DNA of 56,408 bases from Oscillospiraceae bacterium. GTDB lineage: Bacteria; Bacillota; Clostridia; Oscillospirales; Oscillospiraceae. Shown piece after piece: positions 1 through 56,408 of this stretch. Positions within the stretch are counted from its first letter, which is position 1; each line of letters begins with the position of its first letter. The notes beneath the pieces were generated by a model, which was not told where the DNA came from, made no database searches, and worked only from the letters and a program-made list of their open reading frames with translations. The position numbers were made by a program, and so were the translations under genes. The DNA lies in the NCBI GenBank assembly GCA_017397835.1, contig JAFQHV010000021.1, positions 1-56,408 of the forward strand, read 5' to 3'.

Positions 1-2156
<2,156 letters not shown>

Positions 2157-2188
2157 TGCCCCGGCATCCCGCGTGAAACCAAACAGTA

Positions 2189-2224
2189 AAAACCCCGGAC
2201 CACCAAAAGGTGGTCCGGGGTTTT
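2189..2224. terminator. Bidirectional terminator between nifJ and bofA
   Basis: A 16-bp stem (2189-2204 with 2209-2224) and an AAAA loop, with A-tract on the left and T-tract on the right, so it can stop the convergent nifJ and yaaL-bofA transcripts. Confidence 0.9.
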
Positions 2225-2225
2225 G

Positions 2226-2486
2226 TTATACAAGCACCCACTGCATCAGCAGCAGCAGGCCGAAGCCCGGCAGACCCAGCAGGCCCATCACCAGCGCGTT
2301 GACAAGATTGACTCCGGGCAGAAAGGCGGCGAGGGCCGGGACCTGTCCGAGGCAAGCCAAAGCAGCCAGTGACACCGCACTGCGCCCACCCAGCCGGAGC
2401 AGACGACCCAAGGGCCTCCGCAGCAGAAGCAGCAGGATGAGGGCGGCGGCACCGCCGCCCAGCCAAAGAAGCTGCGGGGCGGTCAT
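2226..2486 (-). CDS. bofA: BofA-family pro-sigma-K processing inhibitor
   Basis: Small integral membrane protein of 86 residues. In Bacillus, BofA sits in the outer forespore membrane with SpoIVFA and holds the protease SpoIVFB inactive until engulfment is complete. Here the N-terminal hydrophobic segment (about residues 5-22) is followed by an Arg-rich stretch and a C-terminal half ending in the family signature GVNLVNALVMGLLGLPG and a last hydrophobic helix. The start overlaps the stop of the upstream yaaL-like gene as ATGA, so the two are translationally coupled. The yaaL-bofA order matches Bacillus, which supports both names. Whether sigma-K processing is conserved in this organism cannot be seen. 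Confidence 0.88.
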   Translation of the reverse strand: MTAPQLLWLGGGAAALILLLLLRRPLGRLLRLGGRSAVSLAALACLGQVPALAAFLPGVNLVNALVMGLLGLPGFGLLLLMQWVLV

Positions 2487-2722
2487 GGAGCCGCCTCCAG
2501 TTCCTTGATCCGGCGCAGCAGGTAGCTGTACCGGGACTGCAGGGCGTTGATCTCGTAGACGAAGGACTCTACCAGATCCGGGTCACGGGCGGTATCAAAG
2601 CCAGAATAGGCCTGATTGATCTGCATCCGAGTGGCGGCAAGAGACTCCAGCAATTCCTGCCGCTCGGTGGACTGCGGCCGGGGTCGGCGTCCAAAGGAAA
2701 ATACGCGCTGAGGTTCGGGCAT
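2483..2722 (-). CDS. yaaL: YaaL-like DUF2508 family protein
   Basis: A 79-residue soluble, mostly helical protein with a charged N-terminus (MPEPQRVFSFGRR) and a heptad-like body containing SYLLRRIKELE near the C-terminus. Small size, helical make-up and position directly upstream of bofA match DUF2508/YaaL, whose molecular role is unknown. The start is supported by a GGGAGG ribosome-binding site about 8 bases upstream. It overlaps bofA by 4 bases, so both probably form one sporulation-linked transcript. No catalytic motif is seen. Confidence 0.82.
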   Translation of the reverse strand: MPEPQRVFSFGRRPRPQSTERQELLESLAATRMQINQAYSGFDTARDPDLVESFVYEINALQSRYSYLLRRIKELEAAP

Positions 2723-2808
2723 AGGGTGGCCTCCCTTCCTTGGTGTCGCTGTCAGTATATGCTTATTATGGACAGATATGCCGGCAGATAAACGGGTAAA
2801 AATAAGTA

Positions 2809-2837
2809 TTGACTTTATCGGTTGAAAGTGTTAAAGT
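2809..2837 (+). promoter_or_regulatory. Predicted sigma-A promoter of tyrA
   Basis: TTGACT (2809-2814), 17-base spacer, TAAAGT (2832-2837), about 40 bases before the tyrA start. The -35 is good and the -10 is imperfect. Confidence 0.55.
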
Positions 2838-2876
2838 GTACCGCGAGGAGATTTGGATTTTGGGAGGATGAGAACG

Positions 2877-3737
2877 ATGTCAAAACGTGTCGCTGTTGTG
2901 GGACTGGGGTTGATTGGCGGGTCTATTGCCATGGCCTTGCAGGGATTTGAGGATTACGAGATCGTGGGTGTGGACGTGAGCGAGCCGACCTTGCGCTATG
3001 CGGCGGAGCATCACGTGGCTGACCGGGTGACGGGGGATGCCGGACAGGCGTTGGCGGAGGCGGACGTGGTCTTTCTGTGTCTGCACCCGCAGGGGATCGT
3101 GGATTTTCTGCAGCGGAACCGGGATGGGTTTAAGGCCGGCGCGCTGGTCACGGACGTGTGCGGCGTTAAGACCGCGATTGTGGAGGCGGCCAAGGTACTG
3201 CCGCCCGACGTGGGGTTTATCGGCGGGCATCCCATGGCCGGTACGGAGTTTTCCGGCGTGCAGAACGCGCTGAAACATATGTTCCGCGGTGCCCACTACA
3301 TCATCGTTCCAAATAAGAACAGCCGCCCGGATCAGGTCGCCCTGTTGGAGCGGATGGCCGCTTATATGGGGTGCCGGGACGTGGTCAAAACCACGCCGGA
3401 GCAGCACGATGCCATCATAGCCTACACCAGCCAGATGATGCACGTGATCGCCGTTTCCGTGTGTGACGATCCCAAACTGTTTGAGTTTATGGGGTTCGAG
3501 GGCGACTCCTTCCGGGGGTGCACCCGGGTGGCGGCGCTGGACGTTCCGCTGTGGACCCAGCTGTTTTCTCTCAATGCGCCCCAACTGGATGCGGCACTGG
3601 AGCGGCTGGAACAGAACATCGGTTCCTACCGGCAGGTGCTGCGCTCCGGGGACCGGAGGGCGCTGGCGGAAAAGCTGGAGTGGTCGGCCGACCGCAAGCG
3701 GCAGGTGAACCGCTGGGAACAGGAACATCAGACGTAA
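2877..3737 (+). CDS. tyrA: Prephenate dehydrogenase
   Basis: Converts prephenate to 4-hydroxyphenylpyruvate with NAD(P)+, the committed step to tyrosine. The 286-residue product has an N-terminal Rossmann fold (VAVVGLGLIGGS, residues 5-16), the catalytic-histidine motif GGHPMAGTE, and the helical dimerisation domain with HDAIIAYTSQMMH typical of TyrA. No ACT or chorismate-mutase domain is fused, so it is the monofunctional form. The ATG at 2877 is chosen because GGGAGG lies 9 bases upstream; a TTG at 2853 and an ATG at 2868 are poorly placed. It stands alone, 8.6 kb from the aro operon that carries pheA, so tyrosine and phenylalanine branches can be controlled separately. Confidence 0.94.
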   Translation: MSKRVAVVGLGLIGGSIAMALQGFEDYEIVGVDVSEPTLRYAAEHHVADRVTGDAGQALAEADVVFLCLHPQGIVDFLQRNRDGFKAGALVTDVCGVKTAIVEAAKVLPPDVGFIGGHPMAGTEFSGVQNALKHMFRGAHYIIVPNKNSRPDQVALLERMAAYMGCRDVVKTTPEQHDAIIAYTSQMMHVIAVSVCDDPKLFEFMGFEGDSFRGCTRVAALDVPLWTQLFSLNAPQLDAALERLEQNIGSYRQVLRSGDRRALAEKLEWSADRKRQVNRWEQEHQT

Positions 3738-3776
3738 AAAACGCCGTTCTCTCCGCGGGGAGAGAACGGCGTTTTT
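3737..3776. terminator. Bidirectional terminator between tyrA and azlD
   Basis: An 18-bp perfect stem (3737-3754 / 3759-3776) with A- and T-tracts on its two sides. It overlaps the tyrA stop codon and ends 3 bases before azlD. Confidence 0.92.
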
Positions 3777-3778
3777 GC

Positions 3779-4123
3779 TCATGCAAACACTCCTTGTACC
3801 AAAACCATGTACAGTACCGTTGCGCCGAAGATGGACAGCAGGTCGTTGTGCTTCCAAATATGAAGACCCGCGGCCACCAGACCGGAAACGAGGGCGGGGA
3901 CCCAGCCGGCGGGGGAGGCAAAGCTGACCCCCTTCAGGCAATAGACGATGAGCATGGCAATGATGGCCGGGGGCAGCACGCTGCCCAGATAGAGGATGAT
4001 GCGGGGCGGATGGTCGCCGCGGTCGAACAGCAGGAAGGGCAACGCCCGGGTCAGGAAGGTGACCGCGGCCATGACTAGAATGGACAGAGCGGCCTGACCG
4101 GGAGTGAGGGCGGGCGTGGTCAT
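3779..4123 (-). CDS. azlD: AzlD-family branched-chain amino acid transport subunit
   Basis: A 114-residue membrane protein with about four hydrophobic segments and the AzlD-type N-terminal region TFLTRALPFLLF, plus YLGSVLPPAIIAML. AzlD is the small partner of AzlC in LIV-E type export of branched-chain amino acids and their analogues. Its start overlaps the azlC stop by 4 bases (ATGA), so it is translated with azlC. Length is usual. The exported substrate cannot be deduced from sequence alone. Confidence 0.9.
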   Translation of the reverse strand: MTTPALTPGQAALSILVMAAVTFLTRALPFLLFDRGDHPPRIILYLGSVLPPAIIAMLIVYCLKGVSFASPAGWVPALVSGLVAAGLHIWKHNDLLSIFGATVLYMVLVQGVFA

Positions 4124-4830
4124 GTTGCGTCAGCTCCTTTCGCGGTGGAATGAACGTCCAGCCGGGGACGGGCCAGTACCAGCACCAGTACGATGATGCC
4201 CAAAGCGGGCAGCAGCATATTGTCTGCACCCACCAGCAGAAGACATACGACGGTGGCCACTGCGCCCAGCAGGGCGGGCAGATGCCTGGGGTAGGCACGC
4301 CACTGGCTGACGGCGATGACGATGAACAGAGCGGTCATGGCGAAGTCCACGCCGGTGGTATCAAAGCCCAGCAGTTGACCGGCCAGAGCGCCCAGTACCG
4401 AGCCGATCACCCAGTAGCTGTGGTCCAGCAGGGCGATGGTGAAGTAAAAATCGTGGGGGCCGACATCCTCGGGGGCCTGTGCGCTGCTGAGCAGGGCGTA
4501 GGTCTCGTCGGTCAGGGAGAACATCATATACAGCTTGCGCGGGCCCATGCCGTGGAACTTCTCCAGCAGAGACAGGCCGTAGACCAAGTGGCGGAAATTG
4601 ATGATAAAGGTCAGCAGAGCCACCTGACCCAGACCCGCACCCATAGCCAGCAGGGACACGCCCAGATACTGGCCGGAGCCGGCGTAGATGGTTAGGCTCA
4701 TAAACGCGGCCCATACGGGTCCATAGCCGATGGATTGCAGCATCAGGCCGAAGGCCATGCCGATGGCCAAATAGCCCATCAGCACCGGAACGGTGCAGGG
4801 AAAGGCCGCGGCCAGGGTTTTGCGGTTCAT
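4120..4830 (-). CDS. azlC: AzlC-family branched-chain amino acid permease
   Basis: A 236-residue polytopic membrane protein, the main subunit of the AzlCD (YgaZH-like) exporter. The N-terminal helix FPCTVPVLMGYLAIGMAFG and the segment SGQYLGVSLLAMGAG are family features. Start 4830 is chosen because GAGGTG lies 6 bases upstream and the product then begins MNRKTLAAAF; the frame continues upstream for 64 residues but that part is unlike the family and runs into the thiI leader. It is the first gene of a two-gene unit with azlD. The 130-base gap to divergent thiI must hold both promoters. Confidence 0.92.
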   Translation of the reverse strand: MNRKTLAAAFPCTVPVLMGYLAIGMAFGLMLQSIGYGPVWAAFMSLTIYAGSGQYLGVSLLAMGAGLGQVALLTFIINFRHLVYGLSLLEKFHGMGPRKLYMMFSLTDETYALLSSAQAPEDVGPHDFYFTIALLDHSYWVIGSVLGALAGQLLGFDTTGVDFAMTALFIVIAVSQWRAYPRHLPALLGAVATVVCLLLVGADNMLLPALGIIVLVLVLARPRLDVHSTAKGADAT

Positions 4831-4960
4831 TGGTATCACCTCGATGGCGACCATTCTACTCCTTTTTTCGCCCAAAAGCAAGGGGGTAAGTACTGGACAG
4901 ACGGGGATGGTTCCGATATAATATAAACGACGAAATTTGCTTCGGAAAGGAACCGAATAT

Positions 4961-6130
4961 ATGAATGAAATGATTTTGCTCAAACTGGGCGAGATGGTAC
5001 TCAAGGGGTTGAACCGCCGCACCTTCGAGGATAAGCTTCACGCCAACCTCCACCGCCGCCTGCACCCATACGGCCAGTTCCGGGTCTATACCCGCCAGTC
5101 CACCACCTATGTGGAGCCTAAGGATGATACCTGCGACGTGCGCGGTGCCTTTGAGGCCATCCGTCACGTGTTTGGCATCGTGGGCGTATCTCTGGCCCGC
5201 CCCTGCGAGAAGGACAAGGACGCCATTCTAGCCTGCGCCAAGGAGTTTCTGGACGATAAGCTGCGTGCGGCCCGCACCTTTAAGGTGGAGACCAAGCGGG
5301 CGGACAAGTCCTTTCCCATGAACTCCATTCAGACCAGCCAGTATGTGGGCGGCGAGCTGCATGAGGCATATGATAATCTGGAGGTGGACGTTCATAACCC
5401 CGAACTGACCGTCCACGTGGAGATCCGTGACTACGCCGCCTACGTCCACGCCGATGCCGAACCCGGCGCCGGCGGCCTGCCTGTGGGGGTCAACGGAAGG
5501 GCGGTGTCTTTGCTGTCCGGCGGCATCGACTCCCCGGTGTCCAGCTACATGATCGCAAAGCGCGGCGTGGCGCTGGAGATGGTGCATTTCTTCTCCTATC
5601 CGTATACCTCTCCCGAAGCCAAGGAGAAAGTGCTGGATCTGGCCCGTCAGCTGACCGCCTACTGCGGTCACATGGTGGTCCACGTGGTGCCGTTCACCAA
5701 AATTCAGGAAGAACTGCGCCGCAGCTGCCCTGAGGAGCTGTTCACCATTGTCATGCGCCGGTTTATGATGCGCATTTCCCGTGAGATAGCCAAGCGGTGC
5801 GGCGCCAAGGCGCTGGTCACCGGCGAGTGTCTGGGTCAGGTGGCCAGCCAGACCATGGAGGCTCTGGCCTGCACCGGCGCGGTGGTCCCCGACCTGCCCG
5901 TGCTGCGCCCCTGTATCGGCATGGATAAGGAGGAAATCGTGCAAATCTCCCGCAGGATCGGGACCTACGACACCTCGATTTTGCCCTACGAGGACTGCTG
6001 CACCGTCTTTACCCCCCGGCATCCCCGCCTGCGCCCCACCCTGAGCGAGGTGGAGTACGCCGAACAGGATTTGGATATTCAGGCACTGGTGGACGAGGCC
6101 ATTGAGGGCATCGAACGAGTACAGGTGTAA
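4961..6130 (+). CDS. thiI: tRNA 4-thiouridine / thiamine sulfurtransferase ThiI
   Basis: ATP-dependent enzyme that activates U8 of tRNA for thiolation and can contribute sulfur to thiamine thiazole synthesis. The 389 residues comprise a ferredoxin-like and THUMP region (about 1-165), then an adenylating PP-loop domain with SGGIDSP at 186-192. No C-terminal rhodanese domain is present, as in Bacillus and most Firmicutes, so sulfur would come directly from a cysteine desulfurase partner not seen here. The start at 4961 has GGAAAGGA about 9 bases upstream. It is the first gene of thiI-HAD-cinA, with a 4-base gap to the next gene. Confidence 0.95.
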   Translation: MNEMILLKLGEMVLKGLNRRTFEDKLHANLHRRLHPYGQFRVYTRQSTTYVEPKDDTCDVRGAFEAIRHVFGIVGVSLARPCEKDKDAILACAKEFLDDKLRAARTFKVETKRADKSFPMNSIQTSQYVGGELHEAYDNLEVDVHNPELTVHVEIRDYAAYVHADAEPGAGGLPVGVNGRAVSLLSGGIDSPVSSYMIAKRGVALEMVHFFSYPYTSPEAKEKVLDLARQLTAYCGHMVVHVVPFTKIQEELRRSCPEELFTIVMRRFMMRISREIAKRCGAKALVTGECLGQVASQTMEALACTGAVVPDLPVLRPCIGMDKEEIVQISRRIGTYDTSILPYEDCCTVFTPRHPRLRPTLSEVEYAEQDLDIQALVDEAIEGIERVQV

Positions 6131-6134
6131 GCGT

Positions 6135-6827
6135 ATGATAAAGGTCGTTTTGTGGGATATTGACGGCACGCTGCTGTCCTTCAAACTGGCGGAGCGGGCG
6201 GCCATCGGCGCCTGCTTTGCAAAATTCGGACTGGGCGCGCTGACCGACGGGATGCTGGCCGACTACTCCGCCATCAATGCCCGGTACTGGAAGCGGCTGG
6301 AGCTGGGTGAGCTGACCAAGCAGCAGGTGTTGCGGGGTCGGTTTGAAGAGTTTTTTGCTGCCTACGGCCTTGACACCTCCTGCGTGGACGATTTCAATGC
6401 CGAGTATCAGGTGCGGCTGGGCGAGACGGTGGTCTTTAACGACAACGGGAAAGAGCTGGTGGAGCGCTTGCGGGGCAAAGTTCTGCAGTACGCCGTCACA
6501 AACGGGACCCTGGTGGCCCAACGGGGCAAGCTGAAAAACTCCGGCCTTGACCGGCTGCTGGATGGGGTGTTTATCTCCGATGTGATCGGCATTGAAAAAC
6601 CGGGGAAGGGATTTTTTGACGCGGTTTTTGCGGAAATCGGACCGTTCGCCCCCGACGAAGTGCTGATCGTGGGCGACTCCCTGACCAGCGACATCCGGGG
6701 CGGCAACAACGCCGGCATCCTGTGCTGCTGGTACAACCCCAAGGGGGAGCCGGTGCCGGATGGGTTCCGGGTGGACTACGATATCCGCAGCTTGAAGGAA
6801 ATTCCTGCTATTTTAGGTTTGGAGTGA
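6135..6827 (+). CDS. HAD-superfamily hydrolase (phosphatase, YjjG-like)
   Basis: A 230-residue HAD hydrolase. Motif I is DIDGTLL at residues 8-14, with two Asp for the phospho-intermediate and acid/base; motif II is the T of AVTNGTL; motif III is the Lys of GIEKPG; motif IV is GDSLTSDIRGG. The helical cap lies between motifs I and II (subfamily IA). The overall shape resembles pyrimidine 5'-nucleotidase YjjG, but HAD substrates cannot be read from sequence. Start 6135 follows the thiI stop by 4 bases, so it is coupled to thiI; cinA follows 4 bases after its stop. A house-cleaning role on nucleotides would suit the cinA neighbour but is inference. Confidence 0.88.
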   Translation: MIKVVLWDIDGTLLSFKLAERAAIGACFAKFGLGALTDGMLADYSAINARYWKRLELGELTKQQVLRGRFEEFFAAYGLDTSCVDDFNAEYQVRLGETVVFNDNGKELVERLRGKVLQYAVTNGTLVAQRGKLKNSGLDRLLDGVFISDVIGIEKPGKGFFDAVFAEIGPFAPDEVLIVGDSLTSDIRGGNNAGILCCWYNPKGEPVPDGFRVDYDIRSLKEIPAILGLE

Positions 6828-6831
6828 TGGT

Positions 6832-8091
6832 ATGTCGCATACGGTGGAAATTTTGTCCGTGGGGACGGAGCTGCTGCTGGGCAGCATTGCCAACACGGAT
6901 GCACAGATGCTGTCCCGGGGGCTGAGTGAGCTGGGACTGAACGTCTACTGGCACACGGTGGTGGGGGATAACCCGGGTCGGGCCAGGCAGGCGGTGGAAC
7001 TGGCCCGCAGCCGGGCGGATATCATCATCACCACCGGTGGACTTGGCCCTACCTGCGACGATTTGACCAAGAACGTGCTGGCCGAGGCGTTTGGCAAGAA
7101 GTTGGTGTTCCACGGGCCGTCGGCAGAGCGCATTCGGACCTATTTCGCCCGCACCGGACGGGAAATGCCGGAGAGCAACCTGCAGCAGGCCATGCTGCCC
7201 GAAGGCTGCGTGGTGCTGGAAAACGACTGGGGGACCGCGCCCGGCTGTGCCTTCGCGGTGGATGGGGTCCACGTCATTATGCTGCCCGGCCCGCCCAGCG
7301 AGTGCACCCCCATGTTCCGCTACCGGGCGGTGCCCTATCTGCAGAGCCTGTCCGAGGGGGTCATTGCCTCCCACACCCTGAAGCTGTTCGGCATTGGGGA
7401 GTCGGCTATGGAGGCGGTGCTGCGCGAGCAGATGAACACCATGACCAACCCCACCCTGGCCCCCTACGCCAAGGAGGGGGAGTGCGAACTGCGGGTCACC
7501 GCCAAGGCGGACACCGATGCGCAGGCGCAGGAACTTCTGCTGCCCACAGTGGAGCAAATCAAAGCGCTGTTCGGCAACAAGGTCTACGGCGTGGACGTGG
7601 CGAGCCTGGAGCAGGTGGTGCAGAGCCGGTTGGAGGAAAAGGGAATGACCGTCGGCACGGCGGAGAGCATTACCGGCGGCCTGATGGCCAAGCGGCTGAC
7701 CGACCTGCCCGGTGTGTCCCGGGTGTTCCGGGGCGGTGTGGTGGCCTATACCAACGAAGTCAAGCGCGATGTGCTTGGGGTAGGGCGGGAGCTGCTGGAC
7801 GAATACGGCGCGGTGTCCGCCCCTGTGGCCCGGGCCATGGCGGAGGGTGCCCGGCGGCTGCTGGGCTGTGACATCGCCCTTGCCAGCACCGGCGTGGCCG
7901 GTCCGGACCGGGACGACCGGGGCAACGAGGTGGGCACGGCGTTCGTAGCCATTGCCACTCCGGAGGGCAGCTATGTGCGGCCCCTGCAGTTGGGCAGCCG
8001 GCCGATGCGGGAGCGGCTGCGCACCCAAACTGCCCACCACGCCTTTGATTTGGCCCGGCGGTATTTGAGCGGCCTGCCCTATGAAGGATGA
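6832..8091 (+). CDS. cinA: CinA-family protein (competence/damage-inducible protein A; NMN deamidase)
   Basis: A 419-residue two-domain protein. The N-terminal CinA/MoCF-like domain contains ILSVGTELLLGS (about residues 6-17) and TTGGLGPTCDDLT (about 64-76). The C-terminal nicotinamide-nucleotide amidohydrolase domain starts near residue 265 with TVGTAESITGG and carries ASTGVAGPD. Known activities of the family are deamidation of NMN to NaMN and hydrolysis of ADP-ribose. Full length. The start is 4 bases after the HAD stop, so this is the third gene of the thiI unit. It is followed at once by a strong terminator. Confidence 0.95.
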   Translation: MSHTVEILSVGTELLLGSIANTDAQMLSRGLSELGLNVYWHTVVGDNPGRARQAVELARSRADIIITTGGLGPTCDDLTKNVLAEAFGKKLVFHGPSAERIRTYFARTGREMPESNLQQAMLPEGCVVLENDWGTAPGCAFAVDGVHVIMLPGPPSECTPMFRYRAVPYLQSLSEGVIASHTLKLFGIGESAMEAVLREQMNTMTNPTLAPYAKEGECELRVTAKADTDAQAQELLLPTVEQIKALFGNKVYGVDVASLEQVVQSRLEEKGMTVGTAESITGGLMAKRLTDLPGVSRVFRGGVVAYTNEVKRDVLGVGRELLDEYGAVSAPVARAMAEGARRLLGCDIALASTGVAGPDRDDRGNEVGTAFVAIATPEGSYVRPLQLGSRPMRERLRTQTAHHAFDLARRYLSGLPYEG

Positions 8092-8126
8092 AAAACGGCT
8101 GTCACCCAATGGTGACAGCCGTTTTT
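8091..8126. terminator. Bidirectional terminator between cinA and the thiamine transporter operon
   Basis: A 16-bp perfect stem (8091-8106 / 8111-8126), loop CAAT, flanked by A5 and T5. It serves convergent cinA and thiZ. Confidence 0.92.
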
Positions 8127-8134
8127 GCGTTTTG

Positions 8135-8869
8135 TTACAGCAGGGACAGAATTTGTTTTTTGCACGCGAGAAATCCCTGGGAAAGTTTGAAGTCGTCCGG
8201 GCGGGGACGGGGATAAGGGACGGAGATTTGGTGGGTGATGCGCCCGGGGGTGCCGGACAGCAGACAGATGCGGTCGGAGAGCAGGATGGCCTCGTCCACG
8301 TCGTGGGTGATAAACAGGGTGGACACGGGCATGCGGTCCATCACATCCAGATACCAGCGGTGCATGGCGGACTTGGTCAGGGCATCCAAAGCGGAGAACG
8401 GCTCATCCAGCAGCACGACCTTGCGGGAAAACAGATACGTGCGCAGCAGGGCGGCCCGCTGGCGCATCCCGCCGGACAGCTGAGTGGGGTAGAGCCGCTG
8501 GGTACCGTCCAGACCGAACGCATCGAACAGGCTGTGCGCAGTTTTCAATGCCTCGCTGCGGGGGATGCCCTGCAGCAGCAGGGGGAGGATCACATTGTCC
8601 TGAACGGTGCGATAGGGCAGCAGCAGGTCTTTTTGCAGCATGTAGCTCACATGCCCCGGACAGCCGGTCACATCATGCCCGTCCAGCAGGACCTGACCGC
8701 TGTCCGGCGTGAGCAGACCGGAGATGATGTTGAACAGGGTGCTTTTGCCGCCGCCGCTGACACCCAGCAGACAGACCAGCTCACCCTGGTTCAAAGTCAA
8801 ATCGATCCGGTCAAGAATGGGGCGCCCGTCAAAGGACTTGCTTACCCCGCGTACTTCCAAAATGCCCAT
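8135..8869 (-). CDS. thiZ: ABC transporter ATP-binding protein of a thiamine-precursor importer
   Basis: A 244-residue ATPase that drives the ThiXYZ-type importer. Walker A is GVSGGGKST (about residues 36-44), the signature is LSGGMRQRAALLR, Walker B is VVLLDEPFSALD and the switch His is in FITHDVDEA. Sequence style is that of the nitrate/sulfonate/taurine (SsuB/TauB) group, to which ThiZ belongs. The start overlaps the stop of the SBP gene by one base (TGATG). The TPP riboswitch at the head of the operon and the THI5-like SBP make a pyrimidine precursor of thiamine the likely cargo rather than taurine or sulfonate. Confidence 0.86.
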   Translation of the reverse strand: MGILEVRGVSKSFDGRPILDRIDLTLNQGELVCLLGVSGGGKSTLFNIISGLLTPDSGQVLLDGHDVTGCPGHVSYMLQKDLLLPYRTVQDNVILPLLLQGIPRSEALKTAHSLFDAFGLDGTQRLYPTQLSGGMRQRAALLRTYLFSRKVVLLDEPFSALDALTKSAMHRWYLDVMDRMPVSTLFITHDVDEAILLSDRICLLSGTPGRITHQISVPYPRPRPDDFKLSQGFLACKKQILSLL

Positions 8870-9879
8870 CAGTCAGGCAAAAAGTTGTTGGTGAAGCCGG
8901 CGTTGGGGGCCAAACCCTCGGCCAGTTCATTGTCATTCAACCACTGGAAGAAGGCGGCCCAGCGATCGGGATCAAACTCGCCCCAGCGGGGAGCATCGGC
9001 AGTATACTGGTCGGCCAGATACTGCTGGCTGGCGTAGACCAGCGCCTCGTTGGCCCGCAGTTCGGGTGCGGCTTCCATCAGAATGTCGGCGGCCTCAGCG
9101 GGGTTCTCCGCGGCGAACTCATAGCCCTGGGCAAGGGCCTGCAGGAAGGCCCGGGCCGTTTCGGGCTTTTCGGCCAGGAAGTCGTTGCCGGCGATGATGA
9201 CGGGGGTGTAGAAATCAAAGACGGGGTCGATGTCCGCAAAGGCGAAGTAATCCGTTTCCAATCCGGCGGTCTGACAGGCGATACCCGCCCAGGCGTAGAA
9301 GATCCAGATGGCATCTACGGATTTGCTCTCCAGAGCAGACACCTCATCGGTGACGGTGGAGGGGATCAGTTCCACGGCATCAAAGTCACCACCGTCGGCG
9401 GCCATAACGTGGGCGATGGTGGCCTTCTCCACGGGCAGGTCCCAGGTGGCGTATTTGTGGCCGGCAAGACCGGCGGGGGTGTCCATGCCCTCACCCGCCC
9501 GGGAGATGATGCCGGAGGTGTTGTGCTGGATCACAGCCGCCACCGCCGTAACAGGCAGCGGGGTGTCGCCGCTGAGGGCCGGGGCCAGAGAGTCCTGGAA
9601 GGATACACCGAACTGTGCCTTGCCGGAGGCTACCAGCACCTCGGCTCCGTCGGCAGGGGGCTGGACCACCTCCACGTCCAGACCGGCCTGCTCAAACCAA
9701 CCCTTGGACAGGGCCACATACAGACCGGTGTGGTTGGTGTTGGGGGTCCAGTCCAAGACGAATGTGACTTTTTCAAGGTCCTGCTTATCGTTTGTAGAAA
9801 CGAAGGGGACACAGGCGCAGAGGGACAGGGCAAGAGCGCCGGCCAGCAGCGCGGCAGCCCAGCGAAATCTGTGTTTCAT
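8869..9879 (-). CDS. thiY: NMT1/THI5-like substrate-binding lipoprotein (thiamine pyrimidine precursor)
   Basis: A 336-residue extracellular lipoprotein. The N-terminal signal ends in a lipobox LSLCAC (about residues 17-22), so Cys is lipidated after cleavage. The mature part opens with VTFVLDWTPNTNHTGLYVA, the hallmark of THI5/NMT1-like proteins, including ThiY, which binds formyl-aminopyrimidine (an HMP precursor). Start 9879 is chosen for the AAGGAG 9 bases upstream; an upstream ATG at 9912 would overlap thiX. It lies third in the minus-strand operon (thiamine-binding protein, thiX, thiY, thiZ) under a TPP riboswitch. The exact ligand, FAMP versus HMP, is not decided by sequence. Confidence 0.88.
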   Translation of the reverse strand: MKHRFRWAAALLAGALALSLCACVPFVSTNDKQDLEKVTFVLDWTPNTNHTGLYVALSKGWFEQAGLDVEVVQPPADGAEVLVASGKAQFGVSFQDSLAPALSGDTPLPVTAVAAVIQHNTSGIISRAGEGMDTPAGLAGHKYATWDLPVEKATIAHVMAADGGDFDAVELIPSTVTDEVSALESKSVDAIWIFYAWAGIACQTAGLETDYFAFADIDPVFDFYTPVIIAGNDFLAEKPETARAFLQALAQGYEFAAENPAEAADILMEAAPELRANEALVYASQQYLADQYTADAPRWGEFDPDRWAAFFQWLNDNELAEGLAPNAGFTNNFLPD

Positions 9880-9892
9880 AAATAAAACTCCT

Positions 9893-10672
9893 TTATTGTT
9901 CTTTGTTTTCATGGACCCGCTGCCAAGGCATACACAGCCGGCGAGCCAGGTCTACCAGCGCCATCAGACCAAGGGAAACGGCGCTGATAAGGAAGATGAC
10001 GGCAAACATTTTGTCAAAGGCAAAGGCCTTTTTCACCCGGGTCATGTAGACACCCAGACCGCCGAAGCCGCCCAACCACTCACTGATCACGGCGCCCACC
10101 ACGCAGTAGGCCGCGGCGATGCGCAGACCAGAGAAAAACTGACTCAGCGCACCGGGGAACTTGATGTATCGGAATATCTGCCATTTTCCGGCACCCATGG
10201 AGCGCAGCAAATTCACCGCGTCCGGGTCTGCGGCGGCAAATCCGTCCAGCAGGCCCACGGTCACGGGGAAAAAGGTGGTGATGACGATCAGAATGATTTT
10301 GGGAGTCAGACCATAACCGAACCAAAGTACCAGCAGGGGCGCAATGGCCACGGTGGGAACGGTCTGGGTCAGCACCAAAATGGGGTAGATCGCCCGGCGC
10401 AGTACAGGGACGGAATCCATGACCGTGGCAAACACAAGACCCAGAAGCACGCCCAGACCAAGACCGATAAAGGCCTCTTTCAGGGTAATGAGTGCGTTCT
10501 CCCACAACAGGACCCGCTCGAACCAAAAGGCTCGCAGCACGTCCGCGGGAGAAGGGAGCATATAGGCGGGGACCAGCCCCAAACTGCACACCAGCTGCCA
10601 CAGCAGGACAAAGCCGGCTCCGGCAATAAGGGCGGGCAGTTTATTGGTGATGCTTGGTAACTTTTTTGTCAA
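9893..10672 (-). CDS. thiX: ABC transporter permease of a thiamine-precursor importer (TTG start)
   Basis: A 259-residue inner-membrane permease of the SsuC/TauC/ThiX group with about six hydrophobic segments and the EAA loop, seen as NLLRSMGAGKWQIFRYI, which docks onto ThiZ. The start is TTG at 10672: a strong GGGGGAGGT sits 8 bases upstream and no ATG or GTG is nearby. This start lies inside the 3' end of the thiamine-binding protein gene, giving a 32-base overlap in another frame and suggesting translational coupling. Next to thiY and thiZ it completes the importer. Confidence 0.86.
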   Translation of the reverse strand: MTKKLPSITNKLPALIAGAGFVLLWQLVCSLGLVPAYMLPSPADVLRAFWFERVLLWENALITLKEAFIGLGLGVLLGLVFATVMDSVPVLRRAIYPILVLTQTVPTVAIAPLLVLWFGYGLTPKIILIVITTFFPVTVGLLDGFAAADPDAVNLLRSMGAGKWQIFRYIKFPGALSQFFSGLRIAAAYCVVGAVISEWLGGFGGLGVYMTRVKKAFAFDKMFAVIFLISAVSLGLMALVDLARRLCMPWQRVHENKEQ

Positions 10673-10940
10673 TGGTCAGGACCTCCCCCTCCGGCCGGTA
10701 GGTGACCTTGATGTAGGCACTGACGCTTTCTGCACCGGCCTGGACGGCCACGTGCTGGCACTGCTTGACCACGTCCATGAGCTGGTCGTAGTCGTCCCCT
10801 TCGATGGCTGTTTCAAAAGGCCCGACATAGTAGTTCAGTCCGGTGCTTTTGATGTAGGCAATGACCTCATCCACGATGCGGATGAGTTCCTCGTCGTTGG
10901 CGGCGGCCGGCAGAGTTTGGATGGCAACACTAGCTTTCAT
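10641..10940 (-). CDS. Thiamine-binding protein (MTH1187/YkoF-like family)
   Basis: A 99-residue cytoplasmic protein of the PF01910 family, whose members fold like ferredoxin-like domains and bind thiamine or its hydroxymethylpyrimidine part. Features seen: SVAIQTLPAA at the start, the charged VDEVIAYIKSTGLNYYVGPF stretch, and EGDDYDQLMDVV. It is the first gene after the TPP riboswitch, with an AGGAGG ribosome-binding site. Its position ahead of thiXYZ suggests intracellular buffering or sensing of the imported precursor; that role is inference. Confidence 0.82.
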   Translation of the reverse strand: MKASVAIQTLPAAANDEELIRIVDEVIAYIKSTGLNYYVGPFETAIEGDDYDQLMDVVKQCQHVAVQAGAESVSAYIKVTYRPEGEVLTIDKKVTKHHQ

Positions 10941-10965
10941 TTGTTTTTCCTCCTGTATGAAATAT

Positions 10966-11000
10966 AAAAGTGCCCTCGCCGGTCATCCCGGCGAAGGCAC
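10966..11000 (-). terminator. Rho-independent terminator, expression platform of the TPP riboswitch
   Basis: On the minus strand a 13-bp stem (11000-10988 with 10982-10970) is followed by TTTT (10969-10966), then 25 bases to the start codon. It sits between the TPP aptamer and the first gene, so transcription termination is the likely output of ligand binding. Confidence 0.82.
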
Positions 11001-11045
11001 TCAGTACTTGCGTGAAGGTTGTAGGCAGAATACAACGACGCGACA

Positions 11046-11136
11046 TGATGTTCCCTACGCTGGCATGATCCAGATCAGGTTAAAGGGTCTCGGGAAACAC
11101 CCGACTCTCAGCCCGTCTATTCGGACTCCCCATTGT
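11046..11136 (-). promoter_or_regulatory. TPP riboswitch (THI box aptamer)
   Basis: Read on the minus strand the segment contains the conserved THI-element pieces: GGGGAGTCC near 11130, CTGAGAGT near 11105, ACCCTTTAACCTGATCTGG near 11080 and ATGCCAGCGTAGGGA near 11058. These form the P2/P3 pyrimidine-sensing and P4/P5 pyrophosphate-sensing arms. Binding of TPP should favour the terminator at 10966-11000 and shut the thiXYZ operon off when thiamine is plentiful. The match to the family consensus is strong. Confidence 0.95.
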
Positions 11137-11143
11137 GAGGGCA

Positions 11144-11172
11144 AGTGTACCTCCTTTTTGCCCGATTGTCAA
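11144..11172 (-). promoter_or_regulatory. Predicted sigma-A promoter of the TPP-controlled operon
   Basis: On the minus strand: TTGACA (11172-11167), 17-base spacer, TACACT (11149-11144), just upstream of the aptamer. Confidence 0.8.
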
Positions 11173-11223
11173 GAGTTGACAAAAAACTTTTTTACTTTAA
11201 TGCGAAAAATTGCGTTTTGGTGG

Positions 11224-11252
11224 TTGCAATTCTTATTTGACAAGAGTATAAT
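11224..11252 (+). promoter_or_regulatory. Predicted sigma-A promoter of the aroF leader and operon
   Basis: TTGCAA (11224-11229), 17-base spacer, perfect TATAAT (11247-11252). It leads into the leader-peptide frame 30 bases downstream. Confidence 0.78.
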
Positions 11253-11282
11253 AAATCCATCTTTTCTGTGAGGTGTGCCGAA

Positions 11283-11387
11283 ATGCAGCATAACACCATC
11301 ACAACTGCATCCGTGTATTTTGGTTTTGGCTGGGCTCGATTTATGGGCACCGGCTTTTTTGGCGTGGACAAAACGATGAACGGATGA
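11283..11387 (+). CDS. Aromatic-rich leader peptide of the aro operon attenuator
   Basis: A 34-codon frame with its own GAGGTG ribosome-binding site 7 bases upstream. It holds five Phe (13, 15, 20, 25, 26), one Tyr (12) and one Trp (17), concentrated in VYFGFGWARF and in an FF pair. The TGA stop (11385-11387) lies inside the 5' arm of a predicted antiterminator, and a terminator follows 41 bases later, before aroF. This is the arrangement of amino-acid leader peptides such as those of pheA and trp operons. Function as a ribosome-stalling sensor of charged aromatic tRNAs is inferred; the peptide itself need not have a role. Confidence 0.78.
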   Translation: MQHNTITTASVYFGFGWARFMGTGFFGVDKTMNG

Positions 11388-11461
11388 GTGGCCGCTATAG
11401 GCACGGCAGGAAACCAACGTAAGTTTGGGCGCTCATTGAGTTCATCAATGGGCGCCTTTTT
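11384..11461 (+). promoter_or_regulatory. Antiterminator/terminator switch upstream of aroF
   Basis: Terminator: a 12-bp stem 11428-11439 / 11445-11456 (one G-T pair), five-base loop, then T5 (11457-11461), 35 bases before the aroF start. Antiterminator: 11384-11393 can pair with 11427-11436 (nine of ten positions, one of them G-T), using the terminator's 5' arm. The antiterminator's 5' arm begins at the leader stop codon, so a ribosome that finishes the leader masks it and the terminator forms, while a ribosome stalled at Phe/Tyr/Trp codons leaves it free. Confidence 0.78.
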
Positions 11462-11496
11462 GTATGTCCCGCGGGACGAAAGGAAGGGAAATCTGT

Positions 11497-12519
11497 ATGG
11501 TAATTATTATGAAACCCGGCACGAGCCAGGAGGCGATCCACGAACTGGTGGTGCGGCTGGAGCAGCAGGAGCAGGTGCAGGTGGGCGTGACCCACGGTGT
11601 TGGATGCTCTATTTTGGGTCTGGTGGGCGATACCGCGCATCTCGACATGCACAAGCTGGAAATGATTCCCGGTGTGGAGCGCGTGATGCGCGTGCAGGAG
11701 CCGTATAAGAAGGCCAACCGCAAGTTCCATCCAGAGGACAGCGTGGTCTCCGCCGCGGGCGTTCCTGTGGGCGGCGGCAGCTTTACCGTGGTGGCCGGCC
11801 CCTGCTCGGTGGAGAGCGAGGAGCAGATCATCGAGGTGGCCCGGGACGTGAAAGCGGCCGGCGCGGCCATGCTCCGGGGCGGCGCGTTCAAGCCCCGCAC
11901 GTCCCCCTATTCCTTCCAGGGCATGGGGCTGGACGGGCTGGAACTGCTCATGGAGGCCCGTCAGGACACGGGACTGCCCGTGGTCACCGAGATCATGAGT
12001 CCCAAGTACTGCGAGGTTTTTGAGGAAAAGGTGGATCTGGTGCAGGTGGGTGCCCGGAATATGCAGAATTTTGACCTTTTGAAAGAGGTCGGCAAGATGT
12101 CCAAGCCCGTACTGCTCAAGCGCGGCCTTTCCAACACCTATGAGGAATGGGTCATGTCCGCCGAGTACATCATGGCGGCGGGCAACGAGAACGTCATCCT
12201 GTGCGAGCGGGGCATCCGCACCTTTGAAACGGGCACCCGCAACACCTTTGACGTGTCCGCCATCCCCATGCTCAAGCGCATGAGCCATCTGCCCGTGGTG
12301 GTGGATCCTTCCCACGCGGGCGGTTATCACTGGCTGGTGGAGCCGCTGGCCATGTCCGCCATCGCGGCGGGTGCCGACGGCCTGATCGTAGAGGTGCACA
12401 ACGACCCCGCCCACGCCAAGTGTGACGGTCAGCAGTCCCTGACCCCGGAGCAGTTCGACCACCTGATGGGCAAGTCCGCCGCGCTGGTGGAGCTGATGGG
12501 GAAAACCTTTGTGAAATAA
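11497..12519 (+). CDS. aroF: 3-deoxy-7-phosphoheptulonate (DAHP) synthase, type I-beta
   Basis: Joins PEP and erythrose 4-phosphate, the first step of the shikimate pathway. The 340 residues have an N-terminal ferredoxin-like extension (about 1-70, MVIIMKPGTSQEAIHELV) usual in the PRTase/AroF I-beta group and often regulatory, then a TIM barrel from VVAGPCSVES. Metal and substrate motifs: AGPCS (metal Cys), RGGAFKPRTSPYSFQG, KRGLSNTYEEW, VVDPSHAGG (metal His) and VEVHNDP. The start is supported by AGGAAGGG upstream; a frame extending to 11464 enters the attenuator. First structural gene of the aro operon, 9 bases before aroB. Confidence 0.95.
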   Translation: MVIIMKPGTSQEAIHELVVRLEQQEQVQVGVTHGVGCSILGLVGDTAHLDMHKLEMIPGVERVMRVQEPYKKANRKFHPEDSVVSAAGVPVGGGSFTVVAGPCSVESEEQIIEVARDVKAAGAAMLRGGAFKPRTSPYSFQGMGLDGLELLMEARQDTGLPVVTEIMSPKYCEVFEEKVDLVQVGARNMQNFDLLKEVGKMSKPVLLKRGLSNTYEEWVMSAEYIMAAGNENVILCERGIRTFETGTRNTFDVSAIPMLKRMSHLPVVVDPSHAGGYHWLVEPLAMSAIAAGADGLIVEVHNDPAHAKCDGQQSLTPEQFDHLMGKSAALVELMGKTFVK

Positions 12520-12528
12520 GGTGTTCGT

Positions 12529-13620
12529 ATGAAAACTCTGTCCGTGGCCCTGCCGGGCCGGGAGTATGAAATCTATATTGAGTCGGGTCTGCTGGACCGG
12601 GCAGGGGAGCATATCCGCGCGGTTTGCCCCCGGGCCAAGCGCCTTTCGGTGGTCACCGACAGCAACGTTGCTCCCCTTTACCTGCAGAGGGTGCAGAATG
12701 CCTTGGCATCGGCGGGCTTTGCGGTGGAGGGTATCGTAGTGCCTGCCGGGGAGAGTTCCAAGAGCCTTGAGATGCTGGGGCAGCTCTATGGGCAGATGCT
12801 GGACTTTGGCCTGAGCCGCACCGATGCCGTGGTGGCGCTCGGCGGCGGCGTGGTGGGAGATCTGACCGGCTTTGCCGCGGCCACTGTGCTGCGTGGGGTG
12901 GACTTCATTCAAATTCCCACCACTCTGCTGGCACAGGTGGACTCCTCCGTGGGGGGCAAAGTGGCCATTGACCTGCCCGCGGGCAAAAATCTGGCGGGCA
13001 GCTTTTGGCAGCCCAAGGTGGTGCTGATGGACCCGGACTGCCTGAACACGCTGCCCGATGCGGTGTTCTGCGACGGAATGGCGGAGGTCATCAAGTACGG
13101 CTGCATCCGGGACGAGGCGTTTTTCCGCCTGCTGGATGGGTGCGGCAGCCGCGCCGGGGTCATGGCGCACATCGAGCAAGTGCTGCACACCTGTTGTGCC
13201 ATCAAGGCGGACATCGTCCGCGCGGACGAGCGGGAGAGCGGTCTGCGTATGCTGCTGAACTTCGGACACACCATCGGCCACGCCTTCGAGGTGGCCGGAG
13301 CGTACGAGAAATGGACCCACGGTCAGGCTGTGGCGGTGGGTATGCTGTGGGCGGCGCGCCTGGGTGCGCAGCTGGGCGTTACCCCGGCGCGTATCGAGGA
13401 AGAAATTGCCGCACTGCTGGCGAAATACGACTTGCCCCGCCATATCCCCTGCCCTTGGAACGTGATGGAGCACGCCGTGTGCCGGGATAAAAAGCGGGGG
13501 GACGGTGGCATCCGTGTGGTGCTGCTGAACGAGCTGGGACAGGCGTGCACCCGGGCGATGGAGATCCCCGACCTGCTGACGAACCTGAAAGAGCTGCATG
13601 GGCAGCGGGTGGGCCTATGA
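12529..13620 (+). CDS. aroB: 3-dehydroquinate synthase
   Basis: Converts DAHP to 3-dehydroquinate with catalytic NAD+ and a divalent metal. The 363-residue product shows GESSKS, the NAD-binding GGGVVGDLTGFAAA segment, and the substrate/metal region IPTTLLAQVDSSVGGKVAID followed by GKNLAGSFWQP. Metal ligands are expected in AEVIKYG (Glu), LNFGHTIGHAFE (His) and the later WTHGQAVAVGM (His). Full length. The stop overlaps the aroA start as ATGA. Confidence 0.96.
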   Translation: MKTLSVALPGREYEIYIESGLLDRAGEHIRAVCPRAKRLSVVTDSNVAPLYLQRVQNALASAGFAVEGIVVPAGESSKSLEMLGQLYGQMLDFGLSRTDAVVALGGGVVGDLTGFAAATVLRGVDFIQIPTTLLAQVDSSVGGKVAIDLPAGKNLAGSFWQPKVVLMDPDCLNTLPDAVFCDGMAEVIKYGCIRDEAFFRLLDGCGSRAGVMAHIEQVLHTCCAIKADIVRADERESGLRMLLNFGHTIGHAFEVAGAYEKWTHGQAVAVGMLWAARLGAQLGVTPARIEEEIAALLAKYDLPRHIPCPWNVMEHAVCRDKKRGDGGIRVVLLNELGQACTRAMEIPDLLTNLKELHGQRVGL

Positions 13621-14846
13621 ACGTAACTGTTACGCCGGGCAGGCTGTCCGGCTGCGTGACCCCGCCTACCTCCAAGTCCCAGGGGCACCGCCTTCTGCTG
13701 GCGGCGGCGCTGGCCGAGGGGGAGAGTGTGATCTGCGGTCTGTCCCCGTCCAAGGACATTGAGGCCACCACCGCCTGCATCTGCGCGTTGGGCGCGCAGG
13801 TGCGGCAGGAAGCCGACGGTCTGCACGTAGTGGGCCGGGGCGGCGGATTTGACCGCGAAAAGCCCAGGTTCTTTGACTGCGGCGAAAGCGGCTCCACCCT
13901 GCGGTTTATGATACCGATCTCCCTTGCGGTGGCGGGGGGCGGCAGCTTTACCGGCCGCGGACGGCTGATGGAACGGCCCCTGAAGCCCTATTTCGATATC
14001 TTTCAAAAACGCGACATCTATTACGCCCGGGAAGAGGGAAGCGAACGGGCCGGACTGGAGGGCGAGTTGACCCCGGGTGTGTACGAACTGCCCGGCGACG
14101 TGTCCAGCCAGTTTGTTACGGGATTGCTGTACGCCCTGCCCCTGCTGAAAGGGGACAGCCGCATCGTCATCACCACGACCCTGGAGAGCCGCGCTTACGT
14201 GGACATGACCCTGAATGTGCTGGCGCGGTTTGGTGTCGCGGCCCGCTGGGAGGGGGAGCAGACCCTGCTCGTTCCCGGAAATCAGCTGTATCGCCCCGCC
14301 CGTGTCAGCGTGGAGGGGGACTGGTCTCAGGCGGCGTTTTGGTACGCCGCCCGGACGTTGGGCAGCGACGTGGAGGTCTGCGGTATGGATGCCGCCTCCC
14401 GACAGGGGGACAAGTGCATCGCATCCTGCTGCGAACAACTGGCACAGGACGGCGAAGTGGAACTGGACGTATCCCAGTGCCCCGACCTTGTGCCCGCCCT
14501 TGGAGCGGTGGCGGCGGTGCGGCGGGGAACGACCCGCATCGTCAATGCCGCCCGCCTGCGCATCAAGGAGAGCGACCGGCTGACCGCCGTGGCGCAGGTG
14601 CTGAACGCCATGGGAGCGCAGGTGACGGAACTGCCCGACGGCTTGGTGATCGTGGGGCGGGAGTCCCTTACCGGAGGGGCAGAAATTGACAGTTACAACG
14701 ACCACCGCATCGCCATGATGGCGGCGGTGGCGGCCACCCGGTGCAAAACGCCGGTGACGGTACTGGGTGCGGAATGTGTGAACAAGTCCTATCCAAACTT
14801 CTGGGACGATTACAAGCGTTTGGGTGGGGAGATCGTTAGGAGTTGA
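13617..14846 (+). CDS. aroA: 3-phosphoshikimate 1-carboxyvinyltransferase (EPSP synthase)
   Basis: Transfers enolpyruvyl from PEP to shikimate 3-phosphate. The 409-residue product has the two inverse alpha/beta domains and the family motifs TSKSQGHRLLLAAALAEG, GESGSTLRFMIPI, GDVSSQFVTGLL, GDWSQAAFWYAA, RIKESDRL and SYNDHRIAM. The stretch that in E. coli reads GNAGTAMRP is here GESGSTLRF, so it is not a class I glyphosate-sensitive type by this motif; the class is not assigned. The start at 13617 overlaps aroB by 4 bases and gives the expected N-terminus MNVTVTPGRLSG. Confidence 0.95.
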   Translation: MNVTVTPGRLSGCVTPPTSKSQGHRLLLAAALAEGESVICGLSPSKDIEATTACICALGAQVRQEADGLHVVGRGGGFDREKPRFFDCGESGSTLRFMIPISLAVAGGGSFTGRGRLMERPLKPYFDIFQKRDIYYAREEGSERAGLEGELTPGVYELPGDVSSQFVTGLLYALPLLKGDSRIVITTTLESRAYVDMTLNVLARFGVAARWEGEQTLLVPGNQLYRPARVSVEGDWSQAAFWYAARTLGSDVEVCGMDAASRQGDKCIASCCEQLAQDGEVELDVSQCPDLVPALGAVAAVRRGTTRIVNAARLRIKESDRLTAVAQVLNAMGAQVTELPDGLVIVGRESLTGGAEIDSYNDHRIAMMAAVAATRCKTPVTVLGAECVNKSYPNFWDDYKRLGGEIVRS

Positions 14847-14850
14847 CGGT

Positions 14851-15897
14851 ATGAAATACACCATCTTTGGGGAGTCCCACGGCCCCGCCATCGGCGTGGT
14901 GCTGGAGGGTGTGCCTGCGGGATTGGAGCTGGATATGCAGGCACTTGCCCGTGAACTGGACCGCCGCCGCCCCAAGGCGGACGGCCTGTCCACCGCCCGG
15001 CGGGAAGGGGACGAGGTAACACTCGTCTCCGGCGTATTTGAGGGCAAGACCACCGGTGCGCCCCTGTGTGCCATGATCGAAAATGCCGACACCCGGTCCG
15101 GCGATTACGAGAGAACGAAAAATCTGGCCCGGCCCGGCCACGCGGATTGGCCCGCCCATGTGCGCTACGGCGGGTGCAACGATTACCGCGGCGGCGGCCA
15201 TTTCTCCGGGCGGCTCACTGCTCCGCTGGTCTTTGCCGGGGCGGTGGCCAAGCAGCTGCTGGCGCAGAAGGGCGTGTTTGTGGGCGCCCATATCAGCAGC
15301 ATTTACGGCATCTCCGATGCCGCTATGGAGGACTTGCCATCCCTGCAGGCGGTGGCGGACAAGGATTTCCCCGTGCTGGACGATGGGGCGGGGGAAGCGA
15401 TGAAGACCGCCATTCTGGAGGCGAAAGAGGAACAGGACAGCGTGGGCGGCAGCATTGAGTGCGGCGTGTTCGGTCTGCCGGTGGGACTTGGCGGCCCGGA
15501 TCTGTGGGACAATGCCGAGGGCATCTTCGCCCGGTATCTGTTCGCGGTGCCGGCAGTCAAGGCCGTTGGCTTCGGCGCGGGGGCGGCCTTCGCCCTCATG
15601 CGCGGATCAGAGGCCAACGATCCCCTCTTTGTGGACGATGACGGCACCGTGAAAGCCGAGCAAAACTGCGCCGGGGGGATCAACGGCGGCATCACCAACG
15701 GCATGCCCCTGACCTTTGAGGTGACCATGCGGCCCACACCCTCCATTGCCCGGACCCAGTTTACCGTGGATATGGATAAAATGGAAAATGCCGAGCTGGA
15801 GCTGAAGGGGCGCCACGACCCCTGCGTGGTGCATCGCGCCGTACCTGTCATTGAGGCGGCAGCGGCCCTTGCCGCCTGTGAGCTGATGGGGATTTGA
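14851..15897 (+). CDS. aroC: Chorismate synthase
   Basis: Makes chorismate from EPSP using reduced FMN. The 348-residue product begins MKYTIFGESHGPAIGVVLEG with the conserved FGESHG, followed by DRRRPKADGLSTARREGDEV, RPGHADW (catalytic His) and YRGGGHFSGRLTAP. The later NGGITNGMPL and MRPTPSIARTQ are also family signatures. Slightly short for the family but complete. Start 14851 lies 4 bases after aroA and is preceded by GGAG. It ends 17 bases before pheA. Confidence 0.96.
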   Translation: MKYTIFGESHGPAIGVVLEGVPAGLELDMQALARELDRRRPKADGLSTARREGDEVTLVSGVFEGKTTGAPLCAMIENADTRSGDYERTKNLARPGHADWPAHVRYGGCNDYRGGGHFSGRLTAPLVFAGAVAKQLLAQKGVFVGAHISSIYGISDAAMEDLPSLQAVADKDFPVLDDGAGEAMKTAILEAKEEQDSVGGSIECGVFGLPVGLGGPDLWDNAEGIFARYLFAVPAVKAVGFGAGAAFALMRGSEANDPLFVDDDGTVKAEQNCAGGINGGITNGMPLTFEVTMRPTPSIARTQFTVDMDKMENAELELKGRHDPCVVHRAVPVIEAAAALAACELMGI

Positions 15898-15914
15898 GTA
15901 AAGAAGGTGTCCCT

Positions 15915-17069
15915 ATGGACGAATTGAAGCAATACAGAGCGGAGATCGACGTCATTGACCGCCAGCTCACCGACCTGTTCCGCCGGCGCATGGCGGTAGT
16001 GGACAAGGTGGGGCGGTACAAGCTGGACCGGGGCATCCCCGTGCTGGACCCGACCCGGGAGCGTGAGGTGCTGGCTGAAAAGGCGGCTATGGCAGCTGAC
16101 CCGGCGGACCGGGCCGACCTGACCGCCATGTTTGAAAACCTGATGGCCATCAGCCGCCGCAGACAGCGCAAGCTCATCCACGAGGGAGGCGGCAACCCCG
16201 GTTACGATCGCTGCAGGCGGGCGCTGGCGGCAGTGCGTGAGCCGGTTTCCAACCCCAGGGTGGTCTATCAGGGGGTGGCGGGCGCGTACAGCGAGATGGC
16301 CTGCATCAACTTCTTTGGCGACACTTCGGAAAATATCGGGGTGGAGCAGTTTGAGGATGCGTTTCGCGCGGTCAAGGAGGGGCGGGCGGACTACGCCGTT
16401 GTACCCATCGAGAACAGCACCAGCGGTGCCATCCGTCAGGTGTACGACCTGATGAGCGAGTACGACTGTTACATCGTGGGGGAGACCACGGTAAAGGTGG
16501 AGCACTGCCTGATGGCGCCCCGCGGGGCGAGCCTGGATACCATCACCCACGTCTACTCCCATGAGCAGGCGCTGTTCCAGTCCGATCGGTTTTTGAACGC
16601 TCACCCCAACTGGGTGCAGGTGCCCTGCGCCGACACGGCGGGGGCGGCCCAGTACGTGGCGCAGACCGGGGACATGACCAAGGCTGCCATCTGCTCGGAG
16701 CGGGCGGCGGAGCTGTACGGACTGGACATTCTGCTTCGGGGCACCAACCACAACGCCAACAACACCACCCGTTTCGTGGTGGTCAGTCCCGCAATGGAAC
16801 TGCGGGCGGGGGCGGACAAGGTCAGCGTGGTGTTTTCCCTGCCCCATGAGGCGGGCAGCCTGCACCGCATTATGAGCATTTTTGCCGTCAACGGATTGAA
16901 CATGACCAAGCTGGAGTCCCGGCCCATGCCCGGTCACAGCTGGGAGTATATGTTTTTCCTGGAGTTCCACGGCAGCCTGACGGCGCCGGAGATGGACGGG
17001 ATCCTGCACGAACTGGCTCAGACTACCGCCCAGTTCCGGGTGCTGGGCAACTTCGTGTCCAATCTGTGA
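15915..17069 (+). CDS. pheA: Bifunctional chorismate mutase / prephenate dehydratase (P-protein)
   Basis: Converts chorismate to prephenate and then phenylpyruvate. The 384 residues contain an AroQ-type chorismate mutase (about 1-90, EIDVIDRQLTDLFRRRM with the catalytic Arg, and RGIPVLDPTRER), the dehydratase domain (about 110-285, YQGVAGAYSEMA, VPIENSTSGAI, NNTTRFVVVS), and a C-terminal ACT domain (about 295-370, LPHEAGSLHRIMSIF, LTKLESRP variant NMTKLESRPMPG) for feedback by phenylalanine. The start at 15915 has AAGAAGGTG upstream. Its place in the aro operon means general shikimate flux and the Phe branch share one transcript, in keeping with a Phe-rich leader peptide. Confidence 0.96.
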   Translation: MDELKQYRAEIDVIDRQLTDLFRRRMAVVDKVGRYKLDRGIPVLDPTREREVLAEKAAMAADPADRADLTAMFENLMAISRRRQRKLIHEGGGNPGYDRCRRALAAVREPVSNPRVVYQGVAGAYSEMACINFFGDTSENIGVEQFEDAFRAVKEGRADYAVVPIENSTSGAIRQVYDLMSEYDCYIVGETTVKVEHCLMAPRGASLDTITHVYSHEQALFQSDRFLNAHPNWVQVPCADTAGAAQYVAQTGDMTKAAICSERAAELYGLDILLRGTNHNANNTTRFVVVSPAMELRAGADKVSVVFSLPHEAGSLHRIMSIFAVNGLNMTKLESRPMPGHSWEYMFFLEFHGSLTAPEMDGILHELAQTTAQFRVLGNFVSNL

Positions 17070-17075
17070 GGGATT

Positions 17076-17579
17076 ATGAAAAACATTGTACTGATCGGTA
17101 TGCCCGGCTGCGGTAAAAGTGCCGTGGGCAGGCTGCTGGGTGAGATGCTGAATATGCCCCTTGTGGACACCGACACCATGGTGGAGCAGGAACAGGGCAT
17201 GACCATACCTGAAATCTTTGAACAATTTGGAGAACCGGCGTTCCGGGACATGGAGAGTCGGGCGGCAAAAACCGCTGCGGCCATGGATGGTGCGGTCATC
17301 GCCACCGGCGGCGGCATGGTGCTGCGGCAGGAGAATATGCAGGCGCTGTCCGGCACCGGCGTGGTCTTTTTCCGTGACCGGGCAGTGGCGGACATCGCCG
17401 GTCAGGATATGACCGACCGACCCCTTGTGGGGGCGGGCAGCGACCGACTGTACGAGCTGTACGAACAGCGTATCGGGCTGTACCGCAAATATGCCGACTA
17501 CATTATTTCCGACACCCAAACGGCACAGCAGGCGGCGGAGCGGATCGCCGCGCTGTATGCACAGGAGTGTGAAGTATGA
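17076..17579 (+). CDS. aroK: Shikimate kinase
   Basis: Phosphorylates shikimate at O3 with ATP. The 167-residue P-loop kinase has Walker A GMPGCGKSAVG at residues 8-18, the shikimate-binding DTDTMVEQ (about 31-38) and the ATGGGMVL loop (about 74-81). The lid region holds MTDRPLVG. Length is normal for a monofunctional AroK. Six bases after pheA; the stop overlaps aroQ by 4 bases. Confidence 0.94.
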   Translation: MKNIVLIGMPGCGKSAVGRLLGEMLNMPLVDTDTMVEQEQGMTIPEIFEQFGEPAFRDMESRAAKTAAAMDGAVIATGGGMVLRQENMQALSGTGVVFFRDRAVADIAGQDMTDRPLVGAGSDRLYELYEQRIGLYRKYADYIISDTQTAQQAAERIAALYAQECEV

Positions 17580-18010
17580 AATTTCTCATTATCAACGGGC
17601 CAAACCTGAACCTGCTGGGCAGGCGTGAGCCGGACATCTACGGCAGGCGCACCTACACGGACCTGTGCCGGCTGGTACAGGACTACGCCGCCGACCACGG
17701 CAGCACGGCGGACTGCTTCCAGTCCAACCATGAGGGGGCCATCATCGACGCCATCCACGCCGCCGACGGGGTGTATGATGCCATCATCATCAACCCTGCG
17801 GCGTACACCCACTATAGCTATGCCATTCTGGATGCGCTGAAAGCGGTGGATGTGCCTGCCTTTGAGGTGCATATTTCCGACATTGACAGCCGGGAGAGCT
17901 TCCGCGCCGTGTCCGTTACCGCCCCGGCCTGTGTGGGGCAGATCTACGGCCGCGGCTTTGAGGGATACTGTATGGCCATGGACCACTTTTTGAAGGGTGA
18001 CAAAGGATGA
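17576..18010 (+). CDS. aroQ: 3-dehydroquinate dehydratase, type II
   Basis: Dehydrates 3-dehydroquinate to 3-dehydroshikimate. The 144-residue type II enzyme shows NGPNLNLLGRREPDIYG with the catalytic Tyr, SNHEGAIIDAIH, INPAAYTHYSYAI and EVHISDIDSRESFR (His and Arg of the active site). Homododecameric flavodoxin-like fold in the family. It overlaps aroK and aroE by 4 bases on each side, so translation is tightly coupled. Confidence 0.96.
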   Translation: MKFLIINGPNLNLLGRREPDIYGRRTYTDLCRLVQDYAADHGSTADCFQSNHEGAIIDAIHAADGVYDAIIINPAAYTHYSYAILDALKAVDVPAFEVHISDIDSRESFRAVSVTAPACVGQIYGRGFEGYCMAMDHFLKGDKG

Positions 18011-18840
18011 AAAAGCTGTGTGTCATCGGTGACCCCATCCATCACTCCCTGTCCCCGGTCATTCAGAATGCCATGATCGCCGCGGCGGGGCTGGATCTCA
18101 CCTATGGTGCCTGCCGGGTGGCGGGGGAAGATACCGCGCGCTGGTTGACCCGGGCAAAAACAGAGGGTTACGCCGGATTCAACGCCACCATGCCCCACAA
18201 AGAAAATCTGCTGACCCTTGTGGATGAACTGTCTGTGGATGCCGCCCGGATCGGCGCGGTGAACACCGTGTGCATCCGGGACGGCAAGGTGTACGGCTGC
18301 AACACCGATGCAGAGGGCGTTCTGCGTGCTCTCCGGGAGGCGGGCATGGCGCCCGAGGGCAAGCGGGTGCTGGTGCTGGGCGCCGGCGGCGCGGCCCGGG
18401 CGGTGGTGTACAAGCTGGTGCAGGCGGGGGCGGCGCGCGTGGTCGCTGCCAACCGGACCGTGGAGCGGGCGGAGCGGCTGTGCGGGGAGTTTGGGGCGGT
18501 TGCCTGCGATTTCTCCGCGGATACCCTTGCCCGCTATGCCGCCCAAAGCGACCTGCTGGTCAACTGCACCAACCTGGGTATGACCGGGGTGGCGGGGCAG
18601 TTTGCGGATTTGTCTTTCTTGGAACACCTGCCTGCCCATGCCGGGGTGTTTGACCTCATCTACAGCCCCCGGAAGACTGCTTTGCTGGCCCGGGCGGAGC
18701 AGTTGGGGTTGCAAATTTCCAACGGACTTGATATGCTGATATGGCAGGGTGTATTTGCCCTGGAGCATTTTGCCAATGAACGGCTGGACGAGGCTGCCCT
18801 TGCGGCGGCGGCCCGGGCGGCACTGGAGGAATTGGAATGA
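18007..18840 (+). CDS. aroE: Shikimate dehydrogenase
   Basis: Reduces 3-dehydroshikimate to shikimate with NADPH. The 277-residue product has the N-terminal substrate domain (GDPIHHSLSPVIQNAM; FNATMPHKENL with the catalytic Lys; GAVNTVCI; CNTDAEG with the catalytic Asp) and a Rossmann domain with VLGAGGAARAVVYKL near residue 123. The C-terminal GLDMLIWQG is typical. Overlaps aroQ and the following SDR gene by 4 bases each. Confidence 0.96.
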   Translation: MKKLCVIGDPIHHSLSPVIQNAMIAAAGLDLTYGACRVAGEDTARWLTRAKTEGYAGFNATMPHKENLLTLVDELSVDAARIGAVNTVCIRDGKVYGCNTDAEGVLRALREAGMAPEGKRVLVLGAGGAARAVVYKLVQAGAARVVAANRTVERAERLCGEFGAVACDFSADTLARYAAQSDLLVNCTNLGMTGVAGQFADLSFLEHLPAHAGVFDLIYSPRKTALLARAEQLGLQISNGLDMLIWQGVFALEHFANERLDEAALAAAARAALEELE

Positions 18841-19571
18841 GCAAGGTACTCATCACCGGCGGCAGCCGGGGCATCGGCGCGGCGGCTGCGCTGCTGTTTG
18901 CTCAAAAGGGCTGGGACGTGGCCATCGGTTATCATACAGCGGAAGCGGCGGCGCATACAGTGGTAGAACAGGCAACGTCCTTTGGGGTCAATGCCTGTGC
19001 CATTCAGGCCGACGCATCCTGCCCGGAGCAGGCCGCGGCGCTGGTGGAGCAGGCGGTGGCGGCGTTGGGCGGACTGGACGCGCTGGTGTGCAGCGCGGGG
19101 ATCGCCCTGCCGCAGCAGCTGATGACCGACACAACCGACGCGCAGTGGCGGAAGATGTTTGCCGTCAACGTGGACGGCACGTTCTACACCCTGCGGGCTG
19201 CGGTGCCCCATTTTGTCCGGCAGAAGTCGGGCAGTATCGTTACCCTGTCCTCCATGTGGGGGGTGACGGGCGGCTCCTGTGAGGTGGCCTATTCCGCCGC
19301 AAAGGGCGCCGTCATCGCCATGACGAAGGCCCTTGCCAAGGAACTGGGACCTTCCGGCGTGCGGGTCAACTGCGTGGCTCCCGGTTTTATTGCCACCGAC
19401 ATGAATGCCCATCTGGACGAGGAGAGTTTGGAGCAGCTGCGGGAGGAGACACCCCTGCAGATGCTGGGCCGCGCCGAGGACGCGGCCCGGAGCATTCTGT
19501 TTTTTGCCGGGGAGGACGGCAGCTTTGTCACCGGACAGGTGCTACAGCCAAACGGCGGCTTGGTTATTTGA
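18837..19571 (+). CDS. Short-chain dehydrogenase/reductase, FabG-like
   Basis: A 244-residue classical SDR. The NAD(P)-binding TGGSRGIGAAAA is at residues 7-18, the catalytic Ser is in TLSSMWG, and the YxxxK pair is in AYSAAKGAVIAMTKALAKE; RVNCVAPGFIATDM follows. It resembles 3-oxoacyl-ACP reductase, but no other fatty-acid gene is nearby. It is the last gene of the aro operon and overlaps aroE by 4 bases, so a role linked to aromatic or quinate-type metabolism is possible. The substrate is unknown; simple hitch-hiking is the alternative. Confidence 0.85.
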   Translation: MSKVLITGGSRGIGAAAALLFAQKGWDVAIGYHTAEAAAHTVVEQATSFGVNACAIQADASCPEQAAALVEQAVAALGGLDALVCSAGIALPQQLMTDTTDAQWRKMFAVNVDGTFYTLRAAVPHFVRQKSGSIVTLSSMWGVTGGSCEVAYSAAKGAVIAMTKALAKELGPSGVRVNCVAPGFIATDMNAHLDEESLEQLREETPLQMLGRAEDAARSILFFAGEDGSFVTGQVLQPNGGLVI

Positions 19572-19617
19572 CAAAAGGCGCGAAAAACAGATAAAAATTA
19601 ACAAATTGAGAACGTTT

Positions 19618-19658
19618 ACCGCCGATGTATTGACAGAATACATCGGCGGTATTATAAA
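19618..19658 (+). promoter_or_regulatory. Promoter with a perfect palindrome over its -35 region
   Basis: TTGACA (19630-19635), 17-base spacer and TATAAA (19653-19658) form a good sigma-A promoter for the membrane-protein gene at 19692. A perfect 14-bp inverted repeat (19618-19631 / 19637-19650, centre GACAG) spans the -35 and spacer. No T-tract follows, so an operator is more likely than a terminator, though it may also help end the aro transcript. Confidence 0.6.
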
Positions 19659-19691
19659 TAAGAGGAAGAAAACGAAAAGGAGGGTGAGGGC

Positions 19692-20030
19692 ATGGAACGT
19701 GGTCGCTACAACGGCTACCGCGGCCGCAGCGGCGTGCAGAAAGTGCTGCTTGGCTTGGTAAGCGCGCTGGCGGTGCTGGTGGTTTTGGTGCTGCTGCTGT
19801 TGCTGTTTGGACAGCGGTATCTCTACTATACGGCGGACGGGGTGCGGCTTGACTTGCCGTTTCTGACGCACCGGCCTGCCCCGCCTCCCGATGTCAGTCA
19901 GGTGGTGGTGGAGGTGCTTCCTCCCGCGCCCAAGCCGGCGGATCCGACCGAGCAGGAGATTGCCGGGGAGCCCAACGAAGAGGCGGCGTTGCCTGACCGG
20001 CCTGTCGGGGATGAAGGGCGAATCGAATAA
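19692..20030 (+). CDS. Small single-pass membrane protein, function unknown
   Basis: A 112-residue protein not recognised. A basic N-terminus (MERGRYNGYRGRSG) is followed by one strong transmembrane helix (about residues 20-42, leucine/valine rich) and an outward Pro-rich, acidic tail with PAPPPDVSQ and PAPKPADPTEQE. This layout (positive inside, Pro-rich tail outside) suggests a type II anchored protein. The start has AAGGAGGG about 8 bases upstream. It has its own promoter and ends at a terminator, so it is monocistronic. Confidence 0.7.
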   Translation: MERGRYNGYRGRSGVQKVLLGLVSALAVLVVLVLLLLLFGQRYLYYTADGVRLDLPFLTHRPAPPPDVSQVVVEVLPPAPKPADPTEQEIAGEPNEEAALPDRPVGDEGRIE

Positions 20031-20033
20031 CAG

Positions 20034-20060
20034 AAGAGCTTGCTGCGGCAAGCTCTTTTT
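20034..20060 (+). terminator. Rho-independent terminator
   Basis: A 10-bp stem (20034-20043 / 20048-20057), loop TGCG, and T-tract to about 20061. Confidence 0.85.
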
Positions 20061-20142
20061 TATAGAAAAAATTACACGGCTCAAAGGGACGTCGATTGCA
20101 CATACTGTCAGTAAATGTGAATGAAACCGAGGTGACGGCAGT

Positions 20143-20868
20143 ATGGGGCGAGTGGTGAAACGGGTGGGTGCCTGTTTGGCGGCGGCGCTCGTGGTGGCGG
20201 GGCTGATGGCATGGCCGCCGGAGGGTGAGTACAGCTCGGTGGACCTGCAGCTGACGGTTCCGGAAAAAGAAAAGCTGCTGGCCCTGACGTTTGATGACGG
20301 GCCACATCCGGAACATACGGCTGTGCTGCTGGATGCGCTGGCGCAGAGAGGGGTAAAAGCGACCTTTTTTCTGGTGGGCTGTCAGGTGGAGCTGGCCCCG
20401 GAATTGGTGGAGCGGATGGCCGCCGAAGGGCATCAAATCGGCATACACACGCTGGATCACGTGCAGGTCAACGGTTTGTCCCAACGTGACTTTGAACGGC
20501 AGGTGGAAGGCCTGCGGCGGGTCCTGTATCCTTTGGTAGGGGAGCGGGAGCTTTGGCTGCGCCCGCCTTACGGTATCATGGATGACAACACCCTGCGCTG
20601 GGCGGACAGTCCGGTGGTGCTGTGGTCGGTGGATCCCGAGGACTGGAAAGATACCGATGTCCGGCGGATCGTCCGGCACATTACGGACCGGGTGCGGGAT
20701 GGGGACATCGTACTTCTGCACGATATTTATCCCAGCTCGGTCGAGGCGGCGCTGCAGGTGGTGGACTGTTTGCAGGAACAGGGGTGGCAGTTCGTGACGG
20801 TGGAACAGCTGCTGCATTTGAAAGGCCGTGCGGGTGAGAATGGGCGGGTGTATCGCGCCGTGCGATGA
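20143..20868 (+). CDS. Polysaccharide deacetylase family protein
   Basis: A 241-residue NodB-homology enzyme that removes acetyl groups from a cell-wall or other N-acetylated glycan. An N-terminal hydrophobic segment (about 9-23) acts as signal or anchor. Catalytic motifs: TFDDGP with Asp51/Asp52, the metal HxxxH at His102/His106 (IHTLDH), LRPPYG and DIVLLHDIY with the second catalytic His. The start has GAGGTG 8 bases upstream. Related enzymes act on cortex or vegetative peptidoglycan (PdaA/PgdA types) in spore formers; the substrate here is not decided. Confidence 0.9.
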   Translation: MGRVVKRVGACLAAALVVAGLMAWPPEGEYSSVDLQLTVPEKEKLLALTFDDGPHPEHTAVLLDALAQRGVKATFFLVGCQVELAPELVERMAAEGHQIGIHTLDHVQVNGLSQRDFERQVEGLRRVLYPLVGERELWLRPPYGIMDDNTLRWADSPVVLWSVDPEDWKDTDVRRIVRHITDRVRDGDIVLLHDIYPSSVEAALQVVDCLQEQGWQFVTVEQLLHLKGRAGENGRVYRAVR

Positions 20869-20973
20869 TGCACGGCGCAGTCCGAATCAATAATTTTACA
20901 GATTATTCACCCAATAAGGCAAAAATAGAGTATAATAGAGCCGTAAACGGCGTGAGAAAGGATGGTGCGTAGT

Positions 20974-21663
20974 ATGGCGCGCAAGGTACTTATCATCGAA
21001 GATGACAGCAACATTGCCCAGCTTCTGCATCTCTATTTGGAAAAAGAGGGGTTTCAAACCTGCGTGGCCCGGGACGGGGGAGAAGGCGTGGAAACGTTTC
21101 ACGCGTTCCAACCGGATCTGGTGCTGCTGGATATCATGCTTCCGGTCATGGACGGCTGGGCTGTGCTGAACGACATCCGTCAGGCGGGGGATACTCCGGT
21201 CATCATGCTCACCGCCAAGGGTGAGGTGGAGGACCGGGTTGCCGGCCTGGAACAGGGCGCCGATGACTATATCGTCAAACCCTTTGAAATGAAAGAGGTT
21301 CTCGCACGCATCCATGCAGTGCTGCGCCGCAGTTGTGCGGAGGAAGACACCGGGGAAAAGAAACTTGATTTTGAAAACCTGACCATAAATCTGGATTCCT
21401 ACGAACTGACGGTGAACGGACAGCGGGTGGATACGCCGCCCAAGGAACTGGAGCTGCTGTTCCATCTAGCCTCGTCCCCCAATCGGGTGTTTACGCGCAA
21501 TCAGCTTCTGGACGAGGTATGGGGATTCGACTACTTTGGCGACAGCCGCACGGTGGACGTGCACATCAAACGCCTGCGGGAAAAACTGGAGGGGGTGTCC
21601 CCGAAGTGGAGCCTGAAGACCGTGTGGGGCGTGGGCTATAAATTTGAAGTAATGACCGACTGA
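20974..21663 (+). CDS. OmpR-family response regulator
   Basis: A 229-residue two-component regulator. Receiver domain about 1-118 with acidic pair at residues 10-11, phosphoacceptor Asp53 (LVLLDIMLPVMDG), the T of MLTAKGE and the Lys of DDYIVKPFEMKE. The winged-helix DNA-binding domain covers about 130-226 (PPKELELLFHLASSPNRVF; SRTVDVHIKRLREKLE; VWGVGYKF). Start 20974 is chosen over 20962 because GAAAGGA is too close to the latter. A TATAAT box lies at 20931-20936 but I see no clear -35. It is followed 28 bases later by its histidine kinase. Confidence 0.92.
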   Translation: MARKVLIIEDDSNIAQLLHLYLEKEGFQTCVARDGGEGVETFHAFQPDLVLLDIMLPVMDGWAVLNDIRQAGDTPVIMLTAKGEVEDRVAGLEQGADDYIVKPFEMKEVLARIHAVLRRSCAEEDTGEKKLDFENLTINLDSYELTVNGQRVDTPPKELELLFHLASSPNRVFTRNQLLDEVWGFDYFGDSRTVDVHIKRLREKLEGVSPKWSLKTVWGVGYKFEVMTD

Positions 21664-21691
21664 CAGCCGGATGACGAGGGGAGGAAACACG

Positions 21692-23122
21692 GTGAAGAGT
21701 TTTTACAGGCGGCAGCTTGCCCTGATGCTGGGCATCGTGTTTCTGTCCTTTTCGCTGTTGTCGGCAGTATTTACCCTGGTGTCCTATCGGTATGTGATCG
21801 AAGAAAAGAAGGATTCCATGCTCCATAATGCCCAGTATATCTCGGAATTTACCGGCACGTATCTGGAACAGGGGAACATTCGGGACGGTTTTTTTAAGTT
21901 GTATGTGACCTCGCTGGCTCAAATCTCCGGGGCCCACGTGATGTTGTGTGAAACGGACGGCGAAATCGTGTTTGCAACAGACGGTTCGGCAAAGAACTAT
22001 CAGTACAGCAAGCACGTACCCAACCAGATTTTACGCTTCGTATCAGAACGGGGCAAGTACATGGGCATGACCGATCTGGGCGGGATCTACTCCGAAAATC
22101 GGTTTCTTGCGGCGGCGCCTGTATTTGGACAGGTTAGCCCCAGACAGGTTCTGCGGGGCGTGGTGCTGGTGTCCACCAGTGCGGGCGGAATATCCCAGCT
22201 TTGGAGGGCCATGTCCAACATTTTCTTCTTCACCGCAGTGGCCGTGTTGGTGATCTCGGTGGTGGCCAGCTCTATTTCCACCGCCCGCCAGACCAGGCCG
22301 CTGAATGAAATTGCCGAGGCGGCCCGCAAGTTCGGCCACGGGGATTTTTCCGTGCGTATCCGAGGCTATGAACAGCGGCAGGACGAGGTGGGCTCTTTGG
22401 CCGAGGCGTTCAACGCCATGGCGGGGTCGCTGGAAAAAACGGAGAGTCAGCGCAACGAGTTTATCGCCAATGTGTCCCATGAGCTGAAGACCCCCATGAC
22501 CACCATCGCCGGCTTTGCCGACGGCATTTTGGACGGCACTATCCCGCCGGAGCGGGAGCGGGAATCCCTGCAGGTCATCGCGTCGGAGACCCGGCGGCTG
22601 TCCCGGCTGGTGCGGCAGATGCTGGATTTGTCCCGCCTGCGGGCCCTGGAGGAGAAAAACCCGGTGCAGGAGCGCTTTGACGTCAGTGAGGTCATGCTGC
22701 GGGTGCTGGTCAGCCTGGAGAGTAAGATCAGTGCCGCCGGACTGGATGTGCGGACCAATGTGCCTGAACAACCGGTCATGGTCTGGGGCGATCCGGACGG
22801 CGTAACGCAGGTGTGCTATAACTTGCTGGACAACGCGGCGAAATTTGCCCGGGAGGGCAGCGACATCACCGTACAGGTGGTGACCCGGGACGGGAAAGCG
22901 TATATCTCCGTGCGCAATTTGGGCGAAACGATCCCGGCAGAGGAACTTCCGAGGCTTTTTGAGCGGTTCCATAAGACGGACCACTCCCGCAGCCGGGATC
23001 GGGACGGTGTTGGATTGGGCCTTTACATCGTTAAAACCATACTGGGAAGCATGAAAGAAGATATTACCGTTACCAGCGAGAATGGCGTGACCGAGTTTAC
23101 GTTTACGCTGAGTCTGGCGTGA
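21692..23122 (+). CDS. Sensor histidine kinase (GTG start)
   Basis: A 476-residue membrane kinase, partner of the preceding regulator. Order: TM1 (about 8-32), an extracytoplasmic sensor region of about 130 residues, TM2 (about 172-195), HAMP linker, HisKA with NVSHELKTPMTTIAGF (phospho-accepting His263), and HATPase_c with NLLDNAAKFA, and the G-box GVGLGLYIV. The GTG at 21692 is preceded by GAGGGGAGG at 7 bases, better than the ATG at 21671, which lies upstream of that site. The signal is unknown. A strong palindromic terminator follows. Confidence 0.9.
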   Translation: MKSFYRRQLALMLGIVFLSFSLLSAVFTLVSYRYVIEEKKDSMLHNAQYISEFTGTYLEQGNIRDGFFKLYVTSLAQISGAHVMLCETDGEIVFATDGSAKNYQYSKHVPNQILRFVSERGKYMGMTDLGGIYSENRFLAAAPVFGQVSPRQVLRGVVLVSTSAGGISQLWRAMSNIFFFTAVAVLVISVVASSISTARQTRPLNEIAEAARKFGHGDFSVRIRGYEQRQDEVGSLAEAFNAMAGSLEKTESQRNEFIANVSHELKTPMTTIAGFADGILDGTIPPERERESLQVIASETRRLSRLVRQMLDLSRLRALEEKNPVQERFDVSEVMLRVLVSLESKISAAGLDVRTNVPEQPVMVWGDPDGVTQVCYNLLDNAAKFAREGSDITVQVVTRDGKAYISVRNLGETIPAEELPRLFERFHKTDHSRSRDRDGVGLGLYIVKTILGSMKEDITVTSENGVTEFTFTLSLA

Positions 23123-23127
23123 TAAAG

Positions 23128-23160
23128 AAAACACCCTGCCCGGATCCGGGCGGGGTGTTT
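23128..23160. terminator. Terminator after the two-component system
   Basis: A 15-16 bp stem (about 23128-23143 / 23146-23160) centred on GGATCC with T-rich sequence after it. Confidence 0.8.
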
Positions 23161-23219
23161 CATATTTTGGGGTGCGGGAACATATGCTCTTATCATAGAA
23201 ACGATAGGAGTGTGACCCC

Positions 23220-23864
23220 ATGGAAAACGAAATTCTGCTGCATGGGCGGCTGGCGCTGGCGCCCCGGGAATCCCACAGCAATCATGGTGAAGTGTTTTAC
23301 ATATTCCCTTTGCGGGTGCGCCGCCTGTCCGGAACGGAAGACCGGCTGAACGTGGTGGCCGGAGAGCGGCTGCTGCGGCTGTGCCCGGTGGACGAGGGGG
23401 ATGAGGTGACCGTGCAGGGGCAGGTGCGCTCCTTCAACGATCATACAGCGGTGGCAAATCGGCTTGTGATCACCGCGTTTGCAAGGCAGATGCGCAAGGA
23501 ACGCGGCCCGGATGAAAATCATCTGCGCCTGGCCGGGGTGCTGTGCAAGCCGCCCTCGTTTCGGCGCACGCCGCTGGGGAGAGATATTTGCGATATGATG
23601 CTGGCGGTCAACCGGCCCTACGGGCGGGCGGACTACCTGCCCTGTATTTCGTGGGGGGCGCTGGCCTATCGCTGCGCCCGACTGGGGGTGGGTGACGGTG
23701 TAGCGCTGGAGGGGCGGCTGCAAAGCCGCACCTACACCAAGCGGCTGGAGGACCGGGAGGAACTTCGCACCGCCTTTGAGGTGTCGGTCATGACCATGGA
23801 CGGGGACGATCGTGAATCTAATTCTGCCAATGAATATGAAGGCGAGTTGACAGCGGATAACTGA
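23220..23864 (+). CDS. Single-stranded-DNA-binding-like protein with two OB folds
   Basis: A 214-residue protein made of two OB-fold-like halves. The first (about 1-90) has HGRLALAPRES and EVTVQGQVRSFND; the second (about 100-190) follows the SSB pattern: HLRLAGVLCKPPSFRRTPLG, MLAVNRPYGRADYLPCISWG, ALEGRLQSRTYTKR and a terminal strand FEVSVMTM. Duplicated SSB-like proteins of this kind occur in Clostridia; it is shorter than, and lacks the acidic tail of, housekeeping Ssb. RBS TAGGAG lies upstream. Its last 47 bases overlap the convergent BSH-like gene. A DNA repair or replication accessory role is inferred from the fold only. Confidence 0.78.
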   Translation: MENEILLHGRLALAPRESHSNHGEVFYIFPLRVRRLSGTEDRLNVVAGERLLRLCPVDEGDEVTVQGQVRSFNDHTAVANRLVITAFARQMRKERGPDENHLRLAGVLCKPPSFRRTPLGRDICDMMLAVNRPYGRADYLPCISWGALAYRCARLGVGDGVALEGRLQSRTYTKRLEDREELRTAFEVSVMTMDGDDRESNSANEYEGELTADN

Positions 23865-24786
23865 CCGGCTTGCCGCTTTCCAGATCTGCCCGGTGCAGGT
23901 CTACGACGGTAAGGGCCGGATTTTGTGCGGTGGTGTAGTAGTATACGCCTCGGACGGCATCGCAGCAGGCGGTGTAAACGGTTTCCGCGTCGCCGGCGGG
24001 CAGGCGCACGCTGCCCCGGGGAACGGTGACACAAGCCATGAGCTGAAAGAAGCGGGCAACCCCTTCGTCGACGTTGGAATACTTGCGGGCGTTTTGGCTG
24101 ACGAAGGCTGCCCGGACGAACCGGGACTGGGAGGAAAAATCGCCCGGCAGGCCCATAGCGCCCATGCCCCGACTGATGGAAGTTAGATCCAGTCCGGCAG
24201 AAAAACGGTTTTCGGCCGGGAACGGGGAAAGGTTCAGGTAGTCGTTCAGCCGGTCCTGCTGACGGGGGAAGGTCGGCTCGTTGGTCAGCACCCGCACCGG
24301 GTTGCGGTAGATGCGGACCCCGTCCTCCCGGGGCTCGGCCACGAAGCAGTCCTGCCCGTCTGCCAAAAGCCAATGAAGCGGTGTGCAGGGCAGGTCGGGG
24401 GCGAAATCGTGCGTTGCAACGTTCAGACTGCCCAACAGCACGGCGGCTTGCTGTGCCGTAGTGCACCGGCCCAGCAGGAACGGGATGACTTCGTAGGGAG
24501 CCAGCCAGTTGTCGCATTCCGGGGCGCAGTAAGCGGCGCTGTGCGGAAAGTGCAAGGCCGCGATACCCAGTCCGTGTTCATTGACGGCGTCATAGTACAG
24601 CGGCTGGCCGCTGCGTATGTGGGCAATGCCGATGATGGCGTGGTGACGGGCCTGCTTTGGCTGGGTGCAAAAGCAAAGCGGAGCCCTGCGGGGTGTGATG
24701 ACCACCGACTCGCCGTAGGAACGTTCCAGATCCAGCGTGCGGCCGAACAGATGGCTGCCGGCGGTGAGTGAAAGTGCGGTACACAT
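23818..24786 (-). CDS. Choloylglycine hydrolase family protein (bile salt hydrolase-like)
   Basis: An Ntn-hydrolase of 322 residues that would deconjugate glycine- or taurine-linked bile acids, or hydrolyse other amides. Start 24786 (RBS AAGGAGG) gives MCTALSL, leaving Cys2 as the N-terminal nucleophile. Other active-site residues: Arg16 and Asp19 (HLFGRTLDLE), Asn169 (LTNEPTF), Arg222 (LPGDFSSQSRFVR); TPLHWLL is also conserved. The position that is Asn in classical BSH (GLNFP) and Tyr in many penicillin V acylases is His79 here (AALHFP), so substrate choice is uncertain. No signal peptide, so intracellular as in other Gram-positive BSH. Monocistronic. Confidence 0.88.
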   Translation of the reverse strand: MCTALSLTAGSHLFGRTLDLERSYGESVVITPRRAPLCFCTQPKQARHHAIIGIAHIRSGQPLYYDAVNEHGLGIAALHFPHSAAYCAPECDNWLAPYEVIPFLLGRCTTAQQAAVLLGSLNVATHDFAPDLPCTPLHWLLADGQDCFVAEPREDGVRIYRNPVRVLTNEPTFPRQQDRLNDYLNLSPFPAENRFSAGLDLTSISRGMGAMGLPGDFSSQSRFVRAAFVSQNARKYSNVDEGVARFFQLMACVTVPRGSVRLPAGDAETVYTACCDAVRGVYYYTTAQNPALTVVDLHRADLESGKPVSYPLSTRLHIHWQN

Positions 24787-24807
24787 AGCAAAAACCTCCT
24801 TCATTTA

Positions 24808-24836
24808 ACTATAGTGTGCACACAAACGCGGCACAA
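24808..24836 (-). promoter_or_regulatory. Predicted promoter of the BSH-like gene with a palindrome in the spacer
   Basis: On the minus strand: TTGTGC (24836-24831), 17-base spacer, TATAGT (24813-24808). The spacer contains the 10-bp palindrome GTGTGCACAC (24814-24823), a candidate operator. Confidence 0.5.
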
Positions 24837-24882
24837 ATGCGGAAAACAATGGAATTTCAGCAGAAACAGGAAATGGGGCGAA

Positions 24883-24912
24883 TGCATAGGAATTTTGCTG
24901 TGGGCAATGCTA
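24883..24912 (+). promoter_or_regulatory. Possible forespore (sigma-G/F) promoter of the SASP gene
   Basis: TGCATA (24883-24888), 17 bases, AATGCTA (24906-24912), compared with the sigma-G consensus TGAATA / CATACTA. Five of six and five of seven positions match. No good sigma-A promoter is seen there. Confidence 0.45.
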
Positions 24913-24959
24913 TGGTCGGATGTTCCGTCCAAAGAAAAATGAAGTGAGGAGAAACTATC

Positions 24960-25163
24960 ATGTCTAACAGCAACAACAGCAACAAGCTGGTCGTTCCCAA
25001 CGCCCGCGAGGCCATGAACAAGTTCAAGATGGAAGCCGCCAACGAGGTGGGCGTCAATCTGAAGCAGGGCTACAACGGCGACCTGACCAGCAAGCAGGCC
25101 GGCTCCGTCGGCGGCCAGATGGTCAAGAAGATGATCCAGGCCTACGAGAACGGTCTGACCTAA
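24960..25163 (+). CDS. Small acid-soluble spore protein, alpha/beta type
   Basis: A 67-residue DNA-binding protein that coats forespore DNA and protects it from UV and wet heat. The N-terminal MSNSNNSNKLVVPNAREAM is followed by the conserved KMEAANEVGVNL, which contains the germination-protease cleavage region (E-x-A-x-E), and GYNGDLTSKQAGSVGGQMVK, the classic SASP signature. Strong AGGAG upstream. Monocistronic, between a forespore-like promoter and a perfect terminator. It is direct evidence that the organism is or descends from a spore former. Confidence 0.96.
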   Translation: MSNSNNSNKLVVPNAREAMNKFKMEAANEVGVNLKQGYNGDLTSKQAGSVGGQMVKKMIQAYENGLT

Positions 25164-25179
25164 CTTCTTTTTGAGGGGA

Positions 25180-25214
25180 CGAACCGGGTGTCCGATCATC
25201 GGACACCCGGTTCG
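25180..25214 (+). terminator. Terminator after the SASP gene
   Basis: A 15-bp perfect stem (25180-25194 / 25200-25214). The following T-tract is short. Confidence 0.8.
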
Positions 25215-25300
25215 TTTGTGCAGTTGGCTGTAATTGCGGGGAATAAAGCCGGGATGGATTGGAGTAAAAACACAAAAAGGACGGTTTTTGAAAAAACTTC

Positions 25301-25329
25301 TTTACAACAGCGATTTAGCATGCTAAAAT
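25301..25329 (+). promoter_or_regulatory. Promoter of the amino-acid ABC operon, overlapped by a palindrome
   Basis: TTTACA (25301-25306), 17-base spacer, TAAAAT (25324-25329). A perfect 14-bp palindrome TTTAGCATGCTAAA (25314-25327) overlaps the -10, and a second symmetric element GGGGG-AGGTACCA-CCCCC (25342-25359) lies just downstream. Together they look like repressor-operator or 5'-hairpin control. Confidence 0.6.
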
Positions 25330-25401
25330 ACGAAAGTGTCAGGGGGAGGTACCACCCCCGATATAAAACAAACAAGCAGTAAATTTTGGAGGTTACATAT
25401 C

Positions 25402-26181
25402 ATGAAAAAGATCGTTGCATTTGTCATGGCCGCTGCCATGTGCCTGTCCCTGTGCGCCTGCGGCGCCAAGCCCGCCGCCAGTGACCTGGAGGCCATCAAG
25501 GCCAAGGGTGAGATGGTCATCGGCTACACCGTGTACGAGCCCATGAACTACACCGACGAGAACGGCGTGTTCACCGGCTTTGATACCGAGCTGGCCATCG
25601 CCGTGTGTGAGAAGCTGGGCGTTACCCCCAAGTTCCAGGAGATCGTTTGGGAGACCAAGGAAGTGGAACTGAACGCCGGCAGCATTGACTGCGTGTGGAA
25701 TGGCCTGACCATCGATGAGGACCGTAAGGCCGCCATGGAGATCACCGATCCCTATGTGGTCAATGCTCAGGTCGTTGTGATGCTGGCCGACAAGGAGTAC
25801 AACAACACCTCTGATTTGGCGGGCAAGAACGTCTGTGCCGAGCAGGGTTCCGCCGGTCAGACCACCATCGAGGGCGATGACGGCCTGAAGCAGGCTACTT
25901 TCGTTCCCAAGACCGTGCAGACCGACTGCCTGATGGAAGTTGCTGCCGGCACCTGTGACGCCGCCGTGCTGGACATCACTCTGGCCAATGCCATGATCGG
26001 TGAGGGCACCGACTACGCCAATCTGGCCATCAAGGACCAGCTGGCCGAGGAGTTCTACGGCGTTGCCTTCCGCAAGGGCAGCGATGCCGCCGCCGCCACC
26101 AACGCCGCCTTTGCCGAGCTGATTGCCGATGGCACCATGGGTGCTCTGGCTGAGAAGTACGGCCTGACTTTGGCCCAGTAA
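25402..26181 (+). CDS. Amino-acid ABC transporter substrate-binding lipoprotein
   Basis: A 259-residue family 3 solute-binding protein (polar amino acids). Signal peptide with lipobox LSLCAC at about residues 14-19. The mature part shows the family pattern KGEMVIGYTVYEPMNYTDE, FDTELAIAVCEKLG, WNGLTIDEDRKAAMEITDPY (where the family often has NAMTxTxER) and AVLDITLANAM. Start from GGAGG 11 bases upstream of ATG; an upstream start at 25336 would enter the promoter leader. First of three genes with permease and ATPase. A 12-bp intercistronic hairpin follows, which commonly keeps SBP mRNA more abundant. Ligand unknown. Confidence 0.92.
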   Translation: MKKIVAFVMAAAMCLSLCACGAKPAASDLEAIKAKGEMVIGYTVYEPMNYTDENGVFTGFDTELAIAVCEKLGVTPKFQEIVWETKEVELNAGSIDCVWNGLTIDEDRKAAMEITDPYVVNAQVVVMLADKEYNNTSDLAGKNVCAEQGSAGQTTIEGDDGLKQATFVPKTVQTDCLMEVAAGTCDAAVLDITLANAMIGEGTDYANLAIKDQLAEEFYGVAFRKGSDAAAATNAAFAELIADGTMGALAEKYGLTLAQ

Positions 26182-26213
26182 TTCCTGACATCCAATATGT
26201 GATTGCGACACTT

Positions 26214-26240
26214 GGGACAGCGGCAGCTTGCCGCTGTCCC
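26214..26240 (+). other. Intercistronic hairpin between SBP and permease genes
   Basis: A 12-bp perfect stem (26214-26225 / 26229-26240) with a 3-base loop and no T-tract. Probably a 3'-end stabiliser or weak attenuator for the SBP message. Confidence 0.75.
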
Positions 26241-26263
26241 ATGGTGTGTGTTTGAGGTGTTTT

Positions 26264-26914
26264 ATGGACGTGATTTTTTCCCGGCTGTGTGAGGCGTTTC
26301 TGATCAACTGCGAGCTGTTCTTTGTCACGCTGGTTTTCGCCATCCCTCTGGGACTGGTGCTGTGCTTTGGTGCCCGCAGTAAATTTAAGCCTTTGGCCTG
26401 GCTGGTCAAAACCTTTGTGTGGGTCATCCGCGGCACGCCCCTGATGCTGCAGGTCATTATTTTCTTTTTTGTGCCCGGCATTATGAATGTGAAATACGGA
26501 TGGAACCTGCCCATGTTTGGCCGATTCAGCGGCGCTGCAGTGGCCTTTGTCATTAACTACGCCTGCTACTTCTCCGAGATCTACCGCGGCGGCATTGACT
26601 CCATCCCCCGGGGACAGTATGAGGCCGGCGAAGTACTGGGCATGACCAAGACCCAGATTTTCTTTAAGGTCACCCTGATGCAGTTGGTCAAGCGTATTAT
26701 CCCTCCCATGGGCAACGAGATTATCACCCTGGTCAAGGACACTTCTTTGGCCCGCATTATCTCCAACAAGGAGATCATCATGATGGCCGGCGAGTATACC
26801 AGCAAGGGCCTGATTTGGCCCCTGTTCTCCACGGGTCTGTTCTTCCTTGTGTTCGTGGGTGTGCTGACTCTGCTGTTCGGCTGGATCGAGCGCAAGATGG
26901 ACTACTTCAGATAA
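26264..26914 (+). CDS. Amino-acid ABC transporter permease
   Basis: A 216-residue HisM/GlnP-type permease with about five membrane segments. Family features: VWVIRGTPLMLQVIIFF near residue 55, FVINYACYFSEIYRGGIDSI and the EAA motif YEAGEVLGMTKTQIFFKV, followed by IIPPMGNEIITLVKDTSL. Start at 26264 has GAGGTG upstream; a start at 26228 would sit in the hairpin loop. It works as a homodimer with the neighbouring ATPase and SBP. Confidence 0.93.
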   Translation: MDVIFSRLCEAFLINCELFFVTLVFAIPLGLVLCFGARSKFKPLAWLVKTFVWVIRGTPLMLQVIIFFFVPGIMNVKYGWNLPMFGRFSGAAVAFVINYACYFSEIYRGGIDSIPRGQYEAGEVLGMTKTQIFFKVTLMQLVKRIIPPMGNEIITLVKDTSLARIISNKEIIMMAGEYTSKGLIWPLFSTGLFFLVFVGVLTLLFGWIERKMDYFR

Positions 26915-26927
26915 GGGGGCGAGCGAA

Positions 26928-27713
26928 ATGGCGATTTTGGAAGTACGCAACATTGAAAAGCATTTCGGTGCCACCCGGGTGCTGGAGGACATTAGCTTTG
27001 AGCTGGAGCGGGGTCAGGCCCTGGCCATCATCGGCTCCTCCGGCAGCGGCAAGACCACCCTGCTGCGCTGCCTGAACTTTTTGGAGACACCCGATCAGGG
27101 CAGCATCGCCGTGGAGGGTAAGGTCATCTTCGATGCCGCCGATCCTGCGACACAGAAGGAAAGTGAGCTGCGCAAAAAGCGCCTGCACTTTGGCATGGTG
27201 TTCCAGTCCTTCAACCTGTTTCCCCAGTACACCGCCCTGGAGAATGTGACCCTGGCGGTGAAGCTGCTGGCCAAGGAGCGGCCGGACTATAAGGAGAAGA
27301 AAAACCGCATCCTCATGGAGATCGAGGACGAGGGCAAGGCGCTGCTGGAGCGCATGGGCCTTGCCGACCGGGCCGACCACTACCCCCATCAGTTGTCCGG
27401 CGGACAGCAGCAGCGCGTGGCCATCGCCCGTGCGCTGGCGCTGCACCCGGACATCCTCTGCTTTGACGAGCCGACCTCCGCTCTCGACCCGGAGCTGACC
27501 GGCGAGGTGCTGAAGGTCATCCGATCTCTGGCGGACCAAAAGACCACCATGATCATCGTTACCCACGAGATGGCCTTCGCCCGTGACGTGGCCGATCAGG
27601 TCATCTTTATGGACGGCGGTGTTATCGTGGAGCAGGGCGATGCCAAGCAGGTCATCGACAACCCCCAGCAGGAGCGCACCCGACAGTTCCTGTCCCGTTA
27701 CGCGGAAAACTGA
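26928..27713 (+). CDS. Amino-acid ABC transporter ATP-binding protein (GlnQ-like)
   Basis: A 261-residue ATPase. Walker A is GSSGSGKTTLLR (about 37-48), the Q-loop is MVFQSFNLFP, the signature is LSGGQQQRVAIARALA, Walker B is ILCFDEPTSALDPE and the H-loop is VTHEMAFA. QSFNLFPQYTALENV is typical of the polar amino-acid group. It has an insertion of about 15 charged residues (ERPDYKEKKNRILMEIEDE) between Q-loop and signature, seen in some clostridial homologues. Last gene of the operon, 13 bases after the permease, ending at a terminator. Confidence 0.94.
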   Translation: MAILEVRNIEKHFGATRVLEDISFELERGQALAIIGSSGSGKTTLLRCLNFLETPDQGSIAVEGKVIFDAADPATQKESELRKKRLHFGMVFQSFNLFPQYTALENVTLAVKLLAKERPDYKEKKNRILMEIEDEGKALLERMGLADRADHYPHQLSGGQQQRVAIARALALHPDILCFDEPTSALDPELTGEVLKVIRSLADQKTTMIIVTHEMAFARDVADQVIFMDGGVIVEQGDAKQVIDNPQQERTRQFLSRYAEN

Positions 27714-27719
27714 AAGAAG

Positions 27720-27751
27720 AAAACCGGAGCGGTATATGCCGCTCCGGTTTT
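27720..27751 (+). terminator. Terminator of the amino-acid ABC operon
   Basis: A 13-bp perfect stem (27720-27732 / 27739-27751) with A4 and T4 flanks. Confidence 0.88.
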
Positions 27752-27754
27752 GTT

Positions 27755-27818
27755 GTATTTTGTTGCACAGCTTAAAAGTATTTTTGCCCATATTGAGGCA
27801 AGAATTGCAACAAAATAC
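27755..27818. repeat. 13-bp inverted repeat, candidate operator pair for eda-kdgK
   Basis: GTATTTTGTTGCA (27755-27767) and its exact inverse TGCAACAAAATAC (27806-27818) are 38 bases apart, just upstream of the eda promoter. It could be two binding sites for one looped regulator, or arms of an RNA-level structure if read-through occurs from upstream. Confidence 0.6.
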
Positions 27819-27831
27819 GTAAAAAAAGCAA

Positions 27832-27860
27832 TTGCTATTATGGAAAGAGGGTATTATACT
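27832..27860 (+). promoter_or_regulatory. Predicted promoter of eda-kdgK
   Basis: TTGCTA (27832-27837), 17-base spacer, TATACT (27855-27860). Confidence 0.65.
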
Positions 27861-27904
27861 AAAAACATAGATACTGCCATATTGGTGGAAAAGGAGAAAC
27901 AGGA

Positions 27905-28549
27905 ATGAATGAATTGAACAAACGCGTATCCGAGATCGGTGTTGTACCGGTCATCAAGTTGAACTATCCCCAGCGGGATGCGGCTCCTTTGGCCAAGGCG
28001 CTGTGTGCCGGCGGTGTGCCCATTGCGGAGGTCACGTTCCGCGCTGCCGGCGCGGACACTGCCATCCGTTTGATGAAGCAGGCCTGCCCCGAGATCCTGT
28101 GCGGTGCCGGCACCGTTACCACCACCGAGCACGTGGATCTGGCTATCGCCGCCGGTGCCGAGTTTATCGTCACCCCCGGCTTTGACCCCGAGATCGTTGC
28201 CTACTGTGTGGAGAAGGGCATCGCCATCTACCCCGGCTGCACCACCCCCACCGACTACCACGCGGCGCTGAAGTTCGGCCTTGAGGTACTGAAGTTCTTC
28301 CCCGCCGAGCAGTCCGGCGGTCTTGCCAAGATCAAGGCCATGGCCGCTCCCTTCCCCATGTTCAAGGTGATGCCCACCGGCGGCATCTCTCTGAAAAATT
28401 TGAAAGAGTACAGCTCCTCTCCCGTCATCTGCGCCTGCGGCGGCTCTTACATGGTCACCGCCGACCTGATCGAGAACGGCAAGTGGGATGAGATCACCGC
28501 GCTGTGCCGTCAGTCTGTGGAAATCGTGAAGGAGGCAAGAGCAAAATGA
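27905..28549 (+). CDS. eda: 2-dehydro-3-deoxyphosphogluconate (KDPG) aldolase
   Basis: Cleaves KDPG to pyruvate and glyceraldehyde 3-phosphate, the last step of uronate/gluconate breakdown. The 214-residue TIM-barrel class I aldolase has the catalytic Glu42 (PIAEVTFR), CGAGTV, FIVTPGF, the Schiff-base Lys130 in LKFFPAE and the phosphate motif MPTGGIS. AGGAG lies upstream of the start. It is coupled to the next gene by an ATGA overlap, so kinase and aldolase are made together. Confidence 0.95.
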   Translation: MNELNKRVSEIGVVPVIKLNYPQRDAAPLAKALCAGGVPIAEVTFRAAGADTAIRLMKQACPEILCGAGTVTTTEHVDLAIAAGAEFIVTPGFDPEIVAYCVEKGIAIYPGCTTPTDYHAALKFGLEVLKFFPAEQSGGLAKIKAMAAPFPMFKVMPTGGISLKNLKEYSSSPVICACGGSYMVTADLIENGKWDEITALCRQSVEIVKEARAK

Positions 28550-29574
28550 GCAGGATCGTTACCTTCGGCGAGCTGATGCTCCGCCTGCAGCCCTATAACT
28601 ACGAGCGGTTCGTCCAGTGTGACCACGTGGAGTTCACCTTCGGCGGCGGCGAGGCCAACGTGGCCGTGTCCCTGGCCAACTACGGCATGGATGCCGCCTT
28701 CGTTACCAAGCTGCCCGCCCACGCCATCGGTCAGGCGGCGGTAAACAGCCTGCGCCGCTACGGCGTGGATACCTCCCTCATCGTCCGCGGCGGTGAGCGT
28801 GTGGGTATCTACTTCAATGAGAAGGGCGCTTCCCAGCGGGGCAGCGTGTGCATTTACGACCGGGCCAACTCCGCCATTCAGAAGGCCTGCGCCGACGAGT
28901 TTGACTGGGATAAGATTTTTGAGGGTGCCGACTGGTTCCACTTTACCGGCATCTCTCCCGCTTTGGGTCCCAACGTGGTGGACATCTGCCGGAACGCCTG
29001 CAAGGCGGCCAAGGCCCGGGGCATCAAGATCTCCTGCGACCTGAACTACCGCGGCAAGCTGTGGACCCGTGATGAGGCCCGTGCAGCCATGACCGACCTG
29101 TGCCAATACGTGGACGTGTGCATCTCCAACGAGGAAGATGCCAAGGATGTCTTCGGCATCGAGGCCGAGGCCACCGACATCTACGGCGGCCAGATCAACC
29201 ACGAGGGCTACAAGTCCGTGGCCCGTCAGCTGGCGGACAAGTTTGGCTTTGAGATGGTTGCCATCACCCTGCGTGAGTCCCGCTCCGCCTTCGATAACGG
29301 CTGGAGCGCCATGCTCTACAATGTGGCCGAGGATAAGTATTGCTTCTCCAAGAAGTACGATCTGCATATCATCGACCGCGTGGGCGGCGGTGACAGCTTT
29401 GGCGGCGGCCTGATCTACTCCATCCTCACCGGCAAGGACACCCAGGCGGCGGTGGAGTTCGCCGTGGCGGCCTCCGCCCTGAAGCACTCCATCGAGGGTG
29501 ACTACAACATGGTCACCGTGGCCGAGGTGGAAAAGCTGGCCGGCGGCGACGGCTCCGGCCGTATTCAGCGATAA
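28546..29574 (+). CDS. kdgK: 2-keto-3-deoxygluconate kinase (PfkB family)
   Basis: Phosphorylates KDG to KDPG. A 342-residue ribokinase/PfkB-type kinase. N-terminal IVTFGELMLRLQP and the FGGGEANVAVSLANYG substrate region (about 34-49); C-terminal VGGGDSFGGGLIYSI with catalytic Asp283. The neighbour eda identifies the substrate more firmly than sequence alone. No uronate isomerase or transporter is adjacent, so KDG must come from genes elsewhere. The start overlaps eda; a terminator follows. Confidence 0.93.
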   Translation: MSRIVTFGELMLRLQPYNYERFVQCDHVEFTFGGGEANVAVSLANYGMDAAFVTKLPAHAIGQAAVNSLRRYGVDTSLIVRGGERVGIYFNEKGASQRGSVCIYDRANSAIQKACADEFDWDKIFEGADWFHFTGISPALGPNVVDICRNACKAAKARGIKISCDLNYRGKLWTRDEARAAMTDLCQYVDVCISNEEDAKDVFGIEAEATDIYGGQINHEGYKSVARQLADKFGFEMVAITLRESRSAFDNGWSAMLYNVAEDKYCFSKKYDLHIIDRVGGGDSFGGGLIYSILTGKDTQAAVEFAVAASALKHSIEGDYNMVTVAEVEKLAGGDGSGRIQR

Positions 29575-29584
29575 GCGAACATAG

Positions 29585-29617
29585 AAAAAGCACCGTGGCA
29601 GAGCCACGGTGCTTTTT
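29585..29617 (+). terminator. Terminator after kdgK
   Basis: A 15-bp perfect stem (29585-29599 / 29603-29617), AGA loop and T6. Confidence 0.92.
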
Positions 29618-29661
29618 TGATGTGGAAGTGGTGGTAGGGGCGCGCAAAGCGGACCCCTGTA

Positions 29662-30537
29662 TCAGGAAAGGGCATCCAGCCAAGTGGCCACTACCTGGCC
29701 GATAGGAAAGAGCTGGCCGTCGCAGTCGGCGACGTAGATCTGCTCCATGCCATCGGAGAAGAATACCTGACGGACATAGTGCTGCTGGCCTTCATCTGTG
29801 AAAAAGTCGAAGCGCCAATTGGCAGAGGGTATCTGCAGCGAAATGTAATCGCCCGTCGGGTCAACGTCCCATACGGAGCGGAACATGACACTGTCGCTGA
29901 GGGGCTGAACAAGGGGGAAGACCTGCCCGAACGTGGGGGTAACTGTCCGGTCGTGTCGGGAAAAGGTGGCCTCCTCCTGCTCGTAAAGGATGCGGCACAG
30001 CGCCTCGTCCACCACGGTGTAGGTGCGCTGATAGGGGATCAGGCCGGGGTTATCCGCGATGACCGTATCCGGAACACCGGCCGCCCACTCACACAGCTCG
30101 CCCCACTGTTCCCAGTCGGCATCGGTGTATTCGCCGTCCCGAAGCAGGCCCACATCGGTGGGGTGATAAAAGATATAGTAATCGCCATCATCGCTCCGGG
30201 CAAACACCTCCGCCCCGGTCCCCATAGCGCCGTAACACAGCCGCTTGTGAAAATCGTGCTCGTTCATGCTGCCCAAGGAGAACAGCCAGCCGGCACCCCA
30301 ATCCTCGCCGGGGTACAATTTTGCTTCCGCCTCTACTGATGCCTTTTCATAAACGGCGGGAGCGCCGGTGGCATCGGCGGTTTTAACGACCAACAAATCC
30401 AGATATTCGTTGGGGACGGATAGCGTCAGGTGCCCGGGACTGCTGAATTTGGTGGTGGTGTCCGTTTCGGTTGGCTGGGTGGGGGCACAGGCGCACAGAG
30501 TCAGCACCAAGGTGAGGAATAAAGCCAGTTTTTTCAT
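29662..30537 (-). CDS. Lipoprotein of unknown function
   Basis: A 291-residue secreted lipoprotein not recognised. Signal MKKLALFLTLVLTLCAC with Cys17 as the lipidation site, then a Thr/Pro linker (APTQPTETDTTTK). The body is rich in Trp, Asp and Tyr (DWEQWGELCEWAAG, FFTDEGQQHYVRQVFF), with no catalytic motif seen. It is 18 bases downstream of the FAH-family gene on the same strand and may be cotranscribed. RBS AAAGGAG is present. Base composition matches neighbours. Confidence 0.75.
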   Translation of the reverse strand: MKKLALFLTLVLTLCACAPTQPTETDTTTKFSSPGHLTLSVPNEYLDLLVVKTADATGAPAVYEKASVEAEAKLYPGEDWGAGWLFSLGSMNEHDFHKRLCYGAMGTGAEVFARSDDGDYYIFYHPTDVGLLRDGEYTDADWEQWGELCEWAAGVPDTVIADNPGLIPYQRTYTVVDEALCRILYEQEEATFSRHDRTVTPTFGQVFPLVQPLSDSVMFRSVWDVDPTGDYISLQIPSANWRFDFFTDEGQQHYVRQVFFSDGMEQIYVADCDGQLFPIGQVVATWLDALS

Positions 30538-30555
30538 AAATGTTCTCCTTTCCTG

Positions 30556-31326
30556 TCAGGCTTCCGCTTCTACCGGATTGCACAGGGAACCGATGCCCTG
30601 AATGCGCATCTCCATCACGTCACCGGGCTGTACCGGGCCGATGCCGGAGGGGGTGCCGGTGAAGATGACGTCACCGGGTTCCAGTGTCATCACCTGGGAC
30701 AGATAGTGGACAAGGTAGTGGGCATCGAAAATAAGGTGTTTTGTGTTGGAGTGCTGGCGGCGTTGGCCGTTGACCCAGGCGGAGATGTCAAGTCCCTCTC
30801 GGGGGTCCACCGCCGTTTCGATCCACGGGCCGATGGGGGCGAAGGTGTCAAACCCCTTGCACACCGTCCACTGCCCGGTTTTCTCCTGCAGGTCCCGGGC
30901 GGTGACGTCGTTGCCGATGGTGTAGCCTAGGATGTAGTCGGCGGCATCTTCCAGCGCCACGTGCCGCGCCCGGCGGCCCACCACGATGACCAGCTCCGCC
31001 TCATAGTCCACCTGATGGGCCAGGGCTTTGGGGAATCGCACCGGCTGCTCCGGACCGGTGAGGGCGCTCAGGGGCTTGATGAAGATGTTGGGTTTGGCGG
31101 GGACGGGGAGGTCAAACTCCTCGGCGTGGTCCCGGTAGTTGAAGCCTACGCACAAAAGCTTGGTGGGCCGGCAGGGGGGAAGCAGTGCCACCTCGGACAG
31201 GGGGAGGGTGGTGCCATCCTCGTCCCGGCACGCAAACAGATCGCCCAGCAGGGGATAGACCGTGTCGCCGGACAGGCGGCCGTAGCGGGTTTGACCATGG
31301 TGGGAAAAACGAACGTAGCGGGACAT
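30556..31326 (-). CDS. Fumarylacetoacetate hydrolase family protein
   Basis: A 256-residue metal-dependent enzyme of the FAH superfamily. N-terminal domain of about 60 residues, then the barrel with CVGFNYRDHAEEF, the metal ligands in DYEAELVIVVG (two Glu) and the later Asp in YTIGNDVTARDLQ, and TGTPSGIGPVQPGD. Members act as acylpyruvate hydrolases, oxaloacetate decarboxylases/tautomerases or 2-keto-3-deoxy-acid dehydratases; sequence does not tell these apart. The nearby kdgK-eda pair is on the opposite strand. RBS GGAG lies upstream. Confidence 0.9.
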   Translation of the reverse strand: MSRYVRFSHHGQTRYGRLSGDTVYPLLGDLFACRDEDGTTLPLSEVALLPPCRPTKLLCVGFNYRDHAEEFDLPVPAKPNIFIKPLSALTGPEQPVRFPKALAHQVDYEAELVIVVGRRARHVALEDAADYILGYTIGNDVTARDLQEKTGQWTVCKGFDTFAPIGPWIETAVDPREGLDISAWVNGQRRQHSNTKHLIFDAHYLVHYLSQVMTLEPGDVIFTGTPSGIGPVQPGDVMEMRIQGIGSLCNPVEAEA

Positions 31327-31439
31327 AAAAACACTCCTTTGGCTGTGGTCGCTCTGCTGTCAGTTTACAATACGCGGCGGCATATTACAAGGGCGGAGTT
31401 GTCTTTGTGAAAAAACTCGCAAAACTTTTCAAATTTTTG

Positions 31440-31468
31440 TTGACATTCCGGTTGGAATCGGCTATACT
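31440..31468 (+). promoter_or_regulatory. Promoter of the tRNA operon
   Basis: TTGACA (31440-31445), 17-base spacer, TATACT (31463-31468), about 30 bases before tRNA-Met. Confidence 0.85.
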
Positions 31469-31497
31469 AACCCTTGCCCTGTTTGCAGGGTCTATTT

Positions 31498-31574
31498 GGC
31501 GGCATAGCTCAGGTGGCTAGAGCATACGGTTCATACCCGTAGTGTCCCCGGTTCGAATCCAGGTGCCGCTACCA
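31498..31574 (+). tRNA. tRNA-Met (CAT anticodon)
   Basis: A cloverleaf with acceptor GGCGGCA / TGCCGCT, D-arm GCTCAGGTGGCTAGAGC, anticodon loop TTCATAC (CAT), T-loop GTTCGAATC and encoded CCA. Elongator Met is most likely because the initiator's GGG/CCC anticodon-stem pairs are absent; a CAT-reading tRNA-Ile precursor is the alternative. Confidence 0.9.
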
Positions 31575-31616
31575 TTTACAATTTAGCAGGACAGACTTCC
31601 TGCCCTGTTTTTTGAC

Positions 31617-31691
31617 GGCCCGGTGGTCAAGCGGTTAAGACACCGCCCTTTCACGGCGGTAACACGGGTTCGATTCCCGTCCGGGTCACCA
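31617..31691 (+). tRNA. tRNA-Glu (TTC anticodon)
   Basis: Acceptor GGCCCGG / CCGGGTC, anticodon stem CCGCC / GGCGG with loop CTTTCAC (TTC), T-loop GTTCGATTC and encoded CCA. Second in the operon. Confidence 0.94.
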
Positions 31692-31714
31692 CCTTTTTTC
31701 TCGCCGTTTCATAT

Positions 31715-31790
31715 GGAGGCGTAGCTCAGCCGGTAGAGCACTTGCTTCACACGCAAGGGGTCACAGATTCGAGTTCTGTCGTCTCCACCA
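31715..31790 (+). tRNA. tRNA-Val (CAC anticodon)
   Basis: Acceptor GGAGGCG / CGTCTCC, D-arm GCTCAGCCGGTAGAGC, anticodon stem CTTGC / GCAAG with loop TTCACAC (CAC), encoded CCA. Third in the operon. Confidence 0.94.
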
Positions 31791-31824
31791 AAAAACACCC
31801 AAGTCTTTGGACTTGGGTGTTTTT
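31791..31824 (+). terminator. Terminator of the tRNA operon
   Basis: A 15-bp stem (31791-31805 / 31810-31824), TTTG loop, T5. It begins directly after the CCA of tRNA-Val. Confidence 0.92.
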
Positions 31825-31845
31825 CTTTTCGCCAATCCCCAACAA

Positions 31846-31879
31846 AAAACCTCCGAAGTCAACCGACTTCGAAGGTTTT
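31846..31879 (-). terminator. Terminator of the minus-strand XRE gene
   Basis: A stem 31846-31860 / 31865-31879 with one mismatch and an AACC loop; T-tract on the minus strand. It overlaps the last codon region of the XRE gene. Confidence 0.75.
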
Positions 31880-32081
31880 AATCTTCCTTAATATATTCCA
31901 TAATATCCTCCACCCGGCAGTCGAGGATGCGGCAGAACATCTCGATGGTGTGGGTGCTGACACTCTCGTTGCGCTTGAGCCGGGTGATCTGGCTGGGACT
32001 GACCCCATGTTTTTTGATGAGGGCGTATTGGGTCACGCCCTTTTCCTGCATGGTGCGCCACAGATTTTCGTAGGAAATCAT
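31878..32081 (-). CDS. XRE/Cro-CI family helix-turn-helix regulator
   Basis: A 67-residue protein that is almost only an HTH_3 domain: KGVTQYALIKKHGVSPSQITRLKRNE covers helices 2-3 in pieces, followed by VSTHTIEMFCRILDCRVEDIM, typical of small clostridial XRE proteins. Start ATG 32081 is preferred (GAGG about 10 bases upstream) over a TTG at 32090. It is divergent from the AT-rich lipoprotein at 32179, with a 97-base gap holding both promoters, so it may control that gene. Confidence 0.85.
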   Translation of the reverse strand: MISYENLWRTMQEKGVTQYALIKKHGVSPSQITRLKRNESVSTHTIEMFCRILDCRVEDIMEYIKED

Positions 32082-32178
32082 AATACGCAAGCCTCACTTT
32101 CTACTTGCATGTTAACTGAAATCAGTATATAATCATATTAACCAATATTGGTTAATATGATCCAAAGGAGAAAAAGAA

Positions 32179-32790
32179 ATGAAAAAAACAGTATCTCTAA
32201 TTTTGGCACTGTTGATGTGCCTGTCCCTGTGTGCTTGTGGCGCTAGCACACCAGTCTTCCAAATTGGACAAACGATTTCTACCGCACGCGCCGAAGTTAC
32301 GCTAAAAGATATCCAGTCAACCATTGCACTTAACAATTCAGGCGCATGGACATCTTCTACTGGTCATGCCACAGATACATATTTTACTCCCGTGGATGAG
32401 TATGAGCCCGGCAACCCCTACGCCGCGAGAGTTGGGAGCAGCCTGGTTTGGTTCGAAGTCGAAATTAAAAACTTGGACCGAGACAGCGTTGAGTTTGATC
32501 CTACTTTCGGTAGCGAAATCGAATTCCAAGTAGCTTTTGACGGAAAAACATACGCAACAAACTCTGACAACACAGACATCGGTGTGGAGAGCTCCGATGG
32601 GCAGACTTGGCATAAACACGACTCTTCCAACATCCTGCTCTTGGCGGGCGAACATGGTTATTATCGAATATATATCGAGATTCCAAAAGAAATTTCTGAC
32701 ACTGACATCTATGATCTGATTGTATTCCTCCCGAATGTCGAGGGAAAAAGCGACCGTTTTGTTTATCGCGTAAATGCAGAAACAAAGTAA
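32179..32790 (+). CDS. AT-rich lipoprotein, immunoglobulin-like type, function unknown
   Basis: A 203-residue secreted lipoprotein. Signal MKKTVSLILALLMCLSLCAC with lipobox Cys20. The body has alternating strands (FQIGQTISTARAEVTLKDI; LVWFEVEIKNLDRDSVEFD; YYRIYIEIPKEI) resembling DUF4352/DUF5067-type lipoproteins with an Ig-like fold; this is a resemblance only. It is clearly AT-richer than its surroundings, which suggests recent gain. AAAGGAG lies upstream of the start. Neighbour to a divergent XRE regulator. Confidence 0.75.
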   Translation: MKKTVSLILALLMCLSLCACGASTPVFQIGQTISTARAEVTLKDIQSTIALNNSGAWTSSTGHATDTYFTPVDEYEPGNPYAARVGSSLVWFEVEIKNLDRDSVEFDPTFGSEIEFQVAFDGKTYATNSDNTDIGVESSDGQTWHKHDSSNILLLAGEHGYYRIYIEIPKEISDTDIYDLIVFLPNVEGKSDRFVYRVNAETK

Positions 32791-32884
32791 TTTAGTGAAC
32801 ACACCCTTTTTTCACAGCATATCCCGCACAAAAATTCAAAAAACAGGGAGCGGAATCCGCTCGATCTTTTCTTCAATTTATCTT

Positions 32885-32917
32885 AAACCCACCCATGTCT
32901 AAGACGCGGGTGGGTTT
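32885..32917 (+). terminator. Terminator after the AT-rich lipoprotein
   Basis: A 10-bp stem (32885-32894 / 32908-32917) with a 13-base loop and T-rich tail. Confidence 0.7.
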
Positions 32918-32967
32918 TCTTATAATCATCGGAGTACCATCCGCTACGCGCAACCGCAGGTCCTTTC

Positions 32968-33045
32968 GTAGGGGCGGGTCTTGACCCGCCCGTCACGTCG
33001 TTCTGTGCAACTTCGGCTGCGGGGCGGTCAAGACCGCCCCCCACA
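32968..33045. repeat. Palindromic intergenic repeat (REP/MITE-like)
   Basis: The 390-base gap between the two lipoprotein genes (32791-33180) holds two GC-rich hairpins of related but opposite sequence: 32972-32980 / 32983-32991 (GGGCGGGTC / GACCCGCCC) and 33021-33029 / 33032-33040 (GGGGCGGTC / GACCGCCCC), about 30 bases apart, set in AT-richer DNA. The arrangement is like non-coding repetitive palindromes scattered in gut Clostridia. No gene is seen in this gap. Confidence 0.65.
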
Positions 33046-33180
33046 TAGGCATTATCGGAAAACCCGTTGTATTCCCACCCATATTTTGCTAAAATAGGCT
33101 CAAATCTCCGGGAACTTTTCCGCCGTTCCCGCGTCAAAGAGAGCAAGCACATTTTCCATTTACATCAAAGGAGTTACATT

Positions 33181-34101
33181 ATGAAGCACATTCGTCTGAT
33201 TTCCCTCGGCACCGCCGTGGTGCTGTCCCTGTCCCTGCTCACCGCCTGCGGCGGCGACAAGGCCCCCGTGTCCGGCAGCGTGTCCGACCCCGACGTGAGC
33301 ATTTCCACGCCCGACGTTTCCGCCCCCGATGTGTCTACCGAGATTCCTCCTGTGGACCTGCCTCAGGTCATTCGCTCCCTTGCCCTGAACAAGACCGACT
33401 TCACCCTGAAAACCGCCGGCGCCTCTTACAAGCTGGTGGCCGACGTGTTCGGCGTGGAGGACCCCGTCATTGTGTGGACCAGCAGCGACGAGGCCGTCGC
33501 CACCGTGGACGAAAACGGCGTTGTGACTGCGGTTGCCGCCGGCACTGCCACCATCACCGCCGCCCTGGAGGGCACGGACATGACCGTGGACTGCACCGTG
33601 CGCTGCAACATCAAGACCGAAGAGCAGCCTGCTGACCCCGCTCCCGAGGTCAACCCCGAGGAGCCGCCTGTCGAGCCTGCCCCCGAGGTCAAGCCCGAGG
33701 CTCCCGCCAAGGTGGATCTGGCGGCGTTCTACAACGGCATCTTCACCGACCCCGACAATTCCCCCGCCATGCTTCCCATGGACAACGACGCTCTGGATGC
33801 CTTCTACCCCGGCCTGAACGCCATCGCTTTGAAGCAGAAGGTGGCCTATATGCCCATGATGACCGCCGTCCCCTGTGAGATCGTCCTGGTGGAGTGCGCC
33901 AACGCCGCCGACGTGGCCGCGGTGAAGGCCATCTTCAACGCCCGCATCGCCGCTCAGGTGGACAACCACTTCAACTATCCCATGGTCATCGAGGCGTGGG
34001 AGCGCGAGGCCAAGGTGGTCGCCAACGGCAATTTCGTGGCTCTGCTGGTCGTTTCCGGTATGACCGACACGGTGGTTTCTGATTTCAACGCCCTGTTTTA
34101 A
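33181..34101 (+). CDS. DUF4358 lipoprotein with a bacterial Ig-like (Big_2) domain
   Basis: A 306-residue lipoprotein. Signal with lipobox LLTAC (Cys at about 22); linker with Ser/Asp/Val repeats; one Big_2 domain (about 65-140: LALNKTDFTLKTAGASYKL, WTSSDEAVATVDENGVVTA, AAGTATITAALEG); a Pro/Glu spacer (PADPAPEVNPEEPPVEPAP); and a C-terminal DUF4358 domain (about 180-306: CEIVLVECANAADVAAVKAI). Start 33181 has AAAGGAG upstream. It is first in a cluster with an MBOAT acyltransferase and a DHHW protein, 59 bases before the former, so an extracellular accessory role in glycan acylation is plausible. DUF4358 has no established function. Confidence 0.82.
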   Translation: MKHIRLISLGTAVVLSLSLLTACGGDKAPVSGSVSDPDVSISTPDVSAPDVSTEIPPVDLPQVIRSLALNKTDFTLKTAGASYKLVADVFGVEDPVIVWTSSDEAVATVDENGVVTAVAAGTATITAALEGTDMTVDCTVRCNIKTEEQPADPAPEVNPEEPPVEPAPEVKPEAPAKVDLAAFYNGIFTDPDNSPAMLPMDNDALDAFYPGLNAIALKQKVAYMPMMTAVPCEIVLVECANAADVAAVKAIFNARIAAQVDNHFNYPMVIEAWEREAKVVANGNFVALLVVSGMTDTVVSDFNALF

Positions 34102-34160
34102 GCCGCCCGAAACGGGCGACACTTCTATTGCCGCCCAGCTTTTCGTGAGGATGTGAGTTT

Positions 34161-35561
34161 ATGGTTTTTTCCACCCCAATATTTATGTTCTACTTCCTGG
34201 TGTTCACCATGGGTGTCTACTTTGTGGTGCCCCGGAAGTTCCGCAACCTTGTCCTGCTGGTTTCCTCCCTGTTCTTCTACTACTGGGGGGAGCGGGATTA
34301 CGTTATCATCATGTTCCTCTCCACCGTCATTGACTACACCCACGGCATGATGGTGGAAAAGTGCAAGGGGAAAGGCAATCTTACCGGAGCCAAATGGGCG
34401 GTGGGCAGCTCCATTTTCTTCAACCTTGCCCTGCTGGTGTTCTTTAAGTACTGGGACTTTTTGGCCGGCTCCCTGCAGGCCGTCGGCATCCCCGCTCCCG
34501 TGCTGGGCATCCACCTGCCCATCGGTATCTCGTTCTATACCTTCCAAACCATGAGCTACACGGTGGACGTCTACCGGGGCGACACCCGAGCCCAGCGCTC
34601 CATCCTCAACTTCGGCACCTTCGTCACCCTGTTCCCCCAGCTCATCGCCGGTCCTATCATTAAATATAAGGATCTGGGCGATCAGATCGACCAGCGCACC
34701 ACCTCGGTGGATAAATTTGCCGCCGGTGTGCAGATCTTTATGGTGGGCCTTGGCAAAAAGCTGCTGCTGGCCAACAACGTGGGTATGCTGTGGGACGCCT
34801 ACAAGGCCATGGCGCCCGGTGAGTTGACCGTGGCCGGCGCGTGGCTGGGCATCATCGCGTTTTCTCTGCAGCTGTACTTCGACTTCTCCGGCTACTCCGA
34901 CATGGCCACCGGCCTTGGCCGTATGTTCGGCTTCGACTTTCTGGCCAACTTCAACTATCCCTACATTTCCAAAAGCATCACGGAATTTTGGCGCCGCTGG
35001 CACATCTCTTTGGGTACCTGGTTCCGGGAGTACCTGTATATCCCTCTGGGTGGCAACCGCTGCTCCAAACCCCGCTGGATCTTCAACCTGCTGGTGGTGT
35101 GGGCGGCCACGGGCATCTGGCACGGCGCCAGTTGGAACTACCTGATTTGGGGCCTTTATTTCTTCGTGCTGCTGGTGCTGGAAAAGTTCCTGCTGGCCAA
35201 ATGGCTGAACAAGGCTCCGGCCGCGGTGAGTCATGTGTACACTCTGTTTTTGGTGCTGGTCAGCTGGGCCATCTTCGCTTTGGAGGATTTCGGTCACCTG
35301 AGCGCCTATCTGCGGGTCATGTTCGGCTTCGGCGGTGTGCCGGTATTCAACAGCACCTTTGGCTACTATCTGGTCAGCTACCTGCCCATTCTGACCGTGG
35401 CCGCCGTATCCGCCACCCCCGCGGGCAAGCTGGTTTACCACAAGCTGTCCCCCCTGTGGCAAAAGGCGGTGTGCCTCGTGCTGGTGGTCGCGGGTCTGAC
35501 CGTCTGTACCGCCTACCTGGTGGCGGGCACCTACAATCCCTTCCTCTATTTCCGTTTCTAA
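34161..35561 (+). CDS. MBOAT-family membrane-bound O-acyltransferase (AlgI/DltB-like)
   Basis: A 466-residue polytopic membrane protein that would move acyl groups (often acetyl) across the membrane onto an extracellular polymer. Starts MVFSTPIFMFYFLVF as AlgI-type enzymes do; carries FYTFQTMSYTVDVYRG, LFPQLIAGPI, DFSGYSDMATGLGRMFGF, FWRRWHISLGTWFREYLYIP and the catalytic His321 in GIWHGASWNYLIWG. Full length. RBS GTGAGGA. Followed after 12 bases by the DHHW gene, the usual partner. The acylated substrate is unknown; peptidoglycan or a surface polysaccharide are candidates. Confidence 0.93.
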   Translation: MVFSTPIFMFYFLVFTMGVYFVVPRKFRNLVLLVSSLFFYYWGERDYVIIMFLSTVIDYTHGMMVEKCKGKGNLTGAKWAVGSSIFFNLALLVFFKYWDFLAGSLQAVGIPAPVLGIHLPIGISFYTFQTMSYTVDVYRGDTRAQRSILNFGTFVTLFPQLIAGPIIKYKDLGDQIDQRTTSVDKFAAGVQIFMVGLGKKLLLANNVGMLWDAYKAMAPGELTVAGAWLGIIAFSLQLYFDFSGYSDMATGLGRMFGFDFLANFNYPYISKSITEFWRRWHISLGTWFREYLYIPLGGNRCSKPRWIFNLLVVWAATGIWHGASWNYLIWGLYFFVLLVLEKFLLAKWLNKAPAAVSHVYTLFLVLVSWAIFALEDFGHLSAYLRVMFGFGGVPVFNSTFGYYLVSYLPILTVAAVSATPAGKLVYHKLSPLWQKAVCLVLVVAGLTVCTAYLVAGTYNPFLYFRF

Positions 35562-35573
35562 GGGGGTGTGTGC

Positions 35574-36692
35574 ATGAACAAGTGTTTTAATCGAATCCTT
35601 ACCGCCGTGTTCTGCCTGTTTATCGGCGGTATGTTCCTGGTCAGCACCATCCTGCCCGACAGGGATTTCTCCCCGCTGGAAAACCGCTATCTGCAGGCTC
35701 TGCCCGAGTTTTCTTTCTCCGCCATGCACCGCGGCGACTTCATCGAAAAGATGGAGGATTACACCGCCGACCACATCGTGGGCCGGGACTTTTGGGTGGC
35801 GCTGAATACGTGGTGCGAGCGGCTCAGCGGCAAAAAGGAGAATAACGGTGTCTACTTTACGGGCGGCACCCTCATCAGCCGCGTGGACACCCCCTCGGCG
35901 GAGCTGATGGAGAAAAACAGCGGCTTTGTCAACACGCTGGTGGGCAACGTGGACGTCCCCGTCTATTTCGGTCTGATCCCCTCCGCCGCCGGCATTTGGG
36001 CCGACCGACTGCCCGCCGGGGCCCCCACCGCCGACGAGAAGGCCGTCATTGAGCATATGTACGCAGGCTCCGATGCCCTGACCGTGGACCTGTGGCCCGT
36101 GCTGCAGGCCCACGCCGACGAGGCGCTCTACTACCGCACCGACCACCATTGGACCAGTTTGGGCGCCTATTACGGCTACGTGGCGTTGATGGAGGCCATG
36201 GGCATGGAGCCGGTGTCCCTTGCCGATTATGAGAAAACCGTGGTGTCCGAGGAGTTTTACGGCACCTCCTTCTCTACCTCCGGCGTGCGCTGGCTGAGCG
36301 CCGACACCATCGAGACCTATATTTCCGACGACGGTGTCACCGTCACCGCCTATCCCGACGGCAAGCCGGTGGAGGGCAGCCTGTACGTGGACAGCTTTTT
36401 GGCGGAAAAGGACAAGTACTCGTTCTTCCTGGGCGGCAATAAGCCCCTGTGCGTCATCGAGACCGAACATACCGACGCCCCCAAGGTGCTGGTCATCCGG
36501 GACTCCTACGCCGACAGCCTTGCCCCCTTCCTGACCGAGAGCTTTTCTGAGGTCCATCTGTTCGACCTGCGCTACAACTTCACCAGTGTGAAGGACTATG
36601 TGGAGCAGAACGATATTGACCGGGTGGTGGTGCTGTACAGCATCGACAACTTCTTCGACACCGGCAGCAACCTGTTCCTGCTGGGTCGGTAA
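35574..36692 (+). CDS. DHHW-family protein, AlgX/AlgJ/DltD-like partner of the MBOAT enzyme
   Basis: A 372-residue exported protein with an N-terminal membrane anchor (about 5-25). After ENRYLQALPEFS comes a domain with the eponymous Asp190-His191-His192-Trp193 (YYRTDHHWTSLGAYYGY), and later a Ser-containing VLVIRDSYADSLAPFL, the SGNH-hydrolase-like Ser motif. This Asp-His plus Ser set matches acyl-transfer partners of MBOAT proteins, which pass acetyl to the polymer outside. Start 35574 has AGGGGGTG upstream. Ends at a perfect palindromic terminator. Confidence 0.88.
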   Translation: MNKCFNRILTAVFCLFIGGMFLVSTILPDRDFSPLENRYLQALPEFSFSAMHRGDFIEKMEDYTADHIVGRDFWVALNTWCERLSGKKENNGVYFTGGTLISRVDTPSAELMEKNSGFVNTLVGNVDVPVYFGLIPSAAGIWADRLPAGAPTADEKAVIEHMYAGSDALTVDLWPVLQAHADEALYYRTDHHWTSLGAYYGYVALMEAMGMEPVSLADYEKTVVSEEFYGTSFSTSGVRWLSADTIETYISDDGVTVTAYPDGKPVEGSLYVDSFLAEKDKYSFFLGGNKPLCVIETEHTDAPKVLVIRDSYADSLAPFLTESFSEVHLFDLRYNFTSVKDYVEQNDIDRVVVLYSIDNFFDTGSNLFLLGR

Positions 36693-36700
36693 GACAAGAA

Positions 36701-36734
36701 AAAGCCGCCCGCTGCATATGCAGCGGGCGGCTTT
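36701..36734. terminator. Bidirectional terminator, perfect 34-base palindrome
   Basis: Arms 36701-36717 / 36718-36734 are fully complementary, with A- and T-runs at the ends. Between convergent genes. Confidence 0.88.
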
Positions 36735-36756
36735 AGATCTTTTTCTACGAGCTAAT

Positions 36757-37329
36757 TCAATTATAATCACTGTAAACGACAGTTCTAAGCGTATCTACGT
36801 CCTTTATCATATATTTCGTCATGAAATAAAAGGATGTGATGGACTCTTCGGCTCCGATAGTAATATCATCTTTGATTTTACCATCTTCAGTATTAAAGAA
36901 CATCACAGGCAGAGACTCTCGGCTTTCTTTGTTGACTGCAAACACGCAAGAGTAAGCCGAATCCCCGCCTTCATCCATATAATCAATATCTTCCGTCAAT
37001 GTAACACACAACAAATCTTCCTGTTTTTCGTCAAATGGGTACTCTGCAACAATTTCATCAAACCAGGGTATACTCTCGTTGAGAGTCCAATCTTCATCCC
37101 ATAAGCGCTCCATTTCGCCGGGCGCAACATACACAAAAGAGTCTTTTGCGAGAAGTGAAACGATTGCCGAAAAGTTCTTGCCCTTAAACTCCTCATATAC
37201 AGATCCCAAGGTGTAATACTGTTCAAAACAGGTTGTTCGTACAATTTGTTCCGGATCATACGACTCTCCGCACGAACCCAAAGCAACCAAACCGCACAAC
37301 AAAAGTAAAGCGACAACTGTTTTCCGCAT
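36757..37329 (-). CDS. AT-rich lipoprotein, function unknown
   Basis: A 190-residue secreted lipoprotein not recognised. Signal MRKTVVALLLLCGLVALGSC with lipobox LGSC (Cys20). The body is acidic and aromatic (CFEQYYTLGSVYEEFKG, WDEDWTLNESIPWFDE, MTKYMIKDVDTLRTVVY), without known motifs. It is AT-richer than the conserved genes around it. It lies 34 bases downstream of the zinc-ribbon membrane protein on the same strand and is probably cotranscribed from the promoter at 37741-37769. Confidence 0.7.
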   Translation of the reverse strand: MRKTVVALLLLCGLVALGSCGESYDPEQIVRTTCFEQYYTLGSVYEEFKGKNFSAIVSLLAKDSFVYVAPGEMERLWDEDWTLNESIPWFDEIVAEYPFDEKQEDLLCVTLTEDIDYMDEGGDSAYSCVFAVNKESRESLPVMFFNTEDGKIKDDITIGAEESITSFYFMTKYMIKDVDTLRTVVYSDYN

Positions 37330-37363
37330 TGTAAAACCGACTTCCTTTCTTTGAGCGTAACCG

Positions 37364-37696
37364 TTAATAAAGACCGGTCATCATTGCTGCACCGATGATA
37401 GAGGAAAAAATCGCACACACTTCACCAACGATGCTCAAGATAAGGCCTGTCATCTTTTCGGTAGTCTTGTATTCCTTTATGCCCACGACGATACCAATGA
37501 TTGACACAATATGACCAACGAGAGCAAACAACCACGCAAATACGATGCCGACAATTCCGAGAATCATCGCAGCTTTTGGTTTTTGGGTTGCCGGCGCAAA
37601 CTGGGGGTTCTTATTCTCCACTACACTACACCCGCAACCAACGCAGATGACGGATTCGTCCATGAGCTCTTTCCCGCATTTCGTACAATACTTCAT
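37364..37696 (-). CDS. Zinc-ribbon membrane protein (DUF4190-like)
   Basis: A 110-residue protein. N-terminal zinc ribbon MKYCTKCGKELMDESVICVGCG with two CxxC pairs (residues 4/7 and 19/22), a short linker (NPQFAPATQKPK) and two hydrophobic segments (about 45-72 and 82-106), with the small-residue pattern ILGIVGIVFAWLF and IVSIIGIVVGIKEYK typical of DUF4190. Start 37696 has GAGAGG 8 bases upstream. Under a promoter carrying the twin dyads shared with the divergent XRE gene. Function unknown. Confidence 0.78.
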   Translation of the reverse strand: MKYCTKCGKELMDESVICVGCGCSVVENKNPQFAPATQKPKAAMILGIVGIVFAWLFALVGHIVSIIGIVVGIKEYKTTEKMTGLILSIVGEVCAIFSSIIGAAMMTGLY

Positions 37697-37740
37697 ATTC
37701 ATTACCTCTCTATAACTCAGATTTGGGAACATCCTTCTAC

Positions 37741-37792
37741 ATATTATGACAATTCGTCATATCTGTCAAGACAAAATATGACACAATGTCAT
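37741..37792. promoter_or_regulatory. Divergent control region with two ATGAC-N5-GTCAT dyads
   Basis: Dyad 1: 37746-37760. Dyad 2: 37778-37792. Their centres are 32 bp apart, about three helical turns. Dyad 1 lies within the spacer of a good minus-strand promoter, TTGACA (37769-37764) - 17 - TAATAT (37746-37741), for the zinc-ribbon gene. Dyad 2 is just upstream of the XRE start. Autoregulated repression by that XRE protein is the simple reading. Confidence 0.72.
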
Positions 37793-37803
37793 TGGGTGAT
37801 GGT

Positions 37804-38016
37804 ATGAAAAGCAGATTGAGAGAATTGCGTAAAAGTAAAGGATATACGCAAGTAGCACTACAAATGCATACCGGCATCGAACAAGCGCTCCTCTCAAAAT
37901 TCGAAACCGGCGAGCGAACCCCACCTACGGAGACCCTGCTCCTGTTAGCCGATTTCTACGGAGTGAGCATTGACTATATTCTTTGCAGAACGGACAAGCC
38001 CGAACTGAACAAATAA
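37804..38016 (+). CDS. XRE-family helix-turn-helix regulator
   Basis: A 70-residue HTH_3 protein: MKSRLRELRKSKGYTQVALQ, helix 3 in QALLSKFETGERTPP, then TETLLLLADFYGVSIDYIL as in the C-terminal part of CI-like domains. Start 37804 has GGGTGATGG upstream. Divergent from the zinc-ribbon gene; the gap has two identical dyads that fit a dimeric XRE repressor. The stop overlaps a terminator. Confidence 0.88.
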   Translation: MKSRLRELRKSKGYTQVALQMHTGIEQALLSKFETGERTPPTETLLLLADFYGVSIDYILCRTDKPELNK

Positions 38017-38047
38017 ACCGCACTGTCGAAATTCGACAGTGCGGTTT
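38015..38047. terminator. Bidirectional terminator
   Basis: A 16-bp perfect stem (38015-38030 / 38032-38047) with A3/T4 flanks between the convergent XRE and permease genes. Confidence 0.85.
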
Positions 38048-38059
38048 TACTTTTCCAAC

Positions 38060-39409
38060 TTAGATGAAAATCCCCCACACAAAGCTCAGCACCAGGGACA
38101 CGACCACCGGGATGATGCAGGAGGTGACGCACACGTCCCAGTAAGATTCCTTGTGCGTGCAATGGGACACCGCCAGCAGGGTCAGCACCGCGCCGTTGTG
38201 GGGCAGGGTGTCCAGACCGCCGGAGGCCAGCGATGCGATGCGGTGCAGATACTCGGGACTCATACCGAGGGTCGCGGCCTTGGCCAAAAAGTCGCCGCCC
38301 AGCGCCTCCAGCGCGATGGTCAGGCCGCCGGTGGCCGAGCCGGTGGCACCGGCCAGCACGTTGACGGCCACCGCCTCGGAGAACAGAATGGAGCCGGGCA
38401 TATTCAGCATGGCACCCTTCAGCAGAGCGAAGCCGGGCACCACCTTGACCACGGAGCCGAAGCCCACGGCGCAGGCGGTGTTCATAATGGCGGTGACGGA
38501 GCCGGCGGCCCCCTCGTTGATGGCACCGGCCAGCTTTTTGAACTGATAGGCATTCATCAGGTAAACCACCACGATACCCGCCAGCAGGGCGACCACGATG
38601 GCCTGATCGGAGGTCAGTTCGGCAAGCCCCGCGTTTTTCAGAATGCCGGGCACCACGTTCAGAGTCAGCACCACCACCACGAGGGGCAGCAGGCCGCTGA
38701 GCCAGTGCCAGCCCGGGTGGGCGGACTGGTCATACTCGGCGTGCTTATGGTTGGGGTCGGCCGCGAAGTGCAGACCCTTTTTTCGGGCGCTGCGGATGCG
38801 GCGGTCCAAATAGATATAGCCGGGCACGCCGATGAGCACCGCGGCGATCAGGCCCATCAGGGGTGCGGCGGCAGCGTCGGTGCCGTAGAAGTTGGTGGGG
38901 ATCAGGTTCTGCACCTGGGGCGAGCCGGGCAGCGCGGTCATGGTAATGCCAAACGCGCCGAAGGCGATGGCACCGGGCAGCAGGGTGCGGGGAATGTCCG
39001 CCTCCCGGTAGATGGCGTAGCCCATGGGGTAGACCACAAACACCACCACGAACAAGGACACGCCGCCGTAGGTCATCAGCAGGCAGGGAAGCACCACCGC
39101 CAGCAGGGCAAAGCGGGAGCCGATCAGTTGGACCAGCTTGTTGGCCAGCGCCTGTGCCGCGCCGGTGATGTCCATGATCTTGCCGAACACCGCGCCGAGG
39201 AAGAACATGGGCAGATAGGTCTTGACAAATCCGGCCACACCGGCCATGTAGTCGCCCAGATAGGTGTTCAGCAGATTCAGTCCGCCCAGCACCGCCACCA
39301 CGATGGCGCACACGGGGGCGACCCAAATGATGGAGTGGCCCTTAAAGGCCAGCCAAATCAAAAGGATCAGACCCAATGCAATACCGAGCAGGGAAATAAT
39401 ATCAGACAT
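38060..39409 (-). CDS. GntP-family permease (gluconate/organic-acid:H+ symporter-like)
   Basis: A 449-residue polytopic membrane protein with about 12 hydrophobic segments. Family marks: IWLAFKGHSIIWVAPVCA near the start, FFLGAVFGKIMDITGAAQALA, AFGAFGITMTALPGSPQVQN, and the C-terminal LASGGLDTLPHNGAVLTLLA. GntP members carry gluconate, D-serine, citrate-like or hydroxy acids; the ligand cannot be told here. Start 39409 has AGGAGGAG upstream. Divergent from a LysR regulator whose site overlaps the shared gap, so the LysR protein likely controls it. Confidence 0.88.
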   Translation of the reverse strand: MSDIISLLGIALGLILLIWLAFKGHSIIWVAPVCAIVVAVLGGLNLLNTYLGDYMAGVAGFVKTYLPMFFLGAVFGKIMDITGAAQALANKLVQLIGSRFALLAVVLPCLLMTYGGVSLFVVVFVVYPMGYAIYREADIPRTLLPGAIAFGAFGITMTALPGSPQVQNLIPTNFYGTDAAAAPLMGLIAAVLIGVPGYIYLDRRIRSARKKGLHFAADPNHKHAEYDQSAHPGWHWLSGLLPLVVVVLTLNVVPGILKNAGLAELTSDQAIVVALLAGIVVVYLMNAYQFKKLAGAINEGAAGSVTAIMNTACAVGFGSVVKVVPGFALLKGAMLNMPGSILFSEAVAVNVLAGATGSATGGLTIALEALGGDFLAKAATLGMSPEYLHRIASLASGGLDTLPHNGAVLTLLAVSHCTHKESYWDVCVTSCIIPVVVSLVLSFVWGIFI

Positions 39410-39473
39410 TTGCGCTCCTCCTGTCATATTTTGGTGCTTTCATTGTACGCAGGAGGGGGAATGAACACAAATT

Positions 39474-39510
39474 CATAAATCGTTGCTTATTTATGCTTTT
39501 ATGTTATAAT
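39474..39510. promoter_or_regulatory. LysR-type dyad and promoter in the divergent gap
   Basis: CATAAAT (39474-39480), 8 bases, ATTTATG (39489-39495) forms a 7-bp dyad like LysR recognition sites. Overlapping it is TTGCTT (39483-39488) - 16 - TATAAT (39505-39510), a promoter for the LysR gene, which fits autoregulation. Confidence 0.6.
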
Positions 39511-39528
39511 AAAGAACGAGGTGATCCT

Positions 39529-40419
39529 ATGGATATCCAGCACATCCGATATTTTTTGGAAGTTGCCAAATGCCAAAGCTTTTCCGGCGCCGCCCGTCAG
39601 CTGTACGTGACCCAGCCCATCCTGACCCGGTGCGTCAAGAATCTGGAAAAAGAGCTGGGGGTGCAGCTGATCGACCGAAGCACCCGCCGCTTTGCCCTGA
39701 CGGAAGCCGGACGGCAGCTGGTCAGCAGTGGGGAGGCGCTGCTGCGGCAGCACGGCGACATCTATCGGCAGATGGAGGATATGGCCGACGGGCAAAAAGG
39801 GGAGATCCGCATCTCCGGCCCGGGCGTGCTGCTGGATATGTATTTCCCGCAGCTGATGGCGCAATACCGGCGGGAACACCCCGGCATCCGCATCACCATC
39901 CGGGAGAGCGGCACCCGCACCGTGGTGCGGGAGGTGCTGGACGGCACGGCGGATCTGGGCCTTGTTATGCTGCCCCTTGCACGGGAAGACCAGCTGGAGG
40001 TCATCCCCATGGTACGGGATGAGATCCACGTGCTGATGCACCGGGACCATCCCCTTGCCGGGGAGAAGCAGCTGCACATCAGCCAACTCAAGGGGCTGGA
40101 CATCATCACCTATAATGACAGCACCACCCTGTACCACGCCTTTGAAGCCATGTGCGCCGACCACGGATTTGCGCCCACCATTGCGTATCAGAGCATGATG
40201 CCGCGGTTTATTCTGGACACGCTGTCCTGGGGCGACTGCGTGGGCGTGCTGCCGGCGCCCATGCTGCAGCTGTTCCCCCGACCGGAGCTGGTCAGTGTGC
40301 CTTTGCATCCCCATTTCCCGTGGCAAATCGCCGTCATCAAGCAAAAAGACCGCTATGTGTCCCGGGCGGCGGAGAGTTTTCTGCGCTTTACCGAAGACTT
40401 TTTTACGGAACGGGAATGA
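39529..40419 (+). CDS. LysR-family transcriptional regulator
   Basis: A 296-residue regulator. N-terminal winged helix (about 1-60: IRYFLEVAKCQSFSGAARQL, VTQPILTRCVKNLEKELGV, FALTEAGRQLV) and a C-terminal periplasmic-binding-like effector domain (about 90-290: GEIRISGPGVLLDMYFPQL, DLGLVMLPLA). Start 39529 has GAGGTG upstream. Divergent from the GntP-family permease, its probable target. The effector is unknown but would be the permease's substrate or a derivative. Confidence 0.9.
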   Translation: MDIQHIRYFLEVAKCQSFSGAARQLYVTQPILTRCVKNLEKELGVQLIDRSTRRFALTEAGRQLVSSGEALLRQHGDIYRQMEDMADGQKGEIRISGPGVLLDMYFPQLMAQYRREHPGIRITIRESGTRTVVREVLDGTADLGLVMLPLAREDQLEVIPMVRDEIHVLMHRDHPLAGEKQLHISQLKGLDIITYNDSTTLYHAFEAMCADHGFAPTIAYQSMMPRFILDTLSWGDCVGVLPAPMLQLFPRPELVSVPLHPHFPWQIAVIKQKDRYVSRAAESFLRFTEDFFTERE

Positions 40420-40424
40420 GAGCA

Positions 40425-40460
40425 GCAAAAAACCGCTCATTGCTTTCACAATGAGCGGTT
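40425..40460 (-). terminator. Terminator of tRNA-Val (minus strand)
   Basis: A 12-bp stem (40460-40449 / 40442-40431) followed on the minus strand by T6. It abuts the tRNA CCA end and may also end the LysR message, though there the T-run is short. Confidence 0.82.
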
Positions 40461-40536
40461 TGGTGGACGATACAGGACTTGAACCTGTGACCTCCCGCAC
40501 GTCAAGCGGATGCTCTACCAGCTGAGCTAATCGTCC
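40461..40536 (-). tRNA. tRNA-Val (GAC anticodon)
   Basis: On the minus strand: acceptor GGACGAT / ATCGTCC, D-arm GCTCAGCTGGTAGAGC, anticodon stem CCGC / GCGG with loop TTGACGT (GAC), T-loop GTTCAAGTC and encoded CCA. Confidence 0.94.
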
Positions 40537-40547
40537 GAACAGCGATT

Positions 40548-40576
40548 ATTATAGCGGGACAGGCCCTGATTGTCAA
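40548..40576 (-). promoter_or_regulatory. Promoter of tRNA-Val
   Basis: On the minus strand a consensus TTGACA (40576-40571), 17-base spacer, TATAAT (40553-40548). Confidence 0.9.
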
Positions 40577-40693
40577 CCCCTTTTTTACGCTTAGAAAAAG
40601 TTTTTTCCCGAAACGCCTTTTTCCACTATCATTTTGAGCAAATTTACACTATAATATGTGTGAAAACAATTCTACCAAGGAGGTTTTGTCATA

Positions 40694-42022
40694 ATGATCC
40701 AACTCGATTGTTCCAAACTCAACGGCTTTGTGACCGAGGACTACCTGTCCGCCCGAAAGGATGCGTTGACAAGGGCCCACACCATGCTGGACGAGAGCAA
40801 CGGCCCCGGCGGCGACTTCACCGGCTGGGTCAAGCTGCCCGCCAACTACGATAAAGAAGAGTTCGCCCGCATCAAGGCCGCTGCCGACAAAATCCGCAGC
40901 GACTCTCAGGTGCTGGTAGTGGTGGGCATCGGCGGCTCCTATCTGGGCGCCCGGGCCGTCATCGAGCTGCTGCGCTCCCAGAACTACAACCTCAAGCGCA
41001 AGGATACCCCCGACGTCTACTTCGCCGGCAACGGACTGTCCACCGACGCCATGCTGGAGACCATCGCCCTCATCGGCGACCGGGATTTCTCCGTCAACGT
41101 CATCTCCAAGTCCGGCACCACCACCGAGCCCGCCGTGGCCTTCCGCATCTTCAAGGGCCTGCTGGAGGCCAAGTACGGCAAGGAGGCTGCCGCCGGCCGC
41201 ATCTACGCCACCACCGATAAGGCCCGCGGCGCCCTGAAGGGTCTGGCCGACAAGGAAGGCTATCAGACCTTCGTGGTGCCCGACAACATCGGCGGCCGTT
41301 ACTCCGTGCTGACCGCCGTGGGTCTGCTGCCCATCGCCGTGGCCGGCATCGACATTGACGAGCTGATGGCCGGTGCGGCGCAGGCTATGAGCGAGTTGTC
41401 TGTCCGCGGCCTTGACAACCCCGCCTGGCAGTATGCCGCCGCCCGCCACGCCCTGTATGAGGGCGGCAAGCGCATCGAAATTTTGGCCTGCTATGAGCCG
41501 TGCTTCCGGTTCTTTGGCGAGTGGTTCAAGCAGCTCTACGGCGAGAGCGAGGGCAAGGACGGCAAGGGTCTGTTCCCCGCCAGTGTGGAATTTACCGCCG
41601 ACCTGCACTCCATGGGCCAGTATATTCAGGACGGCCATCGCAACCTGTTTGAAACTGTGGTTCGTTTCGAGAACCCCCATGGCAAGCTCCTGATCCCCAC
41701 TGATCCGGACAACGTGGATGGGTTGAACTTCTTGGCTGGCAAGAGCTTGGCCTTTGTGGCCGAGCAGGCCATGCGCGGCACCATTTTGGCCCACGTGGAT
41801 GGCGGCGTGCCCAACATCCTGCTAAGCCTGCCTGAAATTAACGAAAAGAGCGTGGGTTGGCTGATTTACTTCTTCGAGCTGGTGTGTGGCCTTTCCGGCT
41901 ACCTGCTGGAGGTCAACCCCTTCGACCAGCCCGGCGTGGAGGACTACAAAAAGAATATGTTCGCCCTGCTGGGTAAACCCGGCTACGAGGAGCGCAAGGC
42001 CCAACTGGAGGCCCGACTCTAA
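40694..42022 (+). CDS. pgi: Glucose-6-phosphate isomerase
   Basis: Interconverts glucose 6-phosphate and fructose 6-phosphate. The 442-residue product is the short bacterial form. Two SIS domains: [19 protein letters not shown] (about 76-94), [18 protein letters not shown] (phosphate loop, about 136-153), [20 protein letters not shown] (about 193-212) and the later signature [17 protein letters not shown] with base-catalyst neighbours. AAGGAGGT lies upstream. A TATAAT box is at 40650-40655 without a clear -35. Monocistronic; strong codon bias. Confidence 0.96.
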
Positions 42023-42036
42023 TCGGTCGAAACACA

Positions 42037-42065
42037 ATGCCCCGTCTGCGATGCAGACGGGGCAT
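42037..42065. terminator. Terminator between pgi and the creatininase-family gene
   Basis: A 13-bp perfect stem (42037-42049 / 42053-42065) with a 3-base loop. Confidence 0.82.
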
Positions 42066-42073
42066 GTTTGCGC

Positions 42074-42931
42074 TTATTGCTTTTTAAGCCACTCGGCGTG
42101 GTAGGCGTCGGAGATGCGTTCTTCTTTCAGGAAGCGGAACCGCTCCGCCACCGCGTAGACCGCATGCTCCGTTACGGCTCGGGCAATACGCTCGTTGAGC
42201 ACGTAGTCGTTGCTGCCCTGGTAGGAGTTGGGATAGTTCGCCATCCAGGCCAGCGATGATTGGATGCCCTGCCGGGCAAAGTCGTCAAAGCGGTGGGTGC
42301 TGTCGCCACTCTCGTCCCGAAGGCCGTCAAGGCGCAGGGTTTCCGGCATCAGGTGCAGGATGTGGGCGGTCTCCCCAAAGCCGGCGTGGCCGTCCCGTTT
42401 TTCCTGGCGGATAAAATCCTGCAGGATGGCCCGGTCCCCATCGGTCAGATAACCGTAGCGCTCCCGGTTCCCGATCAATTCCTCCAGCCTGGCGCGCATC
42501 CCACCGCCGCCAAACGCGTCGCAGGAAAACACCAGCACCTCGGGAAGCTCTTTGAGCATACCCCGGATAAAGAAGTCCAGCATGGACAGGTTGCCGCCGT
42601 GGCCGTTGACAAACAAAATCTTGCGAAAGCCGTTGCGGAAGATTTCGGCGCAGGTTTCCCGGAAGATGTGCCACCGCGTCTCCAGCGAAAAAATCACCGT
42701 GCCGGGGAACTCGCCCGCTCCGCACTTTTCGCCGAAGTACATGGTGGGGAACACCACCACAGGCTCCTTCTCCGCCGCCAGCCTTGCAATTTGCTCGGCT
42801 TGTATGGTGTCTGTTCCCAAAGGAGCGTGGGGACCGTGTTTTTCCAGACAGCCGATGGGCACGGCGCATACGCCCTGCGCCCGTTCCACCGCGGCCTTAA
42901 ATTCTTCGGATCGGAGATACTCCCAAACCAT
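42074..42931 (-). CDS. Creatininase-family protein (amidohydrolase)
   Basis: A 285-residue metal-dependent enzyme. Family motifs: VPIGCLEKHGPHAPLGTDTI (Glu, His and Asp ligands, about 22-41), FPTMYFGEKCGAGEFPGT and FVNGHGGNLSMLD (His ligand). The family includes creatinine amidohydrolase, MftE, and formamidopyrimidine-type FAPy deformylases; none can be chosen from sequence. Start 42931 has AGGGAT-like RBS; an upstream start at 43024 lies in the probable promoter region of the next divergent gene. Monocistronic. Confidence 0.88.
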   Translation of the reverse strand: MVWEYLRSEEFKAAVERAQGVCAVPIGCLEKHGPHAPLGTDTIQAEQIARLAAEKEPVVVFPTMYFGEKCGAGEFPGTVIFSLETRWHIFRETCAEIFRNGFRKILFVNGHGGNLSMLDFFIRGMLKELPEVLVFSCDAFGGGGMRARLEELIGNRERYGYLTDGDRAILQDFIRQEKRDGHAGFGETAHILHLMPETLRLDGLRDESGDSTHRFDDFARQGIQSSLAWMANYPNSYQGSNDYVLNERIARAVTEHAVYAVAERFRFLKEERISDAYHAEWLKKQ

Positions 42932-43042
42932 TTTATCCCTCTTTTCTCCCGAATTTTTACATCGTTCCCCTACAGTATATTTGCTCCCGTTCCCTATGTC
43001 AATCCGCAACAAGACCCGCTCCAAAAAAATTATGATTTCCTG

Positions 43043-43071
43043 TTGAAAATTCCCAAAGAATATGGTAAAGT
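43043..43071 (+). promoter_or_regulatory. Predicted promoter of the small P-loop gene
   Basis: TTGAAA (43043-43048), 17-base spacer, TAAAGT (43066-43071). The same unusual -10 occurs before tyrA. A small GGTGG/CCACC hairpin lies in the leader. Confidence 0.5.
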
Positions 43072-43126
43072 GTTAATAGGAAATGGTGGTCTCCCACCTG
43101 CCACTAAACCGTAAGGAGTGATACGT

Positions 43127-43537
43127 ATGGTTAGAGTAATCATGGGCAAGAAGGGCTCCGGCAAGACGAAGCAGATGATCGATATGATCAATTCCGCCGT
43201 CCAGACCGAGCACGGCAATGTTGTTTGTATTGAGAAGGGCAAAAAGCTCACTTTTGATATCCACTATCAGATCCGTCTGGTAGAGGCCAGCAACTACGAC
43301 CTGGCGGACTACACCGCCCTGAAGGGTTTTATCAGCGGCCTGTACGCCGGCAACTATGACATTACCCACGTGTTTATCGACAGCCTGACCAAGATTGTCG
43401 GCGGTGACTGCAACGCCGAGACCGAGGCGTTCCTGGACTGGCTGAACAACTTCGGCGAGGAGCACAGCATCAAGTTCACCGTCACCATCAGTGACGATGC
43501 TTCCCTGGCCTCCGACGGCATCAAGAAGTACTTCTGA
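43127..43537 (+). CDS. Small P-loop NTPase-like protein, function unknown
   Basis: A 136-residue soluble protein not recognised by function. Walker A is at residues 7-14 (GKKGSGKT) and a Walker B-like strand is in THVFIDSLTKIVGG. FTVTISDDASLAS near the C-terminus may be a sensor strand. It is small for a P-loop enzyme, with no added domain. Start 43127 has AAGGAG 9 bases upstream. Own promoter and terminator. Codon use matches well-expressed housekeeping genes of the window, so it is likely native and conserved. Confidence 0.78.
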   Translation: MVRVIMGKKGSGKTKQMIDMINSAVQTEHGNVVCIEKGKKLTFDIHYQIRLVEASNYDLADYTALKGFISGLYAGNYDITHVFIDSLTKIVGGDCNAETEAFLDWLNNFGEEHSIKFTVTISDDASLASDGIKKYF

Positions 43538-43548
43538 TCTCCGACTGA

Positions 43549-43586
43549 AAAAACGCCCCTGCAGCGCACGCTGCAGGGGCGTTTTT
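43549..43586 (+). terminator. Rho-independent terminator
   Basis: A 17-bp perfect stem (43549-43565 / 43570-43586), GCAC loop, T5. Confidence 0.93.
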
Positions 43587-43655
43587 CTTGACTTTACCCC
43601 ACAATATGCGGTATGATATATTAAATGTATCTACCACCTTTGGAGGTTGGCTCTT

Positions 43656-45641
43656 ATGGCACAGAAAAAAACCGATTACGGAAACGAATCCATCTCCGCC
43701 CTGAAAGGTGCCGACCGGGTCCGCAAGCGCCCGGGCGTTATCTTTGGCTCCAACGACATCGTGGGCTGTCAGCACGCGGTGTTCGAGATCCTGTCCAACG
43801 CCATTGACGAGGCCCGCGAAGGTCACGGCGACGTCATCACCGTCACCCGCTATGCCGACCACTCCATCGAGGTGGAGGACTTCGGCCGCGGCTGTCCTGT
43901 GGACTGGAACGAGAAGGAGCAGAAGTACAACTGGGAGCTGGTCTTCTGCGAGCTGTACGCCGGCGGTAAATACGGCACCGGCGGGGACAACTACGAGTTC
44001 TCCCTGGGCCTGAACGGTCTCGGCTCCTGTGCCACCCAGTACGCCTCCGAGTTTTTCGACGCGGTCATCCACCGGGACGGCACCGAGTACACCCTCCATT
44101 TTGAAAAGGGCGAGAACATCGGCGGCCTGAAGAAGGAACCGTGGAGCGGGAAAAAGACCGGCTCCAAGTTCCACTGGAAGCCCGATCTGGAGGTCTTTAC
44201 CGACATCGACATCCCCCTGGACTACTTCACCGACGTTATCAAGCGGCAGGCGGTGGTCAACTCCGGCATCCTGTTTCGCCTGCGCAACGAGGTGGTGCCC
44301 GGCAAGTTCGAGACCACCGAGTTCAAGTACGAAAACGGCATCGTGGACTATGTGGGCGAGATCGCGGGGGAAAACGCCCTGACTCAGCCTGTGTTTTGGC
44401 AGGGGGAGCGAAAGGGCCGTGACCGTGCCGACCTGCCCGATTACAAGGTGAAGCTGTCCGTGTGCTTCTGCTTTTCCAACACGGTCCAGCGCATTGAGCA
44501 TTACCACAACTCCTCCTGGCTGGAGCATGGCGGCTCCCCGGAGAAGGCGCTGAAGTCCGCCTTCGTCTCCGCCATTGACGGTTGGCTGCGGCAGAACGGC
44601 AAGTATCAGAAGAACGAAAGCCGCCTGTCCTGGGGCGACGTGGAGGACTGCCTGGTGCTGGTCAGCAACAACTTCTCCACCCAAACCAGCTACGAAAACC
44701 AGACCAAAAAGTCCATCACCAACAAGTTCATTCAGGACGCCATGGCGGAGTTCCTGAAAAGTCAGATGGAGGTCTACTTCATCGAGAACCCCTTTGACGC
44801 CCAAAAGATCGCCGAGCAGGTGCTGGTCAACAAGCGTTCCCGCGAAACGGCCGAAAAGACCCGCCTGAACCTGAAGAAGAAGCTCACCGGCTCCATGGAC
44901 ATCTCCAACCGGGTGCAGAAGTTTGTGGACTGCCGCACCAAGGATGTGGACCGCCGCGAACTGTACATCGTGGAGGGCGACTCGGCTTTGGGCAGCGTCA
45001 AGCAGAGCCGCGACCCGGAGTATCAGGGCATCATGCCCGTGCGCGGCAAGATTTTGAACTGCCTGAAGGCGGAACTGTCCCGCATTTTCAAAAGCGAGAT
45101 CATCACCGACCTGATGAAGGTGCTGGGCTGCGGCGTGGAGGTCACGGATAAAAAGGCCAAGGAGCTGGCCGCCTTTGACCTTGCCAACCTGCGCTGGAGC
45201 AAGATCGTCATCTGTACCGATGCCGACGTGGACGGTTTCCAGATCCGCACTCTAATTTTGGCCATGCTCCACCGGCTGACCCCCACCCTCATCCGGGAGG
45301 GGTACGTCTACATCGCCGAGTCCCCCCTGTACGAGATCACCTACAAGGAAAAGACGTGGTTTGCCTACTCCGACAAGGAGAAGAACGACATCGTCAATGG
45401 GGAGCTGGCGGGCAAGAAGTGTGTCATCAACCGCTCCAAGGGTCTGGGTGAGAACGACCCGGAAATGATGGCCCTGACCACCATGAACCCCGCTACCCGC
45501 CGTCTCATCAAAGTCATGCCCGAGGACGTGGCCCTGACCGATCAGGTCTTTGACCTGCTGCTGGGCGACGATTTGGCCGGCCGCAAGAGCCACATCGCCG
45601 AAAACGGCTATAAGTATCTAGAGATGGCGGACATCTCCTGA
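43656..45641 (+). CDS. Type IIA DNA topoisomerase B subunit (ParE/GyrB-like, divergent)
   Basis: ATPase subunit of a type II topoisomerase, 661 residues. GHKL ATPase domain (about 1-220: IRKRPGVIF variant VRKRPGVIFGSN, EILSNAIDEAREG, DFGRGCPVD), transducer domain, and TOPRIM with VEGDSALGSVKQSRDPEYQG (Glu), MPVRGKILN and ICTDADVDGFQIRTL (DxD). The usual EGDSAGGSAKQGRD is altered to EGDSALGSVKQSRD. Start 43656 has TGGAGG upstream. It pairs with the A subunit 35 bases downstream. Chromosome decatenation is a likely job if gyrA/gyrB exist elsewhere; the parE name is not certain. Confidence 0.88.
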   Translation: MAQKKTDYGNESISALKGADRVRKRPGVIFGSNDIVGCQHAVFEILSNAIDEAREGHGDVITVTRYADHSIEVEDFGRGCPVDWNEKEQKYNWELVFCELYAGGKYGTGGDNYEFSLGLNGLGSCATQYASEFFDAVIHRDGTEYTLHFEKGENIGGLKKEPWSGKKTGSKFHWKPDLEVFTDIDIPLDYFTDVIKRQAVVNSGILFRLRNEVVPGKFETTEFKYENGIVDYVGEIAGENALTQPVFWQGERKGRDRADLPDYKVKLSVCFCFSNTVQRIEHYHNSSWLEHGGSPEKALKSAFVSAIDGWLRQNGKYQKNESRLSWGDVEDCLVLVSNNFSTQTSYENQTKKSITNKFIQDAMAEFLKSQMEVYFIENPFDAQKIAEQVLVNKRSRETAEKTRLNLKKKLTGSMDISNRVQKFVDCRTKDVDRRELYIVEGDSALGSVKQSRDPEYQGIMPVRGKILNCLKAELSRIFKSEIITDLMKVLGCGVEVTDKKAKELAAFDLANLRWSKIVICTDADVDGFQIRTLILAMLHRLTPTLIREGYVYIAESPLYEITYKEKTWFAYSDKEKNDIVNGELAGKKCVINRSKGLGENDPEMMALTTMNPATRRLIKVMPEDVALTDQVFDLLLGDDLAGRKSHIAENGYKYLEMADIS

Positions 45642-45676
45642 TTTACCCGCATTTACGAAGAAGGGATTGATCCCAT

Positions 45677-47920
45677 TTGGCTAAAAAGAAAGTGACCGAA
45701 TCCAGCGCCCCCAAGGTGGACACCACCAACGTGATGGGTCTGCGCCCCGAGGTGCTGGAACAGCCCATCACCCAAACGCTGGAACTGAACTATATGCCCT
45801 ACGCCATGAGCGTTATCGTCTCCCGCGCCATCCCGGAGATCGACGGATTCAAGCCCAGCCACCGCAAGCTGCTGTACACCATGTATCAGATGAAGCTGCT
45901 GGGCGGCGCCCGCACCAAGAGCGCCAACATCGTGGGTCAGACCATGAAGCTCAACCCCCACGGCGACGCCGCCATTTACGACACCATGGTGCGCCTGTCC
46001 CGGGGCTACGGCGCCCTGCTCCACCCGCTGGTGGACTCCAAGGGCAACTTCGGCAAGGTGTTCTCCCGGGATATGTCCTGCGCCGCCCCCCGTTATACCG
46101 AGGCCAAGCTGGACGCCATCACCGCCGAGTTCTTCCGGGATATCGACATGGATGCGGTGGACTTCGTGGACAACTACGACGGCTCCATGCAGGAGCCGGC
46201 CCTGCTGCCCACCACCTTCCCAAACGTGCTGGTGTCCGCCAACCAGGGTATCGCCGTGGGTATGGCCAGCAACATCTGCGGCTTTAATTTGGAAGAGGTG
46301 TGCGACACTACCATCGCCCTGCTCAAGCATCCCACCCACGACATCGCCACCACCCTGAAGGCACCCGACTTCCCCACCGGCGGCGAACTGATCTACGATG
46401 CCAACGCTCTGAACGAAGTTTACCGCACGGGCCGCGGCTCCTTCAGGGTCCGGGCCAAGTGGCGCTACGTCAAGAGCGAGAATCTCATCGAGATTTACGA
46501 GCTGCCCTACACCACCACCGCCGAGGCGGTCATCGACAAGGTGGCGGAGCTCATCAAGGCCGGAAAGATCAAGGAGATCGCCGATATGCGCGATGAGACC
46601 GGCTTGGAGGGCCTGAAGCTGACCATCGACCTCAAGCGCGGCACCGATCCGGACAAGCTCATGGCCCGCCTGTTCAAATACACCCCTCTGCTGGACACCT
46701 TCTCCTGCAACTTCAACATCCTCATCGCCGGTATGCCCAAGGTAATGGGCGTGGGTGAGATTTTGGAGGAGTGGACGGCATGGCGTATGGACGGCGTGCG
46801 CCGGCGCACCTATTTCACCATGAAGAAAAAGCAGGATAAGCTGCACCTGTTGAAGGGCCTCAAGCGCATCCTGCTGGACATTGACCGGGCCATCAAGATC
46901 ATTCGGGACACCGAGGAGGATGCGGAAGTCATCCCCAACCTGATGATCGGCTTCGGCATCGACGAGGTGCAGGCCGAGTACGTGGCCGACATCCGTCTGC
47001 GCAACATCAACAAGGAGTACATCCTCAAGCGCACCCAGGAGGTGGACTCCCTGCAGGAGGAAATTGACGACCTGCAGGATATCATCAACAGCCCCCAGCG
47101 CATCAAGAAGATCATCATCGGCGAGCTGGAGGACGTGAAAAAGAAGTACGCCCAGCCCCGCCGCACCGATATCATCTACGAGAATGAGGTGGAGGAGATT
47201 TTTGAGGCGGAGCCCGAGGTGCCCGACTACCCCGTTCACCTGTTCCTGTCCCGGGAGGGTTATCTGAAGAAGATCACACCCCTATCCCTGCGTATGAGCG
47301 GGGAACAGAAGTACAAGGAGGGGGACGGCCCGTCCCAGCAGTGGGAGGCCAACAACCGGGATGAGATCATCATCTTCACCGACCGGCAGCAGTGCTACAA
47401 GGCCCGCCTGAGCGATTTCGAGGACACCAAGGCCAGCGTGCTGGGTGACTATCTGCCCTCCAAGCTGGGCATGGATCCCGACGAGCGGGCGGTGTGGGCC
47501 TGCCTGCCCGGGGACTACTCCGGCCACGTGCTGTTCTTCTTTGAAAACGGCAAGGCCGCCCGGGTGGAGTTGTCCGCCTATCAGACCCAGACCCGCCGCC
47601 GCAAGCTGACCGGTGCCTACAGCGACAAGTCGCCGCTGGTCTGCGCCTTCCTGCTGAAGGAAGATTTGGAACTGGCCGTGCGCTCTACCGAGGGCCGCTG
47701 CCTTGTCTTCCACACCGCCGCCCTGAATCCCAAGTCTACCCGCTCCACTCAGGGCGTGGGCGTTATGACCCTGAAACCCAAGTACAAGCTGGAGGACGTG
47801 CGTCCCCTGTCCGAAACCCCCATCGTCAACGCCGCCCGGTACCGGGCCCGCTCGCTGCCCATCGCCGGCGCTCTGCTCAAGGACGTGGACCGGGGCGAGG
47901 AGCAGATGACGCTGCTGTAA
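45677..47920 (+). CDS. Type IIA DNA topoisomerase A subunit (ParC/GyrA-like, TTG start)
   Basis: Cleavage subunit, 747 residues. Winged-helix/tower region from YMPYAMSVIVSRAIPEIDGF; HPHGD region is NPHGDAAIYDTMVRL (residues 94-106); catalytic Tyr140 in CAAPRYTEAKL. A coiled coil spans about 430-500 (VDSLQEEIDDLQDIINSPQ). The C-terminal part (about 515-747) is a degenerate beta-pinwheel without a GyrA box, favouring topo IV over gyrase. The start is TTG at 45677 with AAGGGA upstream and no alternative ATG. The residue matching E. coli GyrA Ser83 is Ala98. Cotranscribed with the B subunit. Confidence 0.88.
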   Translation: MAKKKVTESSAPKVDTTNVMGLRPEVLEQPITQTLELNYMPYAMSVIVSRAIPEIDGFKPSHRKLLYTMYQMKLLGGARTKSANIVGQTMKLNPHGDAAIYDTMVRLSRGYGALLHPLVDSKGNFGKVFSRDMSCAAPRYTEAKLDAITAEFFRDIDMDAVDFVDNYDGSMQEPALLPTTFPNVLVSANQGIAVGMASNICGFNLEEVCDTTIALLKHPTHDIATTLKAPDFPTGGELIYDANALNEVYRTGRGSFRVRAKWRYVKSENLIEIYELPYTTTAEAVIDKVAELIKAGKIKEIADMRDETGLEGLKLTIDLKRGTDPDKLMARLFKYTPLLDTFSCNFNILIAGMPKVMGVGEILEEWTAWRMDGVRRRTYFTMKKKQDKLHLLKGLKRILLDIDRAIKIIRDTEEDAEVIPNLMIGFGIDEVQAEYVADIRLRNINKEYILKRTQEVDSLQEEIDDLQDIINSPQRIKKIIIGELEDVKKKYAQPRRTDIIYENEVEEIFEAEPEVPDYPVHLFLSREGYLKKITPLSLRMSGEQKYKEGDGPSQQWEANNRDEIIIFTDRQQCYKARLSDFEDTKASVLGDYLPSKLGMDPDERAVWACLPGDYSGHVLFFFENGKAARVELSAYQTQTRRRKLTGAYSDKSPLVCAFLLKEDLELAVRSTEGRCLVFHTAALNPKSTRSTQGVGVMTLKPKYKLEDVRPLSETPIVNAARYRARSLPIAGALLKDVDRGEEQMTLL

Positions 47921-47942
47921 AACGTTTTTCGAGGAGGCCACC

Positions 47943-48536
47943 ATGAAGGAAATATCATTTTTGCCATTTTTTGTTGTTCTGTGTCTAATCTTTTCTGGTT
48001 GTTCCGAAATGGACACACCCGTTATTGCGACGCAGGACTATTCGTCTGTAAGCGAAGCATCAATCTCAGCTTCACTGCCTGAGGAAGACCTCGAAAAAGT
48101 CATATACGCCGACGACGAAACAATCCAGAGCTTTTTGACAAAATATAACACACTGTACCCCAACGAAGAGATTACTCCCGCCATGATCACAAAGGACTAC
48201 CATCACGGAACAACACACGATGACCAAGTTGTGTTGAGCAACGAAGATTTTTCTCTTACAATCTCAAGTACATATGTAAGCGGTGGAGATGATGGTATCA
48301 GTGTCTTCATTGATAATGTTAAGAAGCTGCCATCCGATACTTGCAAAAACGCTGTATTCCATTTTTTGCAGGTATATGGTAGTGAGATAACAGAAGCTGA
48401 TTTTGATGCGTATTGGTCAGAGCTTACCGATACCAGCTATTCTTCTCTTGAAAAATATGAAGGAATAGAATTCAATCTAAGCTATGGTCTTAATGGTGTT
48501 ATTGGCTACGTAAAAATCACCGGTCCCGTTCAATAA
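47943..48536 (+). CDS. AT-rich lipoprotein, function unknown
   Basis: A 197-residue secreted lipoprotein not recognised. Signal MKEISFLPFFVVLCLIFSGC with lipobox FSGC (Cys20), then a Ser-rich linker (SSVSEASISASLPEED) and an acidic body (YHHGTTHDDQVVLSNEDFS). Much AT-richer than the topoisomerase genes before it and the LUD gene after it, with 22- and 17-base gaps, so it looks inserted into an existing gene string. GAGGAGG lies upstream. Probably transferred; origin unknown. Confidence 0.72.
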   Translation: MKEISFLPFFVVLCLIFSGCSEMDTPVIATQDYSSVSEASISASLPEEDLEKVIYADDETIQSFLTKYNTLYPNEEITPAMITKDYHHGTTHDDQVVLSNEDFSLTISSTYVSGGDDGISVFIDNVKKLPSDTCKNAVFHFLQVYGSEITEADFDAYWSELTDTSYSSLEKYEGIEFNLSYGLNGVIGYVKITGPVQ

Positions 48537-48553
48537 TTTTCGGAGGAACTATC

Positions 48554-49144
48554 ATGGCCAACATGGAACTGTTTGCAAAAAACCTGCGAGACATCGGCTG
48601 GGACGTGGCCCGCTTTGCCACCGCTGCCGAAGCGGCCGACTATTTGGACGGCAAAATTGACGGCAAGACCGTGGCTTTCGGCGGCTCGGTGACCCTGCAG
48701 CAGATGGGCCTGTGCGAGAAGCTGGACCGCCACAACAAGGTCATCTGGCACTGGCGGGAGGCGGATCCAATGGATGCCCAGTGCTGTGATGTCTATCTCT
48801 CCTCCGTCAACGGCGCCGCCGAGACCGGCGAGCTTGTGAACATCGACGGTACCTGCAACCGGGTGGCCGGCACCCTGTTCGGCCACGAGCAGGTCTATCT
48901 GGTCATCGGAAGCAACAAGGTGGCCCCCGATTACGACTCCGCCCTGTGGCGGGCCCGCAACGTCGCCGCCCCCCTGAATGCCCGCCGACTGAACAAGAAC
49001 ACCCCCTGCGCCAAGGGTGATGAGATCAAGTGCTACAACTGCAAAAGCTCCGAGCGCATCTGCCGCGCCCTGACCGTTTTTTGGGACGTGCCCAAGGGTT
49101 CCCGGTACGAGATCGTTTTGGTGGATGAGGAGCTGGGCCTGTAA
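48554..49144 (+). CDS. LUD-domain protein (LutC/DUF162-like)
   Basis: A 196-residue protein of the lactate-utilisation LUD fold. Features: VARFATAAEAADYLDGKI, VAFGGSVTLQQMGLCEKL and YLSSVNGAAETGELVNIDGT, as in LutC/YkgG relatives. It ends with a Cys-rich stretch CYNCKSSERICRA. It stands without LutA or LutB, so lactate oxidation is not implied; single LUD proteins are common in Clostridia and their role is unknown. GGAGG lies upstream. Its stop shares one base with the greA-like start. Confidence 0.85.
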   Translation: MANMELFAKNLRDIGWDVARFATAAEAADYLDGKIDGKTVAFGGSVTLQQMGLCEKLDRHNKVIWHWREADPMDAQCCDVYLSSVNGAAETGELVNIDGTCNRVAGTLFGHEQVYLVIGSNKVAPDYDSALWRARNVAAPLNARRLNKNTPCAKGDEIKCYNCKSSERICRALTVFWDVPKGSRYEIVLVDEELGL

Positions 49145-49647
49145 TGCATAACGAACTGACTCAGGGCGACCTGGACCTGATGCAGAAGGAGCTGGACGAC
49201 CGCCGCATCCGACTACGCCCCCTCCTGCTGGAGGAGGTCAAGACCGCCCGCGCCTTCGGCGACCTGAGTGAAAACTTTGAGTACAAGGCCGCCAAGCGGG
49301 AGAAAAACAAAAACGAAAGCCGCATCCGCTATCTGGAAAACATGATCAAAACCGCCCGTGTGGTGGCCTCCAACACCGACCCGGACGTGGTGGGCCTTTA
49401 CGACTTCGTCACCGTTTATTTGGAGGAGGACGAGGAGGAAGTGGTCTATCAGATGGTCACCACCGTCCGGCAGGACCCCCTGCAAAACCGCATCAGCAAC
49501 CGCTCGCCTTTCGGCGCGGCAGTGCTGGGCAAGCGGGTGGGTGACCGGGTGTGGGTGCAGGTCAACGACGACTACGGCTACTTTGTGGTCATCCGCGCCA
49601 TCCAAAAAGGGCAGGACGACCCCGACATCCCCATCAACAGCTTTTGA
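49144..49647 (+). CDS. GreA/GreB-family transcript cleavage factor
   Basis: A 167-residue RNA polymerase accessory protein that rescues backtracked complexes. N-terminal coiled coil (about 5-75) with the acidic tip GDLSENFEYKAAKREK, which carries the Asp and Glu needed for Mg2+ coordination in the secondary channel. C-terminal FKBP-like domain with YDFVTVYLEEDEEE and ISNRSPFGAAVLGKRVGD. Start ATG overlaps the LUD stop (TAATG). It may be a second Gre paralogue; another greA elsewhere cannot be excluded. A strong terminator follows. Confidence 0.9.
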   Translation: MHNELTQGDLDLMQKELDDRRIRLRPLLLEEVKTARAFGDLSENFEYKAAKREKNKNESRIRYLENMIKTARVVASNTDPDVVGLYDFVTVYLEEDEEEVVYQMVTTVRQDPLQNRISNRSPFGAAVLGKRVGDRVWVQVNDDYGYFVVIRAIQKGQDDPDIPINSF

Positions 49648-49683
49648 AAAACCGGCGGCAGGTGGATACCTGCCGCCGGTTTT
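49648..49683. terminator. Bidirectional terminator
   Basis: A 16-bp perfect stem (49648-49663 / 49668-49683) with A and T runs, between convergent greA-like and beta-lactamase-family genes. Confidence 0.93.
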
Positions 49684-49689
49684 TGCTGT

Positions 49690-51024
49690 TTATCCGATTT
49701 TTATCCAGCCGTTCAAGGTGACGGTGCCGTCCTCGGCAAACTCCAGCTTGTGCGCCTCGTCCAGATTGCAGCTGGCCAGCACGGTCTCGCTGACGGGGTA
49801 GCACCAGTACTGCTGCCAGCCGTCTGTGGTGATGCAGTAGGTGCCGTCGGCCCGCTTGGTCAGGGTGACGGGGTTGGTGTTGTCGCCGTTGGGGTCATAG
49901 GTGCCCAAAATGCGCACCTCCTGCTCCGCCGTCAGGGTGATGGCGGGTTTCCGTTCGGGCAGGAAGCCCTCGGGCAGCAGGTGGGCGTTTTGGATGAAGT
50001 CCATGTTGGTGGCTTCCTGCTCGGCGGTTTCGTCGCCGTAGAAGGCGGCGCAGATGGCGTTGGAAATGGACCAGCGGGCGTCGCCAAAGCCGAAATTGGA
50101 CAGCAGGATGATGTCCAAATCGTCCTCGGGCATCCAAATGTGCAGGGTGCGGAAGCCGCGGCTGCCGCCGTTGTGCTGGACGCGCCGTCTGCCGTGCCAG
50201 TCCCACACCTGACAGCCAAGGCCGAACACTCCCACACCGGAGGGGGTGAGGATCTGCTTCCAGCTGTCCTCGCTGAGCAGCAGCTTATGCTTCATGACGG
50301 TGTTCAGGCGGTAGACGTCCTCAATGTCGGCGATGATATCGCCGGCACCCATAAAGCTGTCGGGGTTCAGCCGGTCGTCGGCAACCAGCGTGTCGCCGTT
50401 GATGCCGTAGCCACGGGCCCGGTGATCAGCCAACAGACCCAGCCGGTCCACCTGGGTGTGCTTCATGCCCATGGGGGTGAACACGTTTTGCAGCATATAG
50501 TCCCGGTAGGCCATGCCGGACACGTTCTCCACGATCAGGGCGAGGATGGTGAAGTTGACGTTGGTGTAGCGGGTGGCGGTGCCCGGTTCGAAATTCAGGG
50601 GGAGCTTCACCATGTGGGTCACGTGGGCGCGCAGGTCGGGGTTGTGGTCGTTGATGAAGGTGGCCTCATAGACCCGCTCCTGATTGAAGTCCCGCAGACC
50701 GCTGGTGTGGTTCATCAGGTTGCGCACGGTGATGCGGCTGTCCGCCCCGGCCACCTCGGGCAGATACTTGCCGGGGTGGTCGTCAAGGTTGATGAGCCCC
50801 CTGTCCACCAGAGTCATAATGGCGAAGCAGCAGAAGGGCTTGGACATGGAGTACAGGGTGAAGACGGTGGAATTATCGAAGGGGACCTTATGCTCGATGT
50901 CGGCATAACCCTCGCTGCGCTGGTAAATAATTTCGTCCTTGTGGGTGACGCGGAGCAGGCCGGAGAACTTGTACAGCTCGCAGTATTTGTCCATATACCG
51001 GTTCATTTTTTCGGCGAAGGTCAT
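49690..51024 (-). CDS. Serine hydrolase, beta-lactamase class C / PBP-like family
   Basis: A 444-residue protein. Active-site motifs: Ser59-x-x-Lys62 (TLYSMSKPF), Tyr153-x-Asn155 (TRYTNVNFT) and an HNGG in place of KTG near residue 330. NHTSGLRDF and DIIADIEDVYRLN are also common in the family. A C-terminal beta domain of about 80 residues follows. No signal peptide is seen, so it may be a cytoplasmic esterase or peptidase rather than a true beta-lactamase. Start 51024 has only a weak RBS (GGGG); the frame runs further upstream but through the DegT terminator. Monocistronic. Confidence 0.87.
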   Translation of the reverse strand: MTFAEKMNRYMDKYCELYKFSGLLRVTHKDEIIYQRSEGYADIEHKVPFDNSTVFTLYSMSKPFCCFAIMTLVDRGLINLDDHPGKYLPEVAGADSRITVRNLMNHTSGLRDFNQERVYEATFINDHNPDLRAHVTHMVKLPLNFEPGTATRYTNVNFTILALIVENVSGMAYRDYMLQNVFTPMGMKHTQVDRLGLLADHRARGYGINGDTLVADDRLNPDSFMGAGDIIADIEDVYRLNTVMKHKLLLSEDSWKQILTPSGVGVFGLGCQVWDWHGRRRVQHNGGSRGFRTLHIWMPEDDLDIILLSNFGFGDARWSISNAICAAFYGDETAEQEATNMDFIQNAHLLPEGFLPERKPAITLTAEQEVRILGTYDPNGDNTNPVTLTKRADGTYCITTDGWQQYWCYPVSETVLASCNLDEAHKLEFAEDGTVTLNGWIKIG

Positions 51025-51101
51025 TGGTAATACCCCGTTTCGTTTGGCGTTGGCATCATTATAGCACCCGACCTTGAAATTGCAAGGGGGTTTGAGAAAT
51101 A

Positions 51102-51134
51102 AAAAGGCTCGCAACCATTGGTTGCGAGCCTTTT
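51102..51134 (-). terminator. Terminator of the DegT gene
   Basis: A 15-bp perfect stem (51102-51116 / 51120-51134), ATT loop, T-tract on the minus strand. Confidence 0.9.
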
Positions 51135-51143
51135 GAATGGCGA

Positions 51144-52334
51144 TTACTTGTTGTTGAAGTAGGCGATGGTCTTTTTCAGGATCTCGGCCTGAGCCTCGCA
51201 CTCGGCAGTGTCGAAGTAGTTGGTCTTAAACTGCAGCATCTGGGGCTGGATCTTCTCGGCCACAGGGCACAGACCCTTCTCATAGGTGTAGCCCTCGAAG
51301 AACTTCTCGCGGCCCAGGAAGGACTTGTTGCGGAAGGCGGGCTCCAGATAGGTCAGCTGCCAGGCGGAGTAGATACCGTCGCCGCCCAGCTCCATAAACT
51401 TCTTGCGGAAGTCGTACCAGGTGATCTTGGGGTTGACCATACGCACGGCCACGGCCCAGTAGGAGTGGACGCACTCGGCGGGGGTGTACTGGGGAATCAG
51501 CCAGTCGCAGCCGGCCAGAGCATCCTCCCAAATCTTGCCGCAGGCCATGCGCATCTGTACCAGCTCGTCCATGCGCTCAGTCTGAGCCAGACCCACGGCA
51601 CCCACCACGTCAGACATGCGGTAGTTCCAGCCGAGAGCCACGTGGCGCTCGTACTTGGGATCCTGAATGTCGTCCTTGGTGATGCGGGCCTTGTTCATGG
51701 TGATGCTGCCATAGCCCAGACCGGAGATGCGGCGCAGCTGCAGAGCCAGGTTATCGTCGTTGGTGGTGACCATGCCGCCCTCACCGGTGGTCAGGTGCTT
51801 GCTGGCCTGGAAGGAGAAGCTGCCCATGTGACCGATGGTGCCGGCGTTGCGGCCCTTATAGGTACCGAGGAAGCACTGGGCGTCATCCTCAATGACGGTC
51901 AGGTTGTGCTTGTTGGCGATGGCCATGATGGCGTCCATATCGGGCATCAGACCGTACAGGGAGACCACGATGATGGCGCGGGTCTTGTCGGTGATCTTCT
52001 TCTCGATTTCTGCAGCGGAGATGAGGAAGGTCTTCTCATCCACGTCGGCAAAGACGGGGATGGCGTTGGCCTGCAGAACGGCCAGAGAGGTGGAGGACAT
52101 GGTCAGGGGAGGCACGATGACCTCATCGCCCATGCCCACACCGGCAGCCTCCAGAGCGGTGTGCAGGGTGGCGGTGCCGTTGACGAAACCGACGGAATGC
52201 TTGGTGCCCATCTTCTCGGCAAAAGCCTTCTCCAGACGGACTACAAACTTGTAGTTGTTGGCGGACTTGAACTGACCTTCCAGAGACTCCAGGGCGTACT
52301 GACGCTCCAGCTCGGTGATACGGGTGATTTTCAT
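51144..52334 (-). CDS. DegT/DnrJ/EryC1/StrS-family PLP aminotransferase
   Basis: A 396-residue fold-type I aminotransferase, usually acting on keto-sugars for surface glycans or antibiotics. Cofactor residues: Gly-Thr in GFVNGTATLHTAL, EDDAQCFLG (Asp and Gln), and the Schiff-base Lys179 in SFQASKHLTTGEGG. LGWNYRMSDVVGAVGLAQ is the family's dimer region. The start has GGAGGT 7 bases upstream. No sugar-nucleotide gene is adjacent; it is alone, under a 160-base leader with an unusual SD-sequestering hairpin and short upstream reading frame. Substrate unknown. Confidence 0.9.
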   Translation of the reverse strand: MKITRITELERQYALESLEGQFKSANNYKFVVRLEKAFAEKMGTKHSVGFVNGTATLHTALEAAGVGMGDEVIVPPLTMSSTSLAVLQANAIPVFADVDEKTFLISAAEIEKKITDKTRAIIVVSLYGLMPDMDAIMAIANKHNLTVIEDDAQCFLGTYKGRNAGTIGHMGSFSFQASKHLTTGEGGMVTTNDDNLALQLRRISGLGYGSITMNKARITKDDIQDPKYERHVALGWNYRMSDVVGAVGLAQTERMDELVQMRMACGKIWEDALAGCDWLIPQYTPAECVHSYWAVAVRMVNPKITWYDFRKKFMELGGDGIYSAWQLTYLEPAFRNKSFLGREKFFEGYTYEKGLCPVAEKIQPQMLQFKTNYFDTAECEAQAEILKKTIAYFNNK

Positions 52335-52341
52335 AAAAAAT

Positions 52342-52405
52342 ACCTCCATAATTAAATTGATGTAAAAAAGGGCATAGTGGTGCCATACAGCAATTTAATG
52401 GAGGT
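52342..52405 (-). promoter_or_regulatory. SD-sequestering hairpin in the DegT leader
   Basis: On the minus-strand RNA, 52405-52391 pairs with 52359-52342: 8 bp (ACCTCCAT / ATGGAGGT) plus 7 bp (TAAATTG / CAATTTA) with a 3-base bulge and 31-base loop. The 3' arm contains the DegT Shine-Dalgarno GGAGGT. The 5' arm begins at the stop codon of a short upstream frame, so translation there would open it. Confidence 0.72.
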
Positions 52406-52455
52406 TAGGACATATAGTGCAGGAAGTGCGCGGACACAATATACACAGACTTCAT
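52405..52455 (-). CDS. Putative 16-codon leader peptide upstream of the DegT gene
   Basis: ATG at 52455, product MKSVYIVSAHFLHYMS, stop TAA at 52407-52405. A GGGAG lies about 10 bases upstream. The stop codon touches the anti-SD arm of the hairpin described separately, an arrangement like translational attenuators (erm, cat). Whether it is translated is not shown by sequence. Confidence 0.55.
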   Translation of the reverse strand: MKSVYIVSAHFLHYMS

Positions 52456-52504
52456 GCAGGGCACTCCCTTTCGTTAGATTTGCCCGGATACTCCGGACGG
52501 CAAC

Positions 52505-52533
52505 ATCATACATCGACACAGCAGGAAAGTCAA
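52505..52533 (-). promoter_or_regulatory. Promoter of the DegT transcript
   Basis: On the minus strand: TTGACT (52533-52528), 17-base spacer, TATGAT (52510-52505). This gives a leader of about 160 bases. Confidence 0.72.
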
Positions 52534-52546
52534 TGGAATATTTGAT

Positions 52547-52578
52547 AAAAACGGCGGTCACCGATTGGTGACCGCCGT
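52547..52578 (-). terminator. Terminator of nadE
   Basis: A 12-bp perfect stem (52578-52567 / 52562-52551), followed on the minus strand by T4. Confidence 0.85.
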
Positions 52579-52583
52579 GGTAT

Positions 52584-53327
52584 TCAAGCTTTGGTGGGGA
52601 TGCCGGCGTCGAAGGCGGGCATCAGCTTGAGCTTGAAGAGATTGGCCTTGTGCTTTTGGTCAATGCGGGCGCGGGTTTCGGGATCTGCGATTTCGCCGGT
52701 GCGGATATACACGTCCAGCTCGGCATAGGTGAAGCCCAGATTTTCCTCGTCCGTCTTGCCGCACAGACCGTCGATGGGGGTCTTTTCCACCAGTTCGGCG
52801 GGCAGCCCCAGCAGGTGGCCGATCTGCTTGACCTCGGTGACGGTCAGGTTGCTCATGGGGGAGAAGTCACCCACGGAGTCGCCGTAGCGGGTGGAGTAGC
52901 CGACCCAATCCTCGGACAGATTGCAGGTGTTGCACACCCGGCCGTTGCAGCTTTGGCTGACGGCGTAGACTGTGGCCATGCGGATGCGGGGGGGCAGGTT
53001 CTCCCGGGCCTGCTTGGACAGTTCCAGACCATCGGGCATGGCGGCGATGAGGGCGTCAGCGGCGGCCTTGATGTTGATCTCGTAGCGGCGGATACCAAGG
53101 TGGTCCACCAGCATATAGGCCTTGTCAATGTCGTGCTGCTCACCCCGGGGCATCAGCACGCCGATGACCCGGTCTTTACCCAGCGCCTCCACGCACAGGG
53201 CGGCGGCGATGGAACTGTCCTTGCCGCCGGAGATGCCGATGACGGCGTTGCAGTCCGGGCCGTTCTTGGCAAAAAAGTCGCGGATCCACTCAACGCATTC
53301 ATTTTTGACTTTCAGCGCATCGAACAT
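52584..53327 (-). CDS. nadE: NAD+ synthase, ammonia-dependent
   Basis: Amidates nicotinate adenine dinucleotide with ammonia and ATP, the last step of NAD synthesis. The 247-residue single-domain enzyme lacks the N-terminal glutaminase domain. The PP-loop is at residues 33-39 (SGGKDSS); CNTCNLSEDWVGYSTRYGDS and FSPMSNLTVTEVKQIG follow, and TPIDGLCGKTDEENLGFTYA is a NadE signature. Start 53327 has GGAGGG upstream; a start at 53369 would enter the promoter. Monocistronic. Confidence 0.95.
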   Translation of the reverse strand: MFDALKVKNECVEWIRDFFAKNGPDCNAVIGISGGKDSSIAAALCVEALGKDRVIGVLMPRGEQHDIDKAYMLVDHLGIRRYEINIKAAADALIAAMPDGLELSKQARENLPPRIRMATVYAVSQSCNGRVCNTCNLSEDWVGYSTRYGDSVGDFSPMSNLTVTEVKQIGHLLGLPAELVEKTPIDGLCGKTDEENLGFTYAELDVYIRTGEIADPETRARIDQKHKANLFKLKLMPAFDAGIPTKA

Positions 53328-53465
53328 AGCTTGTCCCTCCAAATGGATTGTTTGGTCATAGTATACCACGGTGGCAACTATTTTTCAAAGTAAAGTTGCG
53401 AGAAATGCGATGACTTGTACCGGATTAACTGTTTTGTATTTTTTTAACCAGTTCGTCCCGTTTTG

Positions 53466-53494
53466 TTGACATCACGCCCTTAAAATAGTACAAA
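53466..53494 (+). promoter_or_regulatory. Possible promoter of the GH2 gene
   Basis: TTGACA (53466-53471), 17-base spacer, TACAAA (53489-53494). The -35 is perfect and the -10 is weak, as for regulated promoters. Confidence 0.45.
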
Positions 53495-53531
53495 TTTGGT
53501 GACAGCCCTATGCGAGAAAGGACGTGTTGTT

Positions 53532-55904
53532 ATGATGAAACATAAGACCCTTGGTATGAACCAGAACTGGCGCTTCTGTTTGGGCGGCGAGTGGAAGGAA
53601 GAAAAGGTGGACGAGGTTTGCCTGCCTCACCCCGTTACTGTTACCCCGGCCAACTCCAGCGGTGGCCGCAACTATCAGGGTAAATGTATCTATAAAAAGA
53701 TGGTTTTCATCCCCGAGGAATGGCGGGGCAAGAAGCTGATCTTGGAGTTTGAGGGTCTGATGGGTGTGTCCGACCTGTTCATCAACGGTCGGGCGGTGGC
53801 CTCCCACTACTGCGGCTATACTCCCTTTGTCATCGACCTGTCCGAGGAGCTGAACTTCGGCGCCGACAACGAGTTGGTCATCAACTTGGACAACTCCGAC
53901 AACCCTGAAGTTCCCCCCGGAAAGCCCCAGTCCATCATGGACTTCACCTATGAGGGCGGCATCTATCGTGAGGCGAAGCTGGATGTCCACGAGCCGCTGT
54001 ACATCACCCATCCTCTGCTGGCCAACGAGGTGGCCGGTGGCGGCATCTTCGTCCACTACGAGAATGTGACGAAAGAGAGTGCCGAGGTCTACGTCAAGGT
54101 GCACACCAAGAACGAGTTTGCCGAGGAGAAGGCATACACCCTGCGGGTGACCTTGCTGGATGCCGAGGGCAAGACCGTTGCCACTACCGATGTGCAGAAC
54201 ACTCTGGCCGCCGGCGAGGCACGCTATGACGAACCCTGCTTTGTGGTGGACAAGCCCAATCTGTGGAGCATTCACACCCCCTACCTCTACACCGTGCGCT
54301 GCCAGATTCTCTGCAACGGCGAGGAGCTGTACACCAAGGATACCGAAATCGGTATCCGTACCTTCTACTTCACCTTGGAGGACGGTGTTATCTTCAACGG
54401 CGAGTCCCACCATTTCCGCGGTGACAACTACCACCAGACCTGGCCCCACATCGGCAGCGCCATCCCCGGTGGCATGCTGGCCCGTGACATGATGAAGCTG
54501 AAGGGGATGGGCAGCGAGAACGTCCGCTCCCACTATCCGTTCAGCCACTACATCGACGACACCTGCAACCGCATCGGTATGACCATGATTGTGTCCAATC
54601 CCGGCTGGCAGTTTGTGGGCAACGAGCTGTTCCTGCAGCGTGCCTATCAGAACATGCGCGACATCGTGCGTTGGAAGCGCAACAACCCCTGCGTGCTGAT
54701 TTGGGAGCCCATTCTGAACGAGGCCAAGATGACCTACCAGCAGTGTCAGGATTTGCACGATATCGTGCACGCGGAGTACCCCTACACCGACTGCTTCACC
54801 GCCTCCGACTGCGGCCCCACCGACATTACCTACTTGGACTACATGGTCAACATGATTGGCTATGACGATTACGAGCCCAACGACCACTGCGAGAACACCC
54901 CCAAGTGGACCCGTGAGTACGGCGATGCCCCGGACAACTTTGTGGATCACAACACCGTCTGGCGCACCAAGCGCGGCCACGGTGACTATCCCCAGGTGGA
55001 GTCCATCAACCGCCTGCTGGGTAAGTATCAGGATGCCGAGCTGCGAGATGCCCAGACCAAGACCTATGCCATGCTGTGGAACGATAAGACCCGCTGCGGC
55101 TACGGCATTTGGCCCGGTATCTCCCACCAGCGCGGCATGCACATCAACCCCTGCTACGGCGGCCATCTGGACCTGTTCCGTCTGCCCAAGTTCAGCTACT
55201 ACTTCATGCAGTCCCAGGTGGACCGCGAGATGATGGGCGACGTGCTGTTCATTGCCAACTGGTGGTCCGACGTCAGCCCCGACGATGTGATGATTCTGTC
55301 CAATGCCGAGCGTGTGGAGCTGATTTGCGACGGCGTGCAGGTGGGCATTCAGACCCCCGACGTGAACGAGTACCCCGTCCCGCATCCGCCCTTTACCTTC
55401 AAGGGTGTGCGCAAGGGCTTCAAAAAGCGCTTTGACTACGATTACAATAAGCGCTCCACTCTGGAGGCCGTTGCTTACGTGGGTGACGAGGTGGTGGCCC
55501 GCACCTTTGCCTACTGTCCCGGCGTGCCCCGCCAGCTGGAGCTGGAGGCCGACCTGATGGATATGCCCCTGTACGCCAACGGCGGCGATGTGGTGGCTGT
55601 GCGCTGCAAGCAGGTGGACCGCTTCGGCGTGGTGTCCCCGGTGGCCGGCGATGTGAACCCCGTCTACTTCGAGGTGGAGGGCGAAGGCACCATCATCGGT
55701 GACGAAACCGTGCTGGCAAACCCTGTCTTCCCCGAGGCGGGCATTGCTACCGTGCTGATTCGCACCACCAAGAAGCCCGGTGATATCAAGATTAAGGCCA
55801 GCCTCTACTATGACCGGTTTACCGACGGCAGCCACGAGCGCTCCGCGGTGTATCCCGGCACCCTGACCCTGACCTCCGTCGCACCCAAGCAGGAAGAGCT
55901 GTAA
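53532..55904 (+). CDS. Glycoside hydrolase family 2 protein (beta-galactosidase/glucuronidase-like)
   Basis: A 790-residue enzyme with GH2 layout: N-terminal sugar-binding jelly roll (about 1-165: FEGLMGVSDLFINGRAVASH), Ig-like domain (about 170-285), TIM barrel (about 290-570: FRGDNYHQTWPHIGSAIP) and a C-terminal Ig-like domain. Candidate acid/base Glu397 (IWEPILNEAK) and nucleophile Glu462 (KWTREYGDA). LYANGGDVVAVRCKQVD is typical of the DUF4982/invasin-like tail. No signal peptide, so cytoplasmic. Codon bias is strong, suggesting high expression. Exact sugar specificity is not evident. Confidence 0.88.
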   Translation: MMKHKTLGMNQNWRFCLGGEWKEEKVDEVCLPHPVTVTPANSSGGRNYQGKCIYKKMVFIPEEWRGKKLILEFEGLMGVSDLFINGRAVASHYCGYTPFVIDLSEELNFGADNELVINLDNSDNPEVPPGKPQSIMDFTYEGGIYREAKLDVHEPLYITHPLLANEVAGGGIFVHYENVTKESAEVYVKVHTKNEFAEEKAYTLRVTLLDAEGKTVATTDVQNTLAAGEARYDEPCFVVDKPNLWSIHTPYLYTVRCQILCNGEELYTKDTEIGIRTFYFTLEDGVIFNGESHHFRGDNYHQTWPHIGSAIPGGMLARDMMKLKGMGSENVRSHYPFSHYIDDTCNRIGMTMIVSNPGWQFVGNELFLQRAYQNMRDIVRWKRNNPCVLIWEPILNEAKMTYQQCQDLHDIVHAEYPYTDCFTASDCGPTDITYLDYMVNMIGYDDYEPNDHCENTPKWTREYGDAPDNFVDHNTVWRTKRGHGDYPQVESINRLLGKYQDAELRDAQTKTYAMLWNDKTRCGYGIWPGISHQRGMHINPCYGGHLDLFRLPKFSYYFMQSQVDREMMGDVLFIANWWSDVSPDDVMILSNAERVELICDGVQVGIQTPDVNEYPVPHPPFTFKGVRKGFKKRFDYDYNKRSTLEAVAYVGDEVVARTFAYCPGVPRQLELEADLMDMPLYANGGDVVAVRCKQVDRFGVVSPVAGDVNPVYFEVEGEGTIIGDETVLANPVFPEAGIATVLIRTTKKPGDIKIKASLYYDRFTDGSHERSAVYPGTLTLTSVAPKQEEL

Positions 55905-55913
55905 TCCAACAAA

Positions 55914-55949
55914 AAAACACCCCGCAACCGATTGGCTGCGGGGTGTTTT
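55914..55949. terminator. Bidirectional terminator
   Basis: A 13-bp stem (55914-55926 / 55937-55949) between convergent GH2 and pckA, with A7 and T4 flanks. Confidence 0.88.
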
Positions 55950-55972
55950 ATTTTGCTTGGGTTGACCTCAGC

Positions 55973-56408
55973 TTACAGCTGGGGACCGGCGGCCACCAGA
56001 GCCTTGCCGGCGTCGTTGCCGGTGTACTTGGCGAAGTTCTTGACAAAGCGGGCAGCCAGATCCTTGGCCTTCTCGTCCCACTCAGCGGCATCAGCATAGG
56101 TGTCGCGGGGGTCCAGGATGGCGGGATCCACGCCGGGCAGAGCGGTGGGAACCTCGAAATTGAAATAGGGGATGGTCTTGGTCTCGGCCTTCAGGATGGA
56201 GCCATCCAGAATGGCGTCGATGATACCGCGGGTATCCTTGATGGAGATGCGCTTGCCGGTGCCGTTCCAGCCGGTGTTGACCAGGTAGGCCTTGGCACCG
56301 CTCTTCTGCATCTTCTTGACCAGCTCCTCACCGTACTTGGTGGGGTGCAGCTCCAGGAAGGCCTGGCCGAAGCAGGCGGAGAAGGTGGGGGTAGGCTCGG
56401 TAATGCCG
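55973..56408 (-). CDS. pckA: Phosphoenolpyruvate carboxykinase (ATP), C-terminal part (5' end outside window)
   Basis: Interconverts oxaloacetate and PEP with ATP/ADP; in anaerobes often works towards oxaloacetate and succinate. About 144 C-terminal residues are present, beginning [20 protein letters not shown], then [20 protein letters not shown], a signature of the ATP-type enzyme (adenine-binding region), and ending near residue 530 of the usual 530-540. The frame is open to the window edge. Codon use is strongly biased, as for nifJ and pgi. Confidence 0.96.

Follow-up and report, generated by a model that had tools for sequence, protein, structure and literature searches.

A conserved aromatic leader ORF and a probable transcription attenuator before the shikimate operon of Oscillospiraceae

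Introduction

The pheL and trpL attenuators of Escherichia coli follow a logic of three alternative pairings (1:2, 2:3 and 3:4), with the control codons in the 5' side and a polymerase-pausing hairpin. In the Bacillota, the T-box is the device expected for amino-acid genes, and discussions of how the aromatic pathway is controlled usually centre on T-boxes and TRAP. For aroF itself, leader-peptide control is known from Corynebacterium and has been predicted for Acholeplasma, as far as the sources cited here describe it. In Corynebacterium glutamicum, a leader peptide with Phe-Tyr-Phe, aroR, lies before aroF; in the account of Neshat et al. 2014 given in PMC11802643, which also names pheL and trpL of E. 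coli, stalling under Phe limitation enhances transcription and Tyr availability has no effect. The aroR leader is also given as a prediction in PMC4046766. The uORFC-13-1 motif is described in PMC8632094 as a predicted upstream open reading frame (ORF) that contains one or more Phe codons and is followed by a terminator and aroF; its 24 representatives come only from Acholeplasma and environmental sequences. Predicted histidine leader peptides take the place of T-boxes before hisS and hisZ of bacilli (PMC2965389).

Here we analyze a leader in the DNA of an Oscillospiraceae bacterium. The window, i.e. the whole stretch analyzed, has 56,408 nucleotides and comes from an assembly (G000) of 1.84 Mb in 43 contigs. 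As described in its sources, aroR has in common with this leader an aromatic leader peptide ahead of aroF, but it belongs to another phylum; the leader studied here is followed by an entire shikimate operon that includes pheA, its ORF contains a conserved hairpin, and relatives have a Tyr-tuned sister before aroF-tyrA. Compared by description, uORFC-13-1 is alike in its Phe upstream ORF, terminator and aroF. The pairing logic, the control codons in the 5' side and the pausing hairpin proposed for this leader are those of pheL and trpL, but those attenuators belong to a different phylum and different genes, and here segments 1 and 2 are separated by a further conserved hairpin that holds aromatic codons. 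None of the Rfam leader families matches this leader. The hisS and hisZ leaders are likewise Firmicute leader peptides, as described, but concern histidine and tRNA synthetase genes. T-box leaders are present elsewhere in the genome of the window, and none precedes this operon. The open literature that we searched, with subscription papers mostly outside it, contained no description of the system in Clostridia or Oscillospiraceae, nor an earlier one of the ORF-embedded hairpin, the breadth in the phylum or the Phe/Tyr tuning.

Results

All features of the leader lie on the plus strand. A sigma-A-like promoter (TTGCAA-17-TATAAT, 11224-11252) is followed by a Shine-Dalgarno (SD)-like GAGG (11270-11273), 9 nt before the ATG at 11283 of an ORF of 34 codons plus TGA (11283-11387, stop codon 11385-11387). 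Its peptide has relatives directly upstream of type I aroF (see below), and its aromatic codons are Phe 13, 15, 20, 25 and 26, Tyr 12 and Trp 17. A sequence-only reading of the window had proposed this promoter, SD and frame, and sequence and scans confirmed them. The terminator that it placed before aroF is also there (11427-11457), with 13 pairs including wobbles, not 12, a loop of 5 and then U5. We call its 5' arm, GGGCGCTCATTGA, segment 3 (11427-11439), and its 3' arm (11445-11457) with the U-tract segment 4 (11445-11461). Segment 1 (11304-11319; core CATCCGT, 11308-11314) is the 5' side of a long 1:2 stem. Segment 2 (11375-11393), around the leader stop, has segment 1 or the terminator 5' arm as alternative partners: 11380-11386 can pair with 11308-11314, or 11383-11393 with 11427-11437. 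The latter duplex (-16.4 kcal/mol) was matched by 1.9% of 1000 shuffles, in agreement with the proposal that 11384-11393 pairs with the terminator 5' arm, except that this segment begins one base before the stop codon and not at it.

Within the ORF, a hairpin (11328-11355) spans the codons for G-W-A-R-F-M-G-T-G, with the loop CGATTT at 11337-11342, and T6 (11355-11360, codons Phe25-Phe26) follows it. A single-sequence fold of 11258-11466 contained the ORF hairpin, the stop-region pairing and the terminator, and 3 of 200 shuffles folded equally well; the 1:2 stem, judged from the window sequence alone, was not exceptional (p 0.14). As had been stated before, the window has no T-box match (RF00230) that reaches the gathering score of Rfam, and a search of 11200-11520 against Rfam 15 gave no relevant family even at E 10.

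Pfam domain assignment of the ORFs gave the order aroF-aroB-aroA-aroC-pheA-aroK-aroQ-aroE after the leader, overlapping or closely spaced on the plus strand. The first controlled gene is aroF (DAHP synthase, 11497-12519; PF00793, PF18152), followed by aroB (12529-13620; PF01761, PF24621), aroA (EPSP synthase, 13617-14846, start not fixed; PF00275), aroC (14851-15897, start not fixed; PF01264), pheA (chorismate mutase-prephenate dehydratase, 15918-17069; PF01817, PF00800), aroK (17076-17579; PF01202), aroQ (17576-18010; PF01220) and aroE (18007-18840; PF08501). The nearest named AroF (99% identity) comes from the metagenome-assembled genome of an Oscillospiraceae member of goat caecum. On the minus strand, a TPP riboswitch (RF00059, 56.9 bits, 11035-11142) heads a divergent operon (10940-8135) whose ORFs resemble, by eye, thiamine-related ABC transport, the first gene being small and thiamine-binding-like. 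The genome's tyrA (2853-3737, PF02153) is separate from the aro operon, and a search for a Tyr or other aromatic leader before it found none; by eye, its promoter region (TTGACTTT...GAAAGTGTTAAAGT) is similar to stretches upstream of the type II aroF of relatives.

AroF was present in 117 of 150 genomes of the family (E 1e-60), in two types: type I is window-like, most being 71-79% identical, and type II is about 60% identical. Two congeners of G000 (G039 and G128) showed only type II and G000 only type I, which suggests the loss of one paralogue or transfer. Named genomes were scanned as well, and of 475 AroF relatives the best 80 were kept. A leader was called at 71 of these 80 Oscillospiraceae-type loci and a 72nd (L119) was found with a longer upstream stretch, so that the short frame expected in relatives is conserved at 72 of the best 80 of 475; it is also present in the cultured Flavonifractor plautii (L155). 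It was not found at eight of the 80. Three of these (L115, L140 and L148) keep a promoter-like site and the GCTCATGG terminator, which in L115 comes almost directly after the promoter; at the other five (L109, L114, L116, L117 and L120) aroF stands right behind a cytidine deaminase-like gene, with a promoter-like site of its own.

The consensus core of the leader is [FY]-x-F-x-[FY]-G-W-[AT]-R-F-x-G-x-G-[FY]-F. Phe occurs in all 71 leaders, Trp in 64 and Tyr in 57, with all three in 51; L167, L169 and L124 have a divergent NRFYGYF-like peptide, and the first two start with GTG as called. When the peptide was used as a query, 32 of 150 genomes matched with an E-value of 1 or less. Not counting that of the window, the top 17 matches (E up to 0.0135) are immediately 5' of type I aroF, and several weaker ones lie elsewhere. 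Among the 69 testable leaders of the 71, a TTGNNN-16..19-TANNNT pattern precedes 67 (shuffled rate 0.0425) and an SD-like motif 65. A terminator-like hairpin, compensated variants included, lies 3' of 70 of the 71 (the pick for L134 looks wrong), at a median of 47 nt from the stop codon (range 24-70, where 24 is the doubtful pick of L134).

The leader codons follow the product of the operon. All 13 dual-aroF genomes tested have tyrA (PF02153) within 1.3 kb downstream of type II aroF, as do 10 of the 11 genomes tested that lack type I (G039 being the exception), and pheA (PF00800) lies downstream of aroF on the type I contig in 12 of 13 dual genomes (on another contig in G030). Of 25 genomes with both types, 18 gave both leaders, picked by eye from ORF lists; in G026, G121, G077, G146, G116, G075 and G050 a leader was absent or unclear on one or both sides. 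In the 18 genomes the aromatic codons were F90:Y19:W17 in type I leaders versus F31:Y94:W8 in type II. The mean Tyr share per leader was 14% versus 73%, and it was higher in the type II leader in all 18 pairs (Wilcoxon p 2e-4). In G003, for example, the leader of the aroF close to pheA contains FYYSFSFTNFFF and that of the aroF close to tyrA contains YVYYYFYFVF, and no leader was found for a third aroF. In genomes with two aroF operons, a Phe leader goes with pheA and a Tyr leader with tyrA.

The Trp codon gave a different picture. The N-terminal domain of trpE (PF04715) was not found in G000 (96% complete) or in five of seven other genomes, among them G078 and G128, each assembled in one contig. 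This leaves the Trp codon without a link to Trp synthesis here. Moreover, the codon sits in the stem of the ORF hairpin, where some changes of Trp to Tyr, Phe or Cys go with compensating changes opposite. Trp sensing is unlikely on both counts. Upstream of the two trpE genes that were found among the eight genomes (G074 and G064) there is no ORF with at least two Trp codons and no Rfam match over the gathering score. These two regions (L290 and L291) do have a common structured-looking leader (CCGATGATGTGGAGATAACG...GCTGAGAGCCGGGCAG) that is T-box-like by eye, below that score.

We also looked for aromatic-rich ORFs beyond type I, requiring at least 7 aromatics in 20 codons of the best ORF and using the reverse strand as the control. 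Such ORFs preceded 53 of the 80 named type I loci (best 80 of 475) versus 0 on the reverse strand. Type II aroF gave 17 of 22 versus 0 in a first set, four members of which (L070-L073) come from dual genomes, and 10 of 19 versus 2 in a second. The class sample had one locus from each of 40 families, three in the order of the window, and the phylum sample 20 families outside the class; both were chosen among the matches listed (211 of 293 and 253 of 298 genomes, respectively) and thus lean to closer AroF. Among the matches listed, aromatic-rich ORFs preceded aroF in 34 of 39 class loci (L215 was too short) versus 7 of 39 on the reverse strand, and in 14 of 20 phylum loci versus 1 of 20, where L272 and L288 are doubtful because of their position or the lack of a terminator. 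A T-box above the Rfam gathering score preceded aroF in one upstream stretch of the 40 from the class and one of the 20 from the phylum (L223 and L289). The window's genome itself has 13 T-box matches at E 1e-3, six above the cut-off, and one stands before an ORF that resembles tyrS by eye.

We examined the pairing of the segments in 67 loci, leaving out L124, L134, L167 and L169. In a bulge-tolerant duplex permutation, the true 1:2 combinations were 3.3 kcal/mol better than permuted ones (p 5e-5), and 3.0 kcal/mol better in the 44 non-redundant loci of less than 80% identity (p 5e-5). The single-locus z averaged -1.24, and a fixed-register count gave p 0.014 (28 loci) and 0.013 (37 loci). Most loci have GCTCATTGA or GCTCATGG as segment 3, which is conserved, and segment 2 resembles the terminator 3' arm and could replace it in pairing with segment 3. 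Measured against shuffles, 2:3 pairing had a mean z of -1.17 in type I (standard error 0.13, n=64), -0.57 in the class sample (standard error 0.23, n=31) and -0.37 in the first type II set (standard error 0.29, n=19); the second type II set, all dual genomes, showed no excess (z +0.17, n=13). The permutation p for 2:3 co-evolution was 0.018 for all 67 loci, 0.06 for the non-redundant ones and 0.51 in the window's own subgroup, and an earlier swap test favoured the true pairs in only 61% of comparisons. The pairing strength in type I would fit the proposal that freed segment 2 acts as an antiterminator; co-evolution of 2:3 is weak over all loci and absent in the window's subgroup.

The ORF-internal hairpin has the pattern GGCTGGnnYCGATTTA...CGGC, capped by the bases CGA-TTT and followed by U-rich Phe/Tyr codons; 52 of 66 leaders have five or more T within 8 nt there. 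The pattern occurred once each in 24 of 150 genomes, in 23 of them upstream of aroF by position (the exception being G029; reading the sequence confirmed the match in G115), and its reversed form, the control, gave 4 matches. Thirty distinct cores in the unbulged register (26 rows by rule and 4 by eye; 15 of 45 rows were left out) had 89.1% of cells paired versus 83.7% in shuffles (0/500 as high) and 11 double-change cells versus 3.3 (0/500). All 45 cores had 83.2% paired versus 79.3%. Pairs with double changes (2 versus 2.2) and pair types (12 versus 10.6) did not exceed the shuffles, with no clear excess in either the 30- or the 45-core set. RNAalifold gave a near-zero consensus on the mixed 45 rows, in our opinion because two stem registers are mixed. 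A pairing partner of the CGAUUU loop was also sought, and none is conserved, since TAAATCG (2 of 71 leader regions) and AAATC (23 of 71) have no common place.

Codon choice in the leaders is skewed relative to ORFs of the same loci: TTT accounts for 259 of 344 Phe codons versus 33%, TAT for 73 of 92 Tyr codons versus 34%, and CGA for 86 of 161 Arg codons versus 5.4%. The preference may serve the U-tract or slow decoding. The conserved Arg is CGA in 67 of 68 type I leaders, and TTT encodes the next residue in 68 of 69 with Phe. Variability at third codon positions does not exceed that at first and second ones (entropies 0.86, 0.94 and 0.855), so the usual coding signature is absent from type I, which we put down to RNA constraint. 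Could the RNA itself, then, be a metabolite or protein site, the CGAUUU hairpin and 1:2 stem acting on the terminator with the ORF incidental? The near-invariant CGATTT in 45 distinct cores, the CGA codon and the constrained third positions would fit such an RNA, but it would leave aside that type II and distant aroF have aromatic ORFs of a sequence unlike the type I leader, that Tyr stands in place of Phe where tyrA stands in place of pheA, and that SD-like sites precede nearly all leaders. We consider it unlikely.

Another possibility is an arrest peptide, for which TnaC is the precedent, that would respond to a ligand within the exit tunnel, free Phe or some other, and not to tRNA charging. 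Non-aromatic residues are indeed conserved (R-F and G-x-G in type I), and [SGNF]-[AVTFS]-G-x occurs in 20 of 45 class and phylum leaders versus 5.4 when shuffled; a second motif, [FY]-[SGT]-[WQ]-x-[YFR]-[YF], occurs in 9 of 45 versus 0.09, both motifs having been chosen post hoc on leaders picked by eye. However, Phe and Tyr interchange at several columns, aromatic positions vary freely among lineages, and the conserved Arg may stem from the nucleotide-level CGA, which makes an arrest peptide quite improbable. A constitutive terminator with a chance ORF, which the eight leaderless loci and the terminators kept at three of them might suggest, is hardly credible, because an SD, an ORF with at least 6 aromatics per 20 codons and a terminator occur together in 61 of 79 type I aroF upstreams (best 80 of 475, one too short) versus 6 of 1201 upstreams of other ORFs of the same loci, and because conservation and product matching already largely refute it.

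Discussion

Comparison of the loci revealed a conserved leader, its internal hairpin, a 1:2 stem, a terminator and a match between codons and operon product. We put at roughly 80% the probability that the operon is controlled by ribosome-mediated transcription attenuation in response to the supply of Phe, and probably Tyr. This supports the earlier proposal of an aromatic leader-peptide attenuator for the whole aroF-to-aroE operon including pheA. The proposal was right in kind and too narrow in scope; the 1:2 stem and the ORF-internal hairpin, where the covariation evidence is best, were not part of it. Leader and hairpins are conserved in relatives, with compensatory changes in the hairpins, the opposite of what would have spoken against the proposal at the sequence level. 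The proposed sensing of charged tRNA agrees with the Phe/Tyr codons and their operon products, but not in its Trp part. Varying sequence with constant aromatic codons, also expected, is seen in the wider class and not in type I, which is constrained at the nucleotide level too.

From these features we infer polymerase pausing, leader translation, stalling, 2:3 formation and termination, as follows. RNA polymerase would start at the promoter, and the ORF-internal hairpin with its U-tract would probably pause it while the ribosome catches up. If the leader is not translated, 1:2 would pair and 3:4 would terminate. When charged tRNA is ample, the ribosome at the stop codon would cover segment 2, and 3:4 would again terminate. 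When charged tRNA-Phe (and Tyr) is scarce, the ribosome would stall on the aromatic codons and hold 1:2 open, and segment 2, freed by the stall, would capture segment 3, so that aroF to aroE are transcribed. Antitermination would need to be kinetic, because in equilibrium folds of the RNA past a stalled ribosome the terminator remains the minimum. The switch probably turns on the whole aromatic operon of this gut Firmicute when charged tRNA is short.

In the majority of the relatives sampled, similar switches appear to precede the first gene of the shikimate pathway. Among the matches listed, T-boxes are rare before aroF (1/40 and 1/20) and aromatic-rich ORFs are common (34/39 and 14/20). A broader reading, for which we see about even odds, is that one old family of aromatic leader-peptide attenuators governs entry to aromatic synthesis across much of the phylum, with Phe and Tyr codons swapped as separate pheA and tyrA branches of the operon arise. 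The ORF hairpin with its near-invariant CGAUUU loop would then be an addition in the lineage of the window, one that overlaps the control codons and serves for pausing or as a second sensor. In this hairpin, coding sequence and conserved RNA structure lie on identical bases. Where one genome has paired operons of the pheA and tyrA types, whose leaders differ mainly in Phe and Tyr codons, nature would have provided an experiment on how attenuators gain their specificity, and such pairs would be accessible in cultured bacteria such as Flavonifractor plautii.
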